Assembly: GCA_023382265.1 (NCBI GenBank)
Contig: JAMCPX010000008.1
Span: 1-64,000, forward strand
DNA length: 64,000 bases
DNA from: Deltaproteobacteria bacterium
GTDB taxonomy: Bacteria; JAMCPX01
Direction: 5' to 3'
The notes below the pieces were generated by a model. That model ran no database searches, was not told where the DNA came from, and saw only the letters and a program-made list of their open reading frames with translations. The translations under genes and the position numbers were made by a program. This document shows, in pieces, positions 1 to 64,000 of this stretch (position 1 is the stretch's first letter; every line of letters starts with the position of its first letter).

Positions 1-1
1 A

Positions 2-70
2 GCCGTAAATGTCTTAAACAGTTGTAAAGAACCAGAAGCGATCACAAAAGCGATCACACCTGAGTTATAA
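2..70 (+). CDS. 3' tail of an unidentified gene cut by the window edge
   Basis: Frame 2 stays open from the first base to a TAA at 68-70 and would encode the last 22 residues of a protein ending in AITKAITPEL. The other two plus-strand frames stop within 25 bases. It is too short to assign to a family, and a chance open stretch of this size is common, so this is only a possible C-terminus of the gene upstream. Confidence 0.3.
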   Translation, partial: AVNVLNSCKEPEAITKAITPEL

Positions 71-148
71 AGATGTGTAACATATTAAAAAATAAGGTAA
101 AAATGATGTCTGATGACGGGTTTTAAATCCGCACTTGTTCGTTTCCTG

Positions 149-163
149 TTTTTTCAAATGCAT
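149..163 (-). repeat. Copy of the dispersed ATGCATTTGAAAAA intergenic motif
   Basis: Read on the minus strand this is ATGCATTTGAAAAAA. The same core occurs at 34545-34562 and 56105-56122, with weaker copies at 7807-7825 and 60737-60750, all between genes. It lies about 75 bases upstream of the flavoprotein start. Confidence 0.45.
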
Positions 164-236
164 TGATTGTATCAATAAATTGATGGACACCATTTATTTA
201 ATAGTGTATAGAAAAAAAATAATTTCCGGAGGAAGG

Positions 237-2261
237 ATGAATAAAAAATATTTTGCTTCTTTGTTTTCACCGATAAAAATAAATAAGACAAAAATAAAAA
301 ACCGGATTGTTTTTCCTGCAATGCATCTCAACTACACACCCGACGGCTATATCACGGACCAAATGACCGCTTTTTTTGAAAGAAGGGCAAAAGGCGGCGT
401 TGGTTTGATAGTTATCGGTGGATGCACAATCGATAAGATCGGTGCGGGACCTTTTATGATCAGGCTTGATGCAGATACCTTTATACCGGGTTTAAAGGGA
501 TTTACGGATAAGATGCACAAGTATGACACGAAAGTTTTTGCGCAGCTCTATCACGCAGGCAGGTATGTTACTTCATGGATGATAGGGGGTGAGACGCCGG
601 TTTCAGCCTCTGAAGTTGCATCACGATTAACAGGGGAAACACCGAGGGCTTTAACGATAGATGAGATCAAGAGGATACAGCAGGCTTATGTGAGTGCATC
701 ACTGCGCGCTAAAAAAGCAGGCATCGACGGTATTGAAATCCTTGCCTCTGCGGGCTACCTCATCTGCCAGTTTCTCTCCCCTCTCACAAATCAAAGGACG
801 GATGAATACGGCGGTTCTATGGAAAACAGGATGCGGTTTGGCATTGAAGTGTATAGAAAAGTAAGAGACGCCGTAGGAAATGATTTTCCTGTTATATTCA
901 GATTATCGGGCAGTGATTTTGTTCACGGAAGCAATACGATCAATGAAACCGTTGAGTTCGCAAAGGTGCTGGACAAGGAAGGTGCAGATGCGTTCAATAT
1001 AACTGGAGGCTGGCACGAGACGCATGTACCGCAGCTTACCTTCTCTGTCCCTGAAGGTGCCTTCTCCTATCTATCAATGAAGGTTAAACAGGCTGTTCGT
1101 GCGCCCGTTATTGCATCAAACAGGATAAACAATCCTGAAGCCGCGGACAGGATAATAAACGATGCATGGGCAGACATGGTTATCATGGGCAGGGCACTGA
1201 TAGCTGATCCCGATTTCCCGAAAAAGGTAATTAACGGACATCTCGACAATATCAGATTTTGCATAGGCTGTAATCAGGGATGCTTTGACAATGTATTTAA
1301 CGGCATGCCTGTAACATGCCTGTTAAATCCGATAACAGGAAGAGAGCATGAGATAAAAATCGGTAAGGCAAAAAAATACAAAAAAATTGCTGTAATAGGT
1401 GCAGGGCCTGCCGGTCTCGAGGCCTCTTTAACACTTGCCTTAAGGGGTCATAAGGTGAAACTGTACGATAAAGAGCCGTGGATCGGCGGTCAGCTTAATC
1501 TTGCAAGTGCAGTACCCGATAAAGAGGAATTCGCCGGACCTCTCAATTATTATGCCTGGCAACTTGAGCAGGCTGATGTGGAGAGCCATCTTGGAAATTC
1601 TATCACAAAGTCTGACATCAAAAAGCTAAAGGCGGATGAAATCATTATAGCAACGGGCGCCCAGCCTGCTGTCCCCGATATTAAAGGTTTGAAGGACGGG
1701 CTTAAGAAAGGTTATGTTAAAACAGCATGGGAGGTCCTGTCAGAAGGATTTAACGGGGTAAGGGATAATGATGATATTGTTATACTTGGCGGCGGAGCGG
1801 TTGGATGTGATGCTGCACTTTTTTTAGCGGAGGGAGGGACCATGGATGCAAGGACAGCCAGATTCCTTCTTGAGAACGATGCAGAAGATCCATTGCTTGT
1901 TAAAGAGCTGCTGAAAAAATCGACAAGAAAAATAACCATAATCGAAATGATCGATAAGATAGGAAAAGATATCGGCAGGTCCACGAGATGGACAATCCTT
2001 CAGCAATTGAGAAGGAGAGGGATAAGAACGGCAACCTCTACAAAGGTTACAAGCATAGAACCTAATAAGGTGTATGCTGAGAAAGATGGAAAAGAAACCG
2101 TATTTGAGGCAGGTATGATTGTGCTTGCAGCAGGGGCCAGGCCAAATAATCCGTTTTCAGATTTGAAAGATAAAAGGATTCATGTTATTGGAGATGCACA
2201 TTCCGTTGGAAAGGCAATTGATGCAATAAGACAGGGATTTGATCTTGCACTTAAAATATAG
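237..2261 (+). CDS. NADH:flavin oxidoreductase / 2,4-dienoyl-CoA reductase-like flavoprotein
   Basis: This 674-residue protein has the architecture of bacterial FadH-type enzymes, which use FMN, a 4Fe-4S cluster, FAD and NAD(P)H to reduce activated C=C bonds. Residues 1 to about 345 form the old-yellow-enzyme barrel. A cluster motif follows, CIGCNQGC and a fourth Cys about 12 residues later. An FAD fold (VIGAGPAGLEASLTLALRG) and a nucleotide fold (VILGGGAVGCDAALFLAEGG) come next. Length matches the family (about 670). The reading frame is open further upstream to 135, but GGAGGAAGG just before the ATG at 237 and the family N-terminus fix the start there. It is 22 bases upstream of the next gene. 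The exact substrate (enoyl-CoA, enal or trimethylamine-like) cannot be told from sequence. Confidence 0.88.
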   Translation: MNKKYFASLFSPIKINKTKIKNRIVFPAMHLNYTPDGYITDQMTAFFERRAKGGVGLIVIGGCTIDKIGAGPFMIRLDADTFIPGLKGFTDKMHKYDTKVFAQLYHAGRYVTSWMIGGETPVSASEVASRLTGETPRALTIDEIKRIQQAYVSASLRAKKAGIDGIEILASAGYLICQFLSPLTNQRTDEYGGSMENRMRFGIEVYRKVRDAVGNDFPVIFRLSGSDFVHGSNTINETVEFAKVLDKEGADAFNITGGWHETHVPQLTFSVPEGAFSYLSMKVKQAVRAPVIASNRINNPEAADRIINDAWADMVIMGRALIADPDFPKKVINGHLDNIRFCIGCNQGCFDNVFNGMPVTCLLNPITGREHEIKIGKAKKYKKIAVIGAGPAGLEASLTLALRGHKVKLYDKEPWIGGQLNLASAVPDKEEFAGPLNYYAWQLEQADVESHLGNSITKSDIKKLKADEIIIATGAQPAVPDIKGLKDGLKKGYVKTAWEVLSEGFNGVRDNDDIVILGGGAVGCDAALFLAEGGTMDARTARFLLENDAEDPLLVKELLKKSTRKITIIEMIDKIGKDIGRSTRWTILQQLRRRGIRTATSTKVTSIEPNKVYAEKDGKETVFEAGMIVLAAGARPNNPFSDLKDKRIHVIGDAHSVGKAIDAIRQGFDLALKI

Positions 2262-2283
2262 TTATTAAAAAGAGGAGAAGTAT

Positions 2284-5200
2284 ATGAAGAGATTTCTAAT
2301 AGCACTTTCGTTAGCTCTGGTTATGGGAAGTTTTATAGCTGTAGTAGCATGGTCTCAGGGAGGAAACCCGCAATGGCCTGGTACAATAGGTGTGCCGCCA
2401 GCAAAAGACATTAACAGCTCTGACTGGGTTCCTTATCTTCCATGGGATCCAAGTTATGCACAGGCAGAACCGGGATTTAAATATTATAACTCAAGTGCAG
2501 GTGTAGGTGATGAGGATTGGAATTACTTTAGTTTCAGGCCATATCTCGCAACATCATCAAATCTTAACACACCGGAACAGTTTTACGGCGTAAGCGGGTT
2601 TAGCGCTGATAAGGCATGGCAATACTCAACAGGTAATCCGCATATTTTTATAGCTGTACTTGATTGCGGCATAAAATGGAATGATAAAGAGCTGCAGGAT
2701 AAGTTTCATCTTAATTATAGGGAATTACCGCCTCCTTATAATCCTACTCTTATACCAAGTAATGGTGGTTTCATAACCGGATGTGTCTGTACGACTGCTA
2801 ATGGAACAACAACCACCTCCTTAACTGCACTCACATCCTGTGTTTCCAACAACGGCCATTATAATTGGTCATGCTATGACTGGAATAAGGACGGCGCTTT
2901 CAATATAGCTGATTACGATGCATCACAGGGTGGTGCCGGATACGCATGGTTTACCGATCCTTTATATCCAACCGGTAAAGAAATACAAATAACTGATCAG
3001 AACGGCAACAATTTTATAGACCCCGAGGATTTAATTATACTCTTCGGCCAGGACGGGGTTGATGAGGATCATGATGGCTATGCAAGGGATATATGCGGTT
3101 GGAACTTCAGGGATAATAACAATGATCCATGGGATCTAAACGGTTATGGTCACGGAACAGGAGAGGCAGAGGATTCAACAGCACCGGGCAATGATACGCA
3201 AGTAGGCAGCCCAGGTGTATGCCCGCAATGTCAGGTTATGCCTGTAAGGGTAGGAGACAGCTTTGTTGCTGACGGAAACCATTTTGCAGAAGGCGTATTG
3301 TTTGCAGTGGACAGCGGTGCATCTGTAATCCAAGAAGCACTCGGAACCATCGATATGCCGGCTTTTGCACAAGAGGCAATGGATTATGCTTACGATCATA
3401 ATGTTCCTATTATTGCGTCGGCAGCAGATGAGGATAGTATGCATCATAATTATCCTGCCAGCGGCAACCATACAATCATGGTTCATGCCATAGCAACCAA
3501 CAACCTTGGTGCAGCATCGAACCAGCCAATAACAACATTTCTTGCATTCAATAACTGTACTAACTATGGGGCACACCTTGTTTTATCGGTTCCAGGCGAC
3601 TCGTGTTCATCCGAGGCAACCGGTAAATCATCGGGCATGAGCGGGATACTTGAGTCCATGGCTTTTACAGAGGGCATCCAGCTGACCGCAAATGATATTA
3701 AGCAGATACTCACTTTAACAGCAGATGATATTAATATACCAAACTCAGTACCGGGCTCAACAAACTATGACCCTACCCTTTATGAATCTCTGCCCGGATG
3801 GGATCAATACTTTGGCTACGGGAGAAGTAACCTTTATAAGGCGGTATTATCGGTTACGACCACAGCAATCCCGCCTGACGTTGACATTACATACCCGAGA
3901 TGGTTCCAGACTGTAGATCCCGTTACTTCCTCAACATTAAATGTATATGGAACAGTAAGCGCGAGATGGGCAAGCTCTTATGATTATGAAGTGCAGTATG
4001 GAATAGGTGTTACGCCGGCAACATTTGTTACAGCATGCCAGCAGTCTGGCTTAACCGTCACAAAGAGCGGGCTGCTGTGTTCTATAAATTTATCAGGTAT
4101 TTCCATATATAAGGGTGTGATAAATAAGGTAGAAACATGGACGGAAGGCGGTGCTAATGACTACGCACTTACAATAAGGGTCAGGGTTTTCGATAACAGT
4201 CATAAAAATGTATATGAGTTACCAACAAGCGACGCTCAGAACAGGCTTTACGGCGAGGACAGAAGACAGATTTTTGTTCATCACGATCCGGATCTTTTCC
4301 CAAACTATCCGATATACATCGGCTCTTCCATGGAATCTTCACCGGTGCTTGTTGATCTTTACGGTACCGGCAAGGATGTGCTTTTGGTAGGCGGCTCTGA
4401 TGGAAAGGTATACGGGTTTGATGATAACGGAAATCCGTTACCGGGCTTCCCTCTGTCAACCGATGTACTTGATGTGTTTAATCCATCCAATCCGGCCAAT
4501 ACGATAAATCATTTAAACTCTCCTGCTTACGCAGGCGGTACAATCACCCCGGCATCTCCGGCGATTTTGGCAACCATTGCGGTCGGAGATCTGCTCGGCA
4601 ACGGCATAACGGATATTGTAGCAGCTACAATGGATGGACATGTATATGCCTGGGATTATCACGGCAACAGGCTGCCCGGCTTCCCTGTTCATATAAACTA
4701 TGCTTATTCGGATCTTGTAAATCCTCCGAATACCAATACATTAACTACAAATGTTTTGCAGTCATTAAACTGCTTAAGCTCTGATCCAAAATGCGAACCA
4801 AATCCAAAAATGGATATACCGGATCATGCTATATTTGCATCTCCGGTACTGTACCCATTAAGCGGCAAGGGGCTTGATATTATTGTTGCGGCACAGGATC
4901 AGCACATCTATATATGGGACGGCACAGGCGCGCTCATCTCGGATTTCGCTGTTTATGATCCCGACCCCTCTCATTATAGACAGTATACAAGGATATTATC
5001 TACACCGGCAGTCGGGGACATTCTCGGGAATGGGAAGGTTCAGATAGCGGTAGGAACAAACGAACTCTACAATATGGGTGGAAGGGCTTATGTCTTAAAC
5101 CTTGACGGTACCATTGCAGCCGGTTGGCCGCAGGCACTATACGGTCCTCAATCAGACATATTACCGTATGTAGGTGTTGGTATTCCTGATTCCCCTGTTG

Positions 5201-6024
5201 TATTTAAAGATGGAACAGCACCTGGGCTGAAAGTTGCCTTTAACGTGATCTCCGGCGACCCTGTTATATTTAATCCGGACGGAACGGTTTTTCAAAACGT
5301 CGGTGGAAAAAAGTTCCCCTCAGATGTTATAACAAAAGAGACAGGGGAATTAACACTTTTATCAAATATGTCCGTAGGCTCTTTACTCGGTACAGGCGAT
5401 ATTAACATAGTTTATGGTGCGGTAGGACTGAATGTCCTTAATATGGCTGCATTCGGAGGCTTACGCGAACCGTTTGATCATCTTGTAGCTGCATGGAGTG
5501 TTGATAATGATGGTTATGTTGATCACTTCCCGATGCCTATAGAAGACTGGCAGATGTTTAATGACCCTATTATTGCCGATATATCGGGTAATGGTATGCC
5601 GGATATTATAGAAGGCAGCGCAGGTTATCAGTTATGGGCATGGGATGCAAATGGAGATATACCTCAGGGCTGGCCCAAGTTTACGGGCGGCTGGATGCTT
5701 GCATCGGCAGCAGTTGGAGACGTACAGGGCAATGGGTACCTCGCTGTTGCAGCGGCAACCAGGGAAGGTAACCTATATCTGTGGAAAACAAAAGGTCCTG
5801 CAAATGATGTACAGTGGCCCAAGTTCCATCATGATCTATGGAATACGGGTAATTATGAGACCGCCCTGCCTTCACAGCATGGCCCTGCTTCAAGTTCAAG
5901 TTCGGGCTGCTCTTGTAACACAACAAGTAAGACGTCAGGGACAGATGCGATGTTGGCGTTTCTCATTGCCTTGATGCCGCTTGCTTTTGTGCTTGTTATG
6001 AAAAAGAGAAAGGCAATCCATTAA
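2284..6024 (+). CDS. Large secreted subtilisin-like (S8) protein with propeller repeats and C-terminal anchor
   Basis: 1246 residues. An N-terminal signal peptide (residues 1 to about 24) leads to an S8-like domain of about 100-520: Asp in FIAVLDCGI (about 127), His in NGYGHGTG (about 290), and the Ser region GKSSGMSG (about 447-454). The usual GTSMAAP is altered, and the normal oxyanion Asn region reads ASAADEDSMHHNYPAS. Calcium-type loops (DWNKDGAFNIADYD, DQNGNNFIDPEDL) interrupt the domain. From about 680 to 1190, FG-GAP/VCBS-like blades recur (VGDLLGNGITDIVAA, VGDILGNGKVQIAVG, ADISGNGMPDIIEG). The tail has a Ser run, GCSC, a hydrophobic helix and KKRK, like a C-terminal sorting signal. 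AGAGGAG precedes the ATG. It is probably an exported, surface-held protein; protease activity is uncertain. Confidence 0.82.
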   Translation: MKRFLIALSLALVMGSFIAVVAWSQGGNPQWPGTIGVPPAKDINSSDWVPYLPWDPSYAQAEPGFKYYNSSAGVGDEDWNYFSFRPYLATSSNLNTPEQFYGVSGFSADKAWQYSTGNPHIFIAVLDCGIKWNDKELQDKFHLNYRELPPPYNPTLIPSNGGFITGCVCTTANGTTTTSLTALTSCVSNNGHYNWSCYDWNKDGAFNIADYDASQGGAGYAWFTDPLYPTGKEIQITDQNGNNFIDPEDLIILFGQDGVDEDHDGYARDICGWNFRDNNNDPWDLNGYGHGTGEAEDSTAPGNDTQVGSPGVCPQCQVMPVRVGDSFVADGNHFAEGVLFAVDSGASVIQEALGTIDMPAFAQEAMDYAYDHNVPIIASAADEDSMHHNYPASGNHTIMVHAIATNNLGAASNQPITTFLAFNNCTNYGAHLVLSVPGDSCSSEATGKSSGMSGILESMAFTEGIQLTANDIKQILTLTADDINIPNSVPGSTNYDPTLYESLPGWDQYFGYGRSNLYKAVLSVTTTAIPPDVDITYPRWFQTVDPVTSSTLNVYGTVSARWASSYDYEVQYGIGVTPATFVTACQQSGLTVTKSGLLCSINLSGISIYKGVINKVETWTEGGANDYALTIRVRVFDNSHKNVYELPTSDAQNRLYGEDRRQIFVHHDPDLFPNYPIYIGSSMESSPVLVDLYGTGKDVLLVGGSDGKVYGFDDNGNPLPGFPLSTDVLDVFNPSNPANTINHLNSPAYAGGTITPASPAILATIAVGDLLGNGITDIVAATMDGHVYAWDYHGNRLPGFPVHINYAYSDLVNPPNTNTLTTNVLQSLNCLSSDPKCEPNPKMDIPDHAIFASPVLYPLSGKGLDIIVAAQDQHIYIWDGTGALISDFAVYDPDPSHYRQYTRILSTPAVGDILGNGKVQIAVGTNELYNMGGRAYVLNLDGTIAAGWPQALYGPQSDILPYVGVGIPDSPVVFKDGTAPGLKVAFNVISGDPVIFNPDGTVFQNVGGKKFPSDVITKETGELTLLSNMSVGSLLGTGDINIVYGAVGLNVLNMAAFGGLREPFDHLVAAWSVDNDGYVDHFPMPIEDWQMFNDPIIADISGNGMPDIIEGSAGYQLWAWDANGDIPQGWPKFTGGWMLASAAVGDVQGNGYLAVAAATREGNLYLWKTKGPANDVQWPKFHHDLWNTGNYETALPSQHGPASSSSSGCSCNTTSKTSGTDAMLAFLIALMPLAFVLVMKKRKAIH

Positions 6025-7353
6025 GTGAATAAGGGGACAGGCTTTTTATTTTTTGTTTTTTTGTTTTATGTAGCAATAAGGCTTGTCCCCTTTTTTTTTG
6101 TTTTTGATCACACAAACAGGTTCTTTCAATTTGATTCGTACGACTATAACGAACTTGGTCAAAACATAGCTTTACACGGTTATTATGTACCAAAACCGGT
6201 AGAGCCCGGTTTAAGAAGGTCTCCGGGATACCCGGTTTACCTTGCGATAATATACAGGCTTTTTGGTGTTAATCCTGCTATTGCATTGTTTTTTCAGATT
6301 ATCTTATCCGGTTTTATACCCATTTTTTTGTATTTGAATGCGAGGTTGCTCTTTTCCAAGAGCATAGGAGCGATTGCCTCGGTCATATCCATCTTTGAAC
6401 CTGTAAGCATTATCTATTCAAACATGTTATTGGCAGAAACGCTGTTTGTCTTGTTCCTGCTGATGAGTACCTATTTTTTTATCAGGTCGTTAAAATCATA
6501 CAATCTAACGTTTATTGCAATTTCATCCATGTGCGCTGTCATAACTGCCTATTTGAGAGCCATTGATATGTACATAATATTTGTTTTTGCATTTCTGTAT
6601 TTAATTAATCAACACCTAACCCTGGGTGAACGGATAAAGAGCATGGGGTTTTTTATTATAATATTCATAGCACTCATAATTCCATGGTTTGTAAGAAATT
6701 ATGAGGTGTACGGGTATAAGGGCTTCTGTTCAATTCAGGATACCAATCTTTATAACTATAGAGCTGCCGGCGTTGTTTCCGAGATTCAGGGTATATCATT
6801 AAAAGATGCACAGTCACAACTTGAAAAAGAAGTACCCGAGGGGCTTTCTCTTGCACAAACCTATCAGTTCTACAGGGATCATGCTTTGCGGATTATTCTG
6901 CATCATCCTTATGCTTATCTTGTTGTAATGCTTAAGGGCAGCATAAATATGTTGCTATCACCCGAACGTTACACGCTGTTCAAACTGTCCGGAATAAAGC
7001 CGCGGCTACTCAATTTTATGTGGCAGGGGCATAGCATGACGAAGGCTTTAAAAATGATACTGGCAGATCCGCCCTTAATAGTTGCTATGATAAGCTATCA
7101 GATTATGTTTAACGGACTTTTACTGCTGTTTGTGTTTATAGGCATTATAGTGCTTGCAGGTGAAGGATATTATAAAGAACTCCTTTTCTTGCTTACGATT
7201 ATGTCATATTTTGTTGTATTATCCGCAGGCCCCGAGGCAGAGCCAAGATTCAGACTAACCACACTACCCTATGAAATTATTACCGCTTCTGTAGCAATAG
7301 CATCCATGTATGGCAGCTTTTCAAGAAGGCACTATAAAAAGACCCTGAAGTAA
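6025..7353 (+). CDS. GT-C fold membrane glycosyltransferase (GT39/PMT-like)
   Basis: 442 residues, mostly hydrophobic, with about 10-12 predicted membrane segments. DSYDYNELGQNIA after the first helix and RSPGYPVYLAIIY shortly after are the acidic loop and following motif typical of ArnT/PMT-like enzymes, which move a sugar from a polyprenyl-phosphate carrier to a periplasmic acceptor. It starts with GTG immediately after the stop of the large S8 gene, with a weak GAGAAAGG upstream, so the two are probably cotranscribed. The acceptor could be that exported protein or an envelope glycan; this is inference. The first 23 codons lie within an imperfect 15-bp inverted repeat, so the start is less certain than the rest. 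Confidence 0.75.
   Translation: MNKGTGFLFFVFLFYVAIRLVPFFFVFDHTNRFFQFDSYDYNELGQNIALHGYYVPKPVEPGLRRSPGYPVYLAIIYRLFGVNPAIALFFQIILSGFIPIFLYLNARLLFSKSIGAIASVISIFEPVSIIYSNMLLAETLFVLFLLMSTYFFIRSLKSYNLTFIAISSMCAVITAYLRAIDMYIIFVFAFLYLINQHLTLGERIKSMGFFIIIFIALIIPWFVRNYEVYGYKGFCSIQDTNLYNYRAAGVVSEIQGISLKDAQSQLEKEVPEGLSLAQTYQFYRDHALRIILHHPYAYLVVMLKGSINMLLSPERYTLFKLSGIKPRLLNFMWQGHSMTKALKMILADPPLIVAMISYQIMFNGLLLLFVFIGIIVLAGEGYYKELLFLLTIMSYFVVLSAGPEAEPRFRLTTLPYEIITASVAIASMYGSFSRRHYKKTLK
6031..6092. repeat. REP-like long hairpin (GGGGACAGGC / GCTTGTCCCC)
   Basis: Arms 6031-6045 and 6078-6092 pair over 15 bases with two G-T wobbles, and a run of nine T follows (6091-6099). The loop is over 30 bases, long for an intrinsic terminator. 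GGGGACAG-type arms are familiar, from memory, as dispersed palindromes in deltaproteobacterial genomes. The element overlaps the 5' end of the glycosyltransferase gene. Confidence 0.55.
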
Positions 7354-7372
7354 TCTCCCAAATAGGCTGTCA

Positions 7373-7486
7373 TCAGACTTTTCCAGAGCTTAACGTGATT
7401 TGGTACGCTGAAGTGCAGGAGTTCATGGTTATCCCACTTACGCTTTTTGGATTATAGCATTTGATAAAATCTTTAAGGTCATCATA
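7373..7486 (-). pseudogene. Fragment possibly from a type I methylase subunit (hsdM)
   Basis: Just beyond the broken hsdR fragment, the minus strand reads YDDLKDFIKCYNPK and then goes out of register. From memory, type I M subunits have a similar xFxxCYxP stretch near their C-terminus. The frame ends in TGA at 7375-7373 and there is no start. It is a tentative assignment resting on one short motif and on the neighbouring restriction fragments. Confidence 0.3.
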
Positions 7487-7633
7487 CTATAAGGCATTTC
7501 CGCAGGCCGTTGGGAAAAAGTATGATATCAGGGCGCCTGCTGCTATCTCAGTCCCAAATTTAATTCCATATCCAAGTTCTCTTAACCAATCCAGAGCAGC
7601 CTGTTTTACCGTTGATTCAGCAACCGCACTCAC
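7487..7633 (-). pseudogene. N-terminal relic of a type I restriction subunit (hsdR)
   Basis: The minus strand starts with GTG and reads VSAVAESTVKQAALDWLREL then GYGIKFGTEIAAGALIS. This is the characteristic N-terminus of type I restriction endonuclease R subunits (AxxEStVEqAALdWLxxLGY...G.dIApG). After about 36 residues the similarity ends in unrelated sequence and a TAG at 7489-7487. Full R subunits are about 800-1100 residues, so only the first few percent remains. Its GTG overlaps the stop of the upstream fragment as GTGA, the translational coupling expected in an intact hsdS-hsdR pair. Confidence 0.6.
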
Positions 7634-7740
7634 TGATACTTCCTTGCCTCTGTGCGCTTTTTATACAGCCGCTCTGTAAATCCGACTTCCAGCTCAAAGG
7701 CTTTCGCCTGGGCGTCAAGCTGGCGGTCCAGCAAATAACA
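7630..7740 (-). pseudogene. C-terminal relic of the gene upstream of hsdR, presumably hsdS
   Basis: The minus strand from about 7740 reads YLLDRQLDAQAKAFELEVGF then TERLYKKRTEARKYQ, ending in TGA at 7632-7630. The charged helical tail and its GTGA overlap with the hsdR start point to the last gene before hsdR in a type I restriction operon, normally the specificity subunit. No start codon or target-recognition domain survives. The remaining bases of the 7354-7905 gap hold only a hairpin and probable parA promoter sequence. Confidence 0.45.
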
Positions 7741-7798
7741 GCACATTTTTTGACAATTTTACACTTATTGTATGATATACTCAATGTCGTATTTTCTG

Positions 7799-7852
7799 AT
7801 CAACCCAAATAAGCATTTGAAAAGATACTGCATTATTGGGTTGATAATGCTT
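7799..7852. promoter_or_regulatory. Inverted repeat upstream of parAB
   Basis: ATCAACCCAA (7799-7808) pairs perfectly with TTGGGTTGAT (7836-7845). An overlapping alternative pairs AAGCATT (7811-7817) with AATGCTT (7846-7852). It sits about 55 bases upstream of the parA ATG, before a TTGACA at 7868. It also contains a variant of the dispersed GCATTTGAAAA motif. It could be an operator, an mRNA structure or part of a repeat; nothing here decides. Confidence 0.35.
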
Positions 7853-7905
7853 ACACCCTCACTAAAATTGACATATTCGGCATGTTCTGTTTAAACATAA
7901 TATAA

Positions 7906-8688
7906 ATGGGCAAAATAATCTCTATTGCAAATCAAAAGGGCGGTGTAGGAAAAACTACAACGGCGGTAAACTTATCTGCAAGTATTGCTGCTGCAGAAAA
8001 GAAGGTCCTCCTTATAGATTTTGATCCGCAGGCAAATGCGACAAGCGGGCTAAGCATTGATAAAGCAGGTCTTGATAAGACCATATACGATGTGATCATA
8101 GGTAAAGACAAATTAAAAAATATCATAAAAAAAACAGAGCTTGAATATCTTTACATCGCACCGTCCAATCAAAATCTTATTGGTGCAGAGCTTGAGCTTA
8201 TAAACATAATCTCACGTGAAACGAGGCTCAAAAATGCCATTAAAGATTTAAGCGATGAATATGATTATGTCATAATAGACTGCCCGCCTTCACTCGGACT
8301 GCTGACGATCAATGCTTTGACTGCTTCTGACAGCATTATCATACCGCTTCAATGCGAGTACTATGCAATGGAAGGGCTTGGTCAGCTTATGAACACGGTA
8401 GAGCTTATTACAGAGAACATAAACAATACTTTAAAAATAGAAGGTATTTTGTTGACTATGTTTGATCCAAGGAATAATCTGTCCTATCAGGTAAAGGATG
8501 AGATTGATGAACACTTTGCTTCTTTAAGATTTAAAACAATAATACCAAGAAGTGTAAGGCTCAGTGAAGCCCCGAGTTTCGGCAAGCCTATTATACTTTA
8601 CGATATCACATCAAAGGGCGCAAAAAGTTATATCGATATGGCAAAAGAGCTGCTTCAAAAACATAACAGTAAAGGTTTAAAGGTGTAA
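7906..8688 (+). CDS. parA: Chromosome partitioning ATPase ParA (Soj)
   Basis: 260 residues of the cytosolic ParA/Soj family, which binds DNA with ATP and moves ParB-parS complexes during chromosome segregation. The deviant Walker A KGGVGKTTTAVNLSASIA lies at residues 11-28, Walker A' LLIDFDPQANAT follows at about 40, and Walker B VIIDCPPSLGLLTINAL at about 121. There is no N-terminal helix-turn-helix, as expected for the chromosomal rather than the plasmid P1 type. It is followed after one base by parB. TTGACA at 7868-7873 is a possible -35 box, but the -10 is poor. A parS-like site lies inside this gene at 8208-8223. Confidence 0.96.
   Translation: MGKIISIANQKGGVGKTTTAVNLSASIAAAEKKVLLIDFDPQANATSGLSIDKAGLDKTIYDVIIGKDKLKNIIKKTELEYLYIAPSNQNLIGAELELINIISRETRLKNAIKDLSDEYDYVIIDCPPSLGLLTINALTASDSIIIPLQCEYYAMEGLGQLMNTVELITENINNTLKIEGILLTMFDPRNNLSYQVKDEIDEHFASLRFKTIIPRSVRLSEAPSFGKPIILYDITSKGAKSYIDMAKELLQKHNSKGLKV
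8208..8223. other. Candidate parS centromere site inside parA
   Basis: The 16 bases AATCTCACGTGAAACG match the widely conserved parS palindrome TGTTTCACGTGAAACA at 12 of 16 positions, including the whole CACGTGAAAC core. Chromosomal parS sites often lie in or near parAB. The left half is degenerate, so binding could be weak or the match could be chance. Confidence 0.4.
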
Positions 8689-8689
8689 T

Positions 8690-9544
8690 ATGGCAAGCAA
8701 ACACAGGGCCCTCGGTAAAGGGCTGTCTGCATTAATACCGTCAAGGACGAAAGAACTTATAACAAAAGAGGGATATTTTTTATGTCCGGTATCAAAGATT
8801 AACGTAAATGAGCATCAACCAAGAAGGACATTTTATGACAACACCATAGAAGAGCTTGCACAATCCATAAAAGAGAACGGCATACTACAGCCTCTCGTTG
8901 TAAAGCCTCACGGTACAGATTATCAGCTTATCGCAGGCGAGCGAAGATTAAGGGCGGCCAAAAGGGCGGGATTAAAAGAGGTCCCGGTTATTGTAAAAGA
9001 TGTTGACGGCAAGGGGCAATTACTCTTTTCGCTAATCGAAAATCTACAAAGGGAGGACATAAACCCTATTGATGAGGCAGATGGTTTTAGAAGACTCGTA
9101 GATGATTTCGGTTTAAGTCAGGTGGATGTTGCGAAAAAGGTTGGTAAAGACAGGGCAACTATAGCGAATTCCATACGATTGCTGAGGTTACCCGGCGATG
9201 TTCAAACTGCATTAAAAAACGGGAGTATATCACCAGGGCATGCAAGGGCAATACTGTCCATTGAAAACATTGACGAACAAATAAAGTTATTCAAAAAGAT
9301 TATCGGTGAGAAACTAACAGTAAGGGCTGCAGAGAGCTATGCAAAACTGAAGAAGGTAAAACACAGCCATGATGAACAATCAAGCGAGGTTAAAATTCAG
9401 ATAGATGCAATTGAAGATGAATTAAGAAGGCTTTTTACTACAAAGATAAAACTTCATTTCTCAAATAAAAAAGGCAGGCTTGAAATTCATTACAACTCAC
9501 TTGACGATCTGGATAGAATACTGAATATTATACGAAACAAATAG
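8690..9544 (+). CDS. parB: Chromosome partitioning protein ParB (Spo0J)
   Basis: 284 residues. ParB is a CTP-dependent DNA clamp that loads at parS and spreads. The N-terminal ParB/Srx domain includes GERRLRAAKRAGLKEVPVIV (about residues 83-102) and ENLQREDINPIDEADGF. A central helix-turn-helix (LSQVDVAKKVGKDRATIANS) is the parS reader, and the C-terminal dimerisation domain runs to the end. The N-terminal RALGKGLSALIPS is the usual ParA-contacting segment. It starts one base after parA and is followed after 8 bases by the bactofilin gene. Confidence 0.96.
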   Translation: MASKHRALGKGLSALIPSRTKELITKEGYFLCPVSKINVNEHQPRRTFYDNTIEELAQSIKENGILQPLVVKPHGTDYQLIAGERRLRAAKRAGLKEVPVIVKDVDGKGQLLFSLIENLQREDINPIDEADGFRRLVDDFGLSQVDVAKKVGKDRATIANSIRLLRLPGDVQTALKNGSISPGHARAILSIENIDEQIKLFKKIIGEKLTVRAAESYAKLKKVKHSHDEQSSEVKIQIDAIEDELRRLFTTKIKLHFSNKKGRLEIHYNSLDDLDRILNIIRNK

Positions 9545-9552
9545 GAGGCAAT

Positions 9553-9927
9553 ATGTTTGATAAAAAAGAAACCAATATAAAGCAGGAAGAGATTCACACA
9601 ATAATAGGCAAGGAAAGTGCTTTTGAAGGTAAGCTGGTATTTGACGGCATTGTTAGAATAGATGGTAATTTTAAAGGAAACATAAATGCAAAAGGTAAGC
9701 TCATTGTAGGAGAAACAGCAATGATTGAAGCCGACATTGAGGCAGTTTCCATAATACTGAGCGGTGAAATCAAAGGTAATATAACGGCGTCCGATAAGAT
9801 AGAGGTAAGAAGCAAAGGAAGGTTCACGGGCAATATCTCAACTCCATCGCTTGTGATAGAAGAAGGTGCTTCGTTTAACGGCAGTTCTACAATGGGTAAA
9901 AACAATACGGCACCGCTTGCACAGTAA
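9553..9927 (+). CDS. Bactofilin (polymer-forming cytoskeletal protein)
   Basis: 124 residues with the right-handed beta-helix core of the bactofilin family (DUF583): repeated short strands such as FEGKLVFDGIVRIDGNFKGN, GKLIVGETAMIEADI and GRFTGNISTPSLVIEEGA. Bactofilins form nucleotide-independent filaments. In Myxococcus, BacM/N/O/P act with ParABS in chromosome positioning, which fits the place directly after parAB. AGGAGGC precedes the ATG by 4 bases. The tail is short and unstructured. No membrane-targeting N-terminal segment is obvious. Confidence 0.9.
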   Translation: MFDKKETNIKQEEIHTIIGKESAFEGKLVFDGIVRIDGNFKGNINAKGKLIVGETAMIEADIEAVSIILSGEIKGNITASDKIEVRSKGRFTGNISTPSLVIEEGASFNGSSTMGKNNTAPLAQ

Positions 9928-9941
9928 CAGCCATCCTATTG

Positions 9942-10784
9942 ATGAATCATAAGATCATTTTTGCCCCTGCAAAGGTAAATCTATTTCTTTACGTTCTGGG
10001 TAACATGCCGGACGGTTATCATGAAATTTTTACACTGATGCTAAAAGTTTCATTGTTTGATAAGCTCACGCTTTCCGTTTTAAAAGGCGATTCCGTTTCT
10101 ATTGAAACAAACATGCCCGGTCTACCCAAAGACAGCAGAAATACCGTCTATAAAGCTATAGAATGTTTTTTTCGTAACAAACCCATTGAAAAAAAACAGG
10201 TTAATATATATATAGAAAAAAACATCCCGGTTGAAGCAGGTATGGGCGGAGGCAGCAGTGATGCATCGGCAGTGCTTAAAACCTTAAATGAGATCATGCA
10301 TGCTTATTCTGAAAAAGAGCTTTTCGAGATTGCAAAACATATAGGTTCCGATGTTCCATTCTTTATGGTTGATGGGCCGGCTATTGCAACGGGTAAAGGC
10401 GGCCAAATCGATAAAGTTCAAATTAAGGATCTTATATACTTCATTGTTATCAAACCGGACTTTGGGATATCCACGCAATGGGCTTATTCACATATAAATT
10501 TATTGACAAACCATGATGTAAAGCATAAGTGTTATCATAATGTGTATACAAATAAAGAGATAGCAATGTGCCTTCATAACGACCTTGAAATTGTAGCTGA
10601 GGAATACAATCCACAGATTAAGCTGATAAAGGAAAGGATTTTATTTTATGGAGCAGACGGTGCAATGATGACAGGTAGCGGCTCAGCAGTATTTGGGCTT
10701 TTTTTTGAAAAAAAAGCTGCAGAGAATGCATACCTTAAAATTTCTAAAGAGTTTACAACTGTTTATAAATTAACAAGTATATAA
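9942..10784 (+). CDS. ispE: 4-diphosphocytidyl-2-C-methyl-D-erythritol kinase
   Basis: IspE phosphorylates CDP-methylerythritol with ATP in the MEP isoprenoid pathway, in the cytosol. The 280-residue protein has the GHMP-kinase features: the N-terminal APAKVNLFLYVLGNMPDGYH, the ATP loop PVEAGMGGGSSDASAVLKTLN (about 93-113) and the C-terminal MTGSGSAVFGLF. A TTG in frame at 9939 is possible but the ATG at 9942 gives the normal N-terminus. No strong ribosome site is visible. It lies 14 bases after the bactofilin stop and 18 bases before spoVG, the usual order in this group. Confidence 0.94.
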   Translation: MNHKIIFAPAKVNLFLYVLGNMPDGYHEIFTLMLKVSLFDKLTLSVLKGDSVSIETNMPGLPKDSRNTVYKAIECFFRNKPIEKKQVNIYIEKNIPVEAGMGGGSSDASAVLKTLNEIMHAYSEKELFEIAKHIGSDVPFFMVDGPAIATGKGGQIDKVQIKDLIYFIVIKPDFGISTQWAYSHINLLTNHDVKHKCYHNVYTNKEIAMCLHNDLEIVAEEYNPQIKLIKERILFYGADGAMMTGSGSAVFGLFFEKKAAENAYLKISKEFTTVYKLTSI

Positions 10785-10802
10785 CATAAGGAGGTAGTGG
10801 GT

Positions 10803-11090
10803 ATGGAAATTACAGAGGTAAAAGTATTCCCGGTGAATGAGGAAAGGTTAAAGGCTTTTGCTACAATAATTTTGGATAATTGCTTTGTAGTAAGGGACCT
10901 GCGTATAATCAATGGAAACAATGGATTATTTGTAGCAATGCCGAGCAAGAAGATGAAAGACGGCAGATATAAAGATACTGCACATCCACTTAACAATGAA
11001 ACAAGGCAAAAAATAGAGGATCTTGTAATAGGTGCGTACAAAAAAGAAGTTGATAAAGATAACAGTGTACCTGCAATAGAACAGGCATAA
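10803..11090 (+). CDS. spoVG: SpoVG family RNA/DNA-binding regulator
   Basis: 95 residues with the highly conserved SpoVG sequence: MEITEVKVFPV, FVVRDLRIINGNNGLFVAMP and SKKMKDGRYKDTAHPLN. SpoVG proteins bind nucleic acids and act as global regulators. Outside sporulating Firmicutes they are common in Deltaproteobacteria and spirochaetes. AAGGAGG at 10788-10794 is 8 bases from the ATG at 10803; the GTG at 10797 is too close to it, so ATG is preferred. It lies between ispE and the tRNA-Gln/prs pair. Confidence 0.95.
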   Translation: MEITEVKVFPVNEERLKAFATIILDNCFVVRDLRIINGNNGLFVAMPSKKMKDGRYKDTAHPLNNETRQKIEDLVIGAYKKEVDKDNSVPAIEQA

Positions 11091-11106
11091 ACTATACATT
11101 TTCCCT

Positions 11107-11178
11107 TGGGGTGTAGACAAGTGGTAAGTCAGCAGACTTTGGATCTGCCATTCGGAGGTTCGAATCCTCCCGCCCCAG
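11107..11178 (+). tRNA. tRNA-Gln (anticodon TTG)
   Basis: A full cloverleaf can be drawn. The acceptor arm TGGGGTG pairs with CGCCCCA (one G-T pair), the anticodon arm GCAGA/TCTGC carries the loop CTTTGGA with anticodon TTG, and the T arm GGAGG/CCTCC has the loop TTCGAAT. The discriminator base is G and the CCA end is not encoded. It is 16 bases upstream of prs, a frequent arrangement in this gene block. Confidence 0.95.
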
Positions 11179-11193
11179 ATAAAAACAATTGAT

Positions 11194-12135
11194 ATGGACA
11201 GAACATTAAAAATATTTAGCGGTAATTCCAATATTAAACTTGCGGAAAATATATGCAGCCACCTTTCCACGAAACCGGGGAAGGCGATGGTTACAACTTT
11301 CAGTGATGGAGAGAGCAGAGTCGACATCAATGAAAATGTAAGAGGGATGGATGTCTTTGTGGTTCAATCACTGTCAATGCCTGGTAATCATAACATTATG
11401 GAATTACTTATTATGATAGATGCCCTAAAAAGGGCATCAGCCCAAAGGATAACCGCTGTTATTCCATACTATGGATACGCGAGGCAGGATCGGAAAGTCA
11501 GCCCGAGAACGCCCATTTCTGCAAAGCTTGTAGCAGATCTTCTTACTACGGCCGGTACACAAAGGATATTGACAGTAGATCTGCACGCCGGTCAAATACA
11601 GGGATTTTTTAATATACCGGTTGATAACCTCTATGCTCTGCCCGTTTTACTTGAATATATTAAATCAAATATTAAAGATAATATAGTTGTTGTGTCGCCT
11701 GACGCGGGCGGCGTAGAAAGGGCAAGGGCATTTGCAAAGAGATTGGATGCAACTATAGCTATAATAGACAAAAGAAGGCCAAGCCCGAACGTATCAGAGG
11801 TAATGAACATTGTAGGTGATGTGAAAGGTAAGTCGGCACTAATCGTAGATGATATGGTAGATACGGCAGGTACGATAACACAGGCTGCAGAGGCACTGTT
11901 AAAACAGGGTGCTTCACAAGTTTATGGCTGTACAACGCATGCCGTACTATCTGGAAATGCGGTTGAAAGGATAGATAAGTCATTTATAACAGAGCTGATC
12001 GTGACGGATACCATAAAGCCCGCAGAGCGTACTTTACAATGCAAAAAAATTATCGTAATCGAGATAGCGCATCTGCTGGCAGAAGCTATACAACGTATAC
12101 ATGAGGAGACATCGGTAAGTTCTCTTTTTATTTAG
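11194..12135 (+). CDS. prs: Ribose-phosphate pyrophosphokinase
   Basis: 313 residues. Prs makes PRPP from ribose 5-phosphate and ATP for purine, pyrimidine, His and Trp synthesis. Diagnostic segments are the flexible loop YGYARQDRKVSPRTPISAKL (about 91-110), the metal-binding VDLHAGQIQGFFNIPVDNL (about 128-146), and the PRPP signature ALIVDDMVDTAGTITQAAEA (about 210-229). The length is that of class I enzymes. No strong ribosome site is seen; the ATG follows the tRNA closely, so the transcript may be processed at the tRNA. Confidence 0.96.
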   Translation: MDRTLKIFSGNSNIKLAENICSHLSTKPGKAMVTTFSDGESRVDINENVRGMDVFVVQSLSMPGNHNIMELLIMIDALKRASAQRITAVIPYYGYARQDRKVSPRTPISAKLVADLLTTAGTQRILTVDLHAGQIQGFFNIPVDNLYALPVLLEYIKSNIKDNIVVVSPDAGGVERARAFAKRLDATIAIIDKRRPSPNVSEVMNIVGDVKGKSALIVDDMVDTAGTITQAAEALLKQGASQVYGCTTHAVLSGNAVERIDKSFITELIVTDTIKPAERTLQCKKIIVIEIAHLLAEAIQRIHEETSVSSLFI

Positions 12136-12189
12136 AAGAAAAATATGTTTAAAACCTATTTATAATAAAGGTTCATGCGAGGAGAAAAA

Positions 12190-12903
12190 ATGGAAGAGTT
12201 TACAATTGAAGCAGAGTTAAGAACAGGGTTGGGCAAAAAACCTGTCAAGGCTATAAGGAAGCAAAATAATATCCCCGGCATTTTATACAGTGCCGGCAAA
12301 CAGACTATGCACATAACGGTACCTCTGGCGTCTGTAAAATCCATGCTAAAACTTGGAACAAATGAGCTTGTGAAAATCAATATCAAAACGGATTCGCAGG
12401 TTGTACAAAAAATTGCTCTTATTAAAGATGTCCAGAAGCATGTAGTAACTTATGAGCCTTTGCATATAGATTTTTACGAGATAGCAAAGGATAAGCCTAT
12501 AAAGATCAACGTACCTGTTATGGTTTCCGGCAGGTCAAAGGGTGTGGAACTCGGCGGTATATTACAGATACTCGCAAGAGCACTAACTGTGAAATGCCTT
12601 CCCACAGCAATACCAAAGCATATAGAGATTGATGTAACAGAGCTTGCAATAGGTCATACACTGCATGTCAGAAACCTTACACCGATAGAGGGTTTAGAGT
12701 TTATAGACAACGCCGATATGCCTGTTGTACACGTACTTGTTCCTGCTAAAGAAGAAGTGGTTGCCACCGTCACAGCAGAGGTTGCGCCAACCGCCGCAGA
12801 GCCGGAGGTGATAAAGAAAGGCAAAGAAGCCAAGGAAGGTGCAGAACCTGAAAAGACGGCTCCGGAAGAGCATAAGGCAAGGCAGGAAAAAGAAAAGAAG
12901 TAA
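12190..12903 (+). CDS. rplY: 50S ribosomal protein L25/TL5 (Ctc form)
   Basis: 237 residues, the long two-domain form of L25, which binds 5S rRNA. The N-terminal RNA-binding domain is residues 1 to about 90 (GLGKKPVKAIRKQNNIPGIL). The C-terminal beta domain runs to about 190 (KPIKINVPVMVSGRSKGVEL, HTLHVRNLTPIEG). A Lys/Glu/Ala-rich tail of about 45 residues follows. The frame is open to 12175, but GCGAGGAG just before 12190 supports the ATG there. It lies between prs and pth, the standard order. Confidence 0.94.
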   Translation: MEEFTIEAELRTGLGKKPVKAIRKQNNIPGILYSAGKQTMHITVPLASVKSMLKLGTNELVKINIKTDSQVVQKIALIKDVQKHVVTYEPLHIDFYEIAKDKPIKINVPVMVSGRSKGVELGGILQILARALTVKCLPTAIPKHIEIDVTELAIGHTLHVRNLTPIEGLEFIDNADMPVVHVLVPAKEEVVATVTAEVAPTAAEPEVIKKGKEAKEGAEPEKTAPEEHKARQEKEKK

Positions 12904-12912
12904 TAGGCACTT

Positions 12913-13515
12913 TTGTTTAAACATTTTAAAAAAATACATAAGCCGGCTTTTCTTGTAGCAGGGCTTGGTAACCCTGAAAAAAGGTATGAACATACAAGAC
13001 ATAATGTTGGTTTTTTATTCGTATCCTTTTTTGCGAAAAATTCCGGCATAAAGATCAAAAAAAAAGAATTCAATGCTTTTACGGGTTATGGTGAGGTTGA
13101 GGGAAACAGTTTGCTTATTATGAAACCTTTAACCTATATGAATCAGAGCGGCATATCTATCAAAGCTTCCATATCGGCATACAAAATAAAGTATGAGGAT
13201 GTTATAATAATTCACGATGATATGGATATCGATAAGGGAAGGGTAAAACTACAATACAAAAAAGGCAGTGCCGGGCATAAAGGGATCCAATCCATCGTAA
13301 ATAACATTGGACAGGACGGCTTTTATAGAATAAGAATAGGCATAGGTAAACCGGATAATAATGATGATCCTTCTGATTATGTGCTTGATGCCTTTTCAGA
13401 CCGGGAAATGGAAAAACTTGATGTGCTTTTTGAACAAATATCTCAAGGATTGATTATGTTCATTAAAGGAGATAGGCAAAAAGCAATAGAATTTATAAAT
13501 AACATAAGGGCTTAG
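12913..13515 (+). CDS. pth: Peptidyl-tRNA hydrolase
   Basis: 200 residues. Pth releases stalled peptidyl groups from tRNA. The family signature FLVAGLGNPEKRYEHTRHNVGF near the N-terminus contains the catalytic His (HNVG). PLTYMNQSG, IIIHDDMDIDKGRVKLQ and GSAGHKGIQSIVNNIG follow in order. A TTG at 12913 is the only start that keeps the complete domain plus a short basic lead; no clear ribosome site precedes it. It is 9 bases after rplY and one base before ychF. Confidence 0.93.
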   Translation: MFKHFKKIHKPAFLVAGLGNPEKRYEHTRHNVGFLFVSFFAKNSGIKIKKKEFNAFTGYGEVEGNSLLIMKPLTYMNQSGISIKASISAYKIKYEDVIIIHDDMDIDKGRVKLQYKKGSAGHKGIQSIVNNIGQDGFYRIRIGIGKPDNNDDPSDYVLDAFSDREMEKLDVLFEQISQGLIMFIKGDRQKAIEFINNIRA

Positions 13516-13516
13516 T

Positions 13517-14626
13517 ATGGGTTTTAGCTGCGGTCTAATAGGACTTCCGAATGTTGGGAAATCAACCATTTTTAATGCATTAACTTCAACAAGAGTTTCT
13601 GCGGAGAACTATCCTTTTACAACCATCGAACCTAATATAGGTATAGTCGATGTTCCGGACAAAAGGCTTGAGGTTCTCGCAAATATAGATCACTCGGAGA
13701 AAAAGGTTCCCACCACGCTAAAATTTATTGATATTGCAGGACTTGTAAAAGGTGCTTCAAAAGGTGAGGGGCTCGGTAACAAATTTTTAAGCCACATCCG
13801 TGAGGCTGATGCAATTGCGTATGTTGTCAGATGCTTTGTAAATAAGGATATCATTCATGTAGAAGGCAGTGTGGATCCTGTCCGGGATATTGATATCATA
13901 AATACGGAACTTCTCCTTGCTGATCTTGAAGCTGTAGAGAAAAGACTTGATAAAGCGTCCAAATCAGCCAAGAGCGGCGACAGAAAATTAAAAGAACAGG
14001 CAGATTTTTTTCAAAGGCTTTCCAGCCATCTTGCAGAAGGAAAAAAAGCCATAACGCTCAACATGGATCCTGAGGAAACAAAGATTCTGTCGGAAATAAC
14101 GCTGCTAACTGCAAAGCCCTCAATGTACATTGCAAATGTTGGAGAGGATGGACTTTCAGGCAATGGGAAAGAGGCTGATTATATAAAACTGGTTGAAGCA
14201 GAGGCAAAAAAAGAAGATGCTGGGATAATCGTTATATCAGGAAAACTCGAAACAGAGCTTGCAGAACTAACCTCTGCAGAGCGTATAGATTATTTAAAGG
14301 CGATTGGAATAGAGAGATCGGGGCTTGATGTTATGATAGAGAATGGATACAGACTATTAAACCTTTTAACCTTTTTCACATCAGGACCAAAAGAAGCCCG
14401 CGCTTGGACTATTGTAAATGGAACAAAAGCGCCACAGGCAGCGGGTAAAATACATTCGGACTTTGAAAGAGGCTTTATAAAAGCAGAGATTATTTCTTAT
14501 GATGATTATGTTAGAGCAGGCTCAGATGTAAAGGCAAGAGAACTTGGGCTTTTGAGAATAGAAGGCAAAGATTACATCATGCAGGAAGGTGATATATCTC
14601 ACTTCAGGTTTAACATTTCCAAATAA
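13517..14626 (+). CDS. ychF: Redox-regulated ATPase/GTPase YchF (OLA1 family)
   Basis: 369 residues, an Obg-related P-loop NTPase that prefers ATP and associates with the ribosome. G1 is GLPNVGKSTIFNALTS (residues 8-23) and G3 is DIAGLVKGASKGEGLGNKFL (about 72-91). A coiled-coil region lies in the middle, and the TGS domain at the C-terminus contains TSGPKEARAWTIVNGTKAPQ and ends in ISHFRFNISK, a conserved terminus. It closes the housekeeping block; a hairpin follows 33 bases after the stop. Confidence 0.96.
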   Translation: MGFSCGLIGLPNVGKSTIFNALTSTRVSAENYPFTTIEPNIGIVDVPDKRLEVLANIDHSEKKVPTTLKFIDIAGLVKGASKGEGLGNKFLSHIREADAIAYVVRCFVNKDIIHVEGSVDPVRDIDIINTELLLADLEAVEKRLDKASKSAKSGDRKLKEQADFFQRLSSHLAEGKKAITLNMDPEETKILSEITLLTAKPSMYIANVGEDGLSGNGKEADYIKLVEAEAKKEDAGIIVISGKLETELAELTSAERIDYLKAIGIERSGLDVMIENGYRLLNLLTFFTSGPKEARAWTIVNGTKAPQAAGKIHSDFERGFIKAEIISYDDYVRAGSDVKARELGLLRIEGKDYIMQEGDISHFRFNISK

Positions 14627-14659
14627 TAGTTCAGAGAATGTAGATTATAAAGCAGACAT

Positions 14660-14688
14660 GCAGGGGCGATTCCACGAATCACCTCTGC
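14660..14688. repeat. REP-like palindrome (GGGGCGATTC type) downstream of ychF
   Basis: GCAGGGGCGATTC (14660-14672) pairs with GAATCACCTCTGC (14676-14688), 12 of 13 positions including one G-T, with a 3-base loop. No T-run follows, so it is more like a dispersed palindromic repeat than an intrinsic terminator. GGGGCGATTC-type palindromes are, from memory, frequent in many environmental genomes. It may still help end the ychF transcript. Confidence 0.6.
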
Positions 14689-14760
14689 AATAAAATACGC
14701 ATTTTGCCCTATGTAAGTTTATGTGCATGCAGTATGCATTATTTTTTAAAGGAGGAGACT

Positions 14761-15633
14761 ATGCATAAAAAATTTGGGGTTTTTATCTTTATCACAATTT
14801 GTTTCGTGAGCACATACGTGATAGAGCTGATAATGATCCTGAAAGGCTTCAGCATGACTATAGAACACGGGTTTACCGTTTTACATTCGTTATCCGGCAT
14901 GTTCATGCTGGCGGTTATCACCTGGATTCCCGCGATATCCGCCTTTGCCACCGGAGAAGGACTCAGCAGTATGGATATCAGGATCGGCAGACTTTCCACG
15001 TACATTTACTCAATGTTTTTGATCCCGGCATGTTTCATCCTTATATACCTCGTAACGTGGTTTCTGGGCATCGGACACCCTGACTGGCAGCTTACACATT
15101 TCTGGCATCTGAGCATCAATATCAATCATGGTACCTTAAATATCCCTCCGCCCAAATTTATCCTGCCGGTACTTTTCCTGTTTACGATATTTATTTCTCC
15201 ATTCATCTTCAGCCTGTTTGCTTTTGGTGAGGAGCTCGGGTGGCGCGGATATCTCCTGCCAAAACTCATGCCCCTGGGAAAAAAGAAGGCTTACATCATC
15301 ATCGGGATCATCTGGGGACTATGGAATGCACCCATGATTTTTATGGGGCTTGATTATCCGGGACACCCGGTTCTTGGAATCCTGATGATGATTCTTTTAA
15401 CTACTTCACTGGGCATATATCTCAACGAGATGAGGCTCAAACATCGCAGTTCTGTACTTGCGTCATGGATTCATGGACTTATAAACAGTCAGGTGTACGG
15501 TGTATGGCTCCTGTTATTCCCTAAAGTCAATCCTCTAATCGGAGGGATTACAGGGATCGTGGGGATCGTTATCTTTTTCTTGCTCGGGATACTCGTGGTG
15601 AAACGGTTTTCAATATCGCATTTTCCGGGTTAA
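14761..15633 (+). CDS. CPBP-family (Abi/CAAX-type) intramembrane protein
   Basis: 290 residues with about eight predicted membrane helices. Motif 1 is GEELGWRGYLLPKL (EExxxR) and motif 3 is SWIHGLINSQ (HxxxN), both typical of CPBP intramembrane metalloproteases. Motif 2, normally WGLWHxP, is WGLWNAP, so one predicted metal-binding His is Asn. Function of bacterial CPBP proteins is mostly unknown; some handle prenylated or bacteriocin-related substrates. The frame is open to 14704, but AAAGGAGGAG before the ATG at 14761 fixes the start. It is convergent with the next gene, overlapping by 4 bases at the stops. Confidence 0.82.
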   Translation: MHKKFGVFIFITICFVSTYVIELIMILKGFSMTIEHGFTVLHSLSGMFMLAVITWIPAISAFATGEGLSSMDIRIGRLSTYIYSMFLIPACFILIYLVTWFLGIGHPDWQLTHFWHLSININHGTLNIPPPKFILPVLFLFTIFISPFIFSLFAFGEELGWRGYLLPKLMPLGKKKAYIIIGIIWGLWNAPMIFMGLDYPGHPVLGILMMILLTTSLGIYLNEMRLKHRSSVLASWIHGLINSQVYGVWLLLFPKVNPLIGGITGIVGIVIFFLLGILVVKRFSISHFPG

Positions 15634-16301
15634 TACCTTATAAAAATACCTGCTGATATATTGTTAAGTGTGTTTATATCCTGATAGTTTGATGTTGCTA
15701 ATTGTAAAGGGAAGGGATAGTAAGTAAATCTTGAGTATAAAATCAACTTCCATAACCTACAATCAATCTCTGCAAACAGAACGGGATAATTATTCGGCAT
15801 GGATGTAAAATAGTACATGGCTCCTGCCTCAATGCCAAGCTTATTAAGCAGTGTAAAATATAAAGAGTCATACAGTTTGAAAAAATCGTACGCATAATTA
15901 TCGCTATAATAATAAAACCTTGTATTAAACGAGATTAATCTTGATATATAAACTATACCCCCAATGCTCCCAATGCCTGCATTATAACTATTGTTAAGCC
16001 CTGAAGAGCCGTTTATTGAAAGCTGCAATATAAACGGATTTGATACAGGTATGTAAAATTGCAAACCAATTGAACCAACCCGATCTCCTAAACTATCTGA
16101 ATAATATGATAGATTACCAAGCAGGCTTAACCTTTCTAACGGATTCCAAAACATGCCTGCAAATACCGTGTTGAACGTATGTTTTTGAGAATCAATATTA
16201 AGATCGTATCCTGCTATACTATATATCCTCGCGTACGAAATCGAAGGGCTGAGGGACATAATAATACTGAGCAGCAGTAATTTACTTTTTTTGACAATCA
16301 T
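15630..16301 (-). CDS. Small outer-membrane beta-barrel-like protein, function unknown
   Basis: 223 residues, not assigned to a named family. A signal peptide (LLLLSIIMSLSPSISYA) is followed by alternating short amphipathic strands rich in Tyr, Ser and Asn (LSYYSDSLGDRVGSIGLQFY, RFYYYSDNYAYDFF). It ends in an aromatic residue (GIFIRY), as outer-membrane barrels do for BAM recognition. The size suits an 8-10 strand barrel. It starts 6 bases downstream of the lipid-kinase stop and probably shares that transcript. Barrel assignment is from pattern only. Confidence 0.6.
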   Translation of the reverse strand: MIVKKSKLLLLSIIMSLSPSISYARIYSIAGYDLNIDSQKHTFNTVFAGMFWNPLERLSLLGNLSYYSDSLGDRVGSIGLQFYIPVSNPFILQLSINGSSGLNNSYNAGIGSIGGIVYISRLISFNTRFYYYSDNYAYDFFKLYDSLYFTLLNKLGIEAGAMYYFTSMPNNYPVLFAEIDCRLWKLILYSRFTYYPFPLQLATSNYQDINTLNNISAGIFIRY

Positions 16302-16307
16302 AACCCA

Positions 16308-17240
16308 TTAAGGGACTATCACATTTATGCTCTTTGGCAGTATGTCAAATGTTGCAGGCAGCATACCGGGCTGTTCACCGTCAACATCAAGCAATACCCT
16401 GTCTTTGGATGTAAGTTCCACACGAATCGCATGTGTATAGCCAACCATAGGACCGTTTATGTGCGTGCCTTTATATATTTTTGAAGAGTTTCTTATAAAA
16501 TCTATGAACCCTGCCTTGCCGATTGTAACAATATCAAACATGCCGTCGTCCGGTACTGCCTTTGGAGCAATGTGCATGCCCCCGCCGAAAAACTGACAAT
16601 TAGCAATGGCAAGCATACTGATCTCGGTATTATAAGGTTTGTTGTTATCAAGCGTTATTGTGATATTTTTATTCTTGTAGGTGATAAGCGTCATGATAGT
16701 TCCCCATAAAAAGGAAATAAAACCGCCGAATACCTTTGTTGTTCTGTTTACCCTGTCCACCGTTTCACCCCCAATACCAGCGTCTGCTATATTGATGAAA
16801 TACCTTATTGTTTCATGTCCGTCGTGTGATACGAATTTAATTTTACCGGTATCCATGTCCATTGTTTTTGCATTTTTTATAACCTTCACTGCATCCCGAT
16901 ACGGTTTTGGTATACCCATTGTTTTTATAAAATCAGCCCCTGTTCCCATTGAGATTACTCCAAGGACTGCCTGCCGGTTTATCGGTTTATCATTTTCAAA
17001 AAATCCATTTAAAACTTCGTTCAGTGTTCCATCACCGCCAACGGCTATAATACGGTTAAAGCCCGATTTTATGGCCTTCTTTGTAATATCTGGTGCTGTG
17101 TACCGTCCTGTTGTAAATGCAAATTCTAAATCGCCTATGGCCACTGATAATGCCCGTTCTATATCAGGCCAGAGTTTTTCTGTTCTTCCATTTGCGGACC
17201 TGAGATTGACAACGGCAAATGTTTTTAAATGCTCATTCAT
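16308..17240 (-). CDS. Diacylglycerol/sphingosine kinase-like lipid kinase
   Basis: 310 residues of the DagK/YegS/LCB5 family, which phosphorylates a lipid hydroxyl. The nucleotide-binding signature GGDGTLNEVLNGFF lies at about 62-75, with the N-terminal AVVNLRSANGRTEKLWP and SMGTGADFIKTMGIP following. The C-terminal half has GGMHIAPKAVPDDGMFDIV and LLDVDGEQPG, both conserved. The frame is open 111 bases further upstream into the MFS gene, but the family N-terminus begins at the ATG at 17240, 11 bases after the MFS stop. The lipid substrate is not predictable. Confidence 0.87.
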   Translation of the reverse strand: MNEHLKTFAVVNLRSANGRTEKLWPDIERALSVAIGDLEFAFTTGRYTAPDITKKAIKSGFNRIIAVGGDGTLNEVLNGFFENDKPINRQAVLGVISMGTGADFIKTMGIPKPYRDAVKVIKNAKTMDMDTGKIKFVSHDGHETIRYFINIADAGIGGETVDRVNRTTKVFGGFISFLWGTIMTLITYKNKNITITLDNNKPYNTEISMLAIANCQFFGGGMHIAPKAVPDDGMFDIVTIGKAGFIDFIRNSSKIYKGTHINGPMVGYTHAIRVELTSKDRVLLDVDGEQPGMLPATFDILPKSINVIVP

Positions 17241-17251
17241 TGCAGGTATGC

Positions 17252-18484
17252 TTATTGTTTTGCCGGCACGATATTGTGCTGCCGCCCGTAGGTTTCTTTT
17301 AAGATAAGAGACAGCAGAAAGGCAATAACAAACATTGCCATGAGCAGCCACATGCCATTACGGAAATCGGATGTTTTTTCCCCGATAAACTCCATGGTAT
17401 AAATGGTTGCTATTGCCCCGGTTGCGCCAAAGACCCATAACATGCCGGTTGCGCTGCCTGTTAACTTTTCTCCAACAACCTCTATGGTCATCTGGAATAT
17501 TATAGGTAAGAGGGATATTACTAAAAACCCGAGGATTGCCGCAAGCACGATTGCCGTTGTGTAGCTTGTTGTTTGCATCAGAGGATACATAAAAACACCG
17601 GCGGCTATTGTTCCAGTAACAAGGAATGGCTTTCTTCTTTTAATCAGATCGGACAGGATGGGGATAACAACTGCACCAACAATGCCGCCTGCAACAAGGA
17701 TACCAACTATGATACCGCTTTGCTCTTCTGTGAACCCCTGAGGGCCTAAGAGCTTATCCAGCCAGTTTGTAATGCCGTTAAAAAAACCAACTCCTATAAA
17801 CATGATCAGTGCAAGTATAATCATATCCTTAATTTTAAAAAGTTTTTTGTATGCTTCTATAGGATGGTATGCCTGTCTCTCCTTCTGTAACGATATACTC
17901 ATAGATGGGTTATCCTTTGCCAGCAGTAGGAATAATAGAGATCCCGATACGGTAACACCGTCGTATATAGCAATTACATGGAATAGACTTATGGATTTAA
18001 TAATTATTGGGGTAATGACAAGAGCAGCTATCATGCCGATAAACATAGCCATGGAAGCAAAACCGTTTGCAATGGCCTCTTCATTCTTATTAAACCATAC
18101 GGATGCGAGCTTTGCGCCACTGTTCACAATAAAAGGCTGGGCAATTGCAATACCAATTTGACCCGCAAGGATCCATGCATAACTATCCGATCTAAGCCTG
18201 AGCAGCACGGCAACAGCCATGATGACCGATCCAACTCCCACGGTAAATTTAAATCCTTTTGAATCGAGAATAGCACCTACAGGCAGTGAAAGCAGCAAGT
18301 TGAATATATTGAAAACCGACAGGAGCAGGACAAATTTAAAATCGGTTATATTCAGCAGTTTTTCGATGGTAGGCTGTATTGGGGCAAAATTGAGCCACAA
18401 AAATTGTGTAAGAATGACCTGAAACATGAATAATAAAAGTACAACCCATCTGTATGAGCTATAAGCGGATTTACTGTTTTCCAT
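17252..18484 (-). CDS. Major facilitator superfamily transporter
   Basis: 410 residues with 12 predicted membrane helices in two halves separated by a cytoplasmic loop (about 200-220). LPVGAILDSKGFKF between helices 2 and 3 matches the MFS loop motif. The sequence resembles the eukaryotic FLVCR-like and bacterial feline-leukaemia-receptor-like branch in general appearance, but substrate is not predictable. AAGGAGGGTAT precedes the ATG. The lipid kinase and small barrel genes follow closely on the same strand, suggesting one operon. Confidence 0.85.
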   Translation of the reverse strand: MENSKSAYSSYRWVVLLLFMFQVILTQFLWLNFAPIQPTIEKLLNITDFKFVLLLSVFNIFNLLLSLPVGAILDSKGFKFTVGVGSVIMAVAVLLRLRSDSYAWILAGQIGIAIAQPFIVNSGAKLASVWFNKNEEAIANGFASMAMFIGMIAALVITPIIIKSISLFHVIAIYDGVTVSGSLLFLLLAKDNPSMSISLQKERQAYHPIEAYKKLFKIKDMIILALIMFIGVGFFNGITNWLDKLLGPQGFTEEQSGIIVGILVAGGIVGAVVIPILSDLIKRRKPFLVTGTIAAGVFMYPLMQTTSYTTAIVLAAILGFLVISLLPIIFQMTIEVVGEKLTGSATGMLWVFGATGAIATIYTMEFIGEKTSDFRNGMWLLMAMFVIAFLLSLILKETYGRQHNIVPAKQ

Positions 18485-18581
18485 ATACCCTCCTTATGCT
18501 ATTTTTTTAGCATAGGTACAAACAAATGCAAACGATTTAGACGGTTTAATGGTTTAAGTCGTTCAATGTCCTATGTACGTA

Positions 18582-21206
18582 TTATTTTTTTGCCGGGATG
18601 AGTACAAGTGTAGTAAAACTATCGGGTGAAAAATACTTTTTTATTATATTATTCATATCCTGTCTTGTTACAGCTTTTATATGAGAAGGGAATTCCGTAA
18701 AATAATCAATACCCTGTTCGAACAGCTCATCATAAGCAAGCATGCTTGCTACTGTTAGAGCAACCTGCTTACGATTATCATAGTCAGAGAGTACATACCT
18801 TTTACTATATTCTATTTCATCATCATTAACCCCATAATCATACAGCTTTGCGAGCTCTTCTTTGATCACTTCCAATGATGCCTCTACTTTTTCTGCGGAT
18901 GTAGCTGTATGAATACCAAACCAGCCTTTGTTTTTATATTTCGTTTCTCCTGTTGTGTTGACCGCATAACACAATCCACGTTTATCCCTTAATTCCAAAA
19001 AAAGCCTTCCACTCTGGCTACCCAGTATCTGATCAAGCAGTATCAACGGGAATCTATCCTCGTGATTAACGGGCATGGTAAGTACACCGGTTATTATGTG
19101 TGCCTGTTTTTTTTCCATATCATATCTAACGGTTTTGGACTTATGAAGAACCGCATCCACTGTATGGGTATCTGGAATATGCATCTTGCCGGTCTTGATT
19201 TCTGATAGATAGCTGCTAATCTGTTTAAGAATTTTAAATTTATCAACCGCACCGGCAATTGCAATAACACCGTTTTTACCGGCTACCAGGTTCTCATGGC
19301 TGGTAATCAAAGACTTCCTATCGATAGACTTGAGTGTATGCTCATCACCCTTTTCCTGGATACTTAAACGAGTGCCTTTATATATAAGTTTTATAAATTC
19401 ATTTCTCGCCTGAAGGGCTATATTATCTTTATCTATTTTTAAACCCGATATTATATCTTTTTTTGTCTTCGCCAGCTCTTCCTCTTTAAAAACAGGGTTC
19501 AAGAGCATGTCCGAAAATATGCTTAACCCATCCGGGATATAGGTGTTCAGAAATTCACCGATTATGCCGAACGATTGTTTTGTCCGTAATGTCGTAAACA
19601 TGCCCGATATATTGTCGCTCTCCCTTTCTATATCACTTTCACTTCTGTAATGCGTGCCCTTCCTAAGCATCATTGACATAACATTAATAAGACCTATCTG
19701 ATCCTTTGGTTCTGATAAGCTGTCTGCCAAGAATACACCCGATACTGCAACTGCGGGTATTGTATACTTTTCTTTTACAATTATCCTGAGTCCGCTATCC
19801 AATGCAGCTATAACGGTATCTTCAGAACGCTTTATCTCATAATGAGGTTCTCCTGATTTAACACTATGTTTATTTAAAATCCTCAGATTTGATTTTAACA
19901 GATCAGTTTTTTGTGGAACAATCGTTACAACATTAAGATGTTCCGGCTTAAAATATAAATCAACAACCTCGGCAATACTCGCGGCATCGACTTTATCAAT
20001 TTTCGTGGGATAATCAACAATATAATCAAGCCCCCCCATCTCTACAATAGCTTCACCGATTTTCATGCCCCGTTGTTTAACCGTTTCCATATCATATATG
20101 AACATGCTTTTTAACATCTGTTTTGCTCTTTTGATTTCTTCATCTGTTGGTATGCGTTTTGCAACTTCTGTGATGGTGTTTACGATTTTATTTATAGCAG
20201 CCCCAAGTTTATCCGGTTCTGTGGTACCGCTTATTGTAAAAAATCCTGTATACTTGTTTGAGAAGCTTGACACATTTATACTATCAACAAGCTTGCTTTC
20301 ATCCTTAACAATGCCAGGCAGCATTGAGGTATCATTACCTCCAAGTATGTATGCCAATACATCCAGTGTATAAGCATGCTGATGGGATATCGGTTTTGAA
20401 ACAGCACCAATAGCATAGTATGTGTCCTTTGTATCCATATTTTTGATAAGTATACGCTGGTTTGTCTGCCTTAAAATAATGGGCCTTATTCTGTTTATCT
20501 CGCCTGCGCTTTTTACCCATGAAAATTCATTATAGGCAAGCCGTTCAACCTGATTAAAAGGAACATCTCCCACTATAACAAGGTTAATATTGGATGGTAT
20601 GTACCCTTTTTTGTAATAATTTAAAATCGTATCTCTTGTAAATGACTTTACAGTATGCTCATACCCGATAACAGGCCTGCTGTAAGGATGTGATTTATAA
20701 CTGGCTTCATAAAGGTTTAAAAATAATAATTGATAGAGGTCATCCTGACCGCGCTTTATTTCATCAAGTATGACCTCTTTTTCTTTTATAAGTTCGTTAT
20801 CATCAAAAGCTGGCGTTAACAGGGTTTGTGCAAGAATGTTCATTGCGTTTGAAAGATATTCACTTCTTATAGTGATGTAAAAAACCGTTTCTTCAAAAGA
20901 TGTAAATGCATTGATATAACCGCCGAGTGATTCGATTTCTTTTGCTATTTCTTTAATCCTCTTATCAATGGTGCCTTTAAAAAACATATGTTCTATAACA
21001 TGAGAGATACCTGCAAGCTTTGGGGTTTCATCTGCACTGCCCATACTTACCCATGCCTGTATTGATACAAGTGGTACGTCAGGTACATGTTCATAAAATA
21101 CCTTTAATCCATTTTGTAAGATAAAGGTTTCTATCTTTTGTTCTTTATTGTTTCTAAAAGACACATTATCTAGTTTCATTGTGTAAGATTTTGTATGAAA
21201 CCGCAT
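18582..21206 (-). CDS. M16 family zinc peptidase, fused two-subunit form
   Basis: 874 residues made of two M16 halves in one chain. The N-terminal half has the inverted zinc motif HVIEH (about residue 66), with the third ligand in KEKEVILDEIKRGQDDL about 75 residues later. The C-terminal half repeats the fold (LSEPKDQIGLINVMSMMLRK, FLELRDKRGLCYAV) without HxxEH and is probably non-catalytic. In many Gram-negative genomes these halves are separate genes. No signal peptide is seen, so a cytoplasmic peptide-degrading role is likely. AAGGAG lies 5 bases before the ATG at 21206; GTG at 21212 is the alternative start. Confidence 0.9.
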   Translation of the reverse strand: MRFHTKSYTMKLDNVSFRNNKEQKIETFILQNGLKVFYEHVPDVPLVSIQAWVSMGSADETPKLAGISHVIEHMFFKGTIDKRIKEIAKEIESLGGYINAFTSFEETVFYITIRSEYLSNAMNILAQTLLTPAFDDNELIKEKEVILDEIKRGQDDLYQLLFLNLYEASYKSHPYSRPVIGYEHTVKSFTRDTILNYYKKGYIPSNINLVIVGDVPFNQVERLAYNEFSWVKSAGEINRIRPIILRQTNQRILIKNMDTKDTYYAIGAVSKPISHQHAYTLDVLAYILGGNDTSMLPGIVKDESKLVDSINVSSFSNKYTGFFTISGTTEPDKLGAAINKIVNTITEVAKRIPTDEEIKRAKQMLKSMFIYDMETVKQRGMKIGEAIVEMGGLDYIVDYPTKIDKVDAASIAEVVDLYFKPEHLNVVTIVPQKTDLLKSNLRILNKHSVKSGEPHYEIKRSEDTVIAALDSGLRIIVKEKYTIPAVAVSGVFLADSLSEPKDQIGLINVMSMMLRKGTHYRSESDIERESDNISGMFTTLRTKQSFGIIGEFLNTYIPDGLSIFSDMLLNPVFKEEELAKTKKDIISGLKIDKDNIALQARNEFIKLIYKGTRLSIQEKGDEHTLKSIDRKSLITSHENLVAGKNGVIAIAGAVDKFKILKQISSYLSEIKTGKMHIPDTHTVDAVLHKSKTVRYDMEKKQAHIITGVLTMPVNHEDRFPLILLDQILGSQSGRLFLELRDKRGLCYAVNTTGETKYKNKGWFGIHTATSAEKVEASLEVIKEELAKLYDYGVNDDEIEYSKRYVLSDYDNRKQVALTVASMLAYDELFEQGIDYFTEFPSHIKAVTRQDMNNIIKKYFSPDSFTTLVLIPAKK

Positions 21207-21346
21207 AAACACTCCTTAAATGATATATAATGAATATGTATACGCAAGATGTCAAGTCAACCAAAGATATTAAAAGCATTTATAATTCAACAGGTTATAG
21301 CGTGGGGATAGAACAAGTTCAAAAATTGTTAAATTACAGCCTCTTA

Positions 21347-22078
21347 TCAATGTAAAAGAGCAATTGTAATAAGTCCAACAATCTCTGATAATTCGCAGAA
21401 TGTCATGATTATTCCATCACTTACAGTAAATTTACGTTTTTTTATATAAAGATATGAAGTGTATATAAATCCATACATCATTATAAGCAACACAATGCCC
21501 TTCCATAACAGCAATAATCCTAAAATTATTGCCATTATACCTGTTATGTATACCTCTTTTTTATCTGTTTTTTGTATAAGTTGTTGATTGTTATCTATCT
21601 GAACCGGTGTAAAACGTAATAAATAATTCATAAATACAATACCTGCCCTTGATATAACCGGAACAGCAAGCAATACGCCGCCTTTTATGAGAAAAGAAAC
21701 CCTGTAAAAGGCAACCGCTTTTAAGCTCAGCAGCGCAATAATTATAACAGCCATATTTACACCAATGCGGTACTGCCCTGCATTATGTACAATGCCACCA
21801 TTCATCTTAAATCCATCCGTTATCTGCTTCATGCTGTTAGAAAATCTCTTTGGATCGATTCCTTCTGCGATAAAGAACCACACAAAAATAATTATAAAAT
21901 CTTTTATACCCTCCGGAAGAAATCTCCTTAGCATAAGGTTCAACACATAAAGTACCATACCGATAAAAAAGCCTGTAACAGGGAACATGATAATGGCTTT
22001 TTCTGTATCTACCTTTTCATTTATCTTCAATGGTACGCCGGTCAGAAGTTTAACAGCATAGAAAAAATTTTTAAACAT
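21347..22078 (-). CDS. Divergent CobS-like membrane protein (cobalamin synthase family)
   Basis: 243 residues, about six membrane helices. CobS joins adenosylcobinamide-GDP and alpha-ribazole. The N-terminus LLTGVPLKINEK and FPVTGFFIGMVLYVL, the central YRIGVNMAVIIIALLSLKAV and the C-terminus VSDGIIMTFCELSEIVGLITI follow the CobS pattern. However, the catalytic HxDGxADxxDG stretch is replaced by SNSMKQITDGF and the late GD by SD. It is the third gene of an ABC importer operon of the vitamin B12/siderophore type, 3 bases after the ATPase stop, which supports a corrinoid link. It may be an altered-function or inactive relative; no other cob genes are in the window. Confidence 0.6.
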   Translation of the reverse strand: MFKNFFYAVKLLTGVPLKINEKVDTEKAIIMFPVTGFFIGMVLYVLNLMLRRFLPEGIKDFIIIFVWFFIAEGIDPKRFSNSMKQITDGFKMNGGIVHNAGQYRIGVNMAVIIIALLSLKAVAFYRVSFLIKGGVLLAVPVISRAGIVFMNYLLRFTPVQIDNNQQLIQKTDKKEVYITGIMAIILGLLLLWKGIVLLIMMYGFIYTSYLYIKKRKFTVSDGIIMTFCELSEIVGLITIALLH

Positions 22079-22081
22079 ATC

Positions 22082-22816
22082 TCAGCCTATAAATCTATCG
22101 TCCGATAGCTTAAAAACGGTTTTTATTCCATTAATGAGATCCGGATGCTTTGGCTTTTGTATCATTATAACATTTCCGTTATCCATAAGGCATAACCTGT
22201 CAAAGAATGCCGCCGCTATGTTTAGTTCATGCATTGCAGAAATAATTGTTATACCATTCTTGTTAAGTTTTTTTAATGTAGACATAAAGCTCAGCTGATG
22301 TCCTATGTCAAGATGCGATATCGGCTCATCAAGCAACAGAAACTCGGGCTGTTGAGCAATCGCCATTGCGAGCATTACCCTTTGTTTTTCTCCCATTGAG
22401 AGTGTAAAAAACCTTCTATGATATAATATTTTTATATCGGTTAGCTCTATTGCATCTAATATAGCCTTTTCATCCAAATCCGATGTATGCGAAAATATGT
22501 TCAAATGAGGATACCTTCCGAGTCTGACCATCTCGTGAACAAGATAGTCGAACGGCATATCTATAGATTCCGGTACGTACGCACGTATACAGGCAAGCTT
22601 TTTTATTGGTATCTCGTTCAACGCTTTATTTCCAATCTTTATATTACCCGTTTTGGGTTTTATAATACCGGCAATAAGCCTGAGTAATGTCGTTTTACCG
22701 GAGCCGTTAGGTCCAATGACACCTATCATCTCTCCCTTATCAATATGCATGCTAAGGCCTTCTATCTTAAAGGTGCTGTTTAATGACACGCACAGATTAT
22801 CGATACTTAGATACAT
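22082..22816 (-). CDS. ABC transporter ATP-binding protein, BtuD/FecE type
   Basis: 244 residues. Walker A GPNGSGKTTLLRLIAG (about 35-50), the ABC signature LSMGEKQRVMLAMAIAQQPE (about 137-156) and Walker B FLLLDEPISHLDIGHQ are all intact, and the switch His is in SAMHELN. It pairs with the FecCD-type permease just upstream (1 base gap), as in importers for vitamin B12, haem or ferric siderophores. The linked CobS-like gene favours a corrinoid cargo, but this is inference. No periplasmic binding protein gene is adjacent. Confidence 0.92.
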   Translation of the reverse strand: MYLSIDNLCVSLNSTFKIEGLSMHIDKGEMIGVIGPNGSGKTTLLRLIAGIIKPKTGNIKIGNKALNEIPIKKLACIRAYVPESIDMPFDYLVHEMVRLGRYPHLNIFSHTSDLDEKAILDAIELTDIKILYHRRFFTLSMGEKQRVMLAMAIAQQPEFLLLDEPISHLDIGHQLSFMSTLKKLNKNGITIISAMHELNIAAAFFDRLCLMDNGNVIMIQKPKHPDLINGIKTVFKLSDDRFIG

Positions 22817-22817
22817 A

Positions 22818-23843
22818 TTAGAACCTGTAACCCTTTTTTGCCTTTAAAAGCAGAAATAGAAAAAATGGCGCCCCTATCAATGATGTTATGATTCCAACGG
22901 GTACATCAACGGGTTTTAAAATGATCCTTGCGATTAGATCTGATAAAAGCAGAAATACGGCACCAATAAGAAAGCTCATTATTATAAGCCTCTTATGCGA
23001 AGGACCTATTAATAATCTTGTTATATGCGGAATCACAAGTCCTACAAAACCTACAAGTCCGCTAAGATACACGGCTATACCGGTAAGAATTGCGCCAATA
23101 GCCATTGCACCTATCCTCGTATATTCAACATGCATACCAAGGCTTAATGCCTTTTCATCCCCGAGTGCCAGGATATCAAGCTTATCTGTTATACCTACAG
23201 CAAGGAATACAAGCACTGCAAACACCACACTGATAAACATAAGCTCGTGCCATGTTGTTTCCCTTAGCCCACCCATAAGCCAAAGCATTATTGAGTAGAT
23301 CTTTATTTGAAGTGAGTTACTCACTATTATGACAAATGCCATTATAGAACCGAGTAGAGCGCTTATAGCAAATCCTGCAAGCACCAGATATAGAGGCATC
23401 GAAGAGCCTGAAGAACGCGATAAACCGTATACAAGCAGCATTGCACACATTGCACCGACAAATGCAGAGATTGAAACAGGTACATAAGTAAATAGGAGTG
23501 TTTGTGCAATTGTGGCCCCGAGTGCAGCACCCGAAGAGATGCCAAGTATGTACGGATCCGCAAGAGGATTGCGGAGTATGCCTTGAAAAATCACACCGCT
23601 TATTCCCAGTGCACCGCCCACAATAACACCTGCAATGGCCCTGGGTAACCGCAAAGATAATATAATGGTGCTGTCCACATTTGTGGAATGATGAAAAATC
23701 GCTTTAACCACATCAGAGAACGGGATGTTAACAGGCCCTATAACTACGGCAAATATAAATGTTATAACAAGGCATAGAATAATTAATACCCATATAAATG
23801 TTTGTCCTGTACTATTTTTGCTTTTTTTTATAGAATGATCCAT
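22818..23843 (-). CDS. ABC transporter permease, FecCD/BtuC family
   Basis: 341 residues with about ten membrane helices. LRLPRAIAGVIVGGALGISG then VIFQGILRNPLADPYILGIS are the family hallmark, and GLVGFVGLVIPHITRLLIGP contains the loop that contacts the ATPase. These permeases form the homodimeric channel for vitamin B12, haem or ferric-siderophore import. The gene begins the importer run and is preceded by AAGAAG near the ATG. No cobalamin riboswitch core was seen in the 120 bases upstream. Confidence 0.92.
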   Translation of the reverse strand: MDHSIKKSKNSTGQTFIWVLIILCLVITFIFAVVIGPVNIPFSDVVKAIFHHSTNVDSTIILSLRLPRAIAGVIVGGALGISGVIFQGILRNPLADPYILGISSGAALGATIAQTLLFTYVPVSISAFVGAMCAMLLVYGLSRSSGSSMPLYLVLAGFAISALLGSIMAFVIIVSNSLQIKIYSIMLWLMGGLRETTWHELMFISVVFAVLVFLAVGITDKLDILALGDEKALSLGMHVEYTRIGAMAIGAILTGIAVYLSGLVGFVGLVIPHITRLLIGPSHKRLIIMSFLIGAVFLLLSDLIARIILKPVDVPVGIITSLIGAPFFLFLLLKAKKGYRF

Positions 23844-23963
23844 GATCTTCTTATACTTGCAAAAAGGAAAAATTCAATAATTTGAGTAAATAAATTCATT
23901 TCTTAAAATATGACGATATATTAAAAGGTAAAACACCTCTGTCCCTTTGATAAGATGGGATTG

Positions 23964-25214
23964 TTATTTTACAATAGCCGCTTTTTTAGCGGCACTTAAG
24001 ACCAATAATCCTACGCTCAATAGAACGGCTGCTAACAGAGGAACTGCTCCGTAACCAAAAAATGATGCAAGCAACCCTCCTGCTAATGAACCAATGACAC
24101 CTGCCAGGTTACTTACGGTGTTATAAATACCCATTGCCTCACCTTCGCCTATAGTACTTATAGAGGCTGTATAAGCCAGACTGCTCACGCTTAACGGCGA
24201 CCATGCAAGTACAATAATACCGAATAGCAGTAGAGAAGGTATTCCCGGGTTCAGCGAAGGTATAAAAGGCAGTATCGCCATAAAGAGAAACGCTATAATC
24301 CTTATACCTATAGAAAAGCCAAATACCTTTTTCGCACCCATACGGTTTGAAAGCATTCCGGAAGGTGCATATAAGAATAAGCCCGTTGCCACTGCTGCAG
24401 CGAATGCAGCGGAAGACAGCCCTGGTGGAACATGATAAAAAGTTTTGTACAATACAGGGTATAAAGAAAAAACACCTGCAGCCCCTGTGTAAACCAGTAA
24501 CCATGCAATCATAAAAATGCCGAATTCTGTTTTAAACATATTCTTCATACTCTTTAAAACCCTTATATTGATACTATGATGTGCCTTGTTAGGTCCACTT
24601 ACGCTCCATTCTCCATGTTTTATCTCTTTTATCTTTACCTGTTTTATACTTGATATCGGTTCATCCGGGGTGTGGATTGTGAAAAAGGATACCATAATAC
24701 CCATAATCGCCAACATGGACGATACAAAAAACCCGGCCAAGATATCCTTTGTAAAAAGTATGACAAGAACAAGACCCATTACCTGTCCAATGCCATAAAA
24801 TGACTGCAGCCATCCAATGCGGTCATCCCATTCTGTTTCAGGATACTTTTCAACGATCAACAAATTAGCTACCGTAGAAACCCCTGAAATCCCTATACCC
24901 ATGAGTATTGACAGGAATAACATCCATATTAACGAATGAGAAAATCTGAAGATACCAAGAGATATGCCGAGCAAAAACAGCCCGCCCATTATAATCGTTT
25001 TATGTAACCTATACTTATCGCATAGATAACCGGCGATAGACGCTGATATACCCCCAAGATAAAAACCGGCCATAATTATACCCACATTGCCGGCTCCTTT
25101 TGAACTAACGGCAAGAGGTAATAAAATGGGTACCAATCCAAGACTTACAATCCCAAGCAAGGCATAAACAATGTACCATGTGGATACCCATTTATACCAT
25201 CTCTTTATATTCAT
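23964..25214 (-). CDS. Major facilitator superfamily transporter
   Basis: 416 residues with 12 predicted helices. GYLCDKYRLHKTIIMGGLFL between helices 2 and 3 and SGMLSNRMGAKKVFGFSIGI at the matching place in the second half are the MFS loop motifs. The central loop (about 175-215) is charged. It starts 17 bases after the glucoamylase stop, so it may be cotranscribed with the glucoamylase-glucose dehydrogenase genes and carry a related sugar or sugar acid. That role is inferred only from position. Confidence 0.82.
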   Translation of the reverse strand: MNIKRWYKWVSTWYIVYALLGIVSLGLVPILLPLAVSSKGAGNVGIIMAGFYLGGISASIAGYLCDKYRLHKTIIMGGLFLLGISLGIFRFSHSLIWMLFLSILMGIGISGVSTVANLLIVEKYPETEWDDRIGWLQSFYGIGQVMGLVLVILFTKDILAGFFVSSMLAIMGIMVSFFTIHTPDEPISSIKQVKIKEIKHGEWSVSGPNKAHHSINIRVLKSMKNMFKTEFGIFMIAWLLVYTGAAGVFSLYPVLYKTFYHVPPGLSSAAFAAAVATGLFLYAPSGMLSNRMGAKKVFGFSIGIRIIAFLFMAILPFIPSLNPGIPSLLLFGIIVLAWSPLSVSSLAYTASISTIGEGEAMGIYNTVSNLAGVIGSLAGGLLASFFGYGAVPLLAAVLLSVGLLVLSAAKKAAIVK

Positions 25215-25231
25215 GCAGATCTATACTTTAG

Positions 25232-27622
25232 TTATTCCTGAACCGATACCGTGTAATCTTTGCCTTCCCATCTGTTTTCTATTGACCAGTAGAAGGTAAA
25301 TAAAATAACCTTGCCGGGCTCAAGGTATCTTGTCTCGAGATCCGTTACATACATGTCAAATCCCGTATCCTTCGATTCGGTATCGCGGGTTGTTTTCCAC
25401 CTATCGGTGCTCCAGTGAACCATTACGGGTGATGCGGTTTCTATCCTTAAATTGAATCCTTTTTTAATTAACCTGCATTTATGATTGTGCTTCCATGACC
25501 ATACAGTAGAACCCTGAGACTTGACTGCATATCTTGTATACACCTTTTGGCTCATATCAAAAACCATTTTGTCCTGAATAGAACGTAAAAGTTTTATGTA
25601 TTCAGCATGCGCCCATACCAGGGGCATAGCTGACCCGGAGGGCCTTCCAAAAAACAGCTCTTTCTCCGCTATGTCCTTAGAATCCCATACCTGTTCTGAA
25701 ATAAGCCCTGTTTCACTACTAAATTTTTCCATATCGGACAATAATTTTTTTGCCGCATCTATATTACCTTTCTGTAATTCATAGTGTGCCCGTTCACCTG
25801 TAAGAAGCGGCCAAAGTCTTCCTCTGCCTGTACCATTAAAAGGCGAACCATCCGTATGCTCACCATACCCATCATCGTTATACCTGTGCCATGATGTGCC
25901 ATAAGGCGTATCGAGCTTGAGCATGGCGTCCACCGCCTTTAGTGTATTTAGGATATGAGGATCATCCGGTGCTCTTAAGCCGAATCTTACAAGCGCAAGA
26001 AAATCCGGGCTTACAATATGAACAGCGGGCTCTACATTATAACCGGCTGGTCTGTTCTTTATTGGAACAAATCCCTTTAAGGGTGAGCCGGCATCCGCAA
26101 CATCCGGCGGAGCAATTCTCACATAATAGCCTTCTATGCCCAACCGCTTTGCCATGTTTGTGCCGGTTACATATATCCATCTTTCTATAGATGCATTCCA
26201 CATATCTGCTGTTTCTCTCAAATATAGAGCCTTTTGATATTCCCCCTTTTCATCTGCAAAGTCGGATGCCACGATTAAAGCGGATATTTCTACTGCAAGG
26301 GTAAACGGTGAATACCCGGGATCCTCTTCCCACCTGTCCTGCTGCGTTACTGGCCCGTTATGCAAAATAAACTTCGCCGCTCTTTGTACCATCGGCCACG
26401 GATCTATATTGTTAAGCGCCTTTTCCCGTTTCAGCATGCCGGCGAGCAGTATAGGAAAGGCAGTTTCATCAAGCTGTATCCCATTCCAGAATGGTGTACC
26501 GTCTATCCACATATTCTGCGGCCAGTGGCCGTCCTGCTCCTGCGTAGCCATCAAGTAGAACAGGATTTCCCTTGCAGTATCCCGATCCCCTGCAGCTAAA
26601 AATCCGCCAGCTGTTTCTACGAGATCACGCGGCCAGACAAGATGGTAGCCGCTAATATCATCATCTCCCATCGCCTGTCCCCATGGGATAGATAACGATG
26701 CAAGGACAGCACCCATGGTATGCTTTGCTTCATGGGTTTTTAAAACGGATAAACTTGCGAGATACATATCTACCGGCTTTGCAAAACCCGCATGTTTTAT
26801 GCCGTGCAGCCTGCTGTGATAATTACTCCAGCTCTCGATATATTCGATCCTGGCATTATCAAAACCTTTCAGTAAAGAAGATACAGCAGCCTGTCCAGAC
26901 TCCGCAGTAGTCCTTCCAAATCCAATAGCAAGGACAAACTCTCCATTGTTTTTCTTCCAATCTACCTCGCCGATGAGTGCAACATTACCGTCCATTGCCG
27001 ATGCATATTCCCATTCCATGCTTTTGTGCCTGTACACATCCTGCCATCCATCCGAGAAACCGACATAACCGGCAGAACGTTTTAAAAACCCGTTAGAGCA
27101 TGCAAGCGAAATCGCAACGTTCTCATGATAAGCAAAAAGCATTTGTGCGCCTTTGTACTCACCTACAACGGCATTATTGCCGTATCCCATGTTTGATATA
27201 TGAGGAGCAAGCAGCACATAAACATGATAATTTTTATTATCCAGAGGTTCAAAACGCGTACGCTGCAGCAAAGTGTTTCTTTCGGGATCTGTCAAAATCT
27301 CTTTGTACGTTTTAAATCTTGAATGTATGCATGAATTAACAAGGCTAAATGCAGGAACCCCGTCTTTAAGATATTTTATGTCGTTATAGGTATTCCTTTT
27401 TTCTTCTGAGAAAAAAGAATCACCGTCTGTAATAATGAGCCCTACATCCCTTGTGCATGCCTGATCAATGCGCGGATAATATATCTCATTTATTATACCA
27501 TGACTTAATGTAAACCAGAGACTGCTGTTATTGCTCAGTGCCGTCCCAACGCCGCTCTTTGCACTTGAAGTCCACTTAGGGACAATCCCGGGTTTACCGG
27601 GCGCATCTTTCATTGCATCCAC
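25232..27622 (-). CDS. Glycoside hydrolase family 15 glucoamylase/glucodextranase
   Basis: 796 residues. An N-terminal beta domain (to about 270; FTLSHGIINEIYYPRIDQAC) is followed by the (alpha/alpha)6 catalytic barrel with GYHLVWPRDLVETAGG (about 325-340) and EEDPGYSPFT (about 430). GLISEQVWD (about 650) carries the second conserved Glu, and a C-terminal beta domain ends the chain. GH15 enzymes release beta-glucose from the non-reducing ends of starch-like or dextran chains. No signal peptide is seen, so it may act on internal glycogen. Its start overlaps the end of the glucose dehydrogenase gene by 13 bases, indicating coupled expression. Confidence 0.92.
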   Translation of the reverse strand: MDAMKDAPGKPGIVPKWTSSAKSGVGTALSNNSSLWFTLSHGIINEIYYPRIDQACTRDVGLIITDGDSFFSEEKRNTYNDIKYLKDGVPAFSLVNSCIHSRFKTYKEILTDPERNTLLQRTRFEPLDNKNYHVYVLLAPHISNMGYGNNAVVGEYKGAQMLFAYHENVAISLACSNGFLKRSAGYVGFSDGWQDVYRHKSMEWEYASAMDGNVALIGEVDWKKNNGEFVLAIGFGRTTAESGQAAVSSLLKGFDNARIEYIESWSNYHSRLHGIKHAGFAKPVDMYLASLSVLKTHEAKHTMGAVLASLSIPWGQAMGDDDISGYHLVWPRDLVETAGGFLAAGDRDTAREILFYLMATQEQDGHWPQNMWIDGTPFWNGIQLDETAFPILLAGMLKREKALNNIDPWPMVQRAAKFILHNGPVTQQDRWEEDPGYSPFTLAVEISALIVASDFADEKGEYQKALYLRETADMWNASIERWIYVTGTNMAKRLGIEGYYVRIAPPDVADAGSPLKGFVPIKNRPAGYNVEPAVHIVSPDFLALVRFGLRAPDDPHILNTLKAVDAMLKLDTPYGTSWHRYNDDGYGEHTDGSPFNGTGRGRLWPLLTGERAHYELQKGNIDAAKKLLSDMEKFSSETGLISEQVWDSKDIAEKELFFGRPSGSAMPLVWAHAEYIKLLRSIQDKMVFDMSQKVYTRYAVKSQGSTVWSWKHNHKCRLIKKGFNLRIETASPVMVHWSTDRWKTTRDTESKDTGFDMYVTDLETRYLEPGKVILFTFYWSIENRWEGKDYTVSVQE

Positions 27623-28716
27623 TCCACTGCGATTTTAATCTGATTTTGATCATCGTGAGATATCGCGTCTTTAATATTATTATAATCAATGCGTGATGTA
27701 ATAATTTTATCAATTTCATTCTTATACGTCTTTTTAAATTTTAACAGATCATCAGCCGCCATTTGAAAATGTGCATGGCTTGCGTTAACACTGCCAATCA
27801 GCACCTGATTGTTCAAAACCAGGCTCCTTATAATCTCAGCACCGTCTATTCGTATTGGTCTGTTCCCTGAAGGAATTCCTGTTAAAACATAAATCCCGTT
27901 TATGCCGAGAGTATCAAGCAGATTAAACTCAAGTGAAGAAATGCCTGTTGCTTCAAAGATCATATCCATCTTGCCTACGTTTTTCTGAATCTGTACTGGA
28001 GTATTTACTCTGCCATCAATGTATTTACCGCCTATACTTTCGAGCAGCATTGCCCTTATACTATGTTTATCCACTATATCAAGGCCGTACACGTTAGCAC
28101 CCTTTAAACACAGGATAAAACTTGCAAGCAAGCCTATGGGACCAAGTCCGGCCACCAGGACATTTTTCCCCCCTATGACATTCTCCTTGCTGTTGTAATA
28201 AGGAAGACGTGCACTCTGTATCTTGATCGCTTCATCTATTGCTTTTTCGGCTACAGATAACGGCTCTATTAAAACACCCGTATCTTGAATCTCATCTGGT
28301 ATTTTAACCGCGTATTGCTCTTTATCCACAACAAATTCTGTCTGATAACCGTCTCTACCCCAGATGCCGCGTTCCGTATAATCACCCGTAGTGCACATGT
28401 CCGGCCTGTTCATATTACAGCTTACGCAATGTCCGCAGCCCCGTCTTACCGTAAAAACGGTGTAATCGCCTTTTTTAAATTTTTTAACGGCAGTGCCTAC
28501 ATCCTCAACAACACCAAACATCTCATGGCCTATAACGAGATTCTGTTCGTCCTGGGACAGCTTGAATCTGTTACCCTTTATCTCTTCTTTATCGGTTCCG
28601 CATATGCCAACGAGCATAATCCTTACCTTTATATCATCCGGTGCCTGTATAACCGGCTCCTGTCTATCTACTATAATCATACCCGGATTACCCGGTGTAA
28701 CAGCAATTGCTTTCAT
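27610..28716 (-). CDS. Zinc-dependent glucose 1-dehydrogenase (medium-chain)
   Basis: 368 residues of the medium-chain dehydrogenase group, closest in layout to archaeal-type glucose 1-dehydrogenases. Catalytic zinc residues lie in GICGTDKEE and IGHEMFG, structural zinc Cys residues in RRGCGHCVSCNMNRPDMC, followed by TTGDYTERGIWGRDGYQTEF. A nucleotide fold GLGPIGLLASFILCLKGANV follows. It would oxidise glucose to gluconolactone with NAD(P). Coupling to a glucoamylase suggests a glucan-to-gluconate route. GAGAGGTG precedes the ATG at 28716; the GTG six bases upstream is less likely. Confidence 0.88.
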   Translation of the reverse strand: MKAIAVTPGNPGMIIVDRQEPVIQAPDDIKVRIMLVGICGTDKEEIKGNRFKLSQDEQNLVIGHEMFGVVEDVGTAVKKFKKGDYTVFTVRRGCGHCVSCNMNRPDMCTTGDYTERGIWGRDGYQTEFVVDKEQYAVKIPDEIQDTGVLIEPLSVAEKAIDEAIKIQSARLPYYNSKENVIGGKNVLVAGLGPIGLLASFILCLKGANVYGLDIVDKHSIRAMLLESIGGKYIDGRVNTPVQIQKNVGKMDMIFEATGISSLEFNLLDTLGINGIYVLTGIPSGNRPIRIDGAEIIRSLVLNNQVLIGSVNASHAHFQMAADDLLKFKKTYKNEIDKIITSRIDYNNIKDAISHDDQNQIKIAVEWMQ

Positions 28717-28944
28717 AAGCACCTCTCATTAAAAAGTTCATTGAATCTATAATAATACAACATGAAGCATTTTTAAAGCAGAAGCCGCAACAAAATGTCA
28801 TTCCACCGCAACAATCGGATTAATCTGTTCTCAAATACATATGCCTAAAGCGTATCAGCGAAAAGAAAAGCTTGTCCTATTCAGTAGAGCGGTACCGTTT
28901 TGAAAATGTTTTTAATAGCGGATGTCTTAAAAACCAAAAATAAC

Positions 28945-28973
28945 TTGACAACATGTAAGTAAGTGATTATATA
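28945..28973 (+). promoter_or_regulatory. Sigma-70 promoter of the tetR gene
   Basis: TTGACA (28945-28950) and TATATA (28968-28973) are separated by 17 bases, a near-ideal vegetative promoter. The operator 28954-28971 fills the spacer and enters the -10. The ATG at 28981 is only 7 bases after the -10, so transcription would begin at about the start codon and give a leaderless mRNA. Confidence 0.7.
28954..28971 (+). promoter_or_regulatory. TetR operator, copy 1 (autoregulatory)
   Basis: TGTAAGTAAGTGATTATA lies between the -35 and -10 of the tetR promoter. The first 16 bases recur exactly at 29611-29626 before the efflux genes. TGTAA and TTATA are imperfect inverted half-sites. Binding here would block RNA polymerase and repress tetR. 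Confidence 0.75.
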
Positions 28974-28980
28974 TAGAGCT

Positions 28981-29571
28981 ATGAAAAGACAGACGACTGA
29001 GATCCGACAGGGACAGATTAAAAAGGCGGTCCTCGATATTATCTTCAAGGACGGATTGGATCAGTTATCAACAAGGAACCTGGCCCAAAGGGTCGGCATA
29101 ACAGAAGGTGCGATATTCCGCCATTTTAAAACCAAACGAGATATAATGCTGAGCATTATGCAGGATGTAAAGTCCAACCTTATTGGTGAATTGAGGCGGA
29201 TTACACTGAGTGCCGAAGGATCAGAAAAAAGGTTGTCCTCCTTTCTTTGCATGCATGTTAACTATCTTCTTGAAAACAAAGGCATTACAATTCTTCTCTT
29301 TTCAGAGGCCGCACACATGAACGATAATGAACTGAAGAGTAACCTACATGAGATTCTTTCAGAGCAGAAGTCGCTGATCAGCAAGATCATAAAGGATGGG
29401 ATGGCGGAAGGTTTCTGGAACAAGAAACTCGATGTGGATGATATTGCAACTATCTACATGGGTATTCCCATAACCCTTAATATCGAGCTTATTTTAAACC
29501 CGGATATGTTCAACATAAACAACTTCTGCAAAAGAATGTTCTTTTTGATGCAGCGCATGATGTCGAAATAG
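28981..29571 (+). CDS. TetR/AcrR family repressor of the adjacent efflux operon
   Basis: 196 residues. The N-terminal helix-turn-helix STRNLAQRVGITEGAIFRHF then KTKRDIMLSIM (about 27-57) is typical of TetR proteins. The C-terminal ligand domain is variable and predicts no ligand. The frame is open to a GTG at 28963, but that lies inside the promoter -10 region, so ATG at 28981 is chosen although it has no ribosome site. The operator pair at 28954 and 29611 indicates self-repression and control of the tolC-emrA-emrB genes downstream, to be relieved by an exported compound. Confidence 0.9.
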   Translation: MKRQTTEIRQGQIKKAVLDIIFKDGLDQLSTRNLAQRVGITEGAIFRHFKTKRDIMLSIMQDVKSNLIGELRRITLSAEGSEKRLSSFLCMHVNYLLENKGITILLFSEAAHMNDNELKSNLHEILSEQKSLISKIIKDGMAEGFWNKKLDVDDIATIYMGIPITLNIELILNPDMFNINNFCKRMFFLMQRMMSK

Positions 29572-29610
29572 ATTTTATGAAAACACTTAAAAAAATTTAA
29601 TGAACTAAAT

Positions 29611-29628
29611 TGTAAGTAAGTGATTACA
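29611..29628 (+). promoter_or_regulatory. TetR operator, copy 2 (efflux operon)
   Basis: TGTAAGTAAGTGATTACA is a palindrome in its outer five bases (TGTAA/TTACA) and shares 17 of 18 bases with copy 1. It lies 16 bases before the leader ORF start and 60 before tolC. The overlapping promoter is not well defined; ACATAT just after the operator is a possible -10. Confidence 0.75.
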
Positions 29629-29643
29629 CATATAGGAGAAAAA

Positions 29644-29697
29644 ATGATGTACAGAAAAAACATGCATTTCAGGATTAAGGTGGGATCATGCTGTTAA
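29644..29697 (+). CDS. 17-codon leader ORF overlapping the tolC start
   Basis: ATAGGAGAAAAAATGATG is a strong ribosome site with two ATG codons. The peptide MMYRKNMHFRIKVGSCC ends in TAA at 29695-29697, ten bases inside tolC but in another frame. Such overlap would let ribosomes finishing the leader re-initiate on tolC. tolC also has its own AAGGTGGG. Too short to have a recognised family; it may only be a leader. Confidence 0.45.
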   Translation: MMYRKNMHFRIKVGSCC

Positions 29698-31067
29698 AAA
29701 AATCATATATAACATTTTTATTTGTGCCATTCACTGTATTACTACTCTGTGCTACTGTAATGTCTGGTGATGTCTATACGCTTGATTCAGCCATAAAAGA
29801 GGCCATCCAAAACAATTATTTGATTCAGAGTACTGTGGATCAGATCAAGGCGGCTGAGGCACAGAAGCGCGGTGCCACTGCAAGTATGTTACCGGAGCTT
29901 TCATTCGATTACAGTGCTATAGGTTTAAAGAATCAACCTTATCTCAGCATACCTCACAGGCCCTTGCCGGTTTTTAACGCAGGTAAACCCAATGGAGCTT
30001 ATGTCTATCTCCCGCCACGCATGTATATGAACGGGACCGCCCTCATAAACTGGGAGATTGAGTTGAAGCAGCCGATCTTTACCGGGTTTGCACTCATTAA
30101 CGAAAGGAAGCTTGCGGAGCTAGGCATAAATATAACGAAGGTGCAGCGCGAAGAGGCTATTTTGAACATCGAGGAAGAGGTAAAGATTGCGTACTTCAAT
30201 GTTCTTCGAGCACAGAAACAAGTGCAGGTTGCCGATGAGCGGGTAGAACAACTGACATCACACGAGTACGAGGCACAGCATTTTTATCACAGAGGTATCG
30301 TAGCGTACAATGACCTGTTAAAATCACAGGTGGCATTGGCGGACGCAGTTCAATACAAGACTCAGGCAGGAGCCAATCTGGATATTGCCAGAGCAAACTT
30401 TAACACGATTTTGAATAGAGACTTAGCAAAAAATTTACAGTTGGAAAATATTACATCGGTAACTTTTTCGGACTATGATCCGGCATCCTTGACGGATGAA
30501 GCACTGCAGGACAGACCTGAGCTCAAGGCACTGGGTATACGGGTAAAACAGGCGGATACACACGTCAAGCTTGCAGAAAGTGAATATTATCCGCATATCT
30601 TTGCCTTTGCCGCATATACACAGGCCGGTCAGGATGGGCTTGCAGCAAGAAATGAATTCCAGAATCAATATAATCAGATGGTGGGGATTGGTATCAAATG
30701 GACGATATTTAACTGGTTAAAAACAACCAATAATGCCCAACAGGCAAATTATACGAAATCGGCAATAAAGAACCAGCTTAATTCTTTTATGAATGCGGTA
30801 AAACTTCAGGTTAAAAGTGACATCATAGAACTGAATACCGCTGCTGAGGATATAAGCACCTCTCAGACAGCACTTGAGCAGGCAAAAGAAAACTACCGCA
30901 TAACAAACCTTCAGTACGGGCAGCAACTGGTTACATCCACAGAGGTTTTAGACGCACAAACGTATCTTACACAGGCTGAACTCAATTATTACAATGCACT
31001 GTATGGTTATGAAATAAGCCTGGCAAAACTGGAAAGGAGCATAGGGAGGAATGACTATGGAAAATAA
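29688..31067 (+). CDS. TolC-family outer-membrane efflux protein
   Basis: 459 residues. A signal peptide (about 1-26, ending around ATVMSG) is followed by two repeats of the OEP fold: long helices rich in Ala, Gln and Glu with barrel strands between (YTLDSAIKEAIQNNYLIQST, IAYFNVLRAQKQVQVADERV, LARAN-type IARANFNTILNRDL). TolC proteins form the trimeric outer-membrane duct of tripartite pumps. It is first in a run with an EmrA-like adaptor (11-base overlap) and an EmrB-like pump. The shared TetR operator upstream sets its likely control. Confidence 0.93.
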   Translation: MLLKKSYITFLFVPFTVLLLCATVMSGDVYTLDSAIKEAIQNNYLIQSTVDQIKAAEAQKRGATASMLPELSFDYSAIGLKNQPYLSIPHRPLPVFNAGKPNGAYVYLPPRMYMNGTALINWEIELKQPIFTGFALINERKLAELGINITKVQREEAILNIEEEVKIAYFNVLRAQKQVQVADERVEQLTSHEYEAQHFYHRGIVAYNDLLKSQVALADAVQYKTQAGANLDIARANFNTILNRDLAKNLQLENITSVTFSDYDPASLTDEALQDRPELKALGIRVKQADTHVKLAESEYYPHIFAFAAYTQAGQDGLAARNEFQNQYNQMVGIGIKWTIFNWLKTTNNAQQANYTKSAIKNQLNSFMNAVKLQVKSDIIELNTAAEDISTSQTALEQAKENYRITNLQYGQQLVTSTEVLDAQTYLTQAELNYYNALYGYEISLAKLERSIGRNDYGK

Positions 31068-32145
31068 AAACTTAGAAAATAACTCAAAAGAACCTGCTAA
31101 AAAACCGAAAAATAAGTTTAAAAGAAGAGTAATATTTATAGTCTCTGCAATAGTGGTTCTGATAGGCTTGATAGCGGAGATTCCCAATATAAGGTTCATG
31201 TTTACACATGTGGATACGGATGACGCCTTTGTAGAGGGGAGCAGTGCCATTGTTCCAGTAGCACCACAGGTAAAAGGTCAGGTTGTTAAGGTCTTCGTTC
31301 ACGACAATCAATATGTTAAGATCGGGGATCCGTTATTCACTATTGATTCGTCCGATTACTCTGAGGATACAAACAGGGCGGATGCCCAGTACCGGGCAAA
31401 TAAAAACGAACTGAAGCAAATATCTTTATCCATTGTGATTCAAAAAGAAATACTGGTGAAAGCAGGCTATGAATTAAAGGCTGATTCTGCAATGAATAAA
31501 TTGAACAAAGAAAACGCAGAGAGATACTCCAATCTATGGAAGGATAATGCGGTATCCAGACTTTCTTATGATGAGATGAAAACCAGGTATGAGGTCAGTT
31601 CGGCAAAAGTGAATGTGGATCGGACGAACATAGTCCAGATCCAGACAAGCATTAGAAATTTAAAACAAGAATTGAAAACTAAGATGTTTGTCACACAGGC
31701 ATTGAAAGCCGGATATAAATTGGCCGTTATAAATTTACAGAGGACTACCGTATATGCCCCATGTGATGGTTATGTTACGAAAAAGAATGTCAATAAAGGT
31801 GCTTATGTTATGCCGGGTATTCCCTACCTCGCTATTGTGAATCTTGATAATGTATGGATCGCAGCAAATTTTAAAGAGACTGATATTCATAAGATAAAGA
31901 TCGGAGCGCCGGTTACTATCAAGGTTGATGCGTATCCGGGAAAGATATTTAAGGGACATGTTGCAAGCTTCCAATCCGGCAGCGGTTCCGCCTTCAGTCT
32001 GCTGCCGCCGGAGAACGCAACTGGCAACTTTATCAAGGTGGTCCAAAGAGTTCCTGTGAAAATTCTTCTTGATAAAGCCTCTTATTCAGATACACCGCTT
32101 TATCCGGGTTTGTCGGTTTACCCATATGTACTGATAGAACATTGA
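31057..32145 (+). CDS. EmrA/HlyD-type periplasmic adaptor of the efflux pump
   Basis: 362 residues. One N-terminal membrane anchor (about 25-47, VIFIVSAIVVLIGLIAEIPN) is followed by a split lipoyl domain (IVPVAPQVKGQVVKVFVHDN and VYAPCDGYVTKKNVNKGAYV). A helical hairpin of about 100 residues lies between its halves, and a beta-barrel domain with VWIAANFKETDIHKIKIG ends the protein. It links the DHA2 pump to TolC. GGGAGGA lies 6 bases before the ATG at 31057; the ATG at 31051 touches the ribosome site and is less likely. It overlaps tolC and precedes the pump gene by 12 bases. Confidence 0.92.
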   Translation: MENKNLENNSKEPAKKPKNKFKRRVIFIVSAIVVLIGLIAEIPNIRFMFTHVDTDDAFVEGSSAIVPVAPQVKGQVVKVFVHDNQYVKIGDPLFTIDSSDYSEDTNRADAQYRANKNELKQISLSIVIQKEILVKAGYELKADSAMNKLNKENAERYSNLWKDNAVSRLSYDEMKTRYEVSSAKVNVDRTNIVQIQTSIRNLKQELKTKMFVTQALKAGYKLAVINLQRTTVYAPCDGYVTKKNVNKGAYVMPGIPYLAIVNLDNVWIAANFKETDIHKIKIGAPVTIKVDAYPGKIFKGHVASFQSGSGSAFSLLPPENATGNFIKVVQRVPVKILLDKASYSDTPLYPGLSVYPYVLIEH

Positions 32146-32157
32146 TAAGGAAATAAA

Positions 32158-33714
32158 ATGACTAAAACCAATAAATGGCTTGTAACCTTAGCGGTTATAC
32201 CGAGTACAACCCTTTTCAGTATAGATATGAGCGTTGTCAACGTTGCATTACCCTACATCAAAGGGTCCATGTCGGCGTCTATCGAAGAGATAACATGGGT
32301 AATAACCGGTTATATGTTGTCCGGCGTGATATTGATGCCTCTGGTCGGTTTTTTCAGTTCCGTTTTCGGAAGAAAAAACTATTATATACTTTCGGTCCTT
32401 CTGTTCACGGTCAGTTCGTTACTGTGCGGCATTGCATGGGACCTGCCTTCCATTGTCGTGTTCCGGCTTTTGCAGGGCATGGGCGGGGGTGCGTTGATCC
32501 CCCTTGCGCAGGCAATTCTTGCGGAGACGTTCCCCCGGGAAGAGCAGGGCATAGCAATGGCTATATTCAGCCTTGCCATTGTGCTTGGCCCGGCAATAGG
32601 GCCTTATCTTGGCGGCTGGATCGTTACCAACTATTCATGGCCATGGGTCTTCTTTGTTAATCTGCCTATCGGTCTGCTCAACCTTGTTCTGCTGTACATG
32701 TTTATCGAGGATCCCCCATTTATTCAGAAGCTAAAGGGAGGCGTGGATTGGTGGGGTATCATCTTTCTGACCATTGGACTGGGTGCAATGCAGATCGTCT
32801 TAACGGATGGAGAATATAAGGACTGGTTTTCCTCAAACTATATCGTAACATTAACAATCATTTCAGCACTTGCCATAACCCTTTTCACTGTAAAAGAACT
32901 TTTTTCGGAATACCCAGCGGTTAATTTAAAAATTTTAAAAGATATAAACCTCTCCGCAAACTCCTTCCTCTCAATGGTTTTTAGTCTGGGCATGTTTGGC
33001 AGCCTTTTTCTTTTACCCATGTTTCTACAGAATATAATGGGGTATTCAGCCTATGACGCAGGTCTGGCAATAATGTCACGTGGACTTGCAATGGCTTTCG
33101 CAATGCCACTGGCCGGGAGGCTATTCAATAAACTAGGGCCAAAACTTCTGGTCGGTACCGGATTTGTATTGGCAATAATCTCATCTATACAGCTCGGAAG
33201 CCTTAGCCTGGACATGGGGTTCTGGGAAATATTCTGGCCGCAGTTTATTCAAGGTATAGGTTTTGGTTTCATTATTGTCTCATTGAATGTGTCTTCACTG
33301 TCAACGATAGAAAATAGATTTAAAACGGATGCATCTGGGTTGTATAACTTAATCAGGCAGGTAGCAGGCTCCATCGGAATCGCCATGCTTGCCACAATGA
33401 TGGACAATAATGTTCAACTTAATCACGAGGTGCTCGGGAGAAATGTGAGCGTTTATAATACCCCGAGCCTCATGCTTTTGAAGCACGCCGCTGCGATAAC
33501 GCATTCTCCAGTTGTGTATCTTCCAACTAAAAAGGCTTTGACTTTAATTAACGGACTTATAACAAAACAGGCGTTCATGATTGCATCCAACCATGCATTT
33601 TTGTTTATGGCACTTGCTTTTCTTATAACACTGCCGGTTGTATTTGTATTAAAAGGTATCAAAGCCTCAAAGAACTCATCTGATAAAAATGTAAGCCCGA
33701 CGATGGAAATATAA
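32158..33714 (+). CDS. DHA2 family drug:H+ antiporter, EmrB/QacA type
   Basis: 518 residues with 14 predicted membrane helices. SIDMSVVNVALPYIKGSM is the D1 motif in helix 1 and ITWVITGYMLSGVILMPLVG covers helix 2. GRKNYYILSV is loop motif A and VLGPAIGPYLGGWIV the antiporter motif C. The long last loop (about 420-470) is typical of EmrB. With the EmrA- and TolC-like genes upstream it forms a three-part pump spanning both membranes, probably for hydrophobic or amphipathic toxicants. Substrate unknown. Confidence 0.93.
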   Translation: MTKTNKWLVTLAVIPSTTLFSIDMSVVNVALPYIKGSMSASIEEITWVITGYMLSGVILMPLVGFFSSVFGRKNYYILSVLLFTVSSLLCGIAWDLPSIVVFRLLQGMGGGALIPLAQAILAETFPREEQGIAMAIFSLAIVLGPAIGPYLGGWIVTNYSWPWVFFVNLPIGLLNLVLLYMFIEDPPFIQKLKGGVDWWGIIFLTIGLGAMQIVLTDGEYKDWFSSNYIVTLTIISALAITLFTVKELFSEYPAVNLKILKDINLSANSFLSMVFSLGMFGSLFLLPMFLQNIMGYSAYDAGLAIMSRGLAMAFAMPLAGRLFNKLGPKLLVGTGFVLAIISSIQLGSLSLDMGFWEIFWPQFIQGIGFGFIIVSLNVSSLSTIENRFKTDASGLYNLIRQVAGSIGIAMLATMMDNNVQLNHEVLGRNVSVYNTPSLMLLKHAAAITHSPVVYLPTKKALTLINGLITKQAFMIASNHAFLFMALAFLITLPVVFVLKGIKASKNSSDKNVSPTMEI

Positions 33715-33817
33715 GTAAGTACAGGATAATGTAAGATCGTAGACATCATCAAATCAGCAGTAGGTTGATATATTGTCCGGGTTAACTTCCTCAAAATTAT
33801 ATGTTAATATGTAGTTA

Positions 33818-34486
33818 ATGAAAAAACTATTTGTAACAGGTACGGACACAGCCGTTGGGAAAACGTACACGATTTTAGGAATACTAAATACAGCTGCGGG
33901 TCTTGGTTATAAAACCGTAGCAATGAAACCTTTTGAGACTGGTTGCAGGATCCGTAATAAAATGCTCGTTCCACACGATGCTGCATTAATAAAAAAGGCC
34001 ATAGGCATTGGCGATCTTGACGCAATAAATCCGTACAGATTTGTTGCACCTGTCGCACCCTACGTTGCTGCAAAAATCGAAAAAAAAAGAATAAAATTAA
34101 ACGTTGTCTTTGATACATATAAACATCTGATAAAAGGGCATCATCTCATAGTTGTAGAAGGTGCAGGCGGCTTGCTTGTGCCTATAACCAGGGATTTTTT
34201 TTATGCGGATCTTGCGAAGACACTTTCTTTACCAATACTTGTTGTCGCAGCAAATAAACTTGGTGTAATCAACCACACGCTGCTCACGGTTAGTTATATC
34301 ATGGAAAACAAACTTAAACTCACCGGTGTGGTATTAAACGATATTGATCAGAAAAACGATCCTGCAAAAAAAACAAACCCAAAAATATTAAAAGAACTGC
34401 TTGGTAATAAATTCATAGGAGAAATACGGTTCGGCAGGTTTGAAAAAAACGTGGATCTGTTCAAAAAAATATTAAATCTGCTGTAG
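33818..34486 (+). CDS. bioD: Dethiobiotin synthetase
   Basis: 222 residues. BioD closes the ureido ring of dethiobiotin from DAPA, CO2 and ATP. The P-loop FVTGTDTAVGKTYTILGIL is at residues 5-23 and VVEGAGGLLVPIT (about 108-120) is the second signature. KPFETGCR carries the substrate-contacting Lys and Thr. Length is normal. It stands alone: bioA, bioB and bioF are not in the window. It is convergent with the CoA-transferase gene, and the gap of about 140 bases contains a dispersed repeat and a small ORF. Confidence 0.93.
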   Translation: MKKLFVTGTDTAVGKTYTILGILNTAAGLGYKTVAMKPFETGCRIRNKMLVPHDAALIKKAIGIGDLDAINPYRFVAPVAPYVAAKIEKKRIKLNVVFDTYKHLIKGHHLIVVEGAGGLLVPITRDFFYADLAKTLSLPILVVAANKLGVINHTLLTVSYIMENKLKLTGVVLNDIDQKNDPAKKTNPKILKELLGNKFIGEIRFGRFEKNVDLFKKILNLL

Positions 34487-34544
34487 CTTTGTTTCAAAAC
34501 AAAAAATTTTGAATTGCCAACCGATCGCCCTCCACGTTTAACCC

Positions 34545-34562
34545 AAAAATGCATTTGAAAAA
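34545..34562 (+). repeat. Dispersed intergenic 18-mer, copy A
   Basis: AAAAATGCATTTGAAAAA is identical to 56105-56122. Both are preceded by TTAACC-type bases. Related copies are at 149, 7807 and 60737. It lies in the convergent gap after bioD. Confidence 0.55.
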
Positions 34563-34577
34563 TAGGAGGTTTGCGAA

Positions 34578-34640
34578 ATGAGAGATAAGTATCTTTTTCT
34601 ATGCGCATTATTTAGAGGCATCATTCTAATCCCTGAATGA
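34578..34640 (+). CDS. Possible 20-residue ORF with a strong ribosome site
   Basis: AGGAGG stands 9 bases before an ATG that opens MRDKYLFLCALFRGIILIPE, a hydrophobic peptide ending in TGA at 34638-34640. It overlaps the 3' end of the convergent CoA-transferase gene by 15 bases. No family is known. It may be a relic of a gene start next to the repeat, or chance. Confidence 0.25.
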   Translation: MRDKYLFLCALFRGIILIPE

Positions 34641-36509
34641 CATCTTGAGTTCGTACATACCGCCTTCCGATTTCTTTTCTATATTGAACCCTGCATTCTC
34701 CAGCAGATGGAGCATGTGTTTGTTTTCCATAAGAAGAGCGGCTGTAAAACCGTGAAGCCCATTTTTCTTTGCAATATAGGTTATATAAGAAAGCAGCTCA
34801 GTGCCTATTCCGTGATTCTGATAATCATCCCTTACAACAAATGCAACCTCGGCGGTATGCCTTGTTGTATCTATAAGATACTGTGCCATGCCAATGATCA
34901 TCTCCTTTTCTTCTTTCCCGGTTATTGCAAGTATTATCATTTCTTTTGTGTAATCGATCGCCACAAACTGCTGCAATCTGTTGTGGGGCATGTCTGTCCT
35001 GGTTGAGATAAAACGACGGTACATAGAATCGTCTGAAAGTGCGTAGAAAAAATCCTTTAACAGAGGCTCGTCGCTGATTTTTACAGGACGTAATAAAATC
35101 TCAAATTCTCTGTTCGTTGTTCTGTACGTTTCAAGTGCCTCGGGATATTCACCTTTTATACCCTTGATAAAGGTTTGATCCCTGTATATAAGATTATTTG
35201 CCTTTGCCGCCTCTATAAGCCATCCTCTGAAGCTTGGATGCGCTATTGATATTAAGTCCATTGCACGTTCTCTCAGGTTCTTGCCGTGCAGATATGCTAT
35301 GCCGTACTCTGTTACTACATAGTGTATGTCACCCGGCGTTAATGTTATCTTCGCCCCCTCGCTCAGAAATGGGACGATACGGGAAACTCCTCCGTTTTTC
35401 GCTGTTGACTGCAGCACAAGTATGGTTTTACCGCCCTGCGATAATATCGCTCCGCGCATAAAATCAGCCTGCCCACCGATTCCGCTGTAAAATGATCTGC
35501 CTATTGTCTCTGCCGTCGCCTGTCCTGAAAGATCGATCTCGAGTGCACTATTTATGGCCGTCATGTTCTTCTGACGGGCAATCAAAGCGGGATTATTCGT
35601 ATAATTTACAGGGCGGAATTCTATTGCCGGATTATCATGCAGGAATTCATAAGTTTCTTTTTTCCCCATACAGAAAGCTGCCACTGTTTTCCAGCGGTTG
35701 AGTTCTTTTTTACTGTTATCTATTACTCCCTTTTTCATAAGAGATACAATACCGTCGGATAAAAGTTCCGTATGAACACCGATGTTTTTTTTGTTTGAGA
35801 GCTGGCATAGGATCGCATTCGGTAAACTTCCATATCCAACCTGGATAGTATCTCCGTCCTGTACGATCTGAGAAACGTATGTACCAATCCTGTTCGCAAT
35901 ATCATTGGGGACATTGAAGCCGAACTCAAGCAAAGGTTCATTGTAAGGTATTATAAAGTTTATATCCTTCGCATGTATAAACGTTTCTCCAAGAACCCTT
36001 GGCATATAACTGTTGACCTGTGCAACAACCATATATGCGTTCTCCACAGCAGATTTAACAATGTCAACACTTATGCCCAGACTAAAATATCCATGCTCAT
36101 CCGGCATGGAAGTTTGTATAAAAGCCATGTCTATAGGTATGAATTTTTTACGAAACAGCTCGGGAACCTGCCACAGAAACACAGGTGAATAATCTGCTAT
36201 GCCTTTGTTGATCGTATCCCTGGTATTTGCACCTATGAAGAAAAAGTTGTGACGAAAATTGTCCTTGAATTTCTCGTCAAGATACGGGGTAACGCCAAGG
36301 GTCCAGACCTGGAGCAGCTCCGCATCCACAAAGCTTTTGGGATGTGATTGAACATAATTTATCAAAGCGCCTACAAGATACTGAGGCTCCCCGCAGCCTG
36401 TACCGATAAATATTCTGTTGCCCGGGTGTATCTGACCGAACACCCTGCTCTCTGAAACAAATTTATCGGGATAACGCTTTTTGAGACTGTCCAAATTATT
36501 ATCCGTCAT
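34626..36509 (-). CDS. Acetyl-CoA hydrolase/transferase fused to a GNAT acetyltransferase
   Basis: 627 residues. The first about 460 form an acetyl-CoA hydrolase/4-hydroxybutyrate CoA-transferase unit (IFIGTGCGEPQYLVGALINY, SGIGGQADFMRGA, VVTEYGIAYLHGKNLRERA). From about 470 a GNAT domain follows (LLRPVKISDEPLLKDFFYAL, VAFVVRDDYQNHGIGTELLS with the acetyl-CoA loop). The enzyme part would interconvert acetyl-CoA and another CoA ester or free acetate. GNAT fusions are known for acyl-CoA enzymes and may acetylate or allosterically sense. It overlaps the sigma-54 regulator by 4 bases (ATGA), so it belongs to the acetate sensor operon. Confidence 0.88.
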   Translation of the reverse strand: MTDNNLDSLKKRYPDKFVSESRVFGQIHPGNRIFIGTGCGEPQYLVGALINYVQSHPKSFVDAELLQVWTLGVTPYLDEKFKDNFRHNFFFIGANTRDTINKGIADYSPVFLWQVPELFRKKFIPIDMAFIQTSMPDEHGYFSLGISVDIVKSAVENAYMVVAQVNSYMPRVLGETFIHAKDINFIIPYNEPLLEFGFNVPNDIANRIGTYVSQIVQDGDTIQVGYGSLPNAILCQLSNKKNIGVHTELLSDGIVSLMKKGVIDNSKKELNRWKTVAAFCMGKKETYEFLHDNPAIEFRPVNYTNNPALIARQKNMTAINSALEIDLSGQATAETIGRSFYSGIGGQADFMRGAILSQGGKTILVLQSTAKNGGVSRIVPFLSEGAKITLTPGDIHYVVTEYGIAYLHGKNLRERAMDLISIAHPSFRGWLIEAAKANNLIYRDQTFIKGIKGEYPEALETYRTTNREFEILLRPVKISDEPLLKDFFYALSDDSMYRRFISTRTDMPHNRLQQFVAIDYTKEMIILAITGKEEKEMIIGMAQYLIDTTRHTAEVAFVVRDDYQNHGIGTELLSYITYIAKKNGLHGFTAALLMENKHMLHLLENAGFNIEKKSEGGMYELKMSFRD

Positions 36510-37849
36510 TTTCTAAGCCCCCATCTCTTTCTTTTTTCCCACAATGCCTTTCTCGTTATACCAAGCATGTCTGCAAGCTGTGTTTCATTGTAGCTGTCCT
36601 GATATTTAACAATAAAAGCCTTTGTATAATCCTCGATAGATAATTTATTGGATATTGCATCATTAATTGGAGAATCCCCTGATCTGATATTCTCCGGCAG
36701 ATGTTCCGGCTTTATGGTGCCGTCTTCTGTTATGAGGATTGACCTTTCCATAACGTTTTGAAGCTCCCTTACATTACCATTCCAGTAATAGGATTTTAAA
36801 TAATCCATAGTCCTTTCATCTATACCGGTAATAGGTTTACCAAGTTCTTTTGAATACTTGTTAACAATGTACTTTACAAGAGGTTCTATATCTTCCCTTC
36901 TCTCTCTGAGCGGCGGAAGTTTTATTGTGATAACATTTATTCTGTAAAAAAGATCAGCCCTGAATGTGCCTTCCTTTACCATACTTTCTATATCTCTATT
37001 TGTGGCAAAAAGAAACCTTACATCGATCTTTATACTCTGTGTACTGCCTACAGGCCTTATATCGCGATCTTCAAGAACCCTTAACAGCTTTGACTGCAAT
37101 CCAATACCAATATCACCTATTTCATCAAGGAACACCGTCCCTTTGTCCGCCTGGACAAATAGTCCGTTCTTGGAATTTAATGCCCCTGTAAAAGCACCCT
37201 TAACGTATCCAAACAGCTCCGATTCAAGAAGGTTTTCAGGAATTGCGCTGCAGTTTATAGGTACAAACGGGTTATCCGCCCTCCTTCCGTTGAAGTGCAT
37301 TGCCCTTGCTATAAGTTCCTTGCCGGTACCGGTTTCCCCGAGAATCAAGACGTTACTCTTTGTATCCGCAACCTTCTTTATATGATTTATTACATCATTC
37401 ATTAAAGAGCTGCTGGCAATTATGTCTGTAAAGGCATACTGCCTCTCTATCTGTTTCTTTAGTATCATATTTTCACTTTGAAGTGTATGCTGCTTTACGG
37501 CATTCTTTACCGTTTGTTTTATCTCTTCGTGGATTATTGGTTTTACAATATAATCGTATGCTCCAAGCCTGATCGCCCTGATGGCCGTATCTATGGACGC
37601 ATAAGCAGTTATAATGATAACTATCTGTTCGGGCAGCCTTTCTTTTATCTGTTTGAGTAAATCTATACCGTCGATGCCCGGCAGTATAATATCTGTTATA
37701 ACAACATGATAAACATTCATGTTGAGCATCTCGAGGGCGGATTCCGCACTATTAGTAACATCCACATCGTAGCCTTCTTTTGAGAATACTCTCTGTATGG
37801 ACTCGCTAAGGGTCTGTTCATCATCAACAATAAGTAATCTTTCTGCCAT
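36506..37849 (-). CDS. Sigma-54-dependent response regulator (NtrC/CbrB/CrbR type)
   Basis: 447 residues in three domains. The receiver (1 to about 120) has the phospho-acceptor Asp in VVITDIILPGIDGIDLL. The AAA+ domain (about 140-380) has Walker A ILGETGTGKELIARAMH, the sigma-54 contact loop GAFTGA and Walker B TVFLDEIGDIG. A Fis-type helix-turn-helix ends the protein (ETQLADMLGITRKALWEKRK). It lies 3 bases after the symporter-kinase gene and is its evident partner. A -24/-12 promoter stands upstream of the nearby satP-acs genes (45332-45346), the probable target. Confidence 0.95.
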   Translation of the reverse strand: MAERLLIVDDEQTLSESIQRVFSKEGYDVDVTNSAESALEMLNMNVYHVVITDIILPGIDGIDLLKQIKERLPEQIVIIITAYASIDTAIRAIRLGAYDYIVKPIIHEEIKQTVKNAVKQHTLQSENMILKKQIERQYAFTDIIASSSLMNDVINHIKKVADTKSNVLILGETGTGKELIARAMHFNGRRADNPFVPINCSAIPENLLESELFGYVKGAFTGALNSKNGLFVQADKGTVFLDEIGDIGIGLQSKLLRVLEDRDIRPVGSTQSIKIDVRFLFATNRDIESMVKEGTFRADLFYRINVITIKLPPLRERREDIEPLVKYIVNKYSKELGKPITGIDERTMDYLKSYYWNGNVRELQNVMERSILITEDGTIKPEHLPENIRSGDSPINDAISNKLSIEDYTKAFIVKYQDSYNETQLADMLGITRKALWEKRKRWGLRK

Positions 37850-37852
37850 TGC

Positions 37853-40822
37853 TTAACCTGCTTTAATATTATCTCTTATGGGAAGCGTTATAACAAATAC
37901 CGTTCCCTCACCTTTTTTACTGTTAACCGAAATGTTACCATTATATTCTTTTATAATATTATAGCATATATTTAATCCCAATCCTGTACCTCTGCTTAAT
38001 GGCTTTGTTGTAAAAAAAGGATCGAATATTTTGTCTACAACAGATGGATCAATACCTGTACCTGTATCCCTGAACCGTATTTCAACAAAACCATCATTTA
38101 CCGTCGTACTAATATCAAGCCTTCCACCTCCAGGCATGGCATCAAGTGCATTTAGAATAAGGTTTAAAAAAACTTGCTGCATTTGATCCGCATTGACAAG
38201 TAACTCGGGAATGCCATCGGCATATTTGTTGAACTCTATGTGCTTAAATCTTTTATCGTATTTTACCAGACTAATAGTGCGATCAATTATTTCTGATATA
38301 TTAGAAACCGTTTTACCAGATGAATATACTCTTGCGAAATCTCCGAGACTCCTGACTATTTTGGCTATCCTTTCTATATGATTGTTTATTGTATTCAATG
38401 ACTCAACTGTAAATGATATATCCTTCCTGGTATTAAACCTCAATATCCTCAGCTCCTGAACGAGGGAAAAAATGGATGCAAGAGGATTACCTATTTCATG
38501 GGCAATACCAGCCGTTAATTTTCCTATGTTTGCTAACTTAGATGCCTGAAATAGCTGTTCCTCCATTTTCTTTTTCTCGGATATATCTTCAATAATGATA
38601 ACAAAACCGCCAAGCGGGTCATTAAACAGGCTTGTTTTCACCCTAAATGTTTTCCCACCCTGATCTCTCAGGGTTAATTCGTTTTCTACGTTTTGCATGA
38701 AGACCCTGTTTGGGAGCCATGGCAGTAAGAGCAGTATAGATCTGCTCAGTGCTTCGGCTTTCTTAATGCCGCTTAATTGTTCCATCTCCCTGTTCCAGTA
38801 GTTTACCTTTAAAAACCCGTTCACCGTAATAATACCAACAAGTGCACTATCTATAATGTTCTCGCTGAACTTTTTAAGATACATCAATTCTCTGTTCCTC
38901 TCTGTGAGTTCCTGACGTGATGTCCTAAGGCTTCTTGTTATGTACTTAATGGATTCGGAGAGCTCCTCTCTTTCATTCTCTGTTAATACAAGCTTGTCCT
39001 CAAAGATGATCGACGACATGGGTATTCCTATTGCACTTGCAAGGACCATTTCTGCATCATTGCGCAGTTCAAAAAGTTCTCTCGGTGTGAGCTGCTCTCT
39101 GGTGGTATCCTTTCTGGTCAGAAAACGTTGAACAGCTTCGTATGCCTCTGAATGCCCTATATATTGTGCAAGCAGGTCTTCTATATCTGTTACATTATAA
39201 GAACTGCCAACGGTAAGCTCCTTTATTTTTTCATACGACTCAACGAATACGAGTGCCTGTATCTCTTCCTCTTTTGATCTTTTTGTAAACACTGATACCC
39301 CGATATAAAGCATTACATTAAACAACATACTCCATACGAGCGGGCCTGCCCATCTGCCAAGTCCATGTACACCGAACATCGTATCCGGATTTAATAACTT
39401 TGAGTCCATCATACGCCCGACTACACCGGTACGGGATATTATACCTGCTTTAACCATACCTGGCATCATAAGCATATAGAACCACACTAAAAAACCTGCG
39501 ATGAGCCCTGTTAAGGCGCCAGCCTTGTTTCCCCTTCTCCAGTAAAGCCCGAGAAAGAATGCAGGTGCGAAAAGGGATACGGCCTCGAACGACCTTAACC
39601 CTATATCTACGAGGCTATAAAACTCACCGATGTATGCGGCAAAAAGGTAGCCTAAAAATATGATCATAAGGATTACCAGTCTTTTTATGTTGAGCACCCA
39701 ATCATGGAACTGAGGCATGTTATGAAAGTTTACGAGACCGGGCATGACAATACTGTTCATGATCATAGTACTGAGTGCGATGGACGATACGATCATCATG
39801 CTCATCGCAGCAGAGAATCCTCCGATAAAGGCGAACAAGGAGAGAAAATGACTGCCATACTTTAATGGCAGAGTAAGGACAAAGTAATCAGCCCTATGTT
39901 CTGTCACGCCTTTAAGCAACCCTGCAAATGCAATGGGTAATACAAATATGTTAATCAAAAAAAGATAAAGAGGAAAAAGCCACATAGCCTTTGTAATATG
40001 CGATTCGTCATAATTCTCCACAACGGACATTTGGAATTGCCTCGGCAGGAATACGATTGCCATCATGGACAGAAAATTAAGGGCAAACCACTCGCCGTAG
40101 CTCGTTCCTGAACCATTACCGATTAAAAGAAGTTTTGAATATCCTGCATGCTTGATCTGTGAAAAGATATCGCCGAATCCATGAAACAAAAAATAGGTTA
40201 CAAAGATACCTACCGATATAAATGCAATCAATTTAATAATGGATTCAAATGCTATAGCAAAAACAATACCACTGTGCCTTTCTGATGAATCAAGATGTCT
40301 TGCACCAAAGATAATGGCGAATATACTCACTCCAAATGTAATGCCCAGACCAACGATACCTGTGCTCGTCGATTCACCTGTTATAATGGTAAAGGTGCTC
40401 ATTATGGCATTGATCTGCAGACCAAGATAAGGAATAACCCCTATAACTGCTATAATGGTAACCACAGCGGAAAGTGTGAGAGATTTTCCGTACCTTGAAC
40501 CTATGAAATCCGATATAGTTGTAATCCTATTTGCTTTCGTGATCCTGATAACCTTCTTCAGCACAACGGGCCAGAGCACAGCCATAAGGGTTGGACCTAT
40601 GTAAATAGTCAGGAATGCAAGCCCTGAAGTAGCCGCCTTTCCAACACTTCCATAAAACGTCCATGAACTGCAGTATACTGCAAGAGATAACGAGTAAATG
40701 TACGGATTGTTTACTATGCTGCTGCCTGCTTTTTCTTTTCTCTCGGCATGGTATGCTATGATAAAAAGTATTACCAGATAAGCCAGTGCGATAAAAAGGA
40801 GATATACGGAGTGGATATTCAT
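37853..40822 (-). CDS. Hybrid sodium/solute symporter-histidine kinase (CbrA/CrbS type)
   Basis: 989 residues. Residues 1 to about 510 are an SLC5/SSS symporter domain of about 13 helices (VYCSSWTFYGSVGKAATSGL). A STAC-like linker follows (YEKIKELTVGSSYNVTDIED), then a PAS domain (about 650-750). HisKA has GIAHEIGNPLASIFS (phospho-His), and the ATPase domain has NLILNALDAMPGGG and DTGTGIDPSVVDKIFDPFF. CrbS-type proteins control acetyl-CoA synthetase in Vibrio and Pseudomonas, and acs is 1.6 kb away here. TAAGGAC serves as ribosome site and contains the stop of the small gene upstream, 8 bases away. Whether it transports is unknown. Confidence 0.94.
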   Translation of the reverse strand: MNIHSVYLLFIALAYLVILFIIAYHAERKEKAGSSIVNNPYIYSLSLAVYCSSWTFYGSVGKAATSGLAFLTIYIGPTLMAVLWPVVLKKVIRITKANRITTISDFIGSRYGKSLTLSAVVTIIAVIGVIPYLGLQINAIMSTFTIITGESTSTGIVGLGITFGVSIFAIIFGARHLDSSERHSGIVFAIAFESIIKLIAFISVGIFVTYFLFHGFGDIFSQIKHAGYSKLLLIGNGSGTSYGEWFALNFLSMMAIVFLPRQFQMSVVENYDESHITKAMWLFPLYLFLINIFVLPIAFAGLLKGVTEHRADYFVLTLPLKYGSHFLSLFAFIGGFSAAMSMMIVSSIALSTMIMNSIVMPGLVNFHNMPQFHDWVLNIKRLVILMIIFLGYLFAAYIGEFYSLVDIGLRSFEAVSLFAPAFFLGLYWRRGNKAGALTGLIAGFLVWFYMLMMPGMVKAGIISRTGVVGRMMDSKLLNPDTMFGVHGLGRWAGPLVWSMLFNVMLYIGVSVFTKRSKEEEIQALVFVESYEKIKELTVGSSYNVTDIEDLLAQYIGHSEAYEAVQRFLTRKDTTREQLTPRELFELRNDAEMVLASAIGIPMSSIIFEDKLVLTENEREELSESIKYITRSLRTSRQELTERNRELMYLKKFSENIIDSALVGIITVNGFLKVNYWNREMEQLSGIKKAEALSRSILLLLPWLPNRVFMQNVENELTLRDQGGKTFRVKTSLFNDPLGGFVIIIEDISEKKKMEEQLFQASKLANIGKLTAGIAHEIGNPLASIFSLVQELRILRFNTRKDISFTVESLNTINNHIERIAKIVRSLGDFARVYSSGKTVSNISEIIDRTISLVKYDKRFKHIEFNKYADGIPELLVNADQMQQVFLNLILNALDAMPGGGRLDISTTVNDGFVEIRFRDTGTGIDPSVVDKIFDPFFTTKPLSRGTGLGLNICYNIIKEYNGNISVNSKKGEGTVFVITLPIRDNIKAG

Positions 40823-40830
40823 CTTTGTCC

Positions 40831-40989
40831 TTAACTTATACGCAATATCAATGCAACAATGCCTATAAATAACGCCCAGAATATGAAAAGATACATACTA
40901 ACCCATGTTTGCACAATCTCAATAACAGGCCAGCTAAAGCCCAATAATCCAACTAAGAATATGAATATCCAGAGATCTCTACCCTTCAT
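40831..40989 (-). CDS. 52-residue two-helix membrane protein upstream of the symporter-kinase
   Basis: An ORF too short for routine calling. It begins MKGRDLWIFIFLVGLLGFSW, continues PVIEIVQTWVSMYLFIFWAL and ends FIGIVALILRIS. Two hydrophobic helices flank a WPVIE turn. It stops 8 bases before the kinase ATG and its stop overlaps the kinase ribosome site, so the two are translationally linked. Small membrane partners encoded beside sodium/solute symporters are known from other families; this one is probably a subunit or stabiliser of the symporter domain (inference). A weak AAGGGG lies 12 bases before its ATG. The 230 bases further upstream hold only the acs-operon terminator and no other gene. 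Confidence 0.7.
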   Translation of the reverse strand: MKGRDLWIFIFLVGLLGFSWPVIEIVQTWVSMYLFIFWALFIGIVALILRIS

Positions 40990-41173
40990 ATAATACACAA
41001 CCCCTTTTTACATAATCAGTTTAACCCTCTAACCCCGGATTTGCAATAATTGAATTTATGAGTTTCTCCATTCTGTTTCGCTTCATTCATGATGCCGTCG
41101 AGCGAGTTCCGTGGATACAGGAACAGACTGTTTGTGACTGGGGATAATATGATAATTCGTAAATTTTTATAAA

Positions 41174-41202
41174 AAAGGACATAGTATAAAACCATGTCCT
41201 TT
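41174..41202 (-). terminator. Intrinsic terminator of the satP-acs-porin run
   Basis: On the minus strand, AAAGGACAT and ATGTCCTTT form a perfect 9-bp stem with an 11-base loop, followed by TTTTAT. It lies 17 bases after the porin stop. Confidence 0.8.
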
Positions 41203-41218
41203 CCAACCTGTTTTACTT

Positions 41219-42445
41219 TTAAAAGAGTATTTGAAATTGCACTGTAGCTATATCCTGACCATGTGTGTCCACACCGGCGATCTTGCTGCTTTCACTGTCA
41301 ACCAAATACTCTGCTTTTATATTTGCCTCGTGTTCTTTTATCCAGTAATTCACGCCAAAGTGGTATCTTGTAAAATTAAGATATGTACCGCTGGCGGGTG
41401 TCTGTGAACTTGTAAAACTGTCAATCTTGATAACAGGCTCAAGCCTTCCCCATCCTATAACCCATGGAAACAGGTAACCCAGTTCTACATAATAAGCTGT
41501 CCCATCGTCATAATTAAGGTTATCATAATTATATCTCAGGTATGCTGCCTGTGCTGTAATGACCCCGCTGTCTATGGAGGGATAGGCAATAGGATAATCA
41601 AGGAACACATCCACATCGTAGGCGCTGTAATTACCGACCTTTGTAAAATTAACGTTGCTTGGGTCATCAGATATTGAATTTGGTTCTTCATCATAACTTG
41701 CACCGACCGAAAGAATCTTCTTTGCGCCCAGGTATGTGCCGGCATAGAAAAAACCAAGTACATCATCCGTGTCAAACACATTGTACTGTACCCTTCCGGT
41801 AAACCTCTTACTGTCACTCGGATTTAATACTGCCGCGGGTTCACCTGTGGTGGTTGTTGTTACCCTGGAGGTCTGCGCATCTACACCGTTCGATACAAGT
41901 GCTATGTAATTCAGGTGTCCATTGATCAGAAAACCGCTCAGTTCAGCACCAAAAACCCTTCCCACTACACTGCCGTTTACCGGGTACCTTCCGAATACAG
42001 AAGATATGTCATAATCCACCGGGAGCAATGAACTCGCTGCCTGCCTGCCGTTATGAGAGAATGGGAGCAGCAGCATGCCAGTGTCAAGCTTTACATCATT
42101 CCTGTAAAGGTGCAGCGTGATGTAAGCATCCTGAATAAAGAAACTCGGATTGGTGTTACCCCTTTTGCCGTAATCCGGCTCATCGGTCTCGACAAAATAA
42201 TTTACAAACGGTGTTACATTACCGAAAAGAAGAATCCTTGCCCTCCTGACAAAGAAGTCCCCTGCCCAGCCTTGCCTGTTATTAGTTGCGTCCTGTTCTG
42301 CCTGAGACTGTATCTGTAATAGGAACTTTACGGTAGTTGATGCGTCTTTACTTTCTGTAATTGTTACAGCGTATGAACTTCGTATACCACTAAACGCCAA
42401 TAACAATGCAACTACGATTGTTAAAACCCATAAACCATGTTTCAT
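41219..42445 (-). CDS. Outer-membrane porin, OprO/OprP-like
   Basis: 408 residues. A signal peptide (about 1-27, ending SSYA) leads into a porin O/P-type barrel: DFFVRRARILLFGNVTPFVN then YFVETD near the N-terminus, DVKLDTGMLLLPFSHNGRQA, and a terminal aromatic strand ending IATVQFQILF. AAAGGAGGATAT precedes the ATG at 42445; the open frame upstream is spurious. It is 13 bases after the acs stop, so it is likely induced with acetate use and may admit small anions. A terminator follows directly. Confidence 0.85.
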   Translation of the reverse strand: MKHGLWVLTIVVALLLAFSGIRSSYAVTITESKDASTTVKFLLQIQSQAEQDATNNRQGWAGDFFVRRARILLFGNVTPFVNYFVETDEPDYGKRGNTNPSFFIQDAYITLHLYRNDVKLDTGMLLLPFSHNGRQAASSLLPVDYDISSVFGRYPVNGSVVGRVFGAELSGFLINGHLNYIALVSNGVDAQTSRVTTTTTGEPAAVLNPSDSKRFTGRVQYNVFDTDDVLGFFYAGTYLGAKKILSVGASYDEEPNSISDDPSNVNFTKVGNYSAYDVDVFLDYPIAYPSIDSGVITAQAAYLRYNYDNLNYDDGTAYYVELGYLFPWVIGWGRLEPVIKIDSFTSSQTPASGTYLNFTRYHFGVNYWIKEHEANIKAEYLVDSESSKIAGVDTHGQDIATVQFQILF

Positions 42446-42458
42446 ATATCCTCCTTTA

Positions 42459-44564
42459 TTATTTTTCTTCCCCGAAATGCTCAAGGTCTTCCGGTGCTTT
42501 TTCCTCGGTTACCTTGTCCTTGCCCTGAACAAGTACGCGGATCTTTTCGACAATATCTGCATTGGCAAGTGTGGTAACATCACCCACATTAAACCTGTTT
42601 GAAATGGCTGAAAGCACCCTGCGCATGATCTTACCAGAACGTGTCTTCGGCATGTCCGGCACTATGTATATGTTTTTAGGCCTTGCAATCTTGCCGATCA
42701 CACTCTCAATGGTTGCCACTATTTTTTGTGCTATCTTTTCTCCCTGATTTTCATAACCTGGCTTTAAAGCTATATAAACAACAGGTACTCTTCCTTTCAC
42801 CTCGTCCACCACCGGCACAACAGCTGCTTCTGCAACCTCAGGGACTGTCAGACAGGCTGATTCCAATTCCTTTGTTCCAAGACGGTGGCCTGCTACATTG
42901 ATTACGTCGTCAATCCTGCCGAGTATCCTGAAATACCCGTCTTCAGCCTCCATGGCACCATCACCGGCAAAGTACGGCCAGTCTCTCCAATCCGTGCTGT
43001 TTTTATTCTTGCAGTACTTCTCGTAATAGGTTTTTACAAAACGATCCGGATCCCCCCATATTGTCTGGAAAATACCGGGCCATGGGTTCCTGATACAAAT
43101 GTTCCCTGCCCTGCCCGAGCCCTTTTCGATCTCTTTGGCATTCTCGTCATAAATAACAGGGTATATGCCGGGCATGCCAGGGCCCGCACTGCCTGGTTTC
43201 ATTGGTTTGATCGCCGGAATAGTACTGCATAAAAACCCGCCGTTCTCAGTCTGCCACCATGTGTCGACTATAGCGGCCTCTTTCTTTCCTACTTCATAGT
43301 AGTACCATCTCCAGACATCGGGCTCTATCGGTTCTCCAACGGTTGTCATGTGCTTGAAATGATAATTGTACTTAGCCGGCTCGTTCGGGCCTGCCTTCCT
43401 TAACATGCGTATGGATGTCGGTGCCGTATGAAAGATGTTTACGTTAAGACGCTCGGCGATCCTCCATGGCCGTCCGGCATCGGGATACGTCGGAACACCT
43501 TCGTACATAACGCTTGTTGCCGCAAGCGCAAGAGGTCCATACACGATGTACGAATGTCCGGTAATCCATCCTATATCCGCCATACACCAGTACACGTCTT
43601 CCGGATGAATATCCTGTATATATTTGGACGTTCCTGCTACGTACGAAAGATACCCTCCTGTGCTGTGCTGGGCACCCTTCGGCTTGCCTGTGGTGCCGCT
43701 TGTATACATGATAAACAGCGGTGCCTCCGCAGGCATTGATATCGGTTCCACCCGTGCGCCCTTGAATTCTTTAAGCAGATCGTCGATAAAGAAATCTCTG
43801 CCCTTTATCATGGGAGACTTCGATGCATATTGTCCTTTGTGTCTTCTCCATACGAGTACCTTGTCAACCTTCTGACCAAGTTCTTCTGCCCTTTTCACCG
43901 CTATGTCCGCATTAGCTTTATGATCTATAAGATTGCCGGACCGATAATAACCGTCTATTGTCACAAGAACCGTACTCTGTGAATCCTGAATCCTGTCACC
44001 GCATGCCTGTCCGCTGAAGCCACCGTACACCTCGGAATGGATGATACCTAGCCGTGCACTTGCAAGCATTGATATCGGCAATTCCGGCACCATGGGCAGG
44101 TGAAATGTTATTCTATCACCGGTTTTTAGGCCTGCAAAATCTCTCAGCAGTGCGGCAAATTCATTAACCCTTACAAAAAGCTCCTGATAGGTAATAACGG
44201 CATCCGATTCCTCTTCTGTCTCCGGTACCCAGATAAGAGCCGCTTTGTTTTTATACTTCTGAAGATGCCGGTCCACACAGTTATAACTCGCATTCAATTT
44301 GCCGCCTACAAACCATTTCCAGAATGGAGGGTTGCTTGTATCAAGGGTTGTATGCCAGTAGTGGTCCCACGTGAGCATGTCCGCATATTCTTTAAAACAT
44401 TCTGGAAAATGCTTCTCGCTAAAACGTTCGTATATATCAGGATCTGCCATGTTTGCCTGGGCAACAAAGGTTGTAGGCGGATAGATAAGCTCTTCCTCCT
44501 TCCAGTGTACGGCAATCTCTGCCTCGCTAAATCCCCTTCCGTTCTGCTTGATTTCGTTTGCCAT
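42459..44564 (-). CDS. acs: Acetyl-CoA synthetase (AMP-forming)
   Basis: 701 residues. Acs activates acetate with ATP and CoA through acetyl-AMP. The N-terminal ACAS domain is present (SEKHFPECFKEYADMLTWDH), followed by the AMP-binding core FIMYTSGTTGKPKGAQHSTG (about 285-304), WWQTENGG (acetate pocket) and RIDDVINVAGHRLGTKELES. PKTRSGKIMRR near the end holds the catalytic Lys that is often acetylated. AAGGAGGAT precedes the ATG at 44564. It lies between satP (about 100 bases upstream) and the porin, in an apparent sigma-54 operon. Confidence 0.96.
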   Translation of the reverse strand: MANEIKQNGRGFSEAEIAVHWKEEELIYPPTTFVAQANMADPDIYERFSEKHFPECFKEYADMLTWDHYWHTTLDTSNPPFWKWFVGGKLNASYNCVDRHLQKYKNKAALIWVPETEEESDAVITYQELFVRVNEFAALLRDFAGLKTGDRITFHLPMVPELPISMLASARLGIIHSEVYGGFSGQACGDRIQDSQSTVLVTIDGYYRSGNLIDHKANADIAVKRAEELGQKVDKVLVWRRHKGQYASKSPMIKGRDFFIDDLLKEFKGARVEPISMPAEAPLFIMYTSGTTGKPKGAQHSTGGYLSYVAGTSKYIQDIHPEDVYWCMADIGWITGHSYIVYGPLALAATSVMYEGVPTYPDAGRPWRIAERLNVNIFHTAPTSIRMLRKAGPNEPAKYNYHFKHMTTVGEPIEPDVWRWYYYEVGKKEAAIVDTWWQTENGGFLCSTIPAIKPMKPGSAGPGMPGIYPVIYDENAKEIEKGSGRAGNICIRNPWPGIFQTIWGDPDRFVKTYYEKYCKNKNSTDWRDWPYFAGDGAMEAEDGYFRILGRIDDVINVAGHRLGTKELESACLTVPEVAEAAVVPVVDEVKGRVPVVYIALKPGYENQGEKIAQKIVATIESVIGKIARPKNIYIVPDMPKTRSGKIMRRVLSAISNRFNVGDVTTLANADIVEKIRVLVQGKDKVTEEKAPEDLEHFGEEK

Positions 44565-44667
44565 AGATTTATTATCCTCCTTTTTGGATGTTTTATTTTG
44601 TACTGCTCTTTTAACACTTCCAGCATGCTTAGCCGGCTTCATAAAAGACGTATGTCCTGCCTTGTAC

Positions 44668-45264
44668 CTATTTAACAGGACCAACCGGCCATACTACGCT
44701 GCCATAAACTTCATTCAAAACCTGAGCAAGACCCGTATAAATTGCGGATAACCCGCAAATGATCCCTTCATACCCTGCTATTACATGGATTATCTTACTG
44801 CCGGTTGCATCACCGGCCGCAAGTAAGAAAAACAAAACGAACAATGTGAAAAATACGAATTGAAGAGCTTTGTTCAGTCTCAATGTTCCGATGTACATGA
44901 CCAGCGTAAAAATACCCCATAGGATCAAATAAGCAACCATCCCGCCTGTATCCTGACCTCCAATCCAACCCCATTTTCCGAAGAAAATGAGCGCAACAAG
45001 GGTCAGCCAGAAAAGTCCGAAAGATGTAAATGCAGTGGCACCAAAGGTATTTTTTTTCTTCCATTCTTCAATACCTGCAATAACCTGGGCTATGCCCCCG
45101 TAGAAAACACCCATCGCCATGATCATGCTTCCAAGAGAAATGATCCCGGCATTCGCAAGATTCAAAAGTACTGTTGTCATGCCAAAACCCAATAAGCCCA
45201 ATGGTGCCGGATTTCCTGTTGTGTCCTGAATTGCGGTTAAAACTACCTGTTTTTCTTCTGACAT
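44668..45264 (-). CDS. satP: Acetate uptake transporter (GPR1/FUN34/YaaH, SatP type)
   Basis: 198 residues with six membrane helices. The family signature [20 protein letters not shown] is near the N-terminus (about 17-36), and [20 protein letters not shown] then [12 protein letters not shown] form the other conserved block. SatP-like proteins carry acetate or succinate. AAAGGAGGTAG lies a few bases before the ATG. It is the first gene of the acs operon, with a -24/-12 promoter about 70-80 bases upstream. Confidence 0.94.
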
Positions 45265-45331
45265 AAACTACCTCCTTTAAAAATATTATTTTTTTCTGAT
45301 ATCAATCATATTCCCCTAAACAGGAAATAAA

Positions 45332-45346
45332 GCATGATAAGTGCCA
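45332..45346 (-). promoter_or_regulatory. Sigma-54 (-24/-12) promoter of satP-acs-porin
   Basis: On the minus strand TGGCAC, five bases, ATGC matches the consensus TGGCAC-N5-TTGC with the invariant GG and GC in correct spacing. It would start transcription near 45320, giving a leader of about 56 bases before satP. A sigma-54 activator is encoded in the neighbouring operon. Confidence 0.8.
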
Positions 45347-45422
45347 GAGTGTGATAGTTTATTTTAATTTATATTTTATAATAAGTTGCATGGGTATAAA
45401 GGATCTAATAGACATTTATAGT

Positions 45423-45467
45423 GTAACTTTAAGTAATCCATTAATATACTTTATTACTTTAGGTAAC
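45423..45467. promoter_or_regulatory. Candidate upstream activator boxes for the sigma-54 regulator
   Basis: GTAACTTTAAGTAAT (45423-45437) and ATTACTTTAGGTAAC (45453-45467) are inverted copies with 13 of 15 bases matching, centred about 30 bases apart. They lie about 100-145 bases upstream of the predicted start, where enhancer-binding proteins usually bind. Assignment to the regulator is inference. Confidence 0.5.
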
Positions 45468-45828
45468 AACAATATAGAAAACCGGAAACAGCGGCCTCTG
45501 CTTTCAATGCAATTCACACATAACATGTTAGCTACGGAAATCAAAAGAATGCATTTCTGAGATTAGACAAAGGTTTGACTTAACAGGCTGTTGAAAAACT
45601 AAGTATTCTCAAAGCAATTTAATCCCTCAAATTGCGTTCTGTTAATATTTTGGGTTAACCGGCAAAATAATTCCGATAATCCAGTCATTTGAGGCCATCT
45701 CTTTGAGAGCCTTTTAACCACCACAAGCCGTGCATCAGTATATGTATACGATCGGTCAGTATCGTTTATTGTGGGTGCATGTCGAGGTTTACATGGGATA
45801 TGCTTCGGGGAGGGAATTTTTAAGGGAA

Positions 45829-46109
45829 ATATGCTCTGCCAGTGCTGCAAACCTCGAAAGTTTAGTAAAGGGTCATGTATCAAAAAGCTCTACAATTATA
45901 ACTGATAGCTGGGTGAGTATAATGGCTTAAAAAGACTCGGATATAACCATAAACCCGTAAAATTAAATACTCCAGAGGACGCAAGCAAACAACTTCCGAA
46001 GATACATATTGCATTCGCAAATCTGAAAGCATGGATCACTGGTACATATAGGTTTGTATCGAAAAAGCATTTACAGAACCGGAAAAGCCGTACTATCCGA
46101 ATCTTGTAA
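45829..46109 (+). pseudogene. IS1595 (ISXO2-like) transposase fragment, frameshifted
   Basis: The plus strand reads ICSASAANLESLVKGHVSKS then STIITDSWVS. After an apparent one-base deletion near 45917-45921 it continues in another frame as NGLKRLGYNHKPVKLN, then PKIHIAFANLKAWITGTYRF and VSKKHLQ. TDxW followed by NLKxWxxGTxxxVSxKHLQ is the C-terminal part of the ISXO2/IS1595 DDE domain. The N-terminal zinc-ribbon half is not recognisable and the C-terminal YLxEFxFRFN is lost. Non-functional. Confidence 0.65.
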
Positions 46110-46228
46110 GGCGAACATCTATCGTTAAAACGGCGTTCTTAGGATCGGTCGTTTTTGTCAGTGGTTTAGTGTTGATCGGAGTTGTGCCAGATCTTATCAA
46201 AAAATATAGAACGGAGGTCAGGAAATGA
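46051..46228 (+). other. Open stretch resembling the C-terminal tail of a membrane protein
   Basis: A frame overlapping the end of the transposase fragment reads KAFTEPEKPYYPNLVRRTSI, then a hydrophobic helix FLGSVVFVSGLVLIGVVP and the basic end DLIKKYRTEVRK, stopping at 46226-46228. It has no start or ribosome site. It could be a captured gene fragment or a chance frame. Confidence 0.2.
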
Positions 46229-46551
46229 TTTACAGTATAAAAATAATAATATACCCTCTTAAAAATGAAGTCCGTTATAGCTATTTCTATCATTTATATT
46301 TTTATAGAAATAATACAAATAATGAAAAGTGAAAGTTCAGACAAGAGATTGCAAAATCAACGAACACAAAAGAAGCCATTGGACTGGATTCTTTTAAAAT
46401 GACAACTTTCCTAAGTAGTATAAAAAGTCATGTGGAAAAAGGTGGATAGGTGTTATATTCTTTTTTAAGAGGAGTTTTTCAACAGCCTGTCAAAATGTGA
46501 AATAAAACAGACTCGATAAGTGTTAAATGCACAAATTAAAAAGGTAGTCGA

Positions 46552-48051
46552 ATGCAAATGGAGAATAAGTCTATAATCATTATCGGCGGCGGGCTTGCCG
46601 GGCTTTCAGCAGGCTGTTATGCACTTATGAACGGATACGATGTGCAGATCTATGAACACGCTGCAATTCCAGGCGGTGTATGTACATCATGGAAAACCGG
46701 CAATTATCTGATTGATGGTTGCATACACTGGCTTGCTGGGCACAGACCAGGTGCATCTGTTTATGAGATATACAGAGAACTCGGCATTGTGGATACAGCA
46801 AAATTCCTTAATGTAAAATCGTATATAAATTTTGTTGATGCAAAAACGGGCAAACATTTTGAGCTTACCTCGGATTATGAAAATGTGAAAAGTCAGCTGA
46901 TACGCATATCTCCCGAGGATAAAGGTACAATAGAAAAATTCCTTCAGGCGTGTCTTGTAATGGCTGAGCTGCAAATGCCCACAGGCGGTTCTTCTGAAAA
47001 GAAAAAACTGCTCTATAGACTGGCAGAACTCCGGAAGAAGGGAAAAATATTAAAATATTTCTTTAAGTACAATCTGTCGCTGAAGGATTATGCTAAAAAA
47101 ATAAAAAATAAATGGGTTAAGGACATTATGGTAAACCTGTTCCTGCAGGATATGACTACATTATTCTCAATGCTGATGCTTGGATACCTCTTTAACAATC
47201 AGCTCGGCATGGTTGAGGGAGGGTCTATCAGGTTTGTCCTTCCAATAGAGAAACGGTTCAAGAAGCTCGGGGGTAAGATCACATACAATATGGCGGTAGA
47301 TAAAATCCTCGTGGAGAACGATGCTGCTGTAGGCGTAAAGCTCTCCGATGGCTCTGTGCACAAATCAGATATTGTGATTTCCGCTGCGGATCTGCACTCA
47401 ACGCTTTTTGATATGCTTGACGGGAAATATGTTGGAAAGAGATTTGAATACATGTTTAAAAACTGGAAGATGTTCAGCCCGCTTATGCTCATAAGTTTCG
47501 GAGTAACTGGTGATATAAAAAGGTATCCGCCCGTTAATGTTTTTTTCCTGAAAGAACCGTTTAAAATCGGGAATACCGGAATAGACAGGCTTCTTGTCCG
47601 TGATTACAGCTATGATAAAGTAATGAATCCTGGAGATAAAACGGTTATTCAGGCTGAGATTGAGACAGAGTATGATTATTGGATGGAGCTAAGAAAAAAC
47701 AAAGAAGAATATTATAAGGAAAAAGATAATGTTGCTCAGAACATCCTTAATAAGCTTGAAGAATTTTATCCCGGCATAAAATCAAAGGTTGAGATGATCG
47801 ATGTTGTAACGCCCTGCACATTCCTAAGATATACACGCAATTACAGGGGTGCGTTTGAGGGCTGGCTTATGACTGGTGAAACCCTTAGGATGCCTGTCCC
47901 TAAAACGCTGAATGGCTTGAAAAACTTCTATCTGACAGGACAGTGGGTGGAGCCCGGCGGAGGTGTGCCGACTGCAGTCGCCTCCGGCAGACGCATTATC
48001 AGAAATATTTGTTACGACGCTAAAAGGGAATTTGTAACAAAACTGCCTTAG
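46552..48051 (+). CDS. Phytoene desaturase-like NAD(P)/FAD-dependent oxidoreductase
   Basis: 499 residues of the CrtI/COG1233 flavoprotein group. The FAD-binding fold IIIIGGGLAGLSAGCYALMN (about 7-26) is followed by GYDVQIYEHAAIPGGVCTSW, and the C-terminal FAD motif is FYLTGQWVEPGGGVPTAVAS. Members desaturate or isomerise carotenoids, retinoids and other polyenes; many are uncharacterised. No phytoene synthase is nearby, so the substrate is open. AAGGT lies 7 bases before the ATG at 46552; an ATG two codons later is possible. It sits just outside the insertion-sequence remnant. Confidence 0.85.
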   Translation: MQMENKSIIIIGGGLAGLSAGCYALMNGYDVQIYEHAAIPGGVCTSWKTGNYLIDGCIHWLAGHRPGASVYEIYRELGIVDTAKFLNVKSYINFVDAKTGKHFELTSDYENVKSQLIRISPEDKGTIEKFLQACLVMAELQMPTGGSSEKKKLLYRLAELRKKGKILKYFFKYNLSLKDYAKKIKNKWVKDIMVNLFLQDMTTLFSMLMLGYLFNNQLGMVEGGSIRFVLPIEKRFKKLGGKITYNMAVDKILVENDAAVGVKLSDGSVHKSDIVISAADLHSTLFDMLDGKYVGKRFEYMFKNWKMFSPLMLISFGVTGDIKRYPPVNVFFLKEPFKIGNTGIDRLLVRDYSYDKVMNPGDKTVIQAEIETEYDYWMELRKNKEEYYKEKDNVAQNILNKLEEFYPGIKSKVEMIDVVTPCTFLRYTRNYRGAFEGWLMTGETLRMPVPKTLNGLKNFYLTGQWVEPGGGVPTAVASGRRIIRNICYDAKREFVTKLP

Positions 48052-48099
48052 GTCCTTTTCTTCTCCTTTAGTCCGGGAATGGCCTTCGGTTCTAACATA

Positions 48100-49512
48100 T
48101 CACCTTGTCATCCAGGATTTACTTCTCAATGTAAGGAATGCATAAGGAAATATCCATTGCAGCAAGAATATGGAGAAATACGAATATAGTACGCCATAAA
48201 TGAAATCGGAATCCTTCTCTGACCGCAGATAATATATTGTATAAATAAGTGATATTACTCCCACAACAGCAAGGTATCTAAATACATTCATTGGATAAAA
48301 AATAAGATGTATAAATAAAAATACAATAGCATAATACTGGAAAGGATATCTCATATTGACAATAAAAAAATTCAATACTGGAAGAAATCTATTTTTTTCT
48401 CTGTATTTCTTAAAAATAAAAGTTGACAATATTATTGATTCTCTTATATTGCTTCTTTCCCATCTTATATACATTTTTGCGAGTTTACTATACGTGTCAG
48501 GTACCATTGTATAAATAACAGCATTGTTCTGATAAACGGTGTAATACCCTTTATGCAATATCATGTTTGTAAGTGCCCTATCCTCTCCGTAGGTACATAC
48601 AGCATTTAAAAATCGTTCGTTAAGCCATTGCTCCATAACCTGCTTAACAGCGCTACCGGAATAAGCAGAGAATGCCCCGGGACAACACAATACTGCACCA
48701 TAAGTTGATTGGCATGCCCTTGTAAAATCGAACGAAAGTATGTAGCTTACACCAAGCATCCTTGGAATCAAACCTCGATCTTTATTTAATACCTTTACAT
48801 TTCCTGCAACCGCACCTATGCGTTTGTCCTTGGCAAATGGCGTTACAATGTCTTGTATTGCCCATTTTCTTATAACACTATCTGAATCCATCGTTATGAA
48901 GATACTGCCCTTTGCATTAACAAATCCATTGTATAACCCATGCCTTTTCCCCATGTTTTTTGGATGTTTTATCAGTTTTACAGTATCAGGATACCGTGCT
49001 TTAGCTTTTTGCATATAAAGATATGTATCATCTTTTGAGCCGTCATCTATACATATTACCTCAAGCTTATTTAAAGGATATCCTGACTCAATGGCTGAGA
49101 CAATTGATTTTTCTACAAATGCGCCTTCATTGTATGCGGGGATTATAACACTTACAGACGGTAATGGTTCATTTTTAAGTATATATGGTTTATACCTTAG
49201 CCATAAAAGTGTTCTAAAAACTAAATATAAAGAAGTTATTGTGGCATATATAATAGATGCATACATAAAAAATATAAAAATCTTACCCTGCGCGATTGTC
49301 GTGTCCCATAATCTAACAAAAGATCCATAATAAATAGATGCTATTACAAATACCATTACTATACTAAATATACCGGCTTTCAAAACAACATCAAAAAACT
49401 TAACCTTTAAAGATCGAGGCATTTTATTAATTTTAAGAATGTTCTCTACTGACGGGTTATTAGATTCCTGCGTATCTTTTAGATTTTCTTTTGTTGCATC
49501 TTCATCATGCAT
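48100..49512 (-). CDS. Family 2 processive glycosyltransferase (hyaluronan synthase/NodC-like)
   Basis: About 470 residues. Two N-terminal membrane helices (about 45-115) precede a GT2 domain with SVIIPAYNEGAFVEKSIVSA, CIDDGSKDD, TMDSDSVIRKWA, TYGEDRALTN and KMYIRWERSNIRES. Further C-terminal helices follow. This is the layout of membrane synthases that both polymerise and export a beta-glycan or transfer sugars to lipids. The frame is open to a TTG at 49548; ATG at 49512 is preferred although both have poor ribosome sites. No partner polysaccharide genes adjoin. Confidence 0.85.
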   Translation of the reverse strand: MHDEDATKENLKDTQESNNPSVENILKINKMPRSLKVKFFDVVLKAGIFSIVMVFVIASIYYGSFVRLWDTTIAQGKIFIFFMYASIIYATITSLYLVFRTLLWLRYKPYILKNEPLPSVSVIIPAYNEGAFVEKSIVSAIESGYPLNKLEVICIDDGSKDDTYLYMQKAKARYPDTVKLIKHPKNMGKRHGLYNGFVNAKGSIFITMDSDSVIRKWAIQDIVTPFAKDKRIGAVAGNVKVLNKDRGLIPRMLGVSYILSFDFTRACQSTYGAVLCCPGAFSAYSGSAVKQVMEQWLNERFLNAVCTYGEDRALTNMILHKGYYTVYQNNAVIYTMVPDTYSKLAKMYIRWERSNIRESIILSTFIFKKYREKNRFLPVLNFFIVNMRYPFQYYAIVFLFIHLIFYPMNVFRYLAVVGVISLIYTIYYLRSEKDSDFIYGVLYSYFSIFLLQWIFPYAFLTLRSKSWMTR

Positions 49513-49784
49513 AATCTGTTCTTTTATATCAATGTCTTGTAAAAGCAAGCTTTAAAATAGAAACAAAATAACATAAAAATCCGCGCAGCATAACTAACCC
49601 GGTCTTTATGGAGTAGGACACAGTATATGTTAATCAGAGAATGTATTTAAAAAATTGAATATGCATATTTTCCTATCACGTATTTTGGGTTGAACGGCTT
49701 ATACATAGGTACGTATGGTGCGGACCGAACGTGATCGTTACTGTCGTATTAATAAGGTTTATAATGTAAGTGTCTCTAAAATAT

Positions 49785-50861
49785 TCATACCAGCCATTTG
49801 TGTTCTCTATACCAGTCTACAGTAGTCTTCATACCTTCTCTGAACAATGGATACTTGAATTTATAACCGAGTTCCTTGAGTTCTGAGGTATCATAGATGT
49901 GATCACCCTTGAAGTAGCCAAGCCAGTCTTTATCAAATCTTGGTCTCAATGCCTGTTCTATGCCATATTTTGAACAGAGCCATGACCAATGTTTATAAAT
50001 CCTATCGTTTATGCGCTTGAACAAAAAATCTGGAACATGCATCGAAAAGCCAATGACTATATCCCATAATCTCTGTGATATCTTAAAAGATTTGCCATAT
50101 TCAAAATTCAGTGCATCTGCAAGACTTTTACAGAACTCCTCAATGTTAACCGGCGATTCATCTGCTATATTAAACACTTTGTCTTTAACTCTATCCGGAT
50201 GTTGTGCTATACACAGTACAGCCTCAACAACATCATCAACATGAACATGATGGTTCTTGTATGAACCAATTATCAGAGGCAATTTTCTTTTCTTTATGCC
50301 AATTAATTCAAGGATGGATAGAAACATTGCATGTCCGTATCTGCTTCCAGGTCCATAAACAAGGGTCGGTCTTACAGCAGAGGCACATACAGCTTTACCT
50401 TTCATAAGACTCCAGAATAACTGTTCGCCTTCCCATTTTGTTTTTTCATAATTATTTCTTGGATTCTTTGGTGAATCAGATTTGCACGGGACTTCGGCAG
50501 GCCTGCCATACACGCCTACGGTTGAAAAATGGATATACTGTTCCACATCGTGCATCAACGAGGCTTCAGCAAGGTTTCTTACGCCGTCCACATTTGCCGA
50601 TCTCATAACAGAAATGGGTGCAGCAAGATCAAAAACCGCACCGGCAGCTATAACAGTATCAACCCCTGCTACCGCCTTCGATATTGCATCCTTATCCTCA
50701 AGCCTGGCAATCACAGGCTCTGCCCCAAAATTAATCGGTTCTTTTAAAGGCTCCGGCGATATGTCCATTGCCCTTACAGAAAATCCGGCCTCTACAAAAG
50801 CCTTTGCGAGTTTTTTACCTATAAACCCACCAGCCCCTGTTATTAAAATTCTCTTTGTCAT
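49785..50861 (-). CDS. NAD-dependent epimerase/dehydratase (extended SDR)
   Basis: 358 residues. ILITGAGGFIGKKLAKAFVE is the NAD-binding loop (about 4-23). The catalytic Ser-Tyr-Lys set is seen as HFSTVGVYGRP and NNYEKTKWEGEQ, and RPTLVYGPGSRYGHAMFL follows. It resembles 3-beta-hydroxysteroid dehydrogenase-like and nucleotide-sugar epimerase proteins; substrate unknown. GAGGGGATGATG precedes the ATG. A homologue of the same length lies upstream with a small membrane protein between them. Confidence 0.87.
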   Translation of the reverse strand: MTKRILITGAGGFIGKKLAKAFVEAGFSVRAMDISPEPLKEPINFGAEPVIARLEDKDAISKAVAGVDTVIAAGAVFDLAAPISVMRSANVDGVRNLAEASLMHDVEQYIHFSTVGVYGRPAEVPCKSDSPKNPRNNYEKTKWEGEQLFWSLMKGKAVCASAVRPTLVYGPGSRYGHAMFLSILELIGIKKRKLPLIIGSYKNHHVHVDDVVEAVLCIAQHPDRVKDKVFNIADESPVNIEEFCKSLADALNFEYGKSFKISQRLWDIVIGFSMHVPDFLFKRINDRIYKHWSWLCSKYGIEQALRPRFDKDWLGYFKGDHIYDTSELKELGYKFKYPLFREGMKTTVDWYREHKWLV

Positions 50862-50953
50862 ACATCATCCCCTCTTCTTATTGTGTACTTAATGCACCTT
50901 TATCAAATATAACCTTATTAACGACCGATAAAAATCCTTTATATGAATTTATT

Positions 50954-51355
50954 CTATATTTTATCTTCAGTACCCTCTACCGACCATGCCGGTTTAAATG
51001 GTTCGGTCTTATCGCTTAATGTAAGAGGCCAGAGTAATCCCCCTTGAGTTTTTGATCTGCCGAACAAACCAAATATTCTTTCACCGCCCCAGATAAACCA
51101 CAGCGGGTATGAAAGCACATAGAATATGCCGATAGTGGTATTAACATAAACAACCATATGCTGCGTGAACCATGGCTCGATGATATGCAGGTTGGACAAA
51201 ATCACATTAAGCCAGCTTATTAAGAGCAGAGATAATCCTGTAAAAGTATAGGCATCAGGGTGTCTCTCGCGCAGGTATTTTGCATAGACGTAAGCTGAAA
51301 TTGAGCCCGCAATGATCATAAATGGAACATCAAGTATAAATAATCTCATAACCAT
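50954..51355 (-). CDS. Small four-helix membrane protein, function unknown
   Basis: 133 residues, no family recognised. Helices are visible at about 3-25, 38-58, 66-90 and 95-110, for example VPFMIIAGSISAYVYAKYLR and TFTGLSLLLISWLNVILSNL. A Trp/Pro-rich hydrophilic tail follows (LLWPLTLSDKTEPFKPAW). Its start overlaps the end of the upstream epimerase gene by 10 bases, and the other epimerase follows after 92 bases. Context suggests it acts with these two enzymes at the membrane, possibly on a lipid. Confidence 0.65.
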   Translation of the reverse strand: MVMRLFILDVPFMIIAGSISAYVYAKYLRERHPDAYTFTGLSLLLISWLNVILSNLHIIEPWFTQHMVVYVNTTIGIFYVLSYPLWFIWGGERIFGLFGRSKTQGGLLWPLTLSDKTEPFKPAWSVEGTEDKI

Positions 51356-52422
51356 CCCCTTTCCTTACACCATGTTATATAATCCCACAGCCCCTTTTTG
51401 GGGTCCTGATATGCAAATTTAAACCCGAGTTTTTTTATCTTCTCATTTGAAAACCAGTACTGATGCGTCATGTACTCCACCATTGGCACGTCCACCTTTG
51501 GCCTTTTCCCTTTACTCCTTGCATGGGCATCAATACCTTTTATGAGTTTCAATCCTATCCTTGCTAAACCTTTATACATGGGCCACCACACTGGTATCCT
51601 GATCACCTTTTCCATGCCGAGAGCTCTATAAATAAATTCTATCATCTCTGTCTGACTTATACTATCGCTAAGTACATTGTATGCTTGACCAATAGACTCG
51701 GGCTTTTCTGCTGTGAACAATGCGGCATTGACAAGGTCCTTTACATGGACCGATGGGAACATGAGCGTGTGTTTCTTAGGAAACCATGATATAACAAAAC
51801 CTGTGCCCATCTTCTCTACGCCGTAAAGTATATGGTATACACCGTACCTGTGTCTTGGACCATATATAGGGGCAGGCCTGAGTACGGTCAATGGCAGTTT
51901 TTTAGTTTTGTACAGATCCCATAACAGTATTTCCTGTTCTGTTTTTGATTTAGAGTACAGATTAGGAGGGTTATAGGGCTCATCCTCATCACCAGGTAGT
52001 TTTTTTGTTTCCCCATATACCCCGTCGGTACTCCAATGTATAAACCTCCTTACATTATTGGATAATGCAAGTTCTGCAAGGTTACGTACCCCGTTTACAT
52101 TTACATTATAAAGCACATCCCATGTAGCAAAATAATCATACAGTGATGCAATATGAAACACGGCATCATATACCTTCCCTTTAAAAAGAGGCTCTAGTGT
52201 ATTTTTTTTCGTGAGATCCGCGGCTATGAATTCAACACCAAGTCGTGAAATATATTCTTCGTAATGAACAGGATGCAGGTCCCCTTCTTCACAATAATAC
52301 TGGGCATGTTCTGCTTTTTTAAGATCCGTTGCAATTACATTCCAACCACTCTCTTTTAGAAGTTCCACCATGTGTGTACCTGTAAACCCACATGCCCCAG
52401 TAACAAGAGCTAACTTTGACAT
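51346..52422 (-). CDS. NAD-dependent epimerase/dehydratase (extended SDR), second copy
   Basis: 358 residues. The N-terminal LVTGACGFTGTHMVELLKES is the NAD-binding loop, FIHWSTDGVYGETKK holds the catalytic Ser region and NLYSKSKTEQEILL the Tyr-Lys pair. LRPAPIYGPRHRYGVYHILY parallels the same block in the 49785-50861 protein, so the two are likely paralogues. A short basic hydrophobic region near about 285 could touch the membrane. The gene begins this three-gene run; the ATG is preceded by GGAGGGCG. Confidence 0.87.
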   Translation of the reverse strand: MSKLALVTGACGFTGTHMVELLKESGWNVIATDLKKAEHAQYYCEEGDLHPVHYEEYISRLGVEFIAADLTKKNTLEPLFKGKVYDAVFHIASLYDYFATWDVLYNVNVNGVRNLAELALSNNVRRFIHWSTDGVYGETKKLPGDEDEPYNPPNLYSKSKTEQEILLWDLYKTKKLPLTVLRPAPIYGPRHRYGVYHILYGVEKMGTGFVISWFPKKHTLMFPSVHVKDLVNAALFTAEKPESIGQAYNVLSDSISQTEMIEFIYRALGMEKVIRIPVWWPMYKGLARIGLKLIKGIDAHARSKGKRPKVDVPMVEYMTHQYWFSNEKIKKLGFKFAYQDPKKGLWDYITWCKERGWL

Positions 52423-52541
52423 AACGCCCTCCTAAATATTTTTGACATTTTTATCAATAATATTTAAAACTTAATATGTCAAGTTCTTGCTGTCTATTTT
52501 CCCTGCTGTTACAAGATGCTATACTTTAATTCCCGAATCTG

Positions 52542-53264
52542 TCATTTCATAATACTTTCAGGATTAATCATCTGTAACAGTTTAACAAGTTCTGCAATAT
52601 GCAGCTGGCCGGGTGCAGTTGATCTTCTCATATGTGTGTACGCGATGAGAGATCCAAATAAGGGATTTATGACCCTTGAGATACCTCCGAACCTACCCAT
52701 TGAAATGGTAATAATGTTTTCTGTCTTATGACCTATTGTAAAGCCCAATAACCTTGCAACGTCATCCTTGTTCTTTGCATACAAAGCAAGCTTTATTATA
52801 TCTGCCGATGTATCTTTCCCCTTTGCTAAAACTATTTCTAAAAATGCATTATCTGGCGTTTCTTTAAAATTATGATAAGACCCTATAATTATCTTTTTAT
52901 ACACTTTACCGAGCTTTACAATTTCACGGGATATCCTGGAATTGATTTCTATATCAATCGCATCTGCATACGGAATAATGTTTTTGAATAATCTGTACCT
53001 TTCATAATCGCGTATTTTTATTTTTCCGCCTTCTTCGCCTGTTCTTATCGTCACTATTACAGGCTTGCCCGTTTTTTGTTTTACCCTTTCATATACATTT
53101 AAGACATGAGCAGGGGATATGTTTTTAAACATATCAACCCTTAACTCAATCATATCGGCAAGAGAAAGCAGATTACTTCGCAAATTGTTTATATCCCTGT
53201 CGGTCAATGAAACAGCAACAACAGGCTTTGTACCTAGTTTTATATTCCCTATTCTCAGGTTCAT
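52542..53264 (-). CDS. aroD: Type I 3-dehydroquinate dehydratase
   Basis: 240 residues. AroD forms 3-dehydroshikimate in the shikimate pathway through a Schiff-base Lys. VAVSLTDRDI at the N-terminus, MIELRVDMF, KPVIVTIRTGEEGGK, and IIGSYHNFKETPD (with the active His) are in the type I order. The Lys lies in ADIIKLALYAKNKDD and the end has SLIAYTHMRRSTAPGQLHI. It stands alone; other aro genes are not in the window. Confidence 0.92.
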   Translation of the reverse strand: MNLRIGNIKLGTKPVVAVSLTDRDINNLRSNLLSLADMIELRVDMFKNISPAHVLNVYERVKQKTGKPVIVTIRTGEEGGKIKIRDYERYRLFKNIIPYADAIDIEINSRISREIVKLGKVYKKIIIGSYHNFKETPDNAFLEIVLAKGKDTSADIIKLALYAKNKDDVARLLGFTIGHKTENIITISMGRFGGISRVINPLFGSLIAYTHMRRSTAPGQLHIAELVKLLQMINPESIMK

Positions 53265-53478
53265 GTACGGTTTATATCACAACATTAACATATGATAAAC
53301 CGAAAACACTTTTGTACCTTCACAATTGATAATTCCCCGCGGCTTTCACGGGGACAAGTTTCGCAGGAATGACTGCCAATAAACGTATTACTCTCTTTCT
53401 TTGCTACATCACAGCCTGCCGCGAGGTGGTTCATTTACCTTATCAAGAAAAAATGGAAGTGCATGTGCATTGTTGCAC

Positions 53479-53507
53479 TTGACATATGTATTTTTATAAG
53501 TTATCAA
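53479..53507 (+). promoter_or_regulatory. Possible sigma-70 promoter for the FadL-like operon
   Basis: TTGACA (53479-53484) and TATCAA (53502-53507) have 17 bases between them. A small hairpin AAGTGCA/TGCACTT overlaps the -35 side. The -10 is only moderate. The first barrel gene follows at 53518 or 53542. Confidence 0.45.
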
Positions 53508-53517
53508 AATATTGATT

Positions 53518-54786
53518 ATGGAATCAGGAGGGGCCGGACCCATAAAAAAGCGAATATTTTGTTTTTCTTTTTTCTTAATATCAGTACTTACCCATATAAC
53601 AACATCTTACGCAAACACCGGTAGCGTTTACGGACTTGGAACAATTGCACCTGCTATGGGGAATGCGTACACAGCACACCCTGATGACCCGTCAGCATTA
53701 TATTATAACCCAGCCGGGCTTGCGCTTGAAAAAAAAGATCAATTGTTAATAGGTTTAACATATTTTAGCCCTCTCATCTGGGTCAAAGGTACCTTTGGTG
53801 CAAAAAATTATATCGATAACGATAGGGTAATTGGTTTGACTGTCGGACTTGCTACCAACCTTGGCCATATGACAGGTTACAGGCAGCTTTCACGAATTTC
53901 AACAGGATTTTTTTTGTTTACACCGCCTGATAGGGCTTACACCGTGCATGCAATCCCCACGAGTACACTTTCGTTTCCTCTATATAAAGATACCGCATCG
54001 CAATTAATGCTTTTATTCGGACTTGGCTATAGGGTATCCAGGTACCTTCAATTAGGCGCGTCCATTTTACTTGTAATGCCAGGTCAAATGACAACAAGCT
54101 ATTACATAAATCCATCATCCACATCTCAATCATTAAATCCTATAGTCCTTATAAACAGATCCCTGATTATATCTGCAGCGCCAGAATTTGGCTTTATAGT
54201 AAAACCTTTAAAAAAATTTGCCTTCGGCGCCGTATACAGGCAAAAAAATAGCTCGGGTCTCCATGGCTCAACAGGTTTTATAATAAACGGACAGCCGTAT
54301 ATTTCAGAAATAGATTATGAAAAGGTTTTTACAACCCCTGATCAAATAGCAGGCGGGGTATCTATAACACCTGTAAATAACTTACGAATAAATGCAGACG
54401 TTACGTACAGCGTGTGGTCTGATAAATCTGTAACCGATACTCAGGGGAATTCATTTACCGCAAATGATACTATCTCTGCATCCGTCGGTGTAGAATACAA
54501 ACCAACCCAAGAATGGGCAGTCAGAGGAGGCTATACATATTCACCATCCCCATTCCCTCCGCAAACCGGTACTACAAACTATATGGATTCAGATAAAAGC
54601 ATATACTCTATCGGAGGCGGTTATAATTTTGGCTGGTTTAAAACGGGCATAAAATCATGTATAAATGTGTTTATACAGATGCAGCAATTAAAGGAAAGAA
54701 ACAACAATAGCCAACTTCTCTCCCTTGGCTATTCTGATGGAGGTGACGTATGGAGTTCGGGCATTTCAATTTCTTTTAGATTATGA
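53518..54786 (+). CDS. FadL/OmpP1/TodX-type outer-membrane protein, first of a pair
   Basis: 422 residues from the ATG. A signal peptide (KKRIFCFSFFLISVLTHITT) is followed by the FadL N-terminal plug region GLGTIAPAMGNAYTAHPDDP then SALYYNPAGLALEK, and barrel strands ending SSGISISFRL. Such porins admit long-chain fatty acids and other hydrophobic compounds. The ATG at 53518 has no ribosome site; AGGAGGGG at 53526-53533 sits 8 bases before an ATA (53542) that would start IKKRIF, so the true start may be a changed or unusual codon. The stop overlaps the next gene by 4 bases. Confidence 0.85.
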   Translation: MESGGAGPIKKRIFCFSFFLISVLTHITTSYANTGSVYGLGTIAPAMGNAYTAHPDDPSALYYNPAGLALEKKDQLLIGLTYFSPLIWVKGTFGAKNYIDNDRVIGLTVGLATNLGHMTGYRQLSRISTGFFLFTPPDRAYTVHAIPTSTLSFPLYKDTASQLMLLFGLGYRVSRYLQLGASILLVMPGQMTTSYYINPSSTSQSLNPIVLINRSLIISAAPEFGFIVKPLKKFAFGAVYRQKNSSGLHGSTGFIINGQPYISEIDYEKVFTTPDQIAGGVSITPVNNLRINADVTYSVWSDKSVTDTQGNSFTANDTISASVGVEYKPTQEWAVRGGYTYSPSPFPPQTGTTNYMDSDKSIYSIGGGYNFGWFKTGIKSCINVFIQMQQLKERNNNSQLLSLGYSDGGDVWSSGISISFRL

Positions 54787-56054
54787 ACCATAAATTCATT
54801 TTCACAATATTATTATTTACGAGTTTTTGCATATTCGCCGGGACAGCAAGGGCTGATATTGTTTCAAATTTCGGTCTTGGTTCAAATGCAATGGCAATGA
54901 GTGGCGCGTATACGGCAATCGCAGACGATTTTTCTGCATGCTATTACAATCCGGCAGGCCTTGCGTATCAAAAAACGCCTGTGCCTGGGCACATTAAAAA
55001 GGGTACCGCTCTTTATCTTGGAACAGGTTATATGTATCCACAATTATGGACTAAGGATCCGTCAACCAATCCATCTTCTGCTAATATCGCACCGTTATCT
55101 TTTATGCAGATTGGTTTAACTCTTGGACCTTCTGCTTTGGGATTTTTACCACAAAGAAGGGTATACTTCGGCTTTGCATTTTATTTACCTACCGATGTAC
55201 TGATTGGTTATACGATGCGTAACACATCTTCTGACAGGTATTTTGTATTCTATGATAACGAAAACAGGATATTCGGGTTTCTTGCAGATGCTGCGTACAG
55301 GTTCGACCGCAATGTGGCTATTGGTATTGGAGCAGACTTCCTTGCAGGTACCAATACACAAACCAACGTGAGTTTTGTTCAGTCGGGTTTTATTCATTCA
55401 GAATACAATTATATCCTGATACAGGCTGCCCCTATAGCAGGCATCATGATAAACCTTAACAACGGTGCCAAATTAGGCTTTACGTACAGAGGGGAATTAA
55501 AATTTAACGACTACGGCAACATCAATTTGTACGCTGCGGATACTCCCATTGTCTATCAATCCTATGATTGGATGAAATTTTTCATACCACAGCAGTTTGC
55601 CGCCGGTTTCTCTTACCATTTTACGCACAGATTGCTTGGAACCGCTGATCTGACATACATAAACTGGTCAAACTTTGTTGATGAACAGGGGGACGGTAGG
55701 CCAGAAACAAAACTTTTTGATACAGTAGTTCCAAAAACAGGCATAAGGTACTCAATAAATGATCAACTAAACATCTCTGCCGGATACGCATTTTTAAGAA
55801 GCCCTGTAAGGGACCAGACAGGGGTTACAAACTGGCTTGACAGTAATAAAAACCTTATATCATTAGGAACGAGTTATACCTTCGGGAAAATAGGATTCTG
55901 GCGATCCCCCATCACACTTAGTGCATACTTACAGGATACATTGTTTGAAACAAGATATACATATAAAACACAACCGGTAAGCCGGTATCAAAATGGCTAT
56001 TCTGCCGGCGGTTCTGTACTTGACTGCGGCGTTCAGATTACTTTAAGATGGTAG
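54783..56054 (+). CDS. FadL/OmpP1/TodX-type outer-membrane protein, second of a pair
   Basis: 423 residues. A signal peptide (about 1-24, ending GTARA) is followed by NFGLGSNAMAMSGAYTAIAD then DFSACYYNPAGLAYQK, the FadL plug-type start, and a barrel ending GGSVLDCGVQITLRW. It is clearly homologous to the gene before it and overlaps it as ATGA, so the two arose by duplication and are coexpressed. The likely job is uptake of hydrophobic molecules across the outer membrane; specificity unknown. Confidence 0.87.
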   Translation: MNHKFIFTILLFTSFCIFAGTARADIVSNFGLGSNAMAMSGAYTAIADDFSACYYNPAGLAYQKTPVPGHIKKGTALYLGTGYMYPQLWTKDPSTNPSSANIAPLSFMQIGLTLGPSALGFLPQRRVYFGFAFYLPTDVLIGYTMRNTSSDRYFVFYDNENRIFGFLADAAYRFDRNVAIGIGADFLAGTNTQTNVSFVQSGFIHSEYNYILIQAAPIAGIMINLNNGAKLGFTYRGELKFNDYGNINLYAADTPIVYQSYDWMKFFIPQQFAAGFSYHFTHRLLGTADLTYINWSNFVDEQGDGRPETKLFDTVVPKTGIRYSINDQLNISAGYAFLRSPVRDQTGVTNWLDSNKNLISLGTSYTFGKIGFWRSPITLSAYLQDTLFETRYTYKTQPVSRYQNGYSAGGSVLDCGVQITLRW

Positions 56055-56104
56055 TTTTTAAAGTACAGATGTCAAATCATTGCTATCAATAAATGGTTAA
56101 CCTC

Positions 56105-56122
56105 AAAAATGCATTTGAAAAA
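56105..56122 (+). repeat. Dispersed intergenic 18-mer, copy B
   Basis: AAAAATGCATTTGAAAAA is identical to 34545-34562. It lies in the 154-base gap between the FadL pair and the cytochrome gene. Confidence 0.55.
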
Positions 56123-56208
56123 CTAAAAGAATAAAATCCTTTGCCTTAAATTTATTTTTAGTTTAATAGTCCTATAGTTGACTTTATTTTAATAAAAAGG
56201 ATGAGTAT

Positions 56209-58623
56209 ATGAAAAAATACATATGGATGCTTGGCTTTGTTATCCTTACGATGATTGCCGGATGCGCTTCAAGTAAAACAACTCTATCATCTCCTTTTAT
56301 ATCGGGTTATGTTTTAGAGCTTGGAACGAACCTACCTATTCCGGATGCAAAGGTTACAGCATATCCGCTTGGCATTACATCAACAACGAATGCAGACGGC
56401 TCTTTCATAATCAGTCCTTTGTCCGCCGGCAATTATAAATTAACAGATCAGGCACAAGGTTACATATCTCAAACAACAGATTATATTACCGTAACATCGG
56501 AAGGCGTAAGTAATCTTAACCTGCACTTAAGCAAATATCCTGCAACCTCAGAGATAATAGCAGACGCCGGGAATCAACAGATCAGTGTTGGATATGATCG
56601 TCGTATTTCATTAAATGGTCAGGCAAGTTCCTCAAGCAGTAACGCTCAAATTACATATCAATGGATCCAAACATCAGGACCTCAGGTAACATTGTTCTCT
56701 GCAACAACATCAAAAGCTGTTTTTACAACGCTTCCGGTAAACCGGCTTGTTTATATCCCTGATAGATTCGGATTACTCGGTATAACTCCGACCGAAACGG
56801 GCACATACGTATTTACGTTGTACGCTTTTGCAAATGATTTTTCTGACAGTTCAACGGTGACAATAACTTCAGCCCAGCCAGAACCTGTTATAACAAATGA
56901 AGTTGGCTATTTGTTCGGGAACGAATCAGCAGAAACTTCAATCGTTCCTGTCGGATCACTTACGTATCTTAATGGCGGCTTCAGCATACCTGCCGGGAGC
57001 CCTAACACGATTACTGGTTATCAGTGGTCTTTTGTATCAACACCGTCGGGCTCTCTTGCATATATCGATCATCCTGCATCTCAGACGCCTTCAATCGTTA
57101 CAGATATTCCCGGTACCTATACGATATCTCTCACAGCATCTACCTTAAATGGATTTTCTACAGAAACATTTACACTTACTGCAAGCAGTTATGTTTCTGC
57201 ATTAAGATGCGAGCAATGTCATAACGGCTCATCTGTGCCGGATGTAACAACAGGTTACTTAACAACAGCCCACGCATACGCGTTTAATGCTTTTACCGAC
57301 GTATCTTCTGTATCCCAGGATTGCCTGAAGTGTCATACAACAGGCTATGATAAAACATCCACAGCAATAAATGGTGGTTTTGATGATATTGCAAGCAATC
57401 TCGGATGGGTCCTTGTATTGCCGCTTTCTTACCAAACATTGCCGGCTGGGTTACAAACAATGGCAAACGTAGGATGTGAAAGCTGTCATGGCCCTGGCAG
57501 TATGCATACGGGTTCATATTCATTTAATACAAGCGTGTGCGCACAGTGTCATGACAATGCACCATTCAATCCTGAATATACACAATGGCTGAATTCCCCG
57601 CATGCACAGTCGGTCTCACCGGCAGGCATAAATCTGGGTGGCCAGGGATTCACATCCTGCAGAGAGTGCCACTGGTCTTTAAATATCGTTTACACAAATA
57701 TGCAAGGCAATGGAATTGTTCCCTTTGTCACATCGGACGAACAGCCTGTTAACTGTATGGCGTGTCATACGCCTCACAACGGCACAAATCCATATTCATT
57801 AAGGGTGTTTAACAATGTTACAATAGCAGGCGGTTCATTTACAGTAAGCGGAGTCGGTGAAGGGGCACTTTGTATGAAGTGCCATACAGATCAAGTACTA
57901 AACCCTACATTAGCCGCACAAAATTTTACAGAACCATTCAACACGACAGCAGAGGTATTTGCAGGCATTGCAGGAGCCGGCAGTTATGCTGCTTCAATAA
58001 CTGCAAGTTCATATCATGCAATACCCGGGAATGTCCCTGATCTGTGTGTTACATGCCACATGGCACAAACAACTGCACAGGGACAGCCGGGGTTTGACAC
58101 AACCGGAGAGCACACATTCATGATGACGGATGCAAACGGTAATGATCATACTGCCGTATGCAACTCATGTCATGCAGGTATTTACGCAGTATCTGGATTT
58201 GACACTGTTGACCCGGTATATCCAACAGCTAACTGGGATGGGGATCCAACAGGGGCTACAGAAGGCGTTCAGGATCAGGTTAAGGGATTATTAAGTGTGC
58301 TTGCCTGTGCAATAACAACAAATGCAAACCAGAAATGCACTGTTAACACAACCGATGTTGATGGCAAGCCGGTATCATGGACAATTCTAATACCGGCAAC
58401 AAGAATGACTACAACATCCTATGTTTCAATAACAGGGACTACTTTTGCGTTCATGCCTACGGCAACAACACAGGAAAGAAATGCTGTTTATAACTGGTAT
58501 ATTGTCAACAACGAAGGCAGCTATGGCATACACAATACGGCTTATGATGTAATGCTTTTGCAAAAGGCATTCTATGACTTAACAAGAGCCAACATACCTG
58601 GTGCAACGATCAGAACAAATTAG
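56209..58623 (+). CDS. Nine-haem c-type cytochrome lipoprotein with PKD-like domains
   Basis: 804 residues. A lipoprotein signal ends in the lipobox IAGC. Residues about 30-115 are a carboxypeptidase-regulatory-like beta domain (ISGYVLELGTNLPIPDAKVT), then two PKD/Ig-like domains to about 325. The C-terminal half has nine CxxCH sites: CEQCH, CLKCH, CESCH, CAQCH, CRECH, CMACH, CMKCH, CVTCH, CNSCH. The spread resembles cytochrome c554-like proteins. It is probably an electron carrier or reductase anchored at the outer membrane or periplasm. AAAAGGATG precedes the ATG. It follows the two FadL-like porins. Confidence 0.9.
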   Translation: MKKYIWMLGFVILTMIAGCASSKTTLSSPFISGYVLELGTNLPIPDAKVTAYPLGITSTTNADGSFIISPLSAGNYKLTDQAQGYISQTTDYITVTSEGVSNLNLHLSKYPATSEIIADAGNQQISVGYDRRISLNGQASSSSSNAQITYQWIQTSGPQVTLFSATTSKAVFTTLPVNRLVYIPDRFGLLGITPTETGTYVFTLYAFANDFSDSSTVTITSAQPEPVITNEVGYLFGNESAETSIVPVGSLTYLNGGFSIPAGSPNTITGYQWSFVSTPSGSLAYIDHPASQTPSIVTDIPGTYTISLTASTLNGFSTETFTLTASSYVSALRCEQCHNGSSVPDVTTGYLTTAHAYAFNAFTDVSSVSQDCLKCHTTGYDKTSTAINGGFDDIASNLGWVLVLPLSYQTLPAGLQTMANVGCESCHGPGSMHTGSYSFNTSVCAQCHDNAPFNPEYTQWLNSPHAQSVSPAGINLGGQGFTSCRECHWSLNIVYTNMQGNGIVPFVTSDEQPVNCMACHTPHNGTNPYSLRVFNNVTIAGGSFTVSGVGEGALCMKCHTDQVLNPTLAAQNFTEPFNTTAEVFAGIAGAGSYAASITASSYHAIPGNVPDLCVTCHMAQTTAQGQPGFDTTGEHTFMMTDANGNDHTAVCNSCHAGIYAVSGFDTVDPVYPTANWDGDPTGATEGVQDQVKGLLSVLACAITTNANQKCTVNTTDVDGKPVSWTILIPATRMTTTSYVSITGTTFAFMPTATTQERNAVYNWYIVNNEGSYGIHNTAYDVMLLQKAFYDLTRANIPGATIRTN

Positions 58624-58694
58624 GCATACTCAAAAAATACATTAACTAAAAAATGCAATAAATGGGTTAAAACAATATTGGAACGCCTGTGTCA

Positions 58695-59624
58695 TTACCT
58701 GTTTTCAAGAGCTTCTAAACGTTTTATATCTTCTTCTACGGGTTCTGTCTTGAACCTATTATGTACCCAAAACCATTGTTCTGGCGATGCTTTAATATGT
58801 CTTTCTATAAGGGTTGTGAAATACTGTGTCCATTTTAACACAGCGAGCTCTTTATCGTCTTCATTTTTAAGTATAATGGGCTCTTCATATCTTATTGTAT
58901 AACCAGAGCCGTCAGGATTTTTTATAACATAGCCGGGGACAACAGCAGCTCCGGTTTTTAAAGCCATAAGAGCCATTGCGTATTGCGTTGCAGCAGGCTT
59001 GCCAAAAAATTTTACAAATACAGCCTCATGTCTGAGTGTGTTTTGATCAATAAGCATGGCTATTGTTTTTCCATGTTTGATAGCTCTTAGCAACCGAAAA
59101 ACAGAATTCCTTGGCTTTACTATATCTATGCCGGCATGATTCCTCATAGACTTGATATATCTATCTATATAGGGATTATGAATGTCCTTGGCTACGGCAA
59201 TCAGACCATCGTAACGTATGCTTTGAGCTGCAGCAGCCAGTTCCCAGTTGCCAAGATGGCTTGTAAGAATAAATACCCCTTTACCTCTTTTTTTCGCAAT
59301 CTCATAGTTTTCTGTCCCCTCAAATGTAACGATCTCATTTATATTTGTCTTATTAAGTTTTGATATGCGCGGGAAGTTTGCAAGTGTCGTGCCAAGTACT
59401 TTGAAGTTTTCTTTTATAATCAGCTTTCTTTCCTTTTCTCTCATCTCTGGAAATGCAAAACCGATGTTCGTCATTGCTATGTTTTTATGCTTAGGATCGA
59501 CCATATACCATATCGAGCCAAGAAACCGTCCCATATGATCAGCAGATGCCTGCGATATATGATTAAAGATAAATGCAACGGACAAAAATGCCCAATACTC
59601 AATCATATATCTTATCTTTTTCAT
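58695..59624 (-). CDS. Lipid A biosynthesis acyltransferase (LpxL/HtrB family)
   Basis: 309 residues. An N-terminal membrane helix precedes the HX4(D/E) motif in FILTSHLGNWELAAAA (about 119-134), then AMLIDQNTLRHEAVFVKFFG and TGAAVVPGYVIKNPDGSGYT, all in family order. These enzymes add a secondary acyl chain to lipid A at the inner membrane. Its ATG overlaps the stop of lpxK, giving coupled translation and supporting the lipid A role. Confidence 0.92.
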   Translation of the reverse strand: MKKIRYMIEYWAFLSVAFIFNHISQASADHMGRFLGSIWYMVDPKHKNIAMTNIGFAFPEMREKERKLIIKENFKVLGTTLANFPRISKLNKTNINEIVTFEGTENYEIAKKRGKGVFILTSHLGNWELAAAAQSIRYDGLIAVAKDIHNPYIDRYIKSMRNHAGIDIVKPRNSVFRLLRAIKHGKTIAMLIDQNTLRHEAVFVKFFGKPAATQYAMALMALKTGAAVVPGYVIKNPDGSGYTIRYEEPIILKNEDDKELAVLKWTQYFTTLIERHIKASPEQWFWVHNRFKTEPVEEDIKRLEALENR

Positions 59625-60679
59625 TGTATCTCCATTCCTTTATTGTGCAGCATATCTTTTAACAACACGTCGTCTGTATCTATATCCATGTCTGTATATA
59701 ACCACATTACCCGTTCATTTTTATGGAGTTGATGTATCTTTACAGCATCCTTTTGTGTTACAATAACCACATCAGGTTGATGATCGTGGACAACCTTTTC
59801 GAGTTCGCCAACTTTGTAATTGTGGTGATCAGGTTTTGATATGGTTTTATATAGTCCGAGCCCAACAGCCATAAGCATACCGAAAAAACTCTCCGGTAAA
59901 GCAATCCCTGCCATAGCTACAACCCTTTTCTGCATGATATTTGTGATATCTATTACCTGATTATCGTTTATATTTTTAAAACCTTTAAACTTGTAACTAA
60001 AATAAAAGATCGGACAATCGGCATTATACTTTCTGATTATCTTTATCAAGTTTTCGTTACTACCTTTTATACCTATAATATCGGCGTATTGTAATGTCTT
60101 CAAAGGCTCTCTTAAGGGTCCGGCAGGCAATAAATGTCCATTACCAAAACCGCTTTCACCATCAATAAGCAGTATCTCTATATCTCTTTTCACCTTTAGA
60201 TGTGAAAATCCATCATCGAGTATGATAATTGAAGGATCGTATGTCTCTCTGATATGCTTTATTGTGCGCACCCTGTTTTTCCCAGCTGCCACAATCGCAT
60301 TTTCTGTACAAACCGATATTAGATACGGTTCATCTCCGCAAAGCTCAGGGGGGCAGAGTATCTTATTGCCGTCCGATACGTCAATCATAATTCTTGCATG
60401 CCCTTTATATCCTCTTGATACAATCCCAGGCCTATTACTTTTTACAAGATTAGACAGGTGTATAACCATTGGGGTTTTACCCGTTCCACCAACAGTGATG
60501 TTCCCGATGGATATTACAGGTATGCCTGCATCATAACTCTTGATAAAACCTTTAATATAAAGGTATCTTCTTATAACGACAATCAATCCGAAGACATACG
60601 ATAATAGTATAAACGGGGAAAGAAGGATATCCAACAATTTATTTTTTTTATAAAAAAAATCCATATAAGATTTTAGCAT
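59621..60679 (-). CDS. lpxK: Tetraacyldisaccharide 4'-kinase
   Basis: 352 residues. LpxK phosphorylates the 4' position of the lipid A precursor. An N-terminal hydrophobic helix is followed by the P-loop ISIGNITVGGTGKTPMVIHL (about 56-75), VSRGYKGHAR, GDEPYLIS, and ILDDGFSHLKVKRDIEILLI, the usual LpxK series. Ribosome sites are weak at both ATG 60679 and ATG 60664. It is followed, with a 4-base overlap, by the lpxL/htrB homologue. Confidence 0.93.
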   Translation of the reverse strand: MLKSYMDFFYKKNKLLDILLSPFILLSYVFGLIVVIRRYLYIKGFIKSYDAGIPVISIGNITVGGTGKTPMVIHLSNLVKSNRPGIVSRGYKGHARIMIDVSDGNKILCPPELCGDEPYLISVCTENAIVAAGKNRVRTIKHIRETYDPSIIILDDGFSHLKVKRDIEILLIDGESGFGNGHLLPAGPLREPLKTLQYADIIGIKGSNENLIKIIRKYNADCPIFYFSYKFKGFKNINDNQVIDITNIMQKRVVAMAGIALPESFFGMLMAVGLGLYKTISKPDHHNYKVGELEKVVHDHQPDVVIVTQKDAVKIHQLHKNERVMWLYTDMDIDTDDVLLKDMLHNKGMEIQ

Positions 60680-60736
60680 AACTTTTTTGTAAAACCAAAC
60701 ATCGTACGTTGCAGATGCATTGGAAACAAGTGCATG

Positions 60737-60750
60737 TAACGCATTTGAAA
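60737..60750 (+). repeat. Partial copy of the dispersed GCATTTGAAA motif
   Basis: TAACGCATTTGAAA shares the TAAC start and GCATTTGAAA core with the copies at 34545 and 56105. It lies between the lpxK start and the dipeptidase stop. Confidence 0.3.
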
Positions 60751-60768
60751 TGTTTTTCAGCCCATTAC

Positions 60769-62163
60769 TTATGATAACTGCTGTACGTTCTTCGGTAATT
60801 TTTTATGCATACCTATATTATAAAAGAATTTTACAAAAGTCTTTACACCTGTAGCAAACTGCTTATACTCAAAATTTTCATCGGGTGAATGATAGCCGTT
60901 TTCCGGTATGCTCAATCCTATGAAAGTAATCGGACATTTCAGATATTTTTTTATTGTCACAACAGTTCCAATCGAGCCGCCTTCTCTTATAAAAACGGGT
61001 TTTTTGCCGGTTGCGAATTTAAGTGCATCAAAAACCGCTCTTGTATAATGTCCTGTTATATCTGTACTAAAAGGATCGAGTGAACCTTCCGGCTTTACAA
61101 CAACATCAGGATTTAAGCTTCTTACATAATTTTTCAATAATTTTAATATTGCATCAGGCTTTTGCGCAGGTACAAGCCTCATTGTTATTTTTGCCTCTGC
61201 ATTTGGAGGAATAATGGTTTTGACCCCGGACCCGGTATAGCCGCCAACAATACCGTGCACCTCAAAGGTAGGCATCACCCAGAGTCTTTTTAAAATCTCC
61301 CGCACATCATTTGTTCGCAGACTTTTAAATCCATTAACATGCATGAATTTTTTTACGCTAAACCCGCTTCTAATAAAACCATCAAGCTCTGTCTTTTTTA
61401 CGGGCAAAATCTTATCGTAAAAATGAGGGATATTTACCCTGCCTGTCTCGGCATCATAAAGCCGGGAAACAAGATGGACAATCTCTCCGACCGGATTACG
61501 GGCTGCACCACCTGTTACACCAGAATGCACATCTTTTTTCCCTGTCTCAAGATAGAGTGTTGCAGCTTGAAGCCCGCGCAAACCGTATGTGATCGACGGT
61601 ATGTCTCTATCAAGCCATAGCGTATCAGATATAACTGCTACGTCTGATCTCAGGGTATCCTTTTTTGTTTTTAAAAATCCTTCAAAACTTGGACTGCCGA
61701 TCTCCTCTTCAAATTCCCAGACAAGGTTTATATTTACGGGAAGATTATGTCTGTGTGCATACAACGCAGAGAATAACGCTGTTAAGGCAGGCCCTTTATC
61801 GTCCGTGGTGCCTCTTCCAAAATATTTATCCCCAACCTTCTCAAGATGGAATGGCTTATGTGTCCACCGCGATTCATCAGCAGGCTGTACATCAAGATGA
61901 TTATAGATCAAAACCGATTTACTACCATGCGATGATTCAAACCGGCCAATAACAACAGGATTGCCTTTTGTCCGCACAATCTCCGCAACCCCCCCAAAGC
62001 CTGCTATCAGGTCTGAAACGGATTGTACCGCATGCATTATATCGTTCTTATGAGATTGATCCGTAGATACTGTGGGGATATCAACGATCTGTTTTAAGGT
62101 ATCTCCGAATCTTTTTTTTGATTCTTTTATAAACTTATCAAGCTCTAAAAGGTATTCATCCAT
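60769..62163 (-). CDS. M20 family metallopeptidase (dipeptidase/carnosinase-like)
   Basis: 464 residues. Zinc ligands and catalytic residues of M20 are present: VLIYNHLDVQPADESRW (His, Asp), GRGTTDDKGPALTALFSALY (bridging Asp), EFEEEIGSPSF (general-base Glu pair), AVISDTLWLD, and HSPDENFEYK near the end. The lid domain lies at about 185-345. Such enzymes cleave dipeptides or N-acyl amino acids. Its start overlaps the D-aminoacylase gene by 19 bases, suggesting a joint role in salvaging peptides or N-acyl amino acids. Confidence 0.91.
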   Translation of the reverse strand: MDEYLLELDKFIKESKKRFGDTLKQIVDIPTVSTDQSHKNDIMHAVQSVSDLIAGFGGVAEIVRTKGNPVVIGRFESSHGSKSVLIYNHLDVQPADESRWTHKPFHLEKVGDKYFGRGTTDDKGPALTALFSALYAHRHNLPVNINLVWEFEEEIGSPSFEGFLKTKKDTLRSDVAVISDTLWLDRDIPSITYGLRGLQAATLYLETGKKDVHSGVTGGAARNPVGEIVHLVSRLYDAETGRVNIPHFYDKILPVKKTELDGFIRSGFSVKKFMHVNGFKSLRTNDVREILKRLWVMPTFEVHGIVGGYTGSGVKTIIPPNAEAKITMRLVPAQKPDAILKLLKNYVRSLNPDVVVKPEGSLDPFSTDITGHYTRAVFDALKFATGKKPVFIREGGSIGTVVTIKKYLKCPITFIGLSIPENGYHSPDENFEYKQFATGVKTFVKFFYNIGMHKKLPKNVQQLS

Positions 62164-63737
62164 TTAAGTATTTTTCCCGGAAGCTGTTTTGTATGAATTC
62201 CCTTATTTATAACTACATCTCCATTAACGATTACGGTATGAATGCCTTGAGGGTATACGTGGGGTTCTTTGTACGTAGCATCATCCTGCATCCGCTCGGG
62301 TGAAAAGATAACAATGTCTGCATACCAGCCTTCTTTTATCTGCCCTCTTTTTTTAAGTTTCATCTTTTCTGCCGGCATTGATGTCATCTTGTAAACCGCC
62401 TGCTCAAGTGTAAGCAAGCCTGTTTTTACAAAATCACTGAACACCCTAGGATATGTGCCGTAAGACCTTGGGTGCGGTTTGCCTTCGTATAATGGACCAT
62501 AATCCGCTCTTAATCCTGCATCAGAGCCTATGGAAACGTAAGGTTTTGTTATGATCCGTTTTAGATTATCCTCGCTCATTGCAAAGTATATAGCTGTCGT
62601 CATTAGACCTTCTTTTATAAGCAGTTGATAAACAACTTCAATCGGCTCGATGTTAAGTTTCTTTGCTATGTCGGTGATGTACATGCCTTCAAATCTTTTA
62701 TCCTCTTCAACAAAACATTGCGAAAGCATGATCCTTGAAAAATAATCTTTCATATCTTCATGCCTTTGTTTTAGCTCATTTTCAATCCTGTTTCTTACCG
62801 ATCTATCCCCGAGTCTCCGTAATGCCATTTCTGTAGAGTCCGCGTACACCCAGTCCGGCATGACCGATGCAAGTCCTGTATATGCCGAGATATATGGGTA
62901 CCTGTCTGCATCAACATCAATACCCGATTTTTTTGCATTCTCTATAATCTCAAATGCCCTGTCAATTTTTTTCCAGTTCTCCGGATACATTGTTTTTAAA
63001 TGACTGATCTCGACAGGTAAACCGGCTTCTCTGCCAATGGTAACGGCCTCTTCAATACTTTCTAATAAAGCACTGCCTTCTGATCTCATATGGGTTGCAT
63101 AAATACCGTTATACTCTTTAACAACCTTTGCAAGTTCTATTACCTCGTCTGTTTTAGCGTAAGCACCCGGTGTATATGCGAGTCCCGTTGATATTCCGGA
63201 GGCACCCTGTTCCATCGATTGCCTTACAAGAGATTTCATGGTTTGCATGTCCTTATCTGTTGGCTGCTCAGCCTTCCTGCCCATTACAGAACCTCTGAGT
63301 GTTCCATGACCGATAAGCATAAGAATATTTAAAGAAGTGCCCTGGCTGTTAACCAACTCAACGTAATCAGAAATACTCTTAATATTGAGTTTTAAGCCAT
63401 AGCTCGTATAATATTGCTCCTGACGTTCTTTCATTATTATGCCGTCAACAGGTGTTATAGAGTAACCGCAGTTGCCATTCACCTCTGTTGTAACACCCTG
63501 TCTTACCTTGCTCTCTGCATAAGGATTTAAAAGGATATGGTAATCGGAATGTGAATGTACATCTATAAAGCCAGGCGCTACCACCATGCCGGACGCATCA
63601 ATAAACTCATCTACACTCAAAGAAGTCTTCGATAAATGTACAATCTTATCACCTGTTATTTCTATATCTGCGTAATAACCTTTATCGCCGGTTCCATCCA
63701 CTACAAAACCATTTTTAATAATTATATTATTTGCCAT
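62145..63737 (-). CDS. D-aminoacylase / N-acyl-D-amino-acid deacylase-like amidohydrolase
   Basis: 530 residues of the amidohydrolase superfamily. Metal ligands GFIDVHSHSDYH (HxH, about 56-67), the Cys of NGNCGYSITP, THMRSEG, EISHLK and the late SIGSDAGLR (Asp) follow the D-aminoacylase pattern, as does GLAYTPGAYAKTDEVIELAK. The reaction would be release of an amino acid from its N-acyl form, usually the D isomer. It overlaps the M20 peptidase and, by 11 bases, a methyltransferase, making a tight three-gene run. Confidence 0.9.
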   Translation of the reverse strand: MANNIIIKNGFVVDGTGDKGYYADIEITGDKIVHLSKTSLSVDEFIDASGMVVAPGFIDVHSHSDYHILLNPYAESKVRQGVTTEVNGNCGYSITPVDGIIMKERQEQYYTSYGLKLNIKSISDYVELVNSQGTSLNILMLIGHGTLRGSVMGRKAEQPTDKDMQTMKSLVRQSMEQGASGISTGLAYTPGAYAKTDEVIELAKVVKEYNGIYATHMRSEGSALLESIEEAVTIGREAGLPVEISHLKTMYPENWKKIDRAFEIIENAKKSGIDVDADRYPYISAYTGLASVMPDWVYADSTEMALRRLGDRSVRNRIENELKQRHEDMKDYFSRIMLSQCFVEEDKRFEGMYITDIAKKLNIEPIEVVYQLLIKEGLMTTAIYFAMSEDNLKRIITKPYVSIGSDAGLRADYGPLYEGKPHPRSYGTYPRVFSDFVKTGLLTLEQAVYKMTSMPAEKMKLKKRGQIKEGWYADIVIFSPERMQDDATYKEPHVYPQGIHTVIVNGDVVINKGIHTKQLPGKILKWMNTF

Positions 63738-64000
63738 CTTTTGCCTTCATTGCGATCAACCCGTACTGATACTCTCCCGACGGCCCTTTAACAACTATAT
63801 CAAACCATTGTTCAAGCAATGACTTTACTTCTTCATAAGAAATTCTATCGCGAACCGGCGGGCCCGACGGGGTTTGTTCTTTTTTATGATCTATAATAAG
63901 TAATCTGCCATCTTTCTTCATGACCCTGCTTAGCTCTACCATGAAAGCGTTTTTATCTTCAACTTCATGAAGCATATTCACATTAATAATCATATCGGCA
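63727..64000 (-). CDS. Class I SAM-dependent methyltransferase, 5' end outside the window
   Basis: Only the C-terminal about 90 residues are present and the frame runs open to the window edge. DMIINVNMLHEVEDKNAFMV then ELSRVMKKDGRLLIIDHKKE is the post-motif II/III region of UbiE-like class I methyltransferases. The N-terminal SAM-binding loop is not in the window. It overlaps the start of the D-aminoacylase-like gene by 11 bases, so it heads or continues that run. The methyl acceptor is unknown. Confidence 0.8.
   Translation of the reverse strand, partial: ADMIINVNMLHEVEDKNAFMVELSRVMKKDGRLLIIDHKKEQTPSGPPVRDRISYEEVKSLLEQWFDIVVKGPSGEYQYGLIAMKAKDGK

Follow-up and report, generated by a model that had tools for sequence, protein, structure and literature searches.

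A conserved two-helix membrane protein encoded directly upstream of SLC5-type sensor kinases is a probable CbrX-type subunit

Directly upstream of a gene for an SLC5-type sensor kinase, the window (the whole 64,000-nucleotide stretch of DNA analysed here) carries an open reading frame (ORF) of 52 codons, which raises the question of whether this ORF encodes a protein and, if so, what that protein does for the kinase. The original prediction described it as a coding-like ORF with hydrophobic helices and a WP turn, encoding a small subunit of the SLC5-like sensor domain, perhaps required for stability or ligand sensing. The coding part of this description was borne out: on the minus strand, from 40989 to 40831, the ORF translates as MKGRDLWIFIFLVGLLGFSWPVIEIVQTWVSMYLFIFWALFIGIVALILRIS, followed by a stop, giving a protein of 52 amino acids with two hydrophobic helices and a turn at W20-P21. 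The stop codon (40833-40831) is separated by an 8-nt gap from the kinase ATG at 40822, on the same minus strand. This gap, as well as the overlap of the stop with the Shine-Dalgarno sequence of the kinase, had been described correctly, with only the strand missing; the gene was also said to be unlisted, which holds for the window ORF but has to be qualified for its homologues, since in some plasmid records these are annotated as 'hypothetical protein'. The features of the locus are collected in Table 1.

Table 1. Coordinates of the small gene and of the neighbouring features in the window.
Feature	Position	Strand	Remarks
Gene for 52-aa two-helix membrane protein (probable CbrX-type subunit)	40831-40989	minus	ORF, conserved position, purifying selection, AF2 hairpin
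Kinase ribosome site AAGGA	40828-40832	minus	overlaps the small gene's stop by two bases
AGGGG, possible ribosome site of the small gene	41001-41005	minus	11 nt upstream of the ATG, a rather long distance; found by inspection
989-aa sensor kinase: SSS/SLC5, PAS, HisKA, HATPase	37853-40822	minus	Pfam; match to 10ed_A
447-aa sigma-54-dependent NtrC/AtoC-type response regulator	36506-37849	minus	starts 3 nt past the kinase stop
Acetyl-CoA hydrolase/transferase fused to GNAT domain	34626-36509	minus	4-nt overlap (ATGA) with the regulator gene
Outer-membrane porin-like protein	41219-42484	minus	flanked by acs and the small gene; the Porin_O_P match is weak, slightly under the curated cut-off
Acetyl-CoA synthetase (acs)	42459-44684	minus	upstream of the small gene, same strand
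Acetate uptake transporter (AceTr/YaaH family)	44668-45264	minus	upstream, same strand; NF038013, 2.4e-78
Sigma-54-like -24/-12 site, TGGCACTTATCATGCT	45331-45346	minus	67 nt upstream of the acetate transporter gene; one mismatch

The check for a conserved ORF at this place in relatives, suggested along with the original prediction, came out in its favour: homologues are present at the same position, with 63-71% identity within the same family and 28-50% in Nitrospirota. When relatives were retrieved using the kinase alone as query, all ten had a small-ORF homologue directly upstream of the kinase, and throughout the window's phylum and Nitrospirota, such a homologue is found wherever the 5' end of the kinase can be read, two of the copies being diverged. 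A small-protein profile, built from those kinase-retrieved relatives and run blind on 198 Nitrospirota genomes, gave 35 matches, all but one in kinase-bearing genomes. Kinase searches of the same 198 genomes gave 37 positives, so that the two sets overlap in 34 (Fisher p of about 1e-33). Of the three kinase-only genomes, G184 has a kinase whose start lies beyond the contig, and G166 and G186 carry small ORFs that have diverged. The lone small-only genome (G138) holds a truncated remnant, frayed in the second helix, with the kinase absent; in all other Nitrospirota loci taken out, the small gene stands just ahead of the kinase. Five genomes of the window's phylum have both genes and four have neither. 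The spacing between the two genes in the loci taken out mostly ranges from -8 to +4 nt, with gaps of 36-78 nt in several, and in many relatives the GGAGG of the kinase falls within the final codons of the small gene. The G138 remnant (L086; G138:C9, about 190759-190857, minus strand) has acs about 50 nt downstream and apparently results from a deletion of the SLC5 kinase beside its presumed target gene.

The substitution pattern also points to a constraint on the protein. In codon comparisons, the dN/dS ratio of the small ORF is 0.07-0.41 where dS is measurable, synonymous sites being saturated in more distant pairs, and pN/pS is mostly about 1 or more in the two shifted frames. Non-synonymous changes are far rarer than synonymous ones in the frame of the small ORF, which is not the case in the other two, and the protein constraint that had been proposed as a check is thus present, in the form of strong purifying selection. 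Among 39 sequences, P21 and W38 are invariant and F9, F11, G14, W20, L34, F35, and I42 nearly so, forming the near-invariant W20-P21 and L34-F35-x-x-W38 motifs; these residues are located away from the Shine-Dalgarno sequence. The small ORF is a real protein gene.

AlphaFold, run with 39 sequences, predicts a helical hairpin (helices 3-17, 20-25, and 27-51; mean pLDDT 90), and the mean numbers of lysines and arginines (1.2 at the N-terminus, 0.5 in the loop, and 2.5 in the C-terminal tail) are compatible with a cytoplasmic location of both termini. One-sided conservation was not significant on either helix. A Foldseek search with the hairpin alone returned no match, the family profile had no hit among solved structures, and Pfam and NCBIfam scans of the small protein and five relatives returned nothing usable, as no model covers the family. 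The small gene was also modelled jointly with the SLC5 domain by AF2, reading the stops as glycine where the frames agree (a device only). The SLC5 fold was recovered and matches SLC5 structures; the joint model was poor (mean pLDDT 61, about 40-60 in the small part), and docking could not be judged from it.

A precedent for the function of such a protein is offered by CbrX of Pseudomonas putida (PP5704), which has 58 amino acids, overlaps cbrA, and is co-transcribed and translationally coupled with it (PMC6591292). According to a 2026 cryo-EM preprint, CbrX forms a hairpin that has both ends inside and packs against TM3 and TM8 in the CbrA SLC5 domain (PDB 10ED; PMC13022988), a domain that transports histidine (PMC7096432, PMC8871633). 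A role at the dimer interface was proposed from AlphaFold models in the same work, which also reports CbrX to be dispensable for growth on histidine in P. putida, and calls its role unresolved (PMC13022988). The peptide is deposited there, as chain X, under the name 'MFS transporter', which is misleading for a two-helix peptide. Over residues 6-601, the window kinase matches chain A of 10ED (6.7e-77), its K197 aligns with the coupling-site lysine K196 of CbrA, and the same alignment points to a putative STAC region. The binding of CbrX to CbrA, and the homology of the window kinase to that chain, support the proposal that the SLC5 sensor domain has a small subunit: the small protein is, with good probability, a CbrX-type accessory subunit of the adjoining sensor kinase. 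That this subunit acts in dimerisation or signal passage is a more tentative proposal, and a requirement for it in stability or ligand sensing is less certain, given that growth on histidine does not depend on CbrX and that CbrA was still produced with an altered peptide of equal length (PMC13022988, PMC6591292).

As such a subunit, the small protein would be made first, from the mRNA of the kinase, and ribosomes would terminate at the kinase ribosome site and start anew from it, by translational coupling. The short hairpin would then insert in the inner membrane with both ends cytoplasmic, and its two helices would pack on the outside of the SLC5 domain, in the manner of CbrX. Once docked, the hairpin would most likely stabilise the transporter-like domain and help two kinases to dimerise in the membrane, and substrate-driven movements could then reach the kinase and the NtrC-type regulator. 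For docking, dimer role, coupling in the window organism, and ligand, this scheme is drawn by analogy from 10ED and from the gene order. One point against the subunit model is that SLC5 kinases devoid of such a gene (CrbS/RpuS-type and other hybrids) do function.

The small gene could also be a pure translational leader, whose translation brings ribosomes to the kinase start and whose peptide is functionless. The tight spacing and the position of the kinase Shine-Dalgarno sequence within the end of the ORF would suit a leader, and in P. putida, a frame-shifted version of CbrX, unchanged in length, brought CbrA back almost to the wild-type level, a function of the CbrX peptide being judged highly improbable by the authors in 2019 (PMC6591292). 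Nevertheless, a leader should not have its amino acids under strong purifying selection, nor near-invariant residues off the Shine-Dalgarno sequence. In addition, several loci retain the protein across gaps of 36-78 nt, where only weak coupling would be expected, the folding of five loci revealed no RNA structure that would hide the kinase start, and CbrX is part of the CbrA structure (PMC13022988). As it leaves the protein-level constraint across phyla unexplained, the pure leader is inadequate and is considered unlikely.

Another explanation retains a subunit, and assigns it to a real transport function (uptake) of the SLC5 domain rather than to signalling. Other SLC5 proteins have small partners, such as human MAP17 with SGLT1 and SGLT2 (PDB entries), and both the histidine transport by the CbrA domain and the kept coupling-site lysine would be in line with uptake. 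However, every intact recovered copy accompanies a kinase and never a plain symporter, and the DUF485, DUF3311, DUF4212, and DUF997 profiles did not match five family members, even at E-values up to 10, which makes an uptake subunit very improbable. Finally, a chance ORF or annotation artefact, which the short length and the absence of a family model match might suggest, is refuted by the conservation, the co-inheritance, and the substitution pattern, and is given virtually no credence.

The genes that surround the small protein and its kinase give indications about the signal. The NtrC/AtoC-type regulator gene is kept beside the kinase in relatives, and the order with the hydrolase/transferase-GNAT gene is the same in four relatives of the same family. 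The acs and acetate transporter genes adjoin the window kinase, which recalls the control of acs by CrbS; judged from the gene neighbourhood alone, the kinase probably senses acetate or a comparable short acid. The listed TTG start of acs is probably too early. Sigma-54 motifs occur in the whole window at the frequency expected by chance, with one plausible site, that upstream of the acetate transporter gene (45331-45346), which may be a target of the NtrC-type regulator. A perfect fit to the sigma-54 consensus used, TGGCACGACACTTGCA, is found at 59379-59394 on the minus strand. By inspection only, a possible terminator (GGACAT-loop-ATGTCC, then T6; 41177-41199, minus strand) was noted 3' of the porin-like gene; the terminator scan passed over it because the loop exceeds the limit of the scan. 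In two same-family relatives (L006, 1097-3230; L008, 1095-3228), a second kinase/NtrC-type regulator pair lies just upstream of the small gene and occupies the place of the window's acs and porin-like genes, the regulator being 38-39% identical.

Recognisable small genes also precede plasmid-borne kinases of Pseudomonadota (Cupriavidus, Azoarcus, and two Paracoccus species), as well as three kinase paralogues of Nitrospirota. A matching small gene was absent at twelve kinases, including RpuS-type kinases and those of Acinetobacter, Halomonas, and Azospirillum. In a tree of 64 SLC5 domains, those with and those without the small gene are split by one branch (support 99/97), a result to be read with caution since the tree is unrooted, several branches are long, and the L129 and L130 scores are weak. 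Just upstream of an Aeromonas caviae kinase from the group without the small gene (L132), a hydrophobic ORF of about 65 codons was observed, with no match to the family profile.

What is new is how widely the small gene is distributed and that its peptide is constrained; it represents a new, widespread branch of a kind of protein reported, in the literature retrieved, only from Pseudomonadaceae. In Nitrospirota and in the window's phylum, the small gene and the SLC5 kinases are inherited together, and several Pseudomonadota have the gene too. The constraint challenges the published view that only the translation of CbrX matters, and the role of the peptide becomes directly testable, with the residues to change now named. 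An easily missed gene, of a small-protein family covered by no Pfam or NCBIfam model, thereby gains a defined place beside its kinase. It is conceivable, if doubtful, that SLC5 sensor kinases form two mechanistic classes, and that the peptide is a signalling part across several phyla and not a leader. The first class might depend on an obligatory two-helix subunit, holding the kinase dimer or passing the transporter movement on; with the same reserve, the second might consist of CrbS/RpuS-type hybrids that lost the subunit or never had it.

Several known systems resemble this one to different extents. MAP17 (PDZK1IP1) is likewise a small membrane protein that binds an SLC5 protein, but it is an animal protein and serves as an analogy only. 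The small partners of bacterial SSS symporters, such as DUF485/YjcH with ActP and DUF3311 with MctP, are also short membrane proteins encoded beside SLC5 proteins; DUF997/YhdT and DUF4212 are further partners of this kind. They differ in that the partner at the window is a kinase, and membership of a known symporter small-subunit family was rejected for want of a profile match. CrbS/CrbR and RpuS/RpuR share the SLC5-STAC histidine kinase, and CrbS controls acs and acetate use, but plasmid-borne relatives of the CrbS/RpuS type have no matching small gene upstream. A CrbS-type system was rejected, since CrbS is a hybrid (REC) kinase with a LuxR-type regulator, whereas the window kinase ends in HATPase and has a sigma-54 NtrC-type regulator.

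CbrX shares with the window protein a small two-helix membrane architecture, a position directly upstream of an SLC5-STAC-PAS histidine kinase, and, probably, coupling to it; both systems have an NtrC-type sigma-54 regulator, and the partner kinases are homologous over SLC5-STAC, including K196/K197. On the other hand, the window protein is shorter (52 versus 58 amino acids), its gene is separated from the kinase gene by 8 nt instead of overlapping it by 17 nt, and the W-P/L-F-x-x-W motif set is only partly present in CbrX. Published descriptions place the conservation of CbrX within Pseudomonas and Azotobacter and regard CbrAB as exclusive to that family, whereas the window family occurs in other phyla and has, at the window, an acetate gene neighbourhood. 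A direct profile match to P. putida CbrX was rejected, its score of 3-7 bits lying inside the decoy range and not being significant. The small protein of Amphritea is a clear CbrX homologue (5e-13 against 10ed_X), in a locus with the order gluQRS-small gene-kinase-sigma-54 regulator, and it scored 14-15 bits against the family profile, exceeding any true decoy and each of its 300 shuffles, four higher-scoring 'decoys' being unfiltered family members. Although not proven by sequence, a common ancestry of the small family with CbrX is likely because of the position, the architecture, and this weak Amphritea link.
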